Shown piece by piece: positions 1 through 39,372 of a stretch of 39,372 nt of DNA (the first letter of the stretch is position 1; each line of letters opens with the position of its first letter). Where the stretch lies: assembly GCA_019237945.1 (NCBI GenBank), contig JAFAOG010000299.1, positions 1-39,372 of the forward strand, given 5' to 3'. A program made the position numbers and the translations under genes. The stretch comes from Deltaproteobacteria bacterium (GTDB taxonomy: Bacteria > Myxococcota_A > Polyangia > Haliangiales > Haliangiaceae). The notes under the pieces are model-generated. The model did not search any database and was not told the DNA's origin. It saw only the letters and a list, made by a program, of their open reading frames with translations.

Positions 1-470
1 CACTGGTCGAGACCGCGCTGCGCGACGAACCCGTCGACGAGAACAACCCGTCGCTCGCACTCCTCCAGATGTGGGTCGAGCGCACCGACGGCGCGAACTA
101 CGCCCCGATGATGGTGCGCCACCCGGTCGCCGGAAACGCGCCGCGCAACATCTTCCAGAGCGAGGGCTTCACCGACACCTACGCGCCGAATCCGTCGATC
201 GAGGCGTTCGCGACCGCGATCGGCGGCGACATCGTCCAGACCGCGAACGCCAAGGCGATCGAGGGCCTGACGCTCCGCGGCCGCGCCATCGTCGCGCCGC
301 CGATCATGAATAACCTCAACGGCGCGACCGCCGTGCTCGCCCAGTACAACCAGCAGCAGGGCAGCGACGGTCACTTCGTCGTGTTCGACATCCCGGCCGC
401 CCAGACCCAGTCGGCCCAGTTCCTCGGAACACTGGCCCGCACCGGCACGGCGACGGTAGTCTCTCCGTAA
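1..470 (+). CDS. C-terminal part of a secreted alpha/beta-hydrolase-like protein (5' end outside window)
   Basis: The reading frame is open from base 3 and stops with TAA at 468-470, so only the last 155 or so codons are present. The segment NIFQSEGFTDTYAPN followed about 70 residues later by GSDGHFVVF resembles the acid and histidine ends of an alpha/beta-hydrolase fold: an Asp in the TD pair and the His in DGHF would complete a triad whose Ser lies upstream of the window. The assignment rests on this pattern only and the substrate is unknown. The next gene starts at the base after the stop codon, so the two are probably co-transcribed. Alternative: another exported protein with a similar C-terminus. 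Confidence 0.5.
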   Translation, partial: LVETALRDEPVDENNPSLALLQMWVERTDGANYAPMMVRHPVAGNAPRNIFQSEGFTDTYAPNPSIEAFATAIGGDIVQTANAKAIEGLTLRGRAIVAPPIMNNLNGATAVLAQYNQQQGSDGHFVVFDIPAAQTQSAQFLGTLARTGTATVVSP

Positions 471-1229
471 ATGGCGCGAAAAAAGCTCGGTGAGATGCTG
501 GTCGAGGCGGGCGTGATCACCGAGACCAACCTGCGGGCCGCGCTCAACGAGCAGCGCCGCTGGGGCGGCACGCTGGGCCGTCAGCTCGTCGAGATGAAGA
601 TGATCTCGGAGGCCGAGCTCGTCCGCGTGCTCTCGATGCAGCTCAACCTGCCGTCCGTCGATCTCGATACGATCGAGATTGCCCAGGCCGTCCTCGACCT
701 CGTGCCCGCCGACCTCGCCGCGGAGAACAACATCGTCCCGTTCGCGCAGCAGATGAAGTTCCTCGACGTCGCGATGGCGGACCCGACGAATCTCGGCATT
801 GTCGACGAGCTACGCATTCGCACGCGCCTCAACATCCGGCCTTACCTCGCCGGACCGCGCATGCTCGAGCGCGCGCTCGCGAAGTTCTACGGCAAGGGAT
901 GGGGCGTCGGCCACCGACCCGACATCGCGATCCCCGTTGAAGGTGGCGACGTGCTCGACGCACCGGCGCCGATCGCTGGCTCGTTCGACGGCCTGCGCAT
1001 CCGTCGTGGCCAGCAGACACTCACGCCGCCGCAGCCGATGGAAGTCATCGAGGAGGCCACGAGCGCACGCACGGGCGACCGCAACGCGGAGATCGAGGCC
1101 TTGCAGAACCGTATCTCGCGGCTCGAGGCGCTGGTCGCGCGCGACGAGGAGGTCCTGCGCAAGGTCCTCGCGCTGCTGGTCGAGAAGAACGTCGCGACGC
1201 GCGAAGAGATCCTCGAGCGCATCAAGTAA
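471..1229 (+). CDS. Stand-alone MshEN (GspE N-terminal) domain protein, probable c-di-GMP receptor
   Basis: The protein has 252 residues. Residues 5-28 and 34-57 form two 24-residue motifs of the LG..LV..G.I....L..AL..Q type separated by a 5-residue spacer (RRWGG). This is the layout of the MshEN domain that binds cyclic di-GMP in GspE/PilB-type ATPases. The GspE N-terminal fold continues to about residue 140 (LPSVDLD, VPFAQ, DPTNLGIVDELR). No Walker A ATPase domain follows. Instead there is a Pro/Gly-rich linker and a C-terminal coiled coil (about 203-252, NAEIEALQNRISRLEALV). I infer a c-di-GMP-responsive adaptor for motility or secretion machinery. ATG 471 directly abuts the previous stop and no good Shine-Dalgarno is visible, which suggests translational coupling. 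Confidence 0.75.
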   Translation: MARKKLGEMLVEAGVITETNLRAALNEQRRWGGTLGRQLVEMKMISEAELVRVLSMQLNLPSVDLDTIEIAQAVLDLVPADLAAENNIVPFAQQMKFLDVAMADPTNLGIVDELRIRTRLNIRPYLAGPRMLERALAKFYGKGWGVGHRPDIAIPVEGGDVLDAPAPIAGSFDGLRIRRGQQTLTPPQPMEVIEEATSARTGDRNAEIEALQNRISRLEALVARDEEVLRKVLALLVEKNVATREEILERIK

Positions 1230-1313
1230 CGAACGCTCGCCCGGCACTCTGTCAAAACCTCGGCAGCCTGCGGCACGCATCTCCGCACACTTGCGCGTGG
1301 CCCCGGCTTTGCT

Positions 1314-1877
1314 GTGCACCCGGTCGTGCTCCGCGCCTCCGTCGTCCTCGTCATCCTGGCCACCCTCGCCGCCCGCGGCCATGCCCAGCCCGCGCTGACC
1401 GCGCCGCTGCCCCCGCCGCCCTCCCCGGCCCGGTTCCAGCTGGAGGTCGCGCCCGCGCTCGGCTCGACGTACGACGGCGACATCTACGCCGGCCTCGCCG
1501 CCGCCGGCCTCTACCGCCTCAACGACCTGCTCGCCGTTCACGCCGCGGCCGAGGGCGCGACCGCGCGCGTCCTCCACTTCCCCGGCATCGACCAGTACGA
1601 AGGCACCTCCGATCGCTTCGCCGAGGCGCGCGCCGGCATCGAGCTGCGCGGCTGTCGCGGCGATGCGCTGTGCGCGATCGGTGGCGTCGATGTCGGCTAC
1701 CGCAGCGAGCACGTCACCGGCCGCATGGACACCTCGCTGTCGGGCGCCGAGGCGGTCGCACGCATCGGTCTCGACGTCGGCACGCCGCACCTCCGCTTCC
1801 GCCCGACGTTCGAAGGCACTTCCACGCACCACGGCGACACCGGCGCGCTCCTGCTCGGCCTGGGGTACCGCTTCTGA
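1314..1877 (+). CDS. Exported small barrel-like protein 1
   Basis: This 187-residue protein begins with a GTG start and has a typical signal peptide (VVLVILATLAARGHA, cleavage near residue 24), then a Pro-rich linker. The rest alternates hydrophobic and polar residues with many aromatic/Gly turns and ends in LLLGLGYRF. A terminal aromatic (Phe) after alternating strands is typical of small outer-membrane beta barrels. Two Cys (CRGDALC) may form a disulfide. It belongs to no family I can name. Its stop codon TGA shares one base with the ATG of the next gene (TGATG at 1875-1879), so the two are translationally coupled and probably related in function. Confidence 0.6.
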   Translation: MHPVVLRASVVLVILATLAARGHAQPALTAPLPPPPSPARFQLEVAPALGSTYDGDIYAGLAAAGLYRLNDLLAVHAAAEGATARVLHFPGIDQYEGTSDRFAEARAGIELRGCRGDALCAIGGVDVGYRSEHVTGRMDTSLSGAEAVARIGLDVGTPHLRFRPTFEGTSTHHGDTGALLLGLGYRF

Positions 1878-2392
1878 TGCGCGCGCTGGCGCTGCTGCTG
1901 CTCGCATCGACGGCGCACGCGGATCCGCTGCTCATCAGCGCCTCGGCGCGCCGCGCCTGCATCCCGGCGGGCGGCGATCACGGCGAGTGGGAAGGCGTCG
2001 GCCTCGCGCTCGAGCCCAGTGCGCGCGCCCGCACCTCGCTGCGCCTCTACGCCGGCATCGACGAGCTGACGAACCACTCCGACTCGGCCACGTACGCTTA
2101 CGCCGGCTACCAGCTGACCGCGCTCGCCGGTGTTCGCGTCGTCCTCGCCGGCGGCCCCAACGCTCGCCTGTTCTACGCGGCCGCGGTCGGCGGCGGGTAC
2201 ATGCGCACCGCCAACCCGGGCGAGCCGATGAGCGCGAGCGAGCGCCTCTACGTCGAGCCGGTGCGCTTCGGCGTCGAGTACGACGTCGACGACAACCTCG
2301 CGCTGCGCGTCGAAGCCGCCGTCGACCTCCACTGGACAAGCTACGACCCGATCGCCGTGATCGGTGCGGGCGGCGTCGCGGTCCGCCTCTAA
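1877..2392 (+). CDS. Exported small barrel-like protein 2
   Basis: This protein has 171 residues, starting at ATG 1877, with signal peptide MRALALLLLASTAHA. The mature part has amphipathic strands rich in Tyr and Gly (TYAYAGYQLTALAGVRVVL) and ends in a hydrophobic strand (GAGGVAVRL), as in small outer-membrane barrels or periplasmic beta proteins. It is coupled to the preceding gene, which has the same architecture. The longer open frame upstream in this phase is the shadow of the preceding gene, so the start was placed at the signal peptide. Its stop (TAA 2390-2392) overlaps the stop of the convergent HAD gene by four bases. Function unknown. Confidence 0.6.
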   Translation: MRALALLLLASTAHADPLLISASARRACIPAGGDHGEWEGVGLALEPSARARTSLRLYAGIDELTNHSDSATYAYAGYQLTALAGVRVVLAGGPNARLFYAAAVGGGYMRTANPGEPMSASERLYVEPVRFGVEYDVDDNLALRVEAAVDLHWTSYDPIAVIGAGGVAVRL

Positions 2393-2820
2393 CGCGCGAA
2401 CAGCGCGCGCAGCGCCGCCACGGCCGCCTCGTCGAACCCGTTCAGCGGACTGCACCGCACGTGGCGCGCCGCGAGCTCGCCCATGTCGAACGCGTCGTCG
2501 ATGATCGCCATCTCCGCGGCCCCGACCGCATTCGCCGCCAGCCACGCCGCGATCTCGCGCCACCGCCCACCGCCGCACGCACTCGGCGTCACGTCATGCA
2601 CCGCGATCCCGTGCCCGCCGAACGCCTCGCGCAGCGCCTCGATCGTGCGCCCGATCCGCCAGTCGCTCGCGAGCACGACCCGCGCGTCGAGCGCCGCGAC
2701 CTCGCGCGCCACCCGCGCCGCCAGCTCCGGCTCGATCCAGCTGGCGAGCCCGCGCGACTCCGCCGGCCGGTACCCATGCCGGTTCAGCACGCCGTCGACA
2801 TCGAGGAACACGACCCGCAC
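2389..2820 (-). CDS. HAD-like phosphatase domain protein
   Basis: This 143-residue single-domain protein starts with MRVVFLDVDGVLN, the HAD motif I with the nucleophile and acid/base Asp pair (D7, D9). LASDWRIG supplies motif II (Ser) and IIDDAFDM the acidic motif that binds magnesium. Length and motif style match the small HAD_SAK_2-type family named after RNA-repair proteins, but no repair partner is nearby. A soluble phosphatase or phosphotransferase is likely; the substrate is unknown. It is convergent with the preceding gene (stop codons overlap) and divergent from the glyoxalase-like pseudogene, whose start lies 27 bp away. Confidence 0.75.
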   Translation of the reverse strand: MRVVFLDVDGVLNRHGYRPAESRGLASWIEPELAARVAREVAALDARVVLASDWRIGRTIEALREAFGGHGIAVHDVTPSACGGGRWREIAAWLAANAVGAAEMAIIDDAFDMGELAARHVRCSPLNGFDEAAVAALRALFAR

Positions 2821-2847
2821 GCCACGATTGTACTAACGTCGAGCGCC

Positions 2848-3218
2848 GTGACGAGCTGGTTCGCACGCCCGGTGCTGCACGTCCGCGATGTCGCCGCGTC
2901 GATCGCGTTCTACGTCGACCGCCTCGGCTTCACGAGGGCCTGGTCGTACGACGAGAACCGCGCACCTGCCGTCGCACAGGTCGAGCGCGAGGCTGCGCGC
3001 TCATCCTCTCCAGTCAGTGGCCCGACAAGGTCGGCAAGGCGCTGATGTTCGTGTCGCTCGATGCACCCAGCGCCGCCGAAATGACCACCGCGCTGGATGC
3101 GCTGCGCGGCGAGCTCGAGTCCCGCGGCGCCACGGTCAACGAGGCCGCGTGGGGCTATCGCGTGCTCGTCATCGAGGATCCCGACGGAAACACGCTGTAC
3201 TTTAATTATCCGAACGAC
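2848..3218 (+). pseudogene. Broken glyoxalase/bleomycin-resistance (VOC) family gene
   Basis: From GTG 2848 the frame reads TSWFARPVLHVRDVAASIAFYVDRLGF, a typical VOC N-terminus. Near base 2991 the family pattern jumps to another frame, which reads CALILSSQWPDKVGKALMFVSL and ends with DPDGNTLYFNYP. The shift equals the loss of a single G in a GAGGGC-like context. The second frame also has no stop where a VOC protein of about 125 residues normally ends. It runs on to 3524 through the end of the transposase gene on the other strand. Two separate defects favour a true pseudogene, although a one-base sequencing error cannot be excluded. Confidence 0.75.
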
Positions 3219-3268
3219 CAGCTCGGCGCCGGGCATCCGAACGTTGCCGCCGACGAGCACCGCGGCGA

Positions 3269-4132
3269 TTACGCGCGGGCGCCAGGGACCGCGTACACGC
3301 TGATCGGCCCGCCGCCGCGCTTCCAGCCCTCGCGTAACAGCCACGTCTGCGGATACGCGGTCAGCATCGGTTCGTACGTCTCGCGCGTCTTCCACGCGAA
3401 CGGCGACTCGCCGCGCTCCTCCCAGCCGCCGAACGCCCACCCCGACGAGAACGGATCGATCAGCCAACCCGTCGCGAAGTCGCGCCGATCCTCGCGGTGC
3501 TTGCGCCAGTTGTTGAGCACGTAGCAGAGCGTGTTGCGCGCCTGCCGCGGCGTCGTGACGATCTCCTGGTGGTACCGGTCGGGGAACACGGTCCCCTTGC
3601 GGCGGCCTGCGACCCACGCGCGCGTCTTCGCGTTCCACCAGCGCTGTCTCGCTCCGCGCTCGCGGCCGTTGCGCGCATTCCACCAGCTGGCGTCTTTGGA
3701 GCGACCCGCCGAGATCGCGACATTGATGTGCTTCGCGGCACTGATCTGAAACGCCTGCATGCCGCGCGCGAGTGCCATCCGGTCATCCGCCTCGACAAGC
3801 AGGTGCAGGTGGTTGTGCTGGATGCTGAGGTGGACGATCCGACAGCTCGGACGCTCGGCCATCGCGATCGTCGCCCACCGAACGGCGCGGAACACGTCGC
3901 GCGTGCGCATGCGCTCGAGCTCGTCCGTGATGCGGATCGTCACGTGCGCGGCCTGGTTCGGACCAAGCGGCGGGCGAACCTTGTGCGGCTCGCTCGAACG
4001 CTTTCCCTTCGGCGGCCGCCCCAGCTTGACGCCCCGTCGCCGCTTGCGCCGGTTCGGGTCGCCGCGGCGCTGGCCATTCTTGTCGCCATAGAACAGCGAC
4101 TGCTGAACGTGACGCTTGCGGCCGCGACCCAT
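3269..4132 (-). CDS. REP-associated tyrosine transposase (Y1, HUH; RAYT type)
   Basis: The protein has 287 residues. A very basic N-terminus (about 1-60) precedes the Y1_Tnp-like core. HLSIQHNHLHLLVE carries the HUH metal-binding pair (H108, H110), and LCYVLNNWRKH near residue 204 supplies the candidate catalytic Tyr. FPDRYHQEIVTT matches the family strand before that helix. Such enzymes cut single-stranded DNA at REP-type hairpins and are usually single-copy domesticated genes. It ends about 50 bp beyond the last recognisable residues of the damaged glyoxalase gene. Its upstream side is an AT-rich stretch followed by the 16-bp tandem array at 4288-4431. ATG 4132 was chosen as the first Met. 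Confidence 0.8.
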   Translation of the reverse strand: MGRGRKRHVQQSLFYGDKNGQRRGDPNRRKRRRGVKLGRPPKGKRSSEPHKVRPPLGPNQAAHVTIRITDELERMRTRDVFRAVRWATIAMAERPSCRIVHLSIQHNHLHLLVEADDRMALARGMQAFQISAAKHINVAISAGRSKDASWWNARNGRERGARQRWWNAKTRAWVAGRRKGTVFPDRYHQEIVTTPRQARNTLCYVLNNWRKHREDRRDFATGWLIDPFSSGWAFGGWEERGESPFAWKTRETYEPMLTAYPQTWLLREGWKRGGGPISVYAVPGARA

Positions 4133-4155
4133 GAAGATCGTCTACCACGCCCATG

Positions 4156-4185
4156 ATTATTTTCGCCGATATTGCTTGTACTCAA
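4156..4185 (-). promoter_or_regulatory. Possible sigma-70-like promoter of the transposase gene
   Basis: Reading the minus strand, TTGAGT (4185-4180) and AATAAT (4161-4156) are separated by 18 bp, about 25 bp before the ATG at 4132. The stretch 4141-4260 is clearly richer in A and T than the rest of the window. This was found by inspection only. Confidence 0.35.
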
Positions 4186-4287
4186 TTGTATTCTTGGGAT
4201 GGGACCATTTTCGGATCGAATGTTCTCGGCACACACTTCTTATGCACGGACTTCACGTCGTGTTGAGACCAGAAGTCGACGGCGGGC

Positions 4288-4430
4288 GGAGCAGCGGGTC
4301 AACGGAGCAGCGGCTCAACGCAGCAGGCTTGACGCACTAGCGGCGCCACAGAGCAGCTGCTCAGCGGCGGAGCCGCTCGACGCAGCAGCGGCTCGACGGA
4401 GCAGCGGATCGACGGCGCAGCGGCCGCCGA

Positions 4431-4431
<1 letters not shown>
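4288..4431. repeat. Array of about nine 16-bp tandem units
   Basis: The units follow GGAGCAGCGGNTCRAC. Copies start at 4288, 4304, 4320 (14 bp, degenerate), 4334 (degenerate), 4350, 4366, 4382, 4398 and 4414 (18 bp, degenerate). Copies at 4288, 4304, 4382 and 4398 differ from each other at only a few positions. Most units contain GAGC and GCTC arms, and the 4350 copy contains the perfect 12-bp palindrome GAGCAGCTGCTC. The array ends exactly at the stop codon (TAG, 4433-4431) of the sigma-54 regulator gene, so it would be transcribed as that gene's 3' tail. It also lies about 155 bp upstream of the transposase gene. Confidence 0.85.
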
Positions 4432-5912
<1,481 letters not shown>

Positions 5913-5941
5913 CGAGGACGACGGTACCACGATGCCTCGCC

Positions 5942-6661
5942 CTAGTTGAGGTAGCGCTCGTCGCGCTTCTTCTTCGGGGCCGGCTTGGCGCCGCCTTCGA
6001 GGACCGAGAGTCGCGCGCGTGCGCGAGCGATGCGCCACTTCTTCCAGGCGAGCGCGGGCGAGAAGCGCTTGGACGTGAGGATGGCGGCGGCGACGCAGGC
6101 GGCGGCGTACGCGGCGAACAGCTCCCAGCGCTGGCCGAGCACCGTCATCAGCGTGTAGACCGCGAGAAAGCCGTACATCAGCTGGCGACCGGTCAACGGC
6201 ACGACGCCGAAGAACTGGACCGGCGTGCGCGCGTAGATCACGCCGAACGCGACCGTCGCCGCGAGCACGAACGGCGCGAGGCCGTAGATCGGGAGGTCGC
6301 GGCCGGTGCCGAGGCCCGCGAGCAGGCCACCCGCCATGCCGGCGAGCGCGGTGATCGCGAAGAACCGGAAGAAGCGTGGCGTGCCCCAGAATCGTTCGAG
6401 CGTCGGGACGAACAGGAACAGGATCAGGACGTTCATCACGAGCTGGATGAACTGCGGCTCGAAGAAGATCGCGGTCGCGACCGTCCAGACGTGGCCCTGC
6501 TCGAACACGGTCGACGGCGTGGCGACGACGTACTCGAGCAGCGTCGCGCGCGTGTGCTCGTCCGAGAGCAGCCAGACCAGCGAGACGAGCAGGTTGATGC
6601 CCGCGATGATCAGCGCGCCGCGCGTCACGTTCTGCATGAAGGCGGGACGGCGCTGCTGCAC
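5942..6661 (-). CDS. Rhomboid-like membrane protein lacking catalytic residues
   Basis: The protein has 239 residues and about six hydrophobic segments. The section FIQLVMNVLILFLFVPTLER plus WGTPRFFRFF matches the rhomboid L1/TM2 signature (usually HLxxNMxxLxxxGxxLE). At the usual GxSG serine site the protein reads GLAPFV, and the later His-containing helix reads FAAYAAACVAAA. Serine and histidine of the catalytic dyad are therefore both absent and it should be a pseudoprotease. A basic cytoplasmic tail closes the protein. GTG 6661 was chosen because AAGG lies 7-8 bases upstream; TTG 6667 and ATG 6637 are alternatives. It precedes the FHA activator on the same strand by 29 bp. Confidence 0.75.
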   Translation of the reverse strand: MQQRRPAFMQNVTRGALIIAGINLLVSLVWLLSDEHTRATLLEYVVATPSTVFEQGHVWTVATAIFFEPQFIQLVMNVLILFLFVPTLERFWGTPRFFRFFAITALAGMAGGLLAGLGTGRDLPIYGLAPFVLAATVAFGVIYARTPVQFFGVVPLTGRQLMYGFLAVYTLMTVLGQRWELFAAYAAACVAAAILTSKRFSPALAWKKWRIARARARLSVLEGGAKPAPKKKRDERYLN

Positions 6662-6689
6662 GAGCAAACCTTAGCACCGAAAACGGCAA

Positions 6690-6712
6690 CGCCCGCCGGG
6701 TCAGGGCGGGCG
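6690..6712 (-). terminator. Rho-independent-like terminator after the lipoprotein gene
   Basis: CGCCCGCC (6690-6697) and GGCGGGCG (6705-6712) form a perfect 8-bp stem with a 7-base loop. Read leftward it is followed by GTTGCCGTTTTC, a short T run. A second small hairpin, GAGCCG-AA-CGGCTC (6721-6734), overlaps the stop codon of the upstream gene. The site would end transcription of the 6733-7461 gene before the rhomboid-like gene. Confidence 0.6.
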
Positions 6713-6732
6713 CCTCACTCGAGCCGAACGGC

Positions 6733-7461
6733 TCAGTGGCCGGTGATCGGGATGTTCACCGTGCCGAGGTTGGTGACCTCGTTCTGCGGATTGATGACCT
6801 TGTTGGTCAGCGTCGGGGCCGTGCCGACCGCGCCCGCCGACGTGAACGCGTCGATCGAGACGGTGTACGTGCCGGCCGGGATGCCCGCCGTGATGTCCTC
6901 GTGGTCAGAGCAGTTGAACTGGTCGTTCGTCGCGGCCGTCGAGCCGGAGAGCGTCGCGTTGATCTCGACGCCCGACGAGGCGCCCGTGACGCCTGCCGAC
7001 GCGCAGTCGAGCGGCTGACCACTGGTCGCGCCGACGAGGTTCCAGGCGAACTGGAAGTAGCCGCCGTCGTCGTAGATGTCCGTGTTGTAGGTCAGGTCGA
7101 CGTCCGTGACATCGAGGATCGCCGGAACGCTCTTGGCGTAGACGCTCGAGTTCGAGTGGGTCGTGATCTCGACCCAGGTCATGTACGCCGTCGGCGGCAG
7201 GGCCGCGCTGGTGCCGGCGCCCGCGACGCAGTCGAACAGGTCGATGATCGGCGAGCCGACCGGGTTGTTCGCCGAGTCGATCGGCTGGTTGTAGAGCGCG
7301 GCGGTGTCAAAGCCCGAAGGGCAGCCGGTCACTTGGTTGGAGACGACGCTCTTGATCTGCCAGGTGGCGCCGACATGGGCATTATTCGAGCTGCTGCTCG
7401 AGATGATGCAGCCGGTGGACGCGGCGGCGATCAAACCGGATAGGACAACAAGGTTCTTCAT
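6733..7461 (-). CDS. Secreted lipoprotein of unknown function
   Basis: The protein has 242 residues. ATG 7461 is preceded by GGGAG seven bases upstream. The signal peptide ends in a lipobox (AASTGC, Cys about residue 17) and is followed by a Ser-rich linker. The mature part is beta-rich, with several Cys that could pair (CPSGF, LFDCVAG, LDCASAG, FNCSDHED) and repeated segments such as GIPAGTYTVSIDAF. This last type of segment (lead PAGTYTV) is common in immunoglobulin-like or carbohydrate-binding beta domains. No catalytic motif is seen. The next gene upstream on the same strand is another lipoprotein with a similar PPGTALLSV segment, suggesting a diverged duplicate pair. Confidence 0.7.
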   Translation of the reverse strand: MKNLVVLSGLIAAASTGCIISSSSSNNAHVGATWQIKSVVSNQVTGCPSGFDTAALYNQPIDSANNPVGSPIIDLFDCVAGAGTSAALPPTAYMTWVEITTHSNSSVYAKSVPAILDVTDVDLTYNTDIYDDGGYFQFAWNLVGATSGQPLDCASAGVTGASSGVEINATLSGSTAATNDQFNCSDHEDITAGIPAGTYTVSIDAFTSAGAVGTAPTLTNKVINPQNEVTNLGTVNIPITGH

Positions 7462-7533
7462 GCAATTTCTCCCTCGGGTCTTTGACGACCGGCGAAAGTA
7501 TCTCTTCACCGGTTTCTCATAGGCAAGGCGCGG

Positions 7534-7556
7534 GCCAGCTTCATGTGATCGCTGGC
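7534..7556 (-). terminator. Weak hairpin after the second lipoprotein gene
   Basis: GCCAGC (7534-7539) and GCTGGC (7551-7556) form a 6-bp stem with an 11-base loop immediately downstream of the stop codon at 7561 (leftward). There is no T run, so it may only mark the end of the message. Confidence 0.3.
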
Positions 7557-7560
7557 AAAC

Positions 7561-8076
7561 CTACTGGCAAATGCAGGGTTGCGCCGGAGAGCATGCGGTT
7601 ACCTGTAGCACGAGCTCGACGGCACCCAAGCTGACGGTATCGCCAACGTTCACGGTGCGTTGCTCGGGAGCGGGCGCGATGTAGGTGTCGGGGGCAGCGG
7701 GGCCGCTCGCGCACACGGGACTGACGCTCAACAGCGCTGTTCCAGGCGGCACGACGAACCGGGTGACGCCGTGGTTCGCGTCGCAGTTGAAGGTGACAGA
7801 GCCGAGCTTTCCTTCGACGTTCCACGACAGGAGAACGCCCGTCACCGGCCCCGTACCGGGAAAGCCGGTGTCGCAGTTGATCAACGGCTGCGTCGTGGAA
7901 GTACCTGATCCCGGCCGCAGCCGCCACGACAGCTCGACCGCGCCTCCCGTGACGTCCGTACAGGCGGCGTGAACGACCAGATACAGGACCGTGGCGATCG
8001 TGCGTGGCGCGCGTGCAACGCGAGACCGAAGATGGAGCAGCCGGAATTCACTTCCGGCTGCGGGGTCGACCCACAT
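7561..8076 (-). CDS. Probable secreted lipoprotein, start uncertain
   Basis: The protein has up to 171 residues and ends in PAQPCICQ. A hydrophobic segment TIATVLYLVVHAAC looks like a lipoprotein signal with Cys in the +1 position. The mature part is Cys-containing and beta-rich (INCDTGFPG, VTFNCDANHG, VSPVCASG) and ends with a possible disulfide CSPAQPC. The only ATG in frame is at 8076, which would give an unusually long basic N-region encoded by the double hairpin at 8037-8086. A rarer start codon nearer 8010 is possible. It is similar in style to the next lipoprotein downstream. Function unknown. Confidence 0.5.
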   Translation of the reverse strand: MWVDPAAGSEFRLLHLRSRVARAPRTIATVLYLVVHAACTDVTGGAVELSWRLRPGSGTSTTQPLINCDTGFPGTGPVTGVLLSWNVEGKLGSVTFNCDANHGVTRFVVPPGTALLSVSPVCASGPAAPDTYIAPAPEQRTVNVGDTVSLGAVELVLQVTACSPAQPCICQ

Positions 8077-8086
8077 TTGACCCCGC
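8037..8086. repeat. Two adjacent perfect palindromes, REP-like
   Basis: GCAGCCGGAA (8037-8046) pairs with TTCCGGCTGC (8052-8061) around a 5-base loop. GCGGGGTC (8060-8067) pairs with GACCCCGC (8079-8086) around an 11-base loop ending ACATTT. The pair lies just upstream of tolQ. The GGGGTC...TTTGACCCC form resembles, from memory, repeats associated with REP-type transposases, one of which is encoded at 3269-4132. It could also act as a terminator or attenuator. Confidence 0.65.
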
Positions 8087-8116
8087 CGAGGGCTGCGTGC
8101 TACCGCTGACGTCGAA

Positions 8117-8854
8117 ATGCCAGGGGTTTCGCCGACGCACGTCGCTTGGACTCTCGCCGCGGACCTCGACATCCCCAAACTGTTCGATCAGGCGCACTGG
8201 ATCGTCAAGCTGGTGATGATCCTGTTGGCGGTGATGTTCGTGGTCGGGGTGTACATCATCATCTTCAAGCGCCTGTACATCGGACGCGCCCAGGCCGAGT
8301 CGAACCGCTTCCTCGAGTCGTTCTGGAAGTCGCGCGACATCGAGCAGATCTACAAGCAGGCGCAGGCGCTGCGGAACAGCCCGATCTCGCAGATGTTCGT
8401 CGCGGGCTATACCGAGCTCGCGAAGCTGCAGAGCGATGCCGAGCTCAAGGGCGACCGCGAAGGCAACCTCGGCAACATCGAGCGTGCGCTGCGGCGCGCC
8501 CAGCTCTCCGAGACGACGAAGCTCGAGTCGATGGTGCCGTTCCTCGCGACGACCGGCTCGGCCGCGCCGTTCATCGGCCTGTTCGGCACCGTGATGGGCA
8601 TCCTGTTCGCGTTCATGGATCTGTCGAAGCCGGATCCGAACAACCCGACCAAGAAGGCCGCGGCGGCGACGCTCGATGCGGTCGGCCCGCACATCGCCGA
8701 GGCGCTGTTCGCGACCGCGATCGGCCTGGTCGCCGCGATCCCCGCCGTCATGGCCTACAACTACTTCATGCGCCGCATCCGCGTGCTCCGCTCCGAGATG
8801 GAGACGTTCGAGCAGGACTACCTCAACATCATCAAGCGGCACTTCCTGAGGTAG
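8117..8854 (+). CDS. tolQ: TolQ/ExbB/MotA-family proton channel subunit
   Basis: This 245-residue inner-membrane protein has one TM near the N-terminus ([22 protein letters not shown], about 28-49) and two near the C-terminus. The family signature [18 protein letters not shown] (about 145-163) is present, followed by the last [19 protein letters not shown]. With TolR it uses the proton gradient to energise the cell-envelope Tol complex. It is the first gene of a rightward operon: tolR begins 7 bp after its stop. ATG 8117 was chosen; there is no obvious Shine-Dalgarno, and the double hairpin ends 30 bp upstream. Tol rather than Exb identity rests on the neighbouring tolB. Confidence 0.9.
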
Positions 8855-8861
8855 GCGCGCG

Positions 8862-9326
<465 letters not shown>

Positions 9327-9328
9327 GT

Positions 9329-10021
9329 ATGGCGCTCAAGGACAGCGAGATGCAGGCCGTGTCGATCTTCGGCACGGGTGTGCTCGTCGCGGCGCTGTTC
9401 GCGCCGGTCCTCGTGTTCGCGAATGCCGGCTCGGGGCCCGCGAAGCCCGACAACCTCGTCGCGATCGAGGCGAGCATCGCGTACTCGAAGACGCCGCAGA
9501 AGCAGCCGCAGAAGAAGATCAAGGCGCCCGACGAGGTGAAGCCCGAGGGTGTCAATCGCGACGAGAACAAGAAGCCCGACGACAAGAAGCCCGACGACAA
9601 GAAGGACAAGAAGCCGGATCTGTCGGACCTCTCGAAGTTCAAGCACTCGAACGACGACGACACCGAGACCGGCAAACCGACGACCGATCCCGGCAAGTTC
9701 AACGGCAACGAGAACGGCTACGCCGAGGAGACCAAGGGCGATCCGTGGCTCGGCAAGCTGCGCGGCGACATGCAGTACTCGCCTCCCGAGATCGCGAAGG
9801 GCAATGACGCGCCGATCGGCTGCATCCACCTGACGGCCGATGGCAAGATCGTCGATAGCAAGTGGATCAAGAACACCGGCGACGATCTCCAGACCGCCGC
9901 CGAGGCCGCGATCGATCAGCTCAAGAAGACCCGCAACGCGAATCCCGACCCGGTCCCGACTCACCTGCTCTCTTTGACGACGAGATGGCTATGTTTCAAG
10001 TTCACCGTGTCCTCGCAGTAG
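9329..10021 (+). CDS. TolA/TonB-like energy-transducing protein
   Basis: The protein has 230 residues. One N-terminal TM ([21 protein letters not shown], about 10-30) is followed by a highly charged Lys/Asp/Pro linker that contains a 15-base tandem repeat coding AAxKKPDD-type units ([17 protein letters not shown]), then a C-terminal domain ([20 protein letters not shown]) with the two-layer TonB/TolA pattern. Placed between tolR and tolB it is the TolA equivalent, linking the motor to outer-membrane components. It is much shorter than enterobacterial TolA (about 420 residues). Its last 37 bases overlap the start of tolB in another frame, so translation of the two is coupled. Confidence 0.75.
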
Positions 10022-11268
10022 CGATCCTGCTCGCGGCGGGGGTTGCGAGCGCGCAGCCCGCCGACGGCGTCGTCGTCGACGTCAACGGCCAGAAGAAGGG
10101 CCTGTACCCGATCGCGACGCCGACGTCTCCCGATTCCGACTCGGCCGCCGAGATCGCAAAGATCGAGTCGTTCGATCTGTCGGTCGCGGGTGTGTTCAAG
10201 GTGCTCGACCCCGCGTCGTTCCTCGCCGACCTGCGCGCCGAGGGCATGGGTCTCGATCCGCAGAAGTGGAAGGACGTCGGCGCGTACGGCGTGATCAAGT
10301 ACAAGGCGACGAAGGACGACATCGAGTTCCGGCTCTACGAGATGAGCAAGGGCGCCGGTCCGACGCTGACGAAGATCTACAAGCGCGCGGGCAAGGACAC
10401 GCGGACGCTCGTCCACATGTGGTGCAACGAGGTCGTCAAGTACTACACGAACGAGCCGGGCTTCTTCGGCTCGAAGATCGCGTTCACGGCGAAGGGCAAG
10501 GGCACGAGCTCGATCGTGGCGATGGACTTCGACGGCGCGAACGCCTACCAGGTCTCGCACAACGGCTCGACGAACATCCTGCCCGCGTGGTCGCCGACCG
10601 GCGGCCAGATCGCCTACACGAGCTTCATGCGCAGCAACCCGGATCTCTACGTCGCGCCGGCCGGCGGCGGCCGCCCGAAGAAGATCAGCGGCCAGCGCGG
10701 CATGAACACCGGCGCGTCGTGGTCGCCCGATGGGCGCCAGATCGCGGTGACGCTGTCGAAGGACGGCAACCCGGAGATCTACGTCATCAACGCGAGTGAC
10801 GGCTCGGTCGTTCGCCGCATCACGAACGACAAGGCGATCGATACGTCGCCGGCGTGGTCGCCGGATGGCAGCCAGATCGCGTTCGTCTCGGATCGCAACG
10901 GCGGTCCGCAGATCTTCGTCGTCAGCGCGAGCGGCGGCGCGGCGCGCCAGGTGTCGTTCAACGGCAGCTACAACACGACGCCGACGTGGTCGCCCAAGGC
11001 CGGCAAGCACATCATCGCGTACACGACGCGCGACGGCGGGACGTACGACATCGTCACGCTCGACATCGACAGCAAGGAAATGAAGCGGATCACCCAGAAC
11101 GCGGGCAGCAACGAGGAGCCGGCGTTCTCACCGAACGGCCGCGCGATCGCGTTTGCGCGTGCGGGTCAGGGCATCTTCATCGCGAACGCGGATGGCACCG
11201 GCCAGGCCGTGAAGGTCTGGAGCGGGTCGGCGACCGGGGTCGACTGGGGACCGGCACCCAAAGAATGA
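9985..11268 (+). CDS. tolB: Tol-Pal system beta-propeller protein TolB
   Basis: The protein has 427 residues with signal peptide [18 protein letters not shown]. The N-terminal TolB domain (about 25-165) is followed by PD40/WD-like blades with repeated [42 protein letters not shown] and [10 protein letters not shown], each the TolB-repeat signature. TolB is periplasmic and links the inner Tol motor to outer-membrane lipoproteins. ATG 9985 was chosen, with ATG 9991 as a near alternative. The start overlaps the tolA-like gene, and the stop shares ATGA (11265-11268) with the next gene. No pal gene follows, which is unusual for a tol cluster. Confidence 0.92.
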
Positions 11269-12275
11269 AGCGCCTACTCTTTTTGCTCGCGGTTGCGGCG
11301 TGCGGCACCGATGCGCCACCGCTGACGCACGACACGACGCTCGACTGTCCCTCGCCGGATGGTCTGCCGTTCCGCGTGACGAGCGGTTTCCGCCACGCGC
11401 AGAACGCGAACCTCGCGAAGATGGACACGCGCATCAAGCACGAGGCGGCCGACACGATCGGCAACCCGAGTGGCGCGGTCGCGAACACGCACCTCGCCGA
11501 CACGGGGATGCCGAGCACGACGGTCGAGATCGACGGCACGATGGGCGTCACGACGACGACCGGCGGCCTGTTCTCGATGCCGATGACCGACGAATACGTC
11601 AGCGCGTGGACGTACGACGGCAGCGCGTGGCAGCAGCTCGGCCGCGGGCTGACCGACCAGGACGGCCTGTTCTCGCTGCCGGGCGCGCTCGTGCCGAACG
11701 GCCAGCCGATCTTCACGGTGCTCGAGGCGAACGGCACCTGCGCGCGCGCGTACGACGAGACGCTGCCGATGGGCGCGAAGGTCGTCGTCACCGATATCGA
11801 CGGCACCCTGACGACCAGCGACAACGAGCTCGCGATGGAGATCGCGGACCCGACCCACGACCCGGCGATGATGGGCCACGCCGACGCGATGCTGCAGGCG
11901 TGGGCGATGAAGGGCTATCCGATCGTCTACCTGACGAACCGCCCGCACCCGCTGCGCGTCGAGACGCGTGGCTGGCTGGCCGAGAAGATGATGCCGACGG
12001 GCCCCGTGATCACGTCGAACGGCACCGCGAGCGATGCCGCCGCCTACAAGACCGTGTGGCTCGAGCGCATGGTCATGACGTTTGGCTGGAACATCGTCGC
12101 CGCGTACGGCAACGCATCGACCGACATCACCGCGTATCAGAACGCGGGTATCCCGAAGACGCAGACGTTCATCGTCGGTCCGCTGGCCGGCTCGGGCGGC
12201 ACGCAGCCGATCGACAACATGGACTTCCAGGCCCACATCACGTCGTACGTCGATCAGCAACCGCAGAACAACTAG
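11265..12275 (+). CDS. Lipin-like (LNS2) HAD phosphatase lipoprotein
   Basis: The protein has 336 residues. [13 protein letters not shown] gives a lipobox with Cys13. A beta-rich N-terminal half (about 30-165) is followed by [16 protein letters not shown], the D-x-D-G-T motif of the lipin/Ned1 LNS2 HAD domain. [19 protein letters not shown] and [10 protein letters not shown] are the next LNS2 signatures, and [16 protein letters not shown] the magnesium-binding end. By family it would be a phosphatidate-type phosphatase, here anchored in the envelope. It starts within the tolB stop codon (ATGA), so it is translationally coupled to the Tol complex. This suggests a role in envelope lipid balance (inference). 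It overlaps the convergent cydB by CTAG. Confidence 0.8.
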
Positions 12276-13210
12276 CGGTTCTTGAAGACGCGCAGCAGGT
12301 ACCAGAGCGACGGCACCAGCACGGCGGCGCCCCCGACGACGATCGGGATCAGCAGCGCGAGGGTGCGGTGCGGAGACGCCGCGTTTGCGAGCGTCAGATC
12401 GGGCGCGATCAGCACTGGATACTGCGCGGCACCCCAGCCGACGACGAACAGCACGACGACGGCGATCGCGGCGAGCCGCGCGATGCGATAGGCAGCACGA
12501 CGAAGCGCGAACAGCGTCACGGCGAGCGAGACGATCGCAGTGACGACGAGCGGGATCGACCAGGCGGAGGTGAGCAGCGCACGCCCGAACGGCGTGTCGA
12601 GCCGATAGGCCAGGCCGGCGACGACGGCTCCCGCGACCGCGACCACGATGGCGGCGAGCTCGGCGCGGCGCGCGAAGTCGGCGCGGAGGTCGGCGGTCGT
12701 CTCGACCGTGAGGTAGACGGCGGCGAGGAACGCGAACGTGGCGAGCACGAGCACACCGACCGCAACCGGGAACGGGTGCGTCCACGCGTGGCCGGTCGTC
12801 ATCGCGCCGAGCACGCAGCCGAGGAAGAACGGCGCGGTGACCGACGACACCGCGAACACGGCCCCCCATCGGCTTCCCTCCCGGGGCCCGTCGTGGCGAA
12901 ACACGAACGCCGAGCCACGGAGCACAATGCCGATCAGCATCAGCGTCAGCGGGATGTGGAACTGCGTCCCGAGGCGCGCGAACGCCGGCGGGAATGCCGT
13001 GAACAGCACGACGATCACGAAGATCAGCCACACGTGGTTCGCTTCCCACACCGGTGCGATCGCCGCTTCGATCGCACGACGCTGGTCGGCGCGGCGGGGG
13101 CCCGTCGCGAGCAGGTCCCAGATGCCGCCGCCGAAGTCGGCGCCACCGGTCGTCGCGTAGACGGCGAGCGCGGCGAGCATCGCACCGGCGGCGAGGTCGG
13201 CGAGCGTCAT
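12272..13210 (-). CDS. cydB: Cytochrome bd ubiquinol oxidase subunit II
   Basis: This 312-residue polytopic membrane protein has the CydB N-terminal signature TGGADFGGGIWDLLA and the conserved VWEANHVWLIFVIVVLFTAFP. It pairs with CydA in the terminal oxidase that reduces oxygen to water with quinol electrons. Its ATG overlaps the cydA stop (TCATG at 13207-13210 on the plus strand), so the two are coupled. Its stop overlaps the stop of the lipin-like gene. No small subunit (cydX) and no cydDC transporter genes are seen in the window. Confidence 0.93.
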   Translation of the reverse strand: MTLADLAAGAMLAALAVYATTGGADFGGGIWDLLATGPRRADQRRAIEAAIAPVWEANHVWLIFVIVVLFTAFPPAFARLGTQFHIPLTLMLIGIVLRGSAFVFRHDGPREGSRWGAVFAVSSVTAPFFLGCVLGAMTTGHAWTHPFPVAVGVLVLATFAFLAAVYLTVETTADLRADFARRAELAAIVVAVAGAVVAGLAYRLDTPFGRALLTSAWSIPLVVTAIVSLAVTLFALRRAAYRIARLAAIAVVVLFVVGWGAAQYPVLIAPDLTLANAASPHRTLALLIPIVVGGAAVLVPSLWYLLRVFKNR

Positions 13211-14448
13211 GTCGTCTCCCGCACCTGGCGCGCGAGCGTCGCGATCACGACCGCGCCGAGCCCGAGGTAGATCAGCGTGAACGTGACGAACGGCAGCCAC
13301 ATCGTCGTCAGCGGGGTCGCGGCGTGCGCCGTCTTCAGGACGCCGTAGATCGTCCAGGGCTGGCGACCGACCTCGGTGACGATCCAGCCCGCTTCGGTGC
13401 AGACGAGGCCGGCGGGCGCGAGCGCGATCGTCGCGAGGAGCCACCGGCGCGTCTCGAGCGACCGCTTGCGGACGAGGCGCCACAGCGCGAGCACGGCGTA
13501 GAGCGCCATCAGCGAGCCGAGGCCAACCATCAGACGGAACATCGGATGGACGATCGGATCGGGATGCTCGGGGAAGACGTCGAGGCCGATGACGAGCGCG
13601 TCCGGGTCCTCGGTCGCGAGCCAGCTCATCATCCCGGGGATCGCGATCGGTCCCAGGCGCTCGGCGACGTGCGACGCCGTATGCGGCTGGTCCTCGATCG
13701 CCGCGAACTTCAGCGGCTGATACTTCGCGACCTGCTGTCCCGCGAAGTGCCCGACGAGCGGCTGCAGCAGCGCGGCCGGGATCGCGACCGCGATGGCGAG
13801 CCGCAGCGCGCGGCGATGCATCACGTTGCCCGGCCGCTTGCGGAGCGCCCACGCGTGGATGCCGGCGACCGCAAAGGCGGTGGTCGCATAGGCGGCGAGC
13901 GCGGTGTGCGGGATCTCGTGCAGCGCGAATGGCGAGCCCATCGCGCGCACCGGATCGATCTGCGTCAGCGCGCCGTGATCGAGCACGAAGCCGCGCGGCG
14001 CGTTCATCCACGCGTTGACGAACGTCACGAACACCGCCGATGCGAGCCCCGAGACCGCGACGACGATGCCCGCACCGATGTGCGCAGCGGGCCGCAGCTT
14101 GTCCCAGCCGTAGAGATAGAGCCCGAGGAAGATCGCTTCGGTGAAGAATGCGAAACCTTCGAGCGAGAACGGCATGCCGACGAGCGCACCAGCCTTCGCC
14201 ATGAACCCGGGGAACAACAGCCCGAGCTCGAACGACAGCACCGTCCCCGACACCGCGCCGACCGCGAAGAACACGGCCGTCCCCTTCGCCCATCGCTTCG
14301 CCAGCGCGAGCCAGCCGGCATCGCCGGTGCGCCGCCACTGGATCTCCGCGAGCACCATCAGCAGCGGCATCGCGACCCCGACACACGCGAACACGATGTG
14401 AAACGCGAGCGACGTCGCCATCTGCCAGCGGGCAAAGTCGACGTCCAT
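13207..14448 (-). CDS. cydA: Cytochrome bd ubiquinol oxidase subunit I, short Q-loop type
   Basis: This 413-residue, multi-TM protein has an N-terminal heme ligand region (SLAFHIVFACVGVAMPLL), a second His region (HEIPHTALAAYATTAF), the quinol-site GRQPWTIYG motif near the C-terminus, and PRGFVLDHG. E. coli CydA has 522 residues; the shorter length here falls in the periplasmic Q-loop and places the enzyme in the short-loop group often called cyanide-insensitive oxidases. It sits in the inner membrane and supports respiration at low oxygen. ATG 14448 was chosen; cydB follows with a four-base overlap. Confidence 0.92.
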   Translation of the reverse strand: MDVDFARWQMATSLAFHIVFACVGVAMPLLMVLAEIQWRRTGDAGWLALAKRWAKGTAVFFAVGAVSGTVLSFELGLLFPGFMAKAGALVGMPFSLEGFAFFTEAIFLGLYLYGWDKLRPAAHIGAGIVVAVSGLASAVFVTFVNAWMNAPRGFVLDHGALTQIDPVRAMGSPFALHEIPHTALAAYATTAFAVAGIHAWALRKRPGNVMHRRALRLAIAVAIPAALLQPLVGHFAGQQVAKYQPLKFAAIEDQPHTASHVAERLGPIAIPGMMSWLATEDPDALVIGLDVFPEHPDPIVHPMFRLMVGLGSLMALYAVLALWRLVRKRSLETRRWLLATIALAPAGLVCTEAGWIVTEVGRQPWTIYGVLKTAHAATPLTTMWLPFVTFTLIYLGLGAVVIATLARQVRETT

Positions 14449-14488
14449 GGCGGTTGGAATACCGCGAACGCGCGGGCGATGTGCGGTG

Positions 14489-15529
14489 CTATGCCGCGCG
14501 ACGTTCGTGCAGCGCGACGTACGCCGCGAGGGCCTCCGCCGTCAGCAGACCGACCGGCTCACCGTGATCGACGACCAGCGCGACGCTATCGGGCGTATGG
14601 CGCAGCTTGTCGAGCACGAGGTCGAGCGGATCGCTCGGCGCGACGGTGACGACCTCGTGGCGCGGCGCCTCGGCGACCGTCGCATCCGGTCCCGCGTGCG
14701 CGAGCGCCGTCGCGACATCGCCGCGCGTGATCACGCCGAGCGGCTCGCCGTCTTCCATCACCGGCAGCTGCTCCTGGCCGAGCAGGAGCGTCGCCGCGTC
14801 CTGCAGCGGCTGCTGAGGGCTGACGAGCGCGACCTTGCGCAGCATCGCGGCGCTGACGGGGACGCCCGCGATCGCGTGCTTGAGGTGACCGAGCGCGCGC
14901 TCCTGCGTGGCGCCGAACCACACGACGACGCCGATCAGCACGAGCATCGGGTTGTAGAACAGGCCGATCACGGCGAGCAGCACCGCGAGCGCCCTGCCCA
15001 GCCCGGCCGCGATGTCGGTCGCGCGCTCGGCGGGCATGTGCATCGCGAGCAGCGCGCGCAGCGCACGGCCGCCGTCCATCGGGAACGCCGGGATCAAGTT
15101 GAACAGCGCGAGCCCCACGTTGATATAGATCAACTGATCGACGAACGCGCCACGAAACGGGAGCAGCACGGCCGCGAGCGCGAGGTTCACCATCGGCCCG
15201 ACCAGCGCGACCGCGAGCTCCTGCGCCGGGCGCGCGGGCGTGCTCTCGAGACTCGCGATTCCTCCGACCGGAAGAAGCATGATGTCGCGCGTGGCAACGC
15301 CGTAGCGCCGTGCAACGAGCGCATGCGCCAGCTCGTGGAGGACGATCACCGAAAAGATCGCGAGCACGAGCACCACGCCGAGCCCCGTCGCGCGCACGGA
15401 AGCGCCCGCAGTCGCGTAACCGAGCGTGATCCAGCCGAGTAACAGCACCAGCGTGAGGTGCATGCGAATCGGAATGCCTGCAATCTTGCCCACATTCCAC
15501 GTCCACCAAGATCTACGTGCCGTCGGCAT
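14489..15529 (-). CDS. Site-2 protease (M50) with C-terminal CBS pair
   Basis: The protein has 346 residues. The zinc site HELAH is at 65-69 inside a TM helix, and the second metal motif NLIPAFPMDGGR lies about 100 residues later, both diagnostic of S2P intramembrane metalloproteases. Around six TM segments end near residue 210. Two CBS domains follow (VSPQQPLQDAATLLLG, EDGEPLGVITRGDV and DPLDLVLDKLR, DHGEPVGLLTAEAL), which commonly bind adenine nucleotides and may gate the protease. The likely job is regulated cleavage of a membrane-bound regulator, but no anti-sigma factor is adjacent. ATG 15529 was preferred because the first TM follows closely. It is divergent from the OsmC-like gene, 98 bp away. 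Confidence 0.88.
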   Translation of the reverse strand: MPTARRSWWTWNVGKIAGIPIRMHLTLVLLLGWITLGYATAGASVRATGLGVVLVLAIFSVIVLHELAHALVARRYGVATRDIMLLPVGGIASLESTPARPAQELAVALVGPMVNLALAAVLLPFRGAFVDQLIYINVGLALFNLIPAFPMDGGRALRALLAMHMPAERATDIAAGLGRALAVLLAVIGLFYNPMLVLIGVVVWFGATQERALGHLKHAIAGVPVSAAMLRKVALVSPQQPLQDAATLLLGQEQLPVMEDGEPLGVITRGDVATALAHAGPDATVAEAPRHEVVTVAPSDPLDLVLDKLRHTPDSVALVVDHGEPVGLLTAEALAAYVALHERRAA

Positions 15530-15627
15530 GAGCTTCGTAACTTCAAGCAGCGTGCCGCTGGAACGTGCGCTTTCGCGCGTTGGCGTGCGTGCGAGCACTG
15601 GCCTCGATCCTGCTCCTGCGCCCCTAT

Positions 15628-16026
15628 ATGCCCGTTCCCGTCCCGCATCACTATCAGGCTCGCCTCGTGCGAACGCTGAGTGCGCCGGCCCAGCTCGATA
15701 GCGATGCGTCGTCGTGGTCGCCCGAGCACATGCTGCTCAGCGCGATCGGGCTTGGTCTGATGACGACGTTCGAGGCGTTCGCCGCGCGCGAGCGCATCGA
15801 TGTGTTCTCGTGGCAGGCACGCGTCAGCGGCGTGGTCGACAGCACGGACCTCGGCCTGCAGTTCACCTCGTACCGGCTCGAGATCACGATGGAGGTCAGC
15901 AACGTCGAGATCGCGCGCGCGACACTCGAAGAAGCGCAGCAGCACTCGCTGATCGCCAATGCGTTGCATGCACCGGTCGAGGTCGACGCGCGCATCCAGC
16001 CGCGCGCGATGCGCCGCGCCTGCTAG
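15628..16026 (+). CDS. OsmC-family protein without the usual cysteines
   Basis: This 132-residue protein has the OsmC core: SPEHMLLSAIGLGLMTTFEAFA corresponds to the family helix that normally reads GSC-LMTTF, and EEAQQHSLIANAL to the second helix that normally reads CPISNAL. Both peroxidatic-site Cys are replaced (Gly and Ser); the only Cys is the last residue. Peroxide reduction by the normal mechanism is therefore unlikely. A longer frame upstream (from 15565) has no support. ATG 15628 gives the family-typical length. Its stop is six bases from the stop of the convergent lipoprotein, within the small palindrome CTAGC-TTA-GCTAG. Confidence 0.75.
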   Translation: MPVPVPHHYQARLVRTLSAPAQLDSDASSWSPEHMLLSAIGLGLMTTFEAFAARERIDVFSWQARVSGVVDSTDLGLQFTSYRLEITMEVSNVEIARATLEEAQQHSLIANALHAPVEVDARIQPRAMRRAC

Positions 16027-16031
16027 CTTAG

Positions 16032-16697
16032 CTAGTGCATCTTGCCGAGCTGCGCGCCCTGCTCGAGGTCGTGCGCGGCTCGCTTCTGGAGCTCGGGGAC
16101 GAGCGCGCGATCCTTGACGTGCAGCGTGACAGTCACGCCTTCCTTGCCGCCGCGTGCCTCGACGGACAGGCCCTCGAGGTCGAGCGGGCACATGTCCATC
16201 GTCGCGATCGGCTGGAGCATCATCCACGCGCGGTGACAGCGCATGTCCGCCATCAGCTTGTCGGGGTTGCCCGCCTCGGGGCGCAGGTAGATCACGACGC
16301 CATCCTCGGTCGGCGAGCCGCCGAAGCCGTACTTCACGAGCGGCGACATCGTGATCTCGTTCTCGGCGCGGCCATCGCACGCCTGCTCGAACTCCTCGTC
16401 GATCTGCGCGGCCGCGCTGCGGTGGACCTGCGCCATGCGCAGATGATCCTCGGTGCTGTCCCAGCGCCGCGTCCACGGCGTCGCGAGCAGCAGCTGATCG
16501 GCGCGTCCCGTCCCGTCGTCGGAGCGCGTATCGGGGTACGACGCGTTCTGGCGCGCCTGCTCCTCGTGGTCGCGCGCCGACTCGATGTGCTCGCTGGCGC
16601 GAAGCCCGCGCGAGCCGGGGGCCCGCGGCGTCGGGTCCGGCGCGGTCGCGCACGCGGCGAGCGCGAGGACCGAGAGCAGCGAGCGGGTCGGGCGCAT
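16032..16697 (-). CDS. Lipoprotein of unknown function
   Basis: This 221-residue protein has signal sequence LLSVLALAAC and Cys 16 as lipobox residue, followed by a Pro-rich linker. Residues about 33-110 are helical and charged (SEHIESARDHEEQARQNAS, EDHLRMAQVHRSAAAQIDEE) and His-rich. The C-terminal half is a mixed alpha/beta region with VVIYLRPEAGNPDKLMADMRCHRAWMML. Three more Cys could pair. I recognise no family. The gene stands between convergent osmC-like and upstream hemerythrin genes, and is about 105 bp downstream of the latter on the same strand. Confidence 0.7.
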   Translation of the reverse strand: MRPTRSLLSVLALAACATAPDPTPRAPGSRGLRASEHIESARDHEEQARQNASYPDTRSDDGTGRADQLLLATPWTRRWDSTEDHLRMAQVHRSAAAQIDEEFEQACDGRAENEITMSPLVKYGFGGSPTEDGVVIYLRPEAGNPDKLMADMRCHRAWMMLQPIATMDMCPLDLEGLSVEARGGKEGVTVTLHVKDRALVPELQKRAAHDLEQGAQLGKMH

Positions 16698-16802
16698 CGC
16701 TCTGGCGAGAGAGCATCGCGCGTGCCGCCGTAACCGCCTGCGCGGGGTGCGATCGAGCGCAGCGGGTGCGCGCCGAGCACGTGACGATGCAGGCGCTGCG
16801 GG

Positions 16803-17201
16803 CTACTCGTCGCTCGGCGACAGATCGCTCCATAGGAAATAGCGCTCCTCCGCCTGCAGGTGCACGCGCAGGTGGTCGAGCGCATCGCGCAGCACGGCGA
16901 CCGGTCCGTCGCCCAGATGCTCGCGCACGGCGCGGTGCTCGCCCACGTGCTCGGCGACGATGCGGCTGATGTGGATCTCGCCGTACGCGTCGACCTCGCG
17001 CAACAGCGGGCGCAGCAGGTATTCCTCGAACGCGTTGTGCGCGTCGAACGCGACCCGCAGCTTCGCCACCTCGCGCGTCAACGCGGCTGGATCGCCCCGA
17101 CCCGCGTCGAGCTCGTCGGCGAGCCTCTCGCACGCGTTGATCATCGCGCGCAGCGCCTCGTGCTGGTTTGCGAGCTCCGCGGTCAAGCCGGCGATCGACA
17201 T
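16803..17201 (-). CDS. Hemerythrin HHE-domain protein
   Basis: This 132-residue four-helix protein carries the diiron ligand set: [11 protein letters not shown] (first His), [12 protein letters not shown] (HxxxE), [12 protein letters not shown] (HxxxH) and [12 protein letters not shown] (HxxxxE region). Such proteins bind oxygen or nitric oxide or buffer iron in the cytoplasm. ATG 17201 was chosen because GGCGAGG lies just upstream; ATG 17216 is possible. It is divergent from the NtrC/protoglobin-kinase operon, and gas or redox sensing could be the common theme (inference). Confidence 0.85.
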
Positions 17202-17322
17202 ACGCCTCGCCTGCATCAATCGGCATGCCCGAAGTTCCGGCCGAAACCGCGCAAACCCTGCATCGCGCCGCGCGGGACGTGCAGCGCCTGCGTCGGATCA
17301 TGGCCAAACCCCTGTTTTTGCG

Positions 17323-17338
17323 TGGCACGACTCTGGCT
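17323..17338 (+). promoter_or_regulatory. Sigma-54 type -24/-12 promoter
   Basis: TGGCACG (17323-17329), four bases, then TGGCT (17334-17338). The GG and GC doublets are 12 bp apart, as required, and only one base differs from the TTGC form of the -12 element. A transcript would start near 17349, two bases before the ATG at 17351. Confidence 0.6.
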
Positions 17339-17350
17339 ATATGGGCCGTC

Positions 17351-18759
<1,409 letters not shown>

Positions 18760-18763
<4 letters not shown>

Positions 18764-19860
18764 CGTTACTCGACGAGGTTCTGGGCTACATCGAGCTGGA
18801 TGCGGCTGAGCAGCAGCTGCTGCGCGAGCTCCATCCGCGGCTCGCGCCCTACTTCGGAGAGATCACGCAGAAGTTCTATGACGCCGCGCTGAAGAGCCCG
18901 GGCGCGACGTCGGTGCTCATCGAGTGGATGGCAAGCGGGCTGCTCGGGCCATACGACCAGACGTTCTACGACAAGCGTTCGCGCAGCGGGCTGCCGCAGC
19001 ACACCATGTTCACGGCGATGAACGTCGTGCGCACCGCGTACATCGACAAGATCAACGAGCTGTATCCGCACGCGGAGGCGCGTGAGGTCGTCCGCGCGGT
19101 CAACAAGCTGCTCGATGCCGAGCTCGCGATCATGCTGCGCTTCTACCAGCAGGACTCCGAGGACAAGCTGATCGCGCGCGAGCGCCGCGTCCAGGCGGAA
19201 AAGCTCGCCGCGATGCAGACGCTATCGTCGGGACTCGCGCATGAAGTGCGCAACCCGCTCAACGCCGCCGCGCTGCAGCTCGAGCTGCTCGAGCGCCGGC
19301 TGCGCCGCGTGATCGATGACGCCAAGCTGCTCGAGCCGATCCAGCTGGCGAACCACGAGCTGCAGCGGTTGACGGCGTTGCTCAACGACTTCTTGACGTT
19401 CGCGCGGCCGCCGGAGCTGCACGCGAGCGATCAGGATGTCGTCGACATCGTGCGCCACGTGATCGAGCTCGAGAAGCCACTCGCCGAGCGCCGCCACGTC
19501 GCGCTCGCGATGCAGGACCACGCGCCGATCCTCGCGAAGGTCGACTCCGGCAAGCTGCACCAGATCGTCCAGAACCTCGTGCGCAACGGGCTCGAAGCGA
19601 CGGCGGAGGGCGGTCACGTCGAGGTCGTGGTGACGAACGGCGTGCCGAATGCGTTCCACATCGTCGTCAAGGACGATGGCCCCGGGATCCCGGAGGACGT
19701 GCTGCCGCGGATCTACGAGCCGTTCTTCTCGACGAAGGAGAGCGGCACCGGCCTCGGCATGGCGATCGTGCACTCGCTCGTCGCGATGCACGGCGGCAAG
19801 ATCCTGATCGACACGTCGCCGCGCGGCACGACGCTCGATATCGAGCTACCGCGCGAGTAG
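18760..19860 (+). CDS. Globin-coupled sensor histidine kinase with shortened protoglobin domain
   Basis: The protein has 366 residues and no membrane segment. Residues 5-130 match the protoglobin/globin-coupled sensor ([58 protein letters not shown]). Compared with the family as I remember it, about 8 residues holding the proximal heme His (IGRxHVxIG) are missing between R75 and S76, and roughly 12-16 are missing near residue 51. The kinase core has H161 ([11 protein letters not shown]), an N box ([12 protein letters not shown]), [20 protein letters not shown] and a final strand. It should phosphorylate the coupled NtrC-type regulator. Its tail overlaps the convergent prs by 15 bp. Confidence 0.85.
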
Positions 19861-20736
19861 CTGCTTCGCGGCGTCGGCGATCGGGTCGGCGACACAGATC
19901 CGGTTCGACGGATGCACGATCGTGTTGCACGTGACGATGCCCGCGGCGCCCGCGGCCGTGAGCTCGGCGTGCACGTCGTCGGCGAACACCGCGTGGATCG
20001 CGATGCACATCGGCGGCGAGCTGCCGGCCGCGACGAGCTGGCGCGTGGCCTCGACCATCGTCTTGCCGGTCGACACGATGTCGTCGATCAGCACCGGCGT
20101 CTTGCCTTCGATCGCCTCGCGCTGCGGCGCCGTGATCGACACGTCGCGATCGCCACGGCGAGTCTTCTCGAGGATCACGTACGGCGCGCCGCACGCCTCG
20201 GCGACCGCGCGGACCCACTGCACGCTCTCCGCATCCGGTCCGACGAGCACGGGGCGCTCGACCTCAGCCGCGACCCACTTCGCGATCTCGGAAGCCGAGT
20301 GCGCGATGCGCGTCGGGATCGTGTAGATCTCCTCGAGCGCCGCACGGCGATGCAGGTGCGGATCAACGGTGACCATCCAGTCGACCGCGCCCGAGACCAG
20401 CGCGCCGAAGTACTTCGACGTCACGCCCTCGCCCGGCTTGAACTGCACGTCCTGGCGCATGAACGCGAGGTACGGCGCGACCAGCCCGACGCGCTGCGCG
20501 CCGAGATCGCGCACGGTCGCGGCGAGGAACGACGCCATCAGGAACTTCTCGGCCGGTGCCGGATACAGCGAGCCGACGATCACCGCGTCGTGACCGCGCA
20601 GATCCTCCGCGATGCGGACGTAGATCTCACCATCGGGGAACCATCGCACCTCCGGCGTGATCACGGCCGTCGCGAGGCGCGCGCCGAGCTTCGTCGCGTG
20701 GTCTTCGTTGCCGGGGATCGAGAGGACGACCGTCAC
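19846..20736 (-). CDS. prs: Ribose-phosphate diphosphokinase (PRPP synthetase)
   Basis: This 296-residue enzyme makes 5-phosphoribosyl diphosphate from ribose 5-phosphate and ATP for nucleotide, His and Trp synthesis. Motifs seen: RWFPDGEIYVRI, the flexible region PYLAFMRQDVQFKPGE, TVDPHLHR and the PRPP-binding loop VLIDDIVSTGKTM. The length and the RQDVQFKPGE form look more like the archaeal-type or PrsA-variant enzymes than the 315-residue bacterial form. The start is GTG 20736, 20 bp after the stop of the secreted hydrolase gene, so it may be last in that run. It overlaps the 3' end of the kinase gene by 15 bp. Confidence 0.85.
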   Translation of the reverse strand: MTVVLSIPGNEDHATKLGARLATAVITPEVRWFPDGEIYVRIAEDLRGHDAVIVGSLYPAPAEKFLMASFLAATVRDLGAQRVGLVAPYLAFMRQDVQFKPGEGVTSKYFGALVSGAVDWMVTVDPHLHRRAALEEIYTIPTRIAHSASEIAKWVAAEVERPVLVGPDAESVQWVRAVAEACGAPYVILEKTRRGDRDVSITAPQREAIEGKTPVLIDDIVSTGKTMVEATRQLVAAGSSPPMCIAIHAVFADDVHAELTAAGAAGIVTCNTIVHPSNRICVADPIADAAKQLLAR

Positions 20737-20756
20737 TCCCCGAGTCTACACGGGAG

Positions 20757-21709
<953 letters not shown>

Positions 21710-21713
<4 letters not shown>

Positions 21714-22897
21714 TTGGCAGGATCCTTTTTCGGCGCGGGCGCCGTGATCATCATGTGGACGTGCTTGTCGAGATCGGGATAGCCGTAGCGGAACGGCAGG
21801 CGGCGCTTCGGCTGCTTCGCCCACATCTCGACCATCTGGTCGCCGATTTCCTTGTTCGCTTCCTCGAGGAACGGCGCCGTGAACGTGCCGTACGTCGTCT
21901 GCACGAAGCCGGCCTTCTTCGCGTAGCGCGACGGGATGCCCGTCGAGTCCGACGCCATCCACACCATGTTGTCGAGCAGGTACTGGCGAATCCCCGAGAA
22001 CCCGCCGTCCCAGATCAGATAGCTCGCCGCCTTCGTCATCGCGGCGACCTTGCCCTTCGCGAGCAAGTACTTCTCCAGCGGGCTGCCCTTGAACGCCTTG
22101 TCACCGAGGTTCCACGCAATGTGGCGATGCACGATCAACGGAGCCTTCGGATCGCCCGCCTTGCGGAACGTCAGCTCCATGTTGTTGAACGCTTCGCTGA
22201 AATCCGTGTCGACCCACTTCGACTTGATCTTCTTCGCCTTCTTCGGCGCGAGCGCGTCGATGTCGGCCTGCGTGTAGTAGTGAATCGAGCCGTCGTCCTC
22301 GAACTTGAAGAACTTCAGCGACACCGGCTCGTAGCCCATCGCCGTCATGCCCGTCAGGTGGAACGACAGCTGGCCGGGAATCCCGCCGCTCTCGAGCTTG
22401 AGCATGTTCTCGGTCGTCGAGTCGTGCAGCGTCAACAGGCCGTCGATCGCCGCGCGGAAGTTGCCGAGCGCCTCGCGCAGCTGCGCCTTCTTCAGGTGTG
22501 CGAGCCGCGTCGGATCGCCCGCGTGCTCGAGCGAGATCGTCGTGATGTCGCGCGCGTCGGGATACGTGACGAGCGCCGAGCCGAGGTCGCCACCGCCAAA
22601 CGGATACACGACGGTCGTCGGCAGGTCCGCGGGCCGCAGCGTCGCGAAGAACGCGCTCGCCGGCTCGCTGTACGTCTTGTGCCACTCGTCGTAGAGCTTC
22701 TGCATCGCCGCGCAGTGCTTGTCGACGGTCGCCTGATCGATCTCGGCCGGCAGCGGATCGGTGCTGCCACACGAGACGACCCGATAGAACAGCTTCGCGT
22801 CGCTGATGAAGTCGCGCGCCTCGTCAGCATGCGCGGACCCGGAGGCCGCGGTGAGGACGAACGCAAACGCGAGGAGCATGGAGCGTGAATTACACAT
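21710..22897 (-). CDS. Secreted protein of unknown function
   Basis: The protein has 395 residues with an N-terminal signal peptide ending about SGSAHA. The mature chain is soluble and mixed alpha/beta: YRVVSCGSTDPLPAEID, VVYPFGGGDLGSALVTYPDA, a helical LAHLKKAQLREALGNFRAAIDG, then EPVSLKFFKFEDDGSIHYYTQAD and YLIWDGGFSGIRQYLL. I recognise no family and no catalytic motif. It is coupled (ATGA) to the secreted hydrolase downstream and follows the DUF4442 gene by 32 bp. ATG 22897 was chosen; ATG 22879 right before the hydrophobic core is equally possible. An inverted repeat (GTGAATTA / TAATTCAC) spans its start region. Confidence 0.7.
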
Positions 22898-22938
22898 ACG
22901 GCAAACAGATCGACGGCGCTATTTCTTCGCTAATTCAC
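22885..22938. repeat. Long-range inverted repeat around the start of the secreted-protein gene
   Basis: GTGAATTA (22885-22892) and TAATTCAC (22931-22938) are perfect 8-bp arms, AT-rich in a GC-rich region, 38 bp apart. One arm lies at the stop codon of the DUF4442 gene and the other beside the start codons of the next gene. It could be an operator pair or an mRNA stem; chance is possible. Confidence 0.3.
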
Positions 22939-23466
22939 CTCGCCGCGCGGGACGCCCTTCTTGGGCCCCACGAGGCTGTGCAACACCGCACGCGCGACCT
23001 CTTCCCCCGACGCGTCGCGCAAGGACACCGGCACGTCATAGTGCGCGCGCTGGCTGCTTCCGACCACCGGGGATTCCCCGATCGCCGTGATGGTCCCGCG
23101 CGCCTTCTTCAAGTACTCGATCTCCATCCCGCTGACGATGAACCGCGCGTCATCGGGCATGGAATAAAACAGCGCGACGTTGCCCGCGAGCTCGGCCAGG
23201 TTCGCCAGCGCGATCGCGTGCACGCAGTCGAGGTGATTCCGCACCGCCTTGCGGTCCGCCATCGTCACCTCGGCATGCCCGACCCGCAACACCTGTACCT
23301 GCGCGTGAATCGACCCGGTATACGGTGCCATCCGCCCGACCAGCCGGCTGAACACCGCCCGGCCGCCCGGCACCTTCTGCAACAGGTCCCACGCCTGCCG
23401 GATCATGTTCTTGTCCCCGTCGAGGCGGGGCACCGGCAACAGCCGCTTCAGATCGGCGAGCACCAT
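22930..23466 (-). CDS. DUF4442 / hotdog-fold thioesterase-like protein
   Basis: The protein has 178 residues. The pattern RLVGRMAPYTGSIHAQVQVLRVGHAEVTM followed by DRKAVRNHLDCVHAIALANLAEL is that of DUF4442/PaaI-like hotdog proteins, where the N-H-x-x-x-x-H-A part lies on the central helix. Family members hydrolyse acyl-CoA thioesters. ATG 23466 was chosen; the longer open frame upstream is the antisense of the lipoprotein gene. It heads a leftward run of four close genes and is divergent from the lipoprotein gene at 23518. Confidence 0.75.
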   Translation of the reverse strand: MVLADLKRLLPVPRLDGDKNMIRQAWDLLQKVPGGRAVFSRLVGRMAPYTGSIHAQVQVLRVGHAEVTMADRKAVRNHLDCVHAIALANLAELAGNVALFYSMPDDARFIVSGMEIEYLKKARGTITAIGESPVVGSSQRAHYDVPVSLRDASGEEVARAVLHSLVGPKKGVPRGEVN

Positions 23467-23517
23467 CGGGGCGGCACCATACAGGATCGTCGCCCAGCGG
23501 TGGTGTAGGATGTGCTC

Positions 23518-24141
23518 GTGAACCCGACCACCCGGCTCTGCGTCGTCGTCGCGCTCGTCGGCGCGTGCAGCAGTCCCGCCAAGCACCAGATGACCCTCCA
23601 GGAGATGATCGCCGCCGATCCTCTCCCGCTCGCCAAGGGCTCGAAGTGGACCTACGACGTCACGGTCCGTCGCTTCGACGCCGATGCCGACAAGGAAACC
23701 GCCAAGACCCTGACCTGGACGACCGAAGTGGTCGACGCCAAAGAAGGCAACGGCGTCACCGCCTTCCGCGTCAAGGGCTGGCCCTCGGACCTCGCCTCGA
23801 CCGAGGACGGCTCCGCCCCGACCGCCACGGAGCGAACGATCCTCCGCTCGGGCAACAACTTCCTGTTCGGCACCTCCCCCGACCCCACTCTCGACGGCGC
23901 CGAAGGCTGGTTCTCGTGGCCGGTGATGGACGGCCAGAAGATCTGCCCCAAGGCCGAGATGGTCTACTGCTGGCAGGTCACCTCGGTCGAAGGCGGCTAC
24001 GCCCTGACGTTCTACACCGGCCCCGACGAGCAGACGTTCGAGCTCGAGCCCGGCACGGGCATCTCGCGCTTCCACTACGCGCACCACGGCACGACGAACG
24101 AAGTCGAAGCCAAGCTGACGACGTACACGAAGAACCGCTGA
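23518..24141 (+). CDS. Lipoprotein of unknown function
   Basis: This 207-residue protein has a GTG start preceded by AGGA seven bases upstream. The signal TTRLCVVVALVGAC places the lipidated Cys at about residue 18. The mature part is beta-rich: GSKWTYDVTVRRF, TTEVVDAKEGNGVTAFRVKG, WQVTSVEGGYALTFY and a final strand AKLTTYTK. Its strand pattern recalls small periplasmic lipoprotein barrels, but no known family is recognised. The gene is alone on this strand between two leftward groups. Confidence 0.65.
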   Translation: MNPTTRLCVVVALVGACSSPAKHQMTLQEMIAADPLPLAKGSKWTYDVTVRRFDADADKETAKTLTWTTEVVDAKEGNGVTAFRVKGWPSDLASTEDGSAPTATERTILRSGNNFLFGTSPDPTLDGAEGWFSWPVMDGQKICPKAEMVYCWQVTSVEGGYALTFYTGPDEQTFELEPGTGISRFHYAHHGTTNEVEAKLTTYTKNR

Positions 24142-24144
24142 GCG

Positions 24145-24413
24145 TCACAGTCCGCACGCGCGAGCGCGGACGCGGAAGTTGTCGAACAGCGCGCGTCCCG
24201 CCATCGCGGACACGCCATAAGGCCCCGCGGTCAGCCCCGGAGTGATCGCGCTGACGTCGACGGGTACCGCAACCGTATGCGTCATCAGGCCGCCGCCGGT
24301 CGTGCCAGCGAGGCGTCGCCGCCGCCGCCACCATGCGCATCGCCGGGCACGGTCTCGATGCCGAAGACGCGATCGCAGCCAGCGAGCGCGAGCAGCACGG
24401 CGAGGCCCCGCAC
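24145..24413 (-). pseudogene. Remnant of a larger lipoprotein gene (N- and C-terminal ends only, out of frame)
   Basis: From GTG 24413 the frame reads RGLAVLLALAGCDRVFGIETVPGD, a lipoprotein start of a type frequent in this group, then a poly-Gly stretch and a premature stop at 24285. In a different frame the sequence continues with TGGGLMTHTVAVPVDV, then YGVSAMAGRALFDNFRVRARACGL and a stop at 24145. This reads like a genuine C-terminus of a concanavalin/LamG-like lipoprotein. The middle (probably a couple of hundred codons) is missing, with a GGC-rich junction near 24300-24325. It follows the DUF4157 gene by 23 bp on the same strand. Confidence 0.6.
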
Positions 24414-24436
24414 CCGCTCGAGTATCGCACGCTTGA

Positions 24437-25993
24437 TCAGCCCTTGGAGAAATCGCCGGTGTCGAAGGTGTCGAGCCACATCCGCTCGAACTTGTACGAC
24501 GTGAACGTCGTGTCCTGATACGCGGCGACCAGCTTCGGCTTGAGATCGCCGTACCACAGCTGCTTCCACGCAGCCTGATACAGCTTGTCCGCGATTGCCG
24601 GCTTCGCCTTCGCGATGTCGGGAAATGCGCCTTCCGGAATGCCTGCCTGTTGCGCGACGATCGTGCGAATCTGCGCGGCGACCGCGGAGGTGTCGGCGTT
24701 CATGTCGCCGCCGCCCGGAAGCCCCCAGCTGTAGTGCACGCCGGTCATCGCTTCGCGCGTCGCGAGCTTGCAGCGGGCGCGCATGCCTTCGATGCGCTGC
24801 TGGACCTCGTCGAACTCGTGGCCGGCCTTTGCCCAGCCGACGAGCATCACGATTCCGGTGCCGAGCGGTGCGGCGATCGCGAACGCCGCGGTATCAGCAG
24901 CAGCGGCGACGGCCTCGGCGAGGTACTTCGCCATCTCGACCCAGTTCGGCTCGATGTCACACGCGAACGTCAGCTCCGGCGTCACCTGATAGCCCATATA
25001 CGTGCCCGGCACGTCGGCGCTCAACTTCGCGCTCGGTGTGACGCACAAGAACTTCGGCGTCTTGCCAACCTCCCATTCGACGATCTTGCCTTCGATCGAG
25101 AACGGACCGGCGTGTAGGTTCTGAAAGCTGAAACCGGGATGCGAGACGCTGACGCCGAAGCCGAACGTCACGCCGTTCTTGTCGGCCTTGATGTCGCCCG
25201 ACAGCTTCGGCTTGATGGTCCAGTTCTCCGGACCGACTTCTTTCTCGGCGGACAGCTTCACGCTGTCCTTGGTCGCGCTGACGTTCGTCGAGATGCCGCC
25301 CGGGCCGGCGGTCTCCGGCGCGCTCACGTTCTTGTTCTTGAGCTTCACGCTGCCCGACAGCGATGGCGTCAGCTTGATGGGACCGAGCGATACCTCCTTC
25401 TTGACCTCGCCCACGTCGACGCTCGCGTCTCCCGACATCACGTCGACCTCCGCGTCGCCCGTTTTGCGGTGCAGTCCGATCGGTGCGTCCGCGACGGACG
25501 CTTGCTTTCCCGCGACCATCGCATCCGCCGCGCGATCGGCTTCGACCTCGTGCGAGTCCGTCGGCTGCGACACCGCGAGGCTCTTCAGCTGCAGCCGCTT
25601 GATGCCGCCTTGCTGCTGCACGGTGTGCGCGACCTCGTGCGCGAGCAGGTGCTCGCCTTCGGGCGTCGACGGCATGTACTGACCGGTGCCGAAGTGGATG
25701 TTGCGCCCATGCGCGTAGGCTTTCGCGCCGACGGCGGCGGCCGCCGTTTGTGATTCGGCGCTGCGATGGATGCGCACGTCGGAGAGGTCGGCGCCGAGCG
25801 ACGCTTCGAACTTGTGCTGCAGATCGGCGGGCAGCGGCTCGCCGCTCGACGACGCCGCGGCTTCGACCGCGGGCGCAGCGTGGTCGTAAGCGCCACTCGC
25901 CTCGACCAGCGTCTGCTTGCCGGGCGTCGGTCCGCCCGCCTCCGCACCCGTTCCCGTGGCCCGGCGATCGATCCGCTGATCGAAGTAGCGCAT
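24437..25993 (-). CDS. DUF4157 (eCIS-core-type) protein with metalloprotease-like motif
   Basis: The protein has 518 residues and no signal peptide. DUF4157 occupies about 54-128, with PLPADLQHKFEASLGADLSDVRIH, YAHGRNIHFG and the zinc-type motif HEVAH (119-123, in LLAHEVAHTVQQ). A long beta-strand-rich central part follows (about 170-340, Lys/Ser/Val alternation such as KLTPSLSGSVKLKNKN), then a hydrophobic Ala-rich helix (about 365-400) and a helical C-terminus. DUF4157 is frequent in contractile-injection-system cargo and exported toxins; no such system is in this window. The promoter region holds the palindrome shared with the two-component genes directly upstream. Confidence 0.85.
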   Translation of the reverse strand: MRYFDQRIDRRATGTGAEAGGPTPGKQTLVEASGAYDHAAPAVEAAASSSGEPLPADLQHKFEASLGADLSDVRIHRSAESQTAAAAVGAKAYAHGRNIHFGTGQYMPSTPEGEHLLAHEVAHTVQQQGGIKRLQLKSLAVSQPTDSHEVEADRAADAMVAGKQASVADAPIGLHRKTGDAEVDVMSGDASVDVGEVKKEVSLGPIKLTPSLSGSVKLKNKNVSAPETAGPGGISTNVSATKDSVKLSAEKEVGPENWTIKPKLSGDIKADKNGVTFGFGVSVSHPGFSFQNLHAGPFSIEGKIVEWEVGKTPKFLCVTPSAKLSADVPGTYMGYQVTPELTFACDIEPNWVEMAKYLAEAVAAAADTAAFAIAAPLGTGIVMLVGWAKAGHEFDEVQQRIEGMRARCKLATREAMTGVHYSWGLPGGGDMNADTSAVAAQIRTIVAQQAGIPEGAFPDIAKAKPAIADKLYQAAWKQLWYGDLKPKLVAAYQDTTFTSYKFERMWLDTFDTGDFSKG

Positions 25994-26028
25994 GCCGAAA
26001 CGGTAGGTCTCGGCGCGCCGCCGCGGCA

Positions 26029-26044
26029 GCGCATGAACATGCGC
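26029..26044. promoter_or_regulatory. Palindromic operator copy 1 (upstream of the DUF4157 gene)
   Basis: GCGCATGAACATGCGC: two perfect 7-bp arms around AA. Its core starts 38 bp upstream of ATG 25993, in the 51-bp gap after the response-regulator stop. TACCGT, a -10-like hexamer, follows 25 bp after the core on the coding strand. It is identical to copy 3. Confidence 0.75.
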
Positions 26045-26674
26045 CTAGCGCAGGATGCCGTGCTTGAGCGCCTTGGCGACCGCCTCGGACTTCGTGTGGA
26101 CGTGCAGCTTGTCGTAGATCGAGCGGACGTGGTTGCGCACGGTGTTGATCGAGATGTCGAGCTTGTGCGCGGCGTTGAGGTACGAGTGACCGTCCGCGAG
26201 GAGCGCGAGCAACTCGATCTCCTTGGGCGTGAGGCCGTGGTCGGTGGGCGGCGGGCGGAGCTGGCGAAAGACGGTGAGGACGTTGCGCGCGACCTCGGGA
26301 GACATCGGGGCGCCTCCGGCGGCCGCCGAGCGGATCGCGTCGAGGATGCGCGGTGGTGGGGTCGACTTGAGGAGGTAGCCGCACGCGCCGTTGCAGATCG
26401 ACTCGAAGACGCGGTCCTGGTCCTCGGTGACCGAGAGCATCAGGATGCAGGCGCGCGGGTGCTTTTTTGCGAGCGCGGCGGCGCCGGCGGAGCCGAGCGT
26501 GCCCGGCATGTGGATGTCGAGGAGGATGACGTCGGGCGCGGGCCCCGGCGCGGCGAGCGCGGCCGCGATCGAGCTGACCTGGCGCGTGCACCGGAGGTCG
26601 GGCTCGGAGGCGATCAGGGCGGCGAGACCGTTGCGGAGCACGGCGTCGTCGTCGACAAGCATCACCTCGATCAC
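26045..26674 (-). CDS. LuxR/NarL-type response regulator
   Basis: The protein has 209 residues. The receiver has acidic residues D8-D10, phospho-acceptor D53 (VILLDIHMPG) and the switch Lys in LLKST. The C-terminal GerE/LuxR helix-turn-helix is LTPKEIELLALLADGHSYLNAAHKLDISINTVRNHVRSIYDKL. It is transcribed after the large sensor kinase and before the DUF4157 gene. All three have the same palindrome at the same distance upstream, so it is the natural candidate to bind it. The start is GTG 26674. Confidence 0.92.
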   Translation of the reverse strand: MIEVMLVDDDAVLRNGLAALIASEPDLRCTRQVSSIAAALAAPGPAPDVILLDIHMPGTLGSAGAAALAKKHPRACILMLSVTEDQDRVFESICNGACGYLLKSTPPPRILDAIRSAAAGGAPMSPEVARNVLTVFRQLRPPPTDHGLTPKEIELLALLADGHSYLNAAHKLDISINTVRNHVRSIYDKLHVHTKSEAVAKALKHGILR

Positions 26675-26711
26675 GTGGATGGCGTAACACGGCCCGGCGC
26701 GGCCGCGGAGA

Positions 26712-26722
26712 GCATGTTCATG
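26712..26722. promoter_or_regulatory. Palindromic operator copy 2 (upstream of the response-regulator gene)
   Basis: The core GCATGTTCATG matches copies 1 and 3 read on the other strand; the outer arm bases are not conserved. It starts 38 bp upstream of GTG 26674 and abuts the kinase stop codon. TTACGC, a -10-like element, follows about 24 bp downstream. Confidence 0.65.
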
Positions 26723-29602
26723 TCATAGGCGGAGCGTGATCTCGGTGCCGGAATCGTGGCGGATGTCGAGCGTGCCGCCGGCGGCCGTCGCGCGGGCGCG
26801 CATGTTGGTGAGGCCGTTGCCGGTGCCGGGCAGCGCAGCGGGGTCGAAGCCGCGGCCGTCGTCGCGGACCGTCGCCGTGATCGCGGCGCCGTCGGCGTGG
26901 AGCGTGATCGCGACGTGGGTGGCGTGGGAGTGGCGGGCGGCGTTGTGAATCGCTTCCTTGAGGATCAGGTAGAGGTGGCGGCGGCGTTCGGGGTCGAGCG
27001 GGATCCGTGTCGGGTCGGCGGGCGCGTCGAGCGTCCAGGTGATGTTGCGGGACTCTAGGACGTCGGCGGCGAACGTGCGGAGGCGGACGATCAGCGAGCC
27101 GAGATCGTCGCGGCGCGGGTCGGTCGCCCACACGATGTCGGAAGCGACGGTGACCAGCTCGCGCGCGGAGCTGCCGATGACATCGATCTGCGGGTGGACG
27201 TCCTCGTGCGCGGCGGCGCGGCGCGATGCGAGCTCGGAGAGGATCGAGATGCGGGAGAGCGAGGAGCCGATCTCGTCGTGGAGGTCGGAGGCGATGCGCG
27301 AGCGAACGCGCTCGACGGCGAGCAGGTGCGCGAGGCGCCAGCGGTAGAGCGCGTAGGTCGCGGCGATCAGCAACAGTGCCGCGAGCGCGAGGAACCACGC
27401 GCGCAGATAGAGCGGCGGCAGGATCTCGAAGTCGACGTGGGCCGAGACGGCGACGATCACCGACGACAGCAGCGCGCGCACCTCGAAGCGGTAGTTGCCG
27501 GGGGCGAGGTTCGCGAGGTGGATCGTGTGCTCGTTCTGCGGCGCGCTCCACGGCTGGTGGCCGAGTCGGTACTCGTAGCGAAGCGGTGCGCCGATCGCGA
27601 ACGACGGGGTCGTGAACGTGATGTCGAGCTGGTTGTTCGTCGGGCCGAGCGAGAGGGCGGGGGCGACCATCTCGCCGCCGAATGCGAGCGGGGTCGGTTG
27701 GCCGGAGACCGCGACGCGCGTGATGTAGGTCGGCGGCGCGACCATCGGCGGCTCGCGGAACGGAACGAGCCGAACGGCTCCCGCTTTGGTGCCGAACCAC
27801 AGTGCGTTGTCGTGGGCGCGGAAGCCGACGACGATCGATTCGTTCGACAGGCCGTCGGCGCGGCCGAAGTGCGCGAGGTCGCCGGTCGCGGGATCGAGGC
27901 GATCGATGCCGCGCGTGGTGCCGATGTAGATGCGTCCGTCGGCGTCGTCGACGAGCGACTGCACCTGCTCCGACCACAGGCCTTGCGCGACACCCCAGCG
28001 GCGGCGCGGCTCGACGAGCACCACGCCCGCGCGTTCGGTGCCGGCCCACACGCGATCGTGCGCATCGACGAGGACGGCTGCGAACGAGTCGTCGCCGAGA
28101 ATGCGCGACGGCGTGTCGTGATCGACGCGGAACAGACCCTGCGTGCTCGCGATCCACACGGCGCCGTGGTGATCCTCCGCGAACTGACCGATCGCGCCGA
28201 CGGAGGGCAACGTGATGACGCGATTCGTGGCGCGGTCCCAGCGCGCAAGACCGGCGGGACTCAGCGTCGACAGCCAGATGTCGCCGCGCGAGTCCTCGAA
28301 GATGCGCAGCACGTCGCGACCGGGGAGGCCATCGCTCTGGCGGAGCATATCGACGGGACCGCCGGGCGCGAACCGCGCGATGCCTTCGCCGGTCGCCATC
28401 CACCACCGGCCGTCGCGATCGATCAGCGCGGGCTGCACCCACGCCCAGCCCTGATTGGCGACCGGCAGCGCGGGCCGCGTCGACGAGAACATATGACCGT
28501 CGAAGCGCGCGAGCGCGTGGCCTTCGCGCCGAAACGTGATCGCGTAGAGCGTGCCGTCGTGCGCCTCGGCGAAGCCATGGATGTTATCGGAGTCGAGGCC
28601 GTCGGGTTCGCGATAGGCGACGAGGCCGCCGGGCGCGAGACGTACGATGCCGTCGCTGTCAGAACCGAACCACACGTTGCCCGCGCCGTCTTCGAGGCAC
28701 GGAGCGAGCGCGCCGTGCACGCCGAGACGTGGCTCGTGTAGCTCCTCGAAGCGCGTGCCGTCGTATCGCACGACGCCCATCGTTGCGCCGATCCACACCG
28801 TATCGCGCGAGTCGACGAGAATGCCGCGTCGGGCCCAGCCTGTCGGCTCGAAGCGCAGCCAGTCGGCATGGGCGGGCGCGGCGTCCCACAGCGGGCCGGC
28901 GGGCAGCGGCGCGTCGAGCGGAATCGCGAGGATGATCGAGCCCACCCAGCCGATCCACAGGCGATGGTGATGATCGATCGCGAGCGAGAACACGCGATCG
29001 TCGTTCGGGGCCTCGGCGATCGGATGGATCGGATGCTGCGTGATCGTGCCGTCGGCGCGGCGGTGCACGAGCCCGGCCCACGTGCCGAGCCACAGCGAAT
29101 GATCGGCGGGGTCGTAGGCGAGCGACAACACGGCAGGTTCGTGCCCGGGCCGCACCGGAACGATCGTCGTGCCGCTGCGCGTGACCGTGACGAGGCCCGC
29201 ATCGGTCGCCGCGTAGATCGTGTGATCGACCTCGAGCATGCGATTGACGCCGGCGCCGGGCAGCGGATGAAACCGGGGTGCCACGCCGCGCTCCATTGGA
29301 TCGAGCCACGCGATCCCGCGATCCGTCGCGACCCAGATCGTGCCATCGGCCGCGGCGAGCACGTGCGCGGCGACGGACGATGGCAGCCCGTCGACGACGC
29401 CGAAGTTGACGAACTCGTGGCCGTCGAACCGACTGACGCCGTCGACCGTCGCGAACCACAGATAGCCTCGCGCGTCCGCGGCGCCGCCATCGACGCGATC
29501 GTTGGCGAGACCGTCGGCGGTCGTGTACGTGTGCGTCGCAAGACGCTCGGCGTGAGCGGTCGCGGCGGCGACAACCCACAAACACACGAGCGCCCGGCGC
29601 AC
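26723..29602 (-). CDS. Large sensor histidine kinase: reg_prop beta-propeller, Y_Y_Y and HisKA_3
   Basis: The protein has 959 residues. Signal peptide RRALVCLWVVAAATAHA is followed by two periplasmic seven-bladed-type propellers built of reg_prop repeats (TADGLANDRV, DGTIWVATDRGI, DSRGDIWLSTL, DGRIYIGTTRGIDRL and others). A Y_Y_Y domain lies at about 665-735 (FRFEVRALL end), then one TM segment (WFLALAALLLIAATYALYRW). The cytoplasmic kinase has a HisKA_3 box (SDLHDEIGSSLSRISIL) and an ATPase domain (KEAIHNAARHS, DDGRGFD, GNGLTNMRARA). This type senses extracellular ligands, often polysaccharide breakdown products. The LuxR-type regulator follows 48 bp downstream. The start is GTG 29602. Confidence 0.92.
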   Translation of the reverse strand: MRRALVCLWVVAAATAHAERLATHTYTTADGLANDRVDGGAADARGYLWFATVDGVSRFDGHEFVNFGVVDGLPSSVAAHVLAAADGTIWVATDRGIAWLDPMERGVAPRFHPLPGAGVNRMLEVDHTIYAATDAGLVTVTRSGTTIVPVRPGHEPAVLSLAYDPADHSLWLGTWAGLVHRRADGTITQHPIHPIAEAPNDDRVFSLAIDHHHRLWIGWVGSIILAIPLDAPLPAGPLWDAAPAHADWLRFEPTGWARRGILVDSRDTVWIGATMGVVRYDGTRFEELHEPRLGVHGALAPCLEDGAGNVWFGSDSDGIVRLAPGGLVAYREPDGLDSDNIHGFAEAHDGTLYAITFRREGHALARFDGHMFSSTRPALPVANQGWAWVQPALIDRDGRWWMATGEGIARFAPGGPVDMLRQSDGLPGRDVLRIFEDSRGDIWLSTLSPAGLARWDRATNRVITLPSVGAIGQFAEDHHGAVWIASTQGLFRVDHDTPSRILGDDSFAAVLVDAHDRVWAGTERAGVVLVEPRRRWGVAQGLWSEQVQSLVDDADGRIYIGTTRGIDRLDPATGDLAHFGRADGLSNESIVVGFRAHDNALWFGTKAGAVRLVPFREPPMVAPPTYITRVAVSGQPTPLAFGGEMVAPALSLGPTNNQLDITFTTPSFAIGAPLRYEYRLGHQPWSAPQNEHTIHLANLAPGNYRFEVRALLSSVIVAVSAHVDFEILPPLYLRAWFLALAALLLIAATYALYRWRLAHLLAVERVRSRIASDLHDEIGSSLSRISILSELASRRAAAHEDVHPQIDVIGSSARELVTVASDIVWATDPRRDDLGSLIVRLRTFAADVLESRNITWTLDAPADPTRIPLDPERRRHLYLILKEAIHNAARHSHATHVAITLHADGAAITATVRDDGRGFDPAALPGTGNGLTNMRARATAAGGTLDIRHDSGTEITLRL

Positions 29603-29639
29603 GCGCGCGATCGTACACGCCCGCCGCCCCTGCGTAACC

Positions 29640-29655
29640 GCGCATGAACATGCGC
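29640..29655. promoter_or_regulatory. Palindromic operator copy 3 (upstream of the sensor kinase gene)
   Basis: GCGCATGAACATGCGC, identical to copy 1 over all 16 bases. Its core starts 40 bp upstream of GTG 29602. TACGAT, a -10-like hexamer, follows 26 bp after the core on the coding strand. It lies in the 131-bp gap between the kinase and clpP, so it could also affect clpP. Confidence 0.75.
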
Positions 29656-29733
29656 TCCCGGGCCTGCCCTCCCCGATGAGCTAGTGGCCAGGCGCGTTGC
29701 ATGGCCTCCGCCAGCCTCGTAGAGTCAAAGGGC

Positions 29734-30363
29734 ATGAAACCGACGATGAACTACCTGATTCCGACGGTCATCGAGCAGACCCATCGCGGCGAGCGTGGCT
29801 GGGACATCTTCTCGCGCCTGCTCAAGGACCGCATCGTGTTCCTCGGGACGCCGATCGATGATCAGGTCGCGAACGTCGTGATCGCCCAGCTCCTGTTCCT
29901 CGACTCGGAGGAGCCGGAGAAGGACATCATGCTCTACATCAACTCGCCGGGCGGTCACGTCTCCGCGGGCCTCGCGATCTACGACACGATGCAGTACCTG
30001 CACTGCGACGTCGCGACGATCTGCATGGGCCAGGCGGCGTCGATGGGCAGCTTCCTGCTCGCCGCGGGCACCAAGGGCAAGCGCTACGCCCTGCCCCACT
30101 CGCGCGTGATGATTCACCAGCCGCTCGCGGGCTTCCAGGGTCAGGCGACCGACATCGAGATCCACACCAAGGAGATCTTGAAGACGCGCGACACCCTGAA
30201 TGACCTCTACTCGCGGCACACGGGTCAGCCGGTCGAGAAGATCAAGACCGACACGGATCGAGACAACTTCATGTCGGCCGGCGCGGCGAAGGAATACGGC
30301 ATCATCGACGAGGTGCTGATCACCGCGAAGAAGAAGCCCGACGAGCGCTCCGACAAGAAGTAG
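29734..30363 (+). CDS. clpP: ATP-dependent Clp protease proteolytic subunit
   Basis: The protein has 209 residues from ATG 29734; ATG 29701 and 29746 are alternatives. The sequence [27 protein letters not shown] is the ClpP N-terminus, catalytic Ser sits in [11 protein letters not shown], catalytic His in [19 protein letters not shown], and Asp in the DRDNFM region. ClpP forms the 14-mer chamber that works with ClpX, encoded 18 bp downstream. No tig (trigger factor) gene precedes it, unlike the common tig-clpP-clpX order; the large sensor kinase is divergent upstream. Confidence 0.95.
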
Positions 30364-30381
30364 GCTAGTCTCTTCCGAGAG

Positions 30382-31644
<1,263 letters not shown>

Positions 31645-31649
31645 GCCGG

Positions 31650-33176
31650 TTAGAGGCTGTCCCAGAAGTCGCAGAGGCTGGTCTTCAGGCCCATCTGCGC
31701 GGACGGCGAATCGGTGAATTGCATGTACGGGTCGGCGGCGGTCCACGCGGGCCAGTCGGCGCTCGGCGTGTGCGTCTTCGCGAACTCGGTCCAGTCCTTC
31801 TGCATCGTCGTCGACAGCGCGGCGCCCGACGCCATGCTGCCGAGCGGATAGTTGTCGTTGCCGAACACGAACGGGATCTCGGAGCTGTGGAACACGCCGA
31901 GGCCCTGCGCGAACGGGTTGTCGAGCGGGCGCTCGAACGAGTAGCGGTAGACCTGCGTGGCGGGCGCGACCGCGCGGGCGAGCCGGCGAGCCGGGCACAC
32001 GAAGGCCGAGTCGCCGGTGATCGCGGCGAGCGCGTCATTCGCGCTGGCGTAGCTGGCGACGGGATAGTGCGACACGATCGCGTCGACCTGCTGCGACGTG
32101 TAGCGCACGGCGAGCGCGGCGCGCATCTCGGTCTCGTCGGCGACGGGCTTCGCATAGATCATGGCGTGGAACAGCGTGCCTTCGTCCTTGTTCGTGCCGA
32201 CGATCAGCGGGCGCGGCTGCGCCGGCGACATGAATGCCTGCGAGAGCGGCTTCTCGATCACGAAGCCGTCGACGTTCGGCAGCCCGTTCGCCAGGATCGC
32301 GCTCTGGTAGAACGGCCCACCCGGCGTCTGCGTCACGGGCTGCGGCAGCTTCGTCGCGGCGAGCAGGTCATCGGCGCTCTTGCCGCGCATGCAGCCGAGG
32401 AGATCGCCGCCCGTGCAGCCGAGCTGCGTCGCGAGCGCTTGGCCTTGCGACAGCGCGGTCGCGTGCGTGTTCTCGAGGATCGAGGCGCCGCACAGCCCGC
32501 TCTCGACGATCGCGGCGTCGAACAGATCGTGCGTGCGCGACGAGAAGTACTGCACGCACGTCGAGAAGCCGCCGGCGCTCTCGCCGAACAGCGTGACGTG
32601 CGTGGGGTCGCCGCCGAACGCCGCGATGTTGCGCTGCACCCACTCGAGCGCGGCGCGCTGATCCTCGAGCCCGTAGTTGCCCGACGTCGGGTACGCGCTG
32701 TCCTCGCTGTCGAGCTGCGGCAACGCCATGAAGCCGAACGCGCCGAGTCGGTAGTTGATCGTCACGACGACGACGCCCTGCGCGGCGAGATGATCGCCCG
32801 CGTAGTACTTGTCGCCGCCGCTGCCGAAGATGAACGCGCCGCCGTGCAGCCACACCATCACGGGCAAGTCGTGCGCGCCGCTCGGCGACCACACGTTGAG
32901 ATACAGACAGTCTTCGGTATCGCTCGGCCCCGAGTAGCTCAGCGACTGCGGACATTGATCGCCGACCTGCAGCGCCTCGTGCGTTCCGCTCCACGGCGTC
33001 ACCGGCTGCGGCGCGCGCCACCGCAGATCGCCGACGGGCGGCGCCGCGTACGGAATGCCGAGGAAGTGCCGCACCGTCTCCGTCTTGCCGCCATGAAGCG
33101 TGCCGGAGTCGACGTGCACCGTGAGCTCGTCGCTGCTGCTACACGCGACTACCAGGAGGAGAGCCAGCCACCGCAT
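31650..33176 (-). CDS. Type B carboxylesterase lipoprotein
   Basis: The protein has 508 residues. The signal [12 protein letters not shown] ends in a lipobox (Cys12). The alpha/beta hydrolase domain shows [24 protein letters not shown] (oxyanion hole), [10 protein letters not shown] with nucleophile S200, [10 protein letters not shown] with the acid Glu, and [14 protein letters not shown] with the catalytic His. All carboxylesterase-B landmarks are intact. It should hydrolyse carboxylic esters at the cell surface or in the periplasm. It is divergent from the cytochrome gene, 80 bp away. Confidence 0.9.
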
Positions 33177-33201
33177 CCGCGAGAGTCTACCGGCAGTTAC
33201 G

Positions 33202-33250
33202 GGTGATTTGCGACATCACCGGAGACACCCCCTCTCCTTCCTCGAAGGAG
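33202..33250 (+). promoter_or_regulatory. 5' leader with a hairpin that buries the Shine-Dalgarno
   Basis: GGTGAT (33202-33207) pairs with ATCACC (33215-33220). Next, CTCCTTC (33234-33240) pairs perfectly with GAAGGAG (33244-33250) around a CTC loop, extendable by one GU and one CG pair. The second hairpin contains most of the near-perfect Shine-Dalgarno AAGGAGG that precedes ATG 33257, so it can block ribosome binding. Confidence 0.6.
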
Positions 33251-33256
33251 GGATGG

Positions 33257-35725
33257 ATGCACAAAACTAGCCTCGCACTTGTCCTGTTTGTCACAGCCTG
33301 CGGCAGCGATAGCAAGCCACCGACGGAGGACGCGCCGGAGTCGCCACCGGGCCCGGTGCTCTCGCGGCCATCGAAGTCGAGCACGATCGCGCTGAGCGAT
33401 GACGGCTCGCACGTCGCGATGGTCAACCCGGAAGACGGCTCGCTATCGATCTTCCAGACGTCCGACAACACGCGCATCGCGAAGGTCGCGACGGGCGGCT
33501 CGCCGGCGGGCGTCGTGATCGGCCCCGACTCGAAGACGGCCTACGTCTCGAACCGCGCCGATGGCACGGTGGTGCGCGTCTCGGGGATCGATGGCGGCAC
33601 GCCGGCCGTCGATGCGACCGCGCAGGTCGGCAGCGAGCCGATCGGCCTGGCGCTATCGCCGACCGGCAAGCAGCTGTTCGTCGCCGAGTACGCCGAGTCG
33701 CGCGTCAGCGTGATCGACACCGCGACGATGCAGATCACGAAGTCTCTGCCGATCGATCGCCCGCGCGCGCTGATGGTCACGAACAACGCGGACCAGAGCG
33801 ACGCGGACGAGACGCTCGTCGTCGCGCAGTACTTCGGCACGCCCGCGCCGGGCGGCGAAGCGAAGGACGACGGCCGCACCGGCCACATCGCGCTGATCTC
33901 GCTCGCCGACTTTACGCAGAAGGACATCTCGCTCGCGCCGATCGACTCGGGCTTCCCGAAGGGCGGCGTCTCGACGAACCCCACCGTGCACGCGTCGCCG
34001 AACCAGCTCGGCGCGGTCGCGGTCGCCAACGGGCGCCTCTACGTGACGAGCGTCGCGGCTTCCCCGGAAGGCCCGCCGCGCTTCGACAACAACGTGTTCC
34101 CGGTCGTGTACGTGGCCGATCTGGCCTCGGCGGCCGAGGTGCGCGACGCCACCGGCACCGTCAACCTCGCGCGCAAGGTCTACGACGCGATCCCGTCGCC
34201 GTCGGCCGCCGCGCCGCGGTTCGTGCCGGGTGAGCTCTCCGACCTCGACTTCGTCCCCACCTCGAACGTCGCCTACGTCGTCGGGCGCGCGGGTGACGTG
34301 ATGGTGCGCGTGACGTTCGGCGCGTCGTCGGTCGACATCGGCTCGACGCAGAACAAGGAGATCGACCTCGCGGGCAACACGACGATCGGTCAGTGTCAGG
34401 CGCCGACGGGCGTCGTCGTCGATGCCGCGCATCAGCGCGCGTACGTCAACTGCTGGGTGACGCGCAAGCTCGGCGTCGTCGACCTCGCCGCGCAGTCGCT
34501 GACCGCCGCGATCGAATCCTCCGCCCCGCCGACCGACGCCACTGGCCTCTCGCAGCAGCGCGGTCGCCGCTTCTACTTCACCGGCCGCGGCCGCTGGTCC
34601 GCGAACCCCGCGAACGGCGCGAAGGGCGGCGAAGGCTGGTCCTCGTGCGGCTCGTGCCACCCGGACGGCCTCACCGACAACATGACCTGGATCTTCGGCT
34701 CCGGCCCGCGCCAGACGACGTCGCAGGACGGCACGTTCTCGCACGGCCCGGGCATCCAGAAGCAGCGCATGCTGAACTGGACCGCGATCAACGACGAGCA
34801 CCACGACTTCGAGAACAACACGCGCGGTGTCTCGGGCGGCCTGGGCGCGATCACGACCGCCGCCACGCCCTCCGACTGCGGCCAGCTCGACAAGGAGACG
34901 CAGGTCTCGCTGACCGGCATCGCCGGCGTCGGCCGCCCGCTCAAGGAGATCGCGGACGATCCGAACACCGCCACCTGCGGTCACAAGGACTGGGATGACG
35001 TCGAGGCCTACGTCAAGACGATCCAGCCCGTGCACGCGAAGAAGGCGCTCGACGCCGCCGCCGTCGCCCGCGGTCGCCAGCTGTTCGTCGACGGCAACTG
35101 CGCCAAGTGCCACGGCGGCGCCGGCTGGACGGTCTCGCGCCGCTTCTACACACCGACGTCCGCGACGATGACCTCGCTCGCGAACACGACGATGGCGAAG
35201 CCGAGCTTCTTCCCGTCGACGTGGATGTACGACAACGGCGGCGCCGCGCGCCAGCTCGTCTCGCCGCAGCCGGCGATCGCGAACGCCGACGCCACCGGAC
35301 CGGCCGAGCCCAATGCAGTCGCCGTCGCGCAGTCGTTCTGCTCGCTGCGCAACGTCGGCACCTTCGGCGTCCCCGGCGATACGTCGGCGACCGATGCGCT
35401 CGAGCTGCGCCCGGCGAACGGCGCCCTGACCCGCGCCGAAGGCCGAGGCGGCTACAACGTCCCGTCGCTCTACGGCCTGGCGCTGGGCGCCCCATACCTG
35501 CACCACGGCCAGTCGCCCTCGCTCCAGGATCTCTTCAGCAACACCGCGTGGGGCTTTCACACCAACGCCGGCAACGCGAACTTCAGCGTGACGCTCGCGG
35601 GCGCGGGCAAGGTCGACGACCTCGTCGCCTTCCTGCTCTCGATCGACGCGTCGACTCCGGAGATCGACGTGCCGACGGATGCCCAGAGCGGCAGCTCGTT
35701 CGACGCCTGCCCGGCGAGCTTCTAG
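33257..35725 (+). CDS. YVTN beta-propeller fused to diheme cytochrome c, lipoprotein
   Basis: The protein has 822 residues. ATG 33257 follows a strong Shine-Dalgarno (AAGGAGG). The signal HKTSLALVLFVTAC places the lipidated Cys at 15. Residues about 40-440 form a YVTN/YncE-like propeller (STIALSDDGSHVAMVNPEDGSLSIF, GSPAGVVIGPDSKTAYVSN, GLALSPTGKQLFVAEYAESRVSVID). The C-terminal half binds two hemes c: CGSCH at 464-468 and CAKCH at 615-619. The layout resembles cytochrome c peroxidase/MauG-type diheme proteins joined to a propeller. It is an envelope electron-transfer protein; the partner is unknown. Confidence 0.88.
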   Translation: MHKTSLALVLFVTACGSDSKPPTEDAPESPPGPVLSRPSKSSTIALSDDGSHVAMVNPEDGSLSIFQTSDNTRIAKVATGGSPAGVVIGPDSKTAYVSNRADGTVVRVSGIDGGTPAVDATAQVGSEPIGLALSPTGKQLFVAEYAESRVSVIDTATMQITKSLPIDRPRALMVTNNADQSDADETLVVAQYFGTPAPGGEAKDDGRTGHIALISLADFTQKDISLAPIDSGFPKGGVSTNPTVHASPNQLGAVAVANGRLYVTSVAASPEGPPRFDNNVFPVVYVADLASAAEVRDATGTVNLARKVYDAIPSPSAAAPRFVPGELSDLDFVPTSNVAYVVGRAGDVMVRVTFGASSVDIGSTQNKEIDLAGNTTIGQCQAPTGVVVDAAHQRAYVNCWVTRKLGVVDLAAQSLTAAIESSAPPTDATGLSQQRGRRFYFTGRGRWSANPANGAKGGEGWSSCGSCHPDGLTDNMTWIFGSGPRQTTSQDGTFSHGPGIQKQRMLNWTAINDEHHDFENNTRGVSGGLGAITTAATPSDCGQLDKETQVSLTGIAGVGRPLKEIADDPNTATCGHKDWDDVEAYVKTIQPVHAKKALDAAAVARGRQLFVDGNCAKCHGGAGWTVSRRFYTPTSATMTSLANTTMAKPSFFPSTWMYDNGGAARQLVSPQPAIANADATGPAEPNAVAVAQSFCSLRNVGTFGVPGDTSATDALELRPANGALTRAEGRGGYNVPSLYGLALGAPYLHHGQSPSLQDLFSNTAWGFHTNAGNANFSVTLAGAGKVDDLVAFLLSIDASTPEIDVPTDAQSGSSFDACPASF

Positions 35726-35760
35726 CCTCGCTCTCGCATCGTCGCGGCCACGGGTACACT

Positions 35761-37611
35761 GTGCCCGTGGCCGATGTCTTTTCGCGAGTCGACTGGGCGC
35801 TCCGCTCGCCCGAATTCGGCCCGCTGGAGGATTTTCCGACGAGCTGGGGTGAACGCTGGGTCGTCACACCAGTGCGCACGCCGGGCATCGACGATCCTGA
35901 TCTCAACTGGGGTCTGTGGAACCAGTGGGCGAGTCTGCCTTCGCATCGCAGGATCCTCGAGCCGATCGCGTGCGACCGCGAGCTGCGCGTGTTCTATCCG
36001 GCCGTCGACTGGGCGTGGCAGCCGGAGTCGATCGAGAACGAGAGAGTCGCGCGTCAGGTCGCGACCTGGGGCATCGAGATCGCGCGCGCGTTCGACTTCA
36101 TTCGCGTGTGCGTGGCCGAGTCGGAGCTTGCATGGTTCACGTGTCCGTTCGTGAAGGTCACCATCCACGGCGATGTTCGCCTTGGCTTCTACAATCCCGC
36201 GGGCGGCGTCGAGCTGATGCGGCGCGCTCCTCCGGAGGTGATCGAGACATTTCCGGCGGCTACAGAACGCGCATGCGTGTACGCGGTTGGGCAGTTGTTG
36301 CTGACGCTCATCTCCGTGAGCGCGAAGGCCTCGAAGACACCGCTCGGCCAAGTGATCATGCGCTGTCTCGATGCGGACCCGGGTCGTCGGTTCCAGAGGC
36401 TGATCGAGCTCCGCGACGCGCTCGTCGTCGTCGGCGGTAACCGCAATGCGAGCACGCTCTACGAGCACGATCGCGCGTTCCTGCTCGCTGACCAGGCGAT
36501 CGGTTTCCACGAGCTCGGGAAGCAGGATTGCTCGGCAACGATGATGAGGCAGGCGGCCTACCTGGCGCCGCAAGCGATGGCGTGGCTCGCGGCGGTGCTC
36601 GACGTCGACGTGTCCCGTAAGCCGCCTGAACCGGCCCCCGCCGTCGTGAATGAGGTCAAGCCCGCGCCTCCGCCGCCGAGCCGCACGCGGAACTGGCGCG
36701 ACGTCCGGGAGACCGCGCGCATGCACATGGAAGCCGGGCGCTATCGAGACGCGCTTGCACTGTTCCATACGTCCGTGCTGACCGAAGATCACGCGTTCGA
36801 GATCCTCAGCGGCACCGCGCGAGCGCATCTCTTGCTGCACGAGTACGCCAGCGCCGTGAAGTTCGCCGAGGAGGCGCTCGCGTGCGATCCCAAGAGCGAG
36901 AGCGCCCACTCGACGCTTGCCGAAGCGCGCTTCAAGCGTCGCGAGTTTGGTCAGGCCCTGGCCGCGGTGAGTGCGTGGACGCTCGCGCGCCCGCACGATG
37001 GCCATGCCCACTACGTCGCCGCGAAGGCGCTCCTCGGCCTCGGACGTCTCTCCGAAGCCCGCGATGCATGCGAACGCGCGATGGAGATAGCGCCGAAGCA
37101 TCTGCCTGCAATGATGCTGCGCCGCCAGATCAATCGAATGATCAAGCGCGCGCGTGTGCAGGCCGGTAAGTCGCAACACGGGCCGACGGACCTACCAGAA
37201 CAGCTCCGCGATCTACGGCCGCTGCTCGTCGCTGGGAAGACGGCCGAGGCCATCGCGATCCTGGAGCGACCGGAACACGCGAAGGATTCGGCCGCGATGC
37301 TGCTGCGCGCGGACCTGCTGGCCTTCGCCGAGCAGCTCGAAGCGGCGGATGCGGTCTACGCTGCCCTGACAGGGCTCACCGCCGGCGTCGGGCGCTCGAT
37401 CATCCTCGTCAAGCTCGGGCGTCCCACCGACGCACTCGCGCTGTGCGACACGCTCGTCAAGGAGCATCCGAACGCCGCCGAGGCGCACGAGGCGCGTGCG
37501 CTCGCGTTGCAGGCGCTCAACCGGCTCACCGAAGCGGACGACGAGATGCGGCGCGCCGTTGCGGCCGATCGGCAGCGGTCTCAGATGCGCGTCCAGCTCG
37601 CGAAGCCGTAG
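35761..37611 (+). CDS. Pseudokinase-like domain with TPR repeats
   Basis: The protein has 616 residues, from GTG 35761 (GTG 35767 is near). Residues about 1-235 follow the plan of a Ser/Thr kinase but without its key residues. RILEPIACDRELRVFYPAVDW mimics the hinge region, FVKVTIHGDVRLGFYNPAG stands where the catalytic loop and DFG normally lie, and LGQVIMRCLDADPGRRFQRLIELRDAL is a typical kinase C-lobe end. No VAIK Lys, HRD or DFG is seen. After a Pro-rich linker, TPR-like helices run from about 325 to the end (GRYRDALALFHTSVL, YASAVKFAEEALACDP, GRLSEARDACERAMEIAP). Probably a scaffold protein. It ends five bases before the convergent kinase gene. Confidence 0.65.
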   Translation: MPVADVFSRVDWALRSPEFGPLEDFPTSWGERWVVTPVRTPGIDDPDLNWGLWNQWASLPSHRRILEPIACDRELRVFYPAVDWAWQPESIENERVARQVATWGIEIARAFDFIRVCVAESELAWFTCPFVKVTIHGDVRLGFYNPAGGVELMRRAPPEVIETFPAATERACVYAVGQLLLTLISVSAKASKTPLGQVIMRCLDADPGRRFQRLIELRDALVVVGGNRNASTLYEHDRAFLLADQAIGFHELGKQDCSATMMRQAAYLAPQAMAWLAAVLDVDVSRKPPEPAPAVVNEVKPAPPPPSRTRNWRDVRETARMHMEAGRYRDALALFHTSVLTEDHAFEILSGTARAHLLLHEYASAVKFAEEALACDPKSESAHSTLAEARFKRREFGQALAAVSAWTLARPHDGHAHYVAAKALLGLGRLSEARDACERAMEIAPKHLPAMMLRRQINRMIKRARVQAGKSQHGPTDLPEQLRDLRPLLVAGKTAEAIAILERPEHAKDSAAMLLRADLLAFAEQLEAADAVYAALTGLTAGVGRSIILVKLGRPTDALALCDTLVKEHPNAAEAHEARALALQALNRLTEADDEMRRAVAADRQRSQMRVQLAKP

Positions 37612-37616
37612 GGCGA

Positions 37617-38693
37617 TCAGGCCTCGGGCGGCGGTAGCTCGACCACGAAGCGCGCGCCTCCGCCCGGGCGTTCCTCGACGCGGATCTGGCCGCGGTGGCC
37701 GTCGACGATTCGCTTGCAGATCGCGAGGCCGAGGCCCATGCCCGTGCCTGCCGCGCGGTCGGTGTCGTGGTGGCCTCGGGCGAACGGCTCGAAGATGCGG
37801 GTGCGCTGGTCGGGCGAGATGCCGGGGCCGCGGTCCTCGACGGTGAAGCATGGGCCGGGGCCGACCGTGATCGTGACTTTTTCGCCGTCCGGCGAGTGGT
37901 CGATCGCGTTGCGGAGGAGGTTGTCGGCGACGATGCGGATCGCGTCAGCGTCGATCTCGGCCGGGGTCGGGTTGCCCGGGGCGACGTCGAGCGTGATCTT
38001 GCGGTCGTTCGCGATCGCCTGGAGGCGCTCGGCGACGGCGGCGACCAGCGGGCGAAGATCGGCTCGGGCGTGGGTGAGGCCGGCGGCGCCTGCGCGCGAG
38101 AGGAGCAGGAGCTTGTCGACGAGGAGCGTCATGCGCTGGACCTCGGCGAGGGTGTCGTCGGCGACGCGTTCCCAGTGGGCGGGTTCGCGCGGTTTGCGGC
38201 GGGCGACCTCGAGGTTGGTCGAGATCACCGTGAGCGGGGTGCGGAGCTCGTGCGAGGCGTCGGCGGCGAACTGGCGCTGAGCAGCGACGCCGCGTTCGAC
38301 GCGGGCGAGCACGCCGTTGAGCGCGTCGGAGAGGCGGTCGAGCGGGTCGTTGGCGTCGGAGACCGGGAGGCGTTGATCGAGTTGCTCGCCCGTCATGCCG
38401 CGCGCGGAGGCGATGACGGTGTCCAGGCGCTGGGTCGTGCCGCGCGTGAGCTGGCGGCCGAGGAGGACGGCGAGGCCGAGGGAGAATGGGAGGGCGAACG
38501 CGAACGCGATGCCGCATTGCTCGGCGATCTCGAGTGGAGGGTCTTCGATGTCGCCGACGTGCTGGCAGCGCTCGCCGAGCTCGGTGACGTAGATGACGGC
38601 GACCGTGACGGCTCCGAACAGCGCCATGCCGATGATCGTGGCGAGCGCGAGCGAGCGGATGAGGCCGCGGCCAAGGGTGGCGGGCGGTGTCAT
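37617..38693 (-). CDS. Two-TM sensor histidine kinase (HAMP, HisKA)
   Basis: The protein has 358 residues. TM1 (about 14-35) and TM2 (about 62-80) enclose a small periplasmic loop with two Cys (ERCQHVGDIEDPPLEIAEQC) that could form a disulfide. A HAMP linker (about 80-135) leads to the H box FAADASHELRTPLTVIS (H148), then N box ADNLLRNAIDHS, DRGPGI, FEPFARG and GTGMGLGLAICKRIV. It is coupled to the OmpR-type regulator: its ATG overlaps the regulator stop (ATGA). Confidence 0.92.
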   Translation of the reverse strand: MTPPATLGRGLIRSLALATIIGMALFGAVTVAVIYVTELGERCQHVGDIEDPPLEIAEQCGIAFAFALPFSLGLAVLLGRQLTRGTTQRLDTVIASARGMTGEQLDQRLPVSDANDPLDRLSDALNGVLARVERGVAAQRQFAADASHELRTPLTVISTNLEVARRKPREPAHWERVADDTLAEVQRMTLLVDKLLLLSRAGAAGLTHARADLRPLVAAVAERLQAIANDRKITLDVAPGNPTPAEIDADAIRIVADNLLRNAIDHSPDGEKVTITVGPGPCFTVEDRGPGISPDQRTRIFEPFARGHHDTDRAAGTGMGLGLAICKRIVDGHRGQIRVEERPGGGARFVVELPPPEA

Positions 38694-39355
38694 GCCGAGA
38701 CCGTGAGGCGGATGCCGGCGCCGCGGACGGTCTCGATCGTGATCGGGAAGCCGGTGAGCTTCTTGCGGAGGTGGGTCAGGTGGACGTCGATCACGTTGGT
38801 GCCGGGATCGAACTCGTAGCCGAAGGCCTCGCGGAGAATTTCGGCTCGCGTGACGACCTCGCCGCGGCGGCGGACGAGCGTGCCGAGGAGGGCGTACTCG
38901 CGCGGCGAGAGCGAGACGGACTTGCCCTCGGATTCGACGACGAGATCGTCTCGCATCACGAGCGGGACGTCGTTCGACGGGGCCCAGCGCGGGCCGCCCG
39001 CGCGGCGGGTGAGTGCGCCGATGCGTGCGACGAGCTCGGCGAACGCGAACGGCTTGACGAGGTAGTCGTCGGCGCCGGCATCGAGGGCGGCGACGCGAGC
39101 ATCGACGGCATCGCGCGCGGTGAGCACGAGGACGGGAACGTTGATACGCGCGGCGCGCAGCTCCTTGAGCACGTCGAGGCCGTCGCGATCGGGAAGACCG
39201 AGGTCGAGGATCATCAGATCGAGATCGCGGCGCAGACCGCGCGCGATCGCTTTCGCGGCGGTATCGAGGACGTCGACGGTATAGCCGTCCTCCGCGAGAC
39301 CATCGCGGATCGTGCCGGCCAGCTGATGATTGTCTTCGACGAGGACGATGTGCAC
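38690..39355 (-). CDS. OmpR/PhoB-type response regulator
   Basis: The protein has 221 residues. The receiver has acidic E7/D8, phospho-acceptor D51 (LMILDLGLPDRDGLDVL) and Lys in YLVKPFAF. The winged-helix DNA-binding domain is LSPREYALLGTLVRRRGEVVTRAEIL ... VIDVHLTHLRKKL ... IETVRGAGIRL. It is the partner of the kinase translated next. The start is GTG 39355, near the right edge of the window, so its promoter is mostly outside. Confidence 0.94.
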   Translation of the reverse strand: MHIVLVEDNHQLAGTIRDGLAEDGYTVDVLDTAAKAIARGLRRDLDLMILDLGLPDRDGLDVLKELRAARINVPVLVLTARDAVDARVAALDAGADDYLVKPFAFAELVARIGALTRRAGGPRWAPSNDVPLVMRDDLVVESEGKSVSLSPREYALLGTLVRRRGEVVTRAEILREAFGYEFDPGTNVIDVHLTHLRKKLTGFPITIETVRGAGIRLTVSA

Positions 39356-39372
39356 GAGCGGAGGATACGTCA

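Follow-up and report, generated by a model that had tools for sequence, protein, structure and literature searches.

A conserved palindrome as the likely operator of a probably self-controlled kinase, response regulator and eCIS_core locus in a relative of the myxobacteria

A palindrome recurs at three consecutive genes

Within a stretch of 39,372 nt of deltaproteobacterial DNA (the window), three consecutive genes on the minus strand, encoding a sensor histidine kinase, a response regulator (RR) and an eCIS_core protein, are each preceded by a copy of one palindrome. Taken as a whole, the observations are best explained if this palindrome is the dimer operator of the RR and if the RR activates its own locus together with the eCIS_core operon, a reading which we regard as likely. 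The genes of the locus are:

26723..29602, minus strand: Reg_prop sensor histidine kinase, 959 aa, GTG start (Pfam; orthologs 48% identical in genome G014, 50% in G003)
26045..26674, minus strand: NarL/LuxR-type RR, the proposed binder, 209 aa (Pfam; orthologs 76-77% identical)
24437..25993, minus strand: eCIS_core (DUF4157) protein, 518 aa, with HEVAH motif (Pfam; orthologs 50% identical in G014, 44% in G003)

The initial annotation had named these genes as DUF4157 protein, LuxR-type regulator and reg_prop kinase, and the Pfam search bore this out. Above curated cut-offs, the kinase matched Reg_prop, HisKA_3 and HATPase_c and the RR matched Response_reg and GerE, so that the domain set of a NarL/FixJ-type two-component system is present, with receiver and GerE domains in the RR and HisKA_3 and HATPase_c in the kinase. 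The third protein belongs to PF13699, in which eCIS_core and DUF4157 are the same family, and the HExxH motif ascribed to it is found as HEVAH at residues 119-123. The GTG start of the RR gene at 26674 is supported by both orthologs, which likewise begin with M-I-E-V. In the window the DUF4157 gene adjoins the GerE gene, and in the orthologous loci it belongs to the operon behind it; the kinase gene lies upstream of the GerE gene throughout. A Pfam scan of 27 window ORFs revealed no structural gene of an extracellular contractile injection system (eCIS).

The palindrome occurs at the following places:

26029..26044, minus strand: copy 1, GCGCATGAACATGCGC, directly after the RR stop codon and upstream of the eCIS_core gene; kept in both orthologous loci
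26710..26725, minus strand: copy 2, TGACATGAACATGCTC, overlapping the kinase stop codon and upstream of the RR gene; kept in both orthologous loci
29640..29655, minus strand: copy 3, GCGCATGAACATGCGC, upstream of the kinase gene; without counterpart in the two orthologous loci

The two exact 16-mers (26029-26044 and 29640-29655), the third occurrence of the 11-base core (26712-26722) and the distances of 38, 38 and 40 bp between core and start codon had been reported before, and all of them proved correct. Copies 1 and 3 show a perfect layout of two 7-bp half-sites around a 2-bp centre (7-2-7). Copy 2 is partly degenerate; its outer half-site reads TGACATG, as it does in both orthologs, and its outer bases are degenerate in all three genomes. 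When one mismatch was allowed, the window contained GCATGNNCATGC at 7 places, where 2.02 were expected; none of 100 shuffles reached this number. Four of these seven are one-mismatch sites elsewhere in the window (3901, 12067, 21098 and 36719).

Conservation in orthologous loci

A search of 55 other genomes for RR orthologs (E <= 1e-40) led to two, both of the same genus: G014 (76% identity) and G003 (77%), a Kofleriaceae MAG (JABFXX010000013.1) and a Myxococcales MAG (JAEUJX010000766.1). The same two genomes contain full-length kinase orthologs; a match to the kinase in a further genome, G015, covers the sensor part only (residues 5-414). The operon behind the RR contains an ortholog of the eCIS_core protein in both cases. 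In G003, a gene for an AAA ATPase with a winged-helix match (L021 4660-7674, minus strand) lies between the operator and the eCIS_core gene.

At the junction of kinase and RR genes, the palindrome TGACATGAACATGCGC is present in both G003 and G014. The junction between the RR and the next gene carries GCGCATGTTCATGCGC in G003 and GAGCATGTTCATGCGC in G014. Across the orthologous junctions 15-16 of the 16 palindrome positions are identical, as compared to 9-15 of the 23 spacer positions. Upstream of the kinase, no comparable palindrome was found in G003 or G014, also with filters switched off. The idea of a palindrome shared by all three promoters was therefore upheld in the orthologous loci for the promoters of the RR and of the next gene and failed for the kinase promoter in both, which indicates that conservation does not extend to feedback on the kinase.

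Copies 1 and 2 either border on or overlap the stop codon of the gene before them. The palindrome could also act at the RNA level by forming a hairpin where the preceding gene ends. Copy 1 directly follows a stop codon, and copies 1 and 3 of the window as well as copy 1 of G003 fold with a stem of 6-7 bp and a loop of 4 nt. Neither copy 2 in any of the three genomes nor copy 1 of G014 gives such a fold, yet core and spacing are kept, and copy 3 follows no gene end on its strand. Mainly because copy 2 fails to form a hairpin in all three genomes, we consider this role very unlikely.

Putative promoter geometry

Behind each copy of the palindrome, a putative -10 hexamer can be proposed on the same strand:

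26000..26005, minus strand: putative -10 hexamer TACCGT, 23 nt behind copy 1
26681..26686, minus strand: putative -10 hexamer TACGCC with TGn in front, 23 nt behind copy 2
29610..29615, minus strand: putative -10 hexamer TACGAT, 24 nt behind copy 3

The dinucleotide TA follows the end of the 16-mer after 23 nt in six of the seven sites of the three loci and after 24 nt in the seventh, window copy 3. Six of seven sites with a common offset were reached in 1 of 20,000 shuffles, a test which overstates independence because the seven sites are related by descent. Addition of two sites outside the loci (G015:C75 and G014:C624, see below) raised the count to eight of nine (0 of 20,000 shuffles); as these two were picked partly for fitting, this count is biased and six of seven is the fair one. 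Read by eye, hexamers of the form TAnnnT occur at the three junctions between RR and next gene, at window copy 3 and at C624, and TGnTA occurs at the three RR promoters, while G015:C75 fits neither form.

If TA represents positions -12/-11, the palindrome would be centred at about -43.5, which fits the range of about -41.5 to -44.5 expected for a class II activator. NarL binds 7-2-7 inverted repeats and can activate from -44.5 (PMC7419079). On the preferred reading the RR controls its own locus, probably as an activator. Were the RR to bind as a repressor, autoregulation would be negative and the promoters would stay closed as long as the regulator is bound. A position near -43, beside the -35 region, is compatible with repression and the site fronts the regulator's own gene; the -35 region, by contrast, lacks by our own reading a good consensus, and the centre lies, in comparison with NarL (PMC7419079), at the position of a class II activator. 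We regard repression as rather unlikely and activation as the preferred reading.

With the same assignment of TA, five of the seven locus sites have the start codon at +1, and the other two have it at +2 and +3. This suggests leaderless transcripts that start at the start codon or at most 2 nt from it, which would explain the constant distance between palindrome and start codon. In G003 and G014 this interval contains, at the RR gene, a Shine-Dalgarno-like GGAG, which speaks against leaderless transcripts there, unless the GGAG serves read-through transcripts.

Copy 3 sits between the kinase gene and the divergent clpP gene (start at 29701 or 29734, plus strand), and it might serve clpP instead of or besides the kinase. 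A partial model match on the plus strand (19.9 bits) agrees with such a role. Against it, the next TA on the plus strand follows at 26 nt by our own count, rather than at 23-24 nt, and no palindrome precedes the kinase in G003 or G014. A function for clpP appears unlikely.

Distribution of sites across genomes

The exact 12-mer GCATGAACATGC occurs 8 times in the source genome (G000), as compared to 2 occurrences of the reversed control, and the 13-mer GCGCATGWWCATG was matched in 15 of 16 genomes of the genus. Genome-wide, the bare core GCATGNNCATGC shows no enrichment (19 places versus 33 for the reversed control), so that the case for an operator rests on clustering, promoter position, spacing and conservation. 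This lack of enrichment is what chance repeats in GC-rich DNA would give; the recurrence at the same two junctions with fixed spacing, kept in two other genomes, makes chance an almost negligible explanation.

Random scatter over the genome, which had been named as an outcome that would speak against a regulon, was not observed: full sites (palindrome, 23 or 24 nt, TA) in the 8.1-Mb genome G000 are confined to the three window promoters, if one hit that looks coding is disregarded. A pattern search with fixed spacing in G000 returned copies 1 and 3 and this further hit, which has near-identical sequence in six other genomes; copy 2 was missed because its core lacks the leading G. A wider regulon in G000 was not found: none of the remaining six exact 12-mers is flanked on either side by a TA at a distance of 23-24 nt. 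One of them (C423) is intergenic and precedes a collagen-repeat gene, one (C34) lies within an ORF, and the other four are known from sequence alone.

We then used a sequence model (R1) built from nine sites, for which at most 150 first-look candidates were scored per genome. Among the best candidates, up to 150 each, from ten genomes of the genus, nine sites scored E < 1e-4 and nothing else fell below 0.001; the nine ranked first are included in those from which the model was built. At E <= 0.01, and again among the best candidates, up to 150 per genome, matches were obtained in 5 of 35 genomes of the order (G000, G003, G014, G015 and G031). The match G031:C79 (24 bits) looks coding by our own reading and was set aside. 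In G014, a third site (C624), far from the locus, precedes a gene with FG-GAP repeats; a candidate at an ankyrin/SMI1_KNR4 gene (C318, spacing 24 nt) reached only 13.1 bits and was not counted. In G015, site C75 (L056 6897-7156) consists of a full palindrome 23 nt ahead of TA. Further on come an inverted repeat (about 6940-6980) and a gene whose beginning resembles that of a gene for a secreted protein; the contig ends within this gene. This genome, 81% complete, has no RR ortholog at E <= 1e-40, its best relative scoring 5.7e-35.

Matches to eCIS_core number 7 in G000, 9 in G003, 15 in G014 and 43 in G015, the last in a genome of 12.2 Mb. Sheath-family hits were found in all four genomes, in G000 on contigs other than that of the window. 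On these sheath-family contigs model R1 gave no hit at E <= 0.01 among the best candidates, up to 150 per genome, which means that the sites detected concern a single eCIS_core gene in each locus and not the sheath loci. A bare 13-mer lies about 10 kb from a sheath-family hit in G015 (C733), where model R1 likewise gave no hit at E <= 0.01.

Candidate binder and recognition helix

By eye, the GerE part is nearly invariant among the three RRs and the receiver is less so. This near-identity, together with the apparent match of helix and operator types in distant homologs described below, gives indirect support to the RR as the candidate binder. We examined the DNA upstream of 118 RRs of this class, comprising L009-L011, 10 and 25 further loci, and 80 of 92 additional rows; 12 loci (11 further loci of near-related genomes and one second G314 locus) were excluded before upstream DNA was read. 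The sequence CATGNNCATG is present within 150 bp upstream of seven of the 118, whereas 60 first-order resamplings averaged 0.42 and never exceeded 2. These seven are the three orthologous loci and L240, L243, L261 and L301, whose RRs are 35-40% identical to that of the window; distant RRs with upstream CATGNNCATG palindromes cover overall an identity range of 33-40%, and L251 has a one-mismatch version. For generic palindromes with a 2-bp centre, the DNA upstream of the 118 RRs shows hardly any enrichment (6-2-6: 14 versus 11.0; 7-2-7: 7 versus 3.9, maximum 8). Among 78 further homolog loci with titles lacking a myxobacterium name, none has CATGNNCATG within 200 bp upstream.

When the RRs were grouped by the helix residues 180/184, CATGNNCATG was found for 4 of 15 with R/R, 3 of 11 with Q/K and 0 of 92 others. 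When the three orthologous loci are left out, 4 of 23 (R/R and Q/K) stand against 0 of 92 (p ~0.001), in a post hoc grouping made after the hits were seen and with small numbers. Moreover, CCCATGNNCATGGG is perfect in 3 of 11 Q/K regulators and matched at no more than 10 of 12 positions in all others (p ~0.007 with L240 and L243, which are 56% identical, counted as one). Most R/R and Q/K regulators have no site, the sites of L261 and L301 lie 81-87 bp upstream and not about 40, and one RR of the remaining group has an 11/12 match of the CGCATG type within 500 bp upstream. The outer operator bases seem to follow the recognition-helix residues, which we regard as a lead. A more far-reaching proposal is that a myxobacterial family of GerE RRs reads CATGNNCATG with outer bases set by residues 180/184 (R/R with CGCATG, Q/K with CCCATG), and that the window member has turned into a dedicated, self-reinforcing switch of a DUF4157 accessory module whose control is separate from that of the injection machine; we put this forward as a tentative possibility.

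These data also bear on the question whether an unlinked regulator binds the palindrome and the RR gene is merely one of its targets. Such a regulator would account for the full site C75 in G015, where no RR ortholog was detected, and for C624 of G014 far from the locus. It fits poorly with the strong sites at the RR locus in all three genomes that have the RR, with the lack of sites at E <= 0.01 among the candidates scored, up to 150 per genome, in the other genomes of the genus except G015, and with the apparent co-variation of helix type and operator type in distant RRs. We thus judge an unlinked regulator improbable and retain the RR as the candidate binder.

Proposed circuit and relation to known systems

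In the proposed circuit, the kinase, stimulated through its propeller sensor domain and presumably by a ligand, would phosphorylate the RR. The RR dimer would then bind the two 7-bp half-sites with their 2-bp centre just upstream of the -35 region. The target promoters would be weak, with a -10 element of the TA type, and the bound RR would recruit RNA polymerase in class II geometry, raising the levels of the RR and of the downstream eCIS_core operon and, in the window genome, also of the kinase. Kinase, RR and eCIS_core genes probably form one small self-controlled circuit; this type of circuit is already familiar, and what would be new is the site together with its target and a possible recognition code.

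Among PDB relatives, the RR matched NarL (1a04, E 3.7e-24) and, as the best, VraR (5hev, E 5e-29). As in NarX/NarL of E. coli, the RR combines receiver and GerE domains, and the site, in copies 1 and 3 a perfect pair of inverted 7-base elements with a 2-bp centre and in copy 2 one with degenerate outer bases, is located beside the -35 region, at -44.5 for NarL (PMC7419079) and probably at about -43.5 in the window. Unlike NarX/NarL, the system has the half-site GCGCATG and a propeller sensor domain, and its targets would be its own locus and an eCIS_core gene.

GerE genes adjoin 25.8% of eCIS loci, with a kinase gene upstream in 9% of those, and such pairs were proposed to regulate eCIS (Geller et al. 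2021, PMC8213781). The window resembles these loci in its GerE regulator with the kinase gene upstream and the DUF4157 gene beside it and differs in that no eCIS structural gene is among the 27 ORFs scanned. DUF4157 is described as a signature of eCIS-associated toxins and perhaps a loading aid (PMC11297309). An eCIS_core ortholog stands behind the operator in all three genomes, and the circuit might have a role together with an eCIS. Cargo loading is mediated by the loading ATPase Pvc15 (PMC11495950); the AAA ATPase of G003 matched PF00004 and PF22977 only.

No operator for a DUF4157-linked GerE system was found in the literature searched (eCIS together with two-component systems, promoters, GerE or kinase). 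The proposed control of eCIS by GerE/kinase pairs can now be tested with a defined 16-bp site, a putative promoter arrangement and three related loci, and the helix pattern is an early sign of a possible code between protein and DNA in a large group of regulators that await characterisation.

Other genes of the window

Several further genes of the window deserve mention. The ORF at 10854-12275 (plus strand) encodes an LNS2 (lipin/PITM) domain (PF24694, E 1.5e-29), which to our knowledge is unusual in bacteria. At 17168-19860 (plus strand), an RR of the sigma-54 activator type is followed by a histidine kinase with a match to Protoglobin, and this system is possibly a haem-based gas sensor. The gene at 3269-4132 (minus strand) encodes a protein with a weak match to an IS200-like Y1 transposase.
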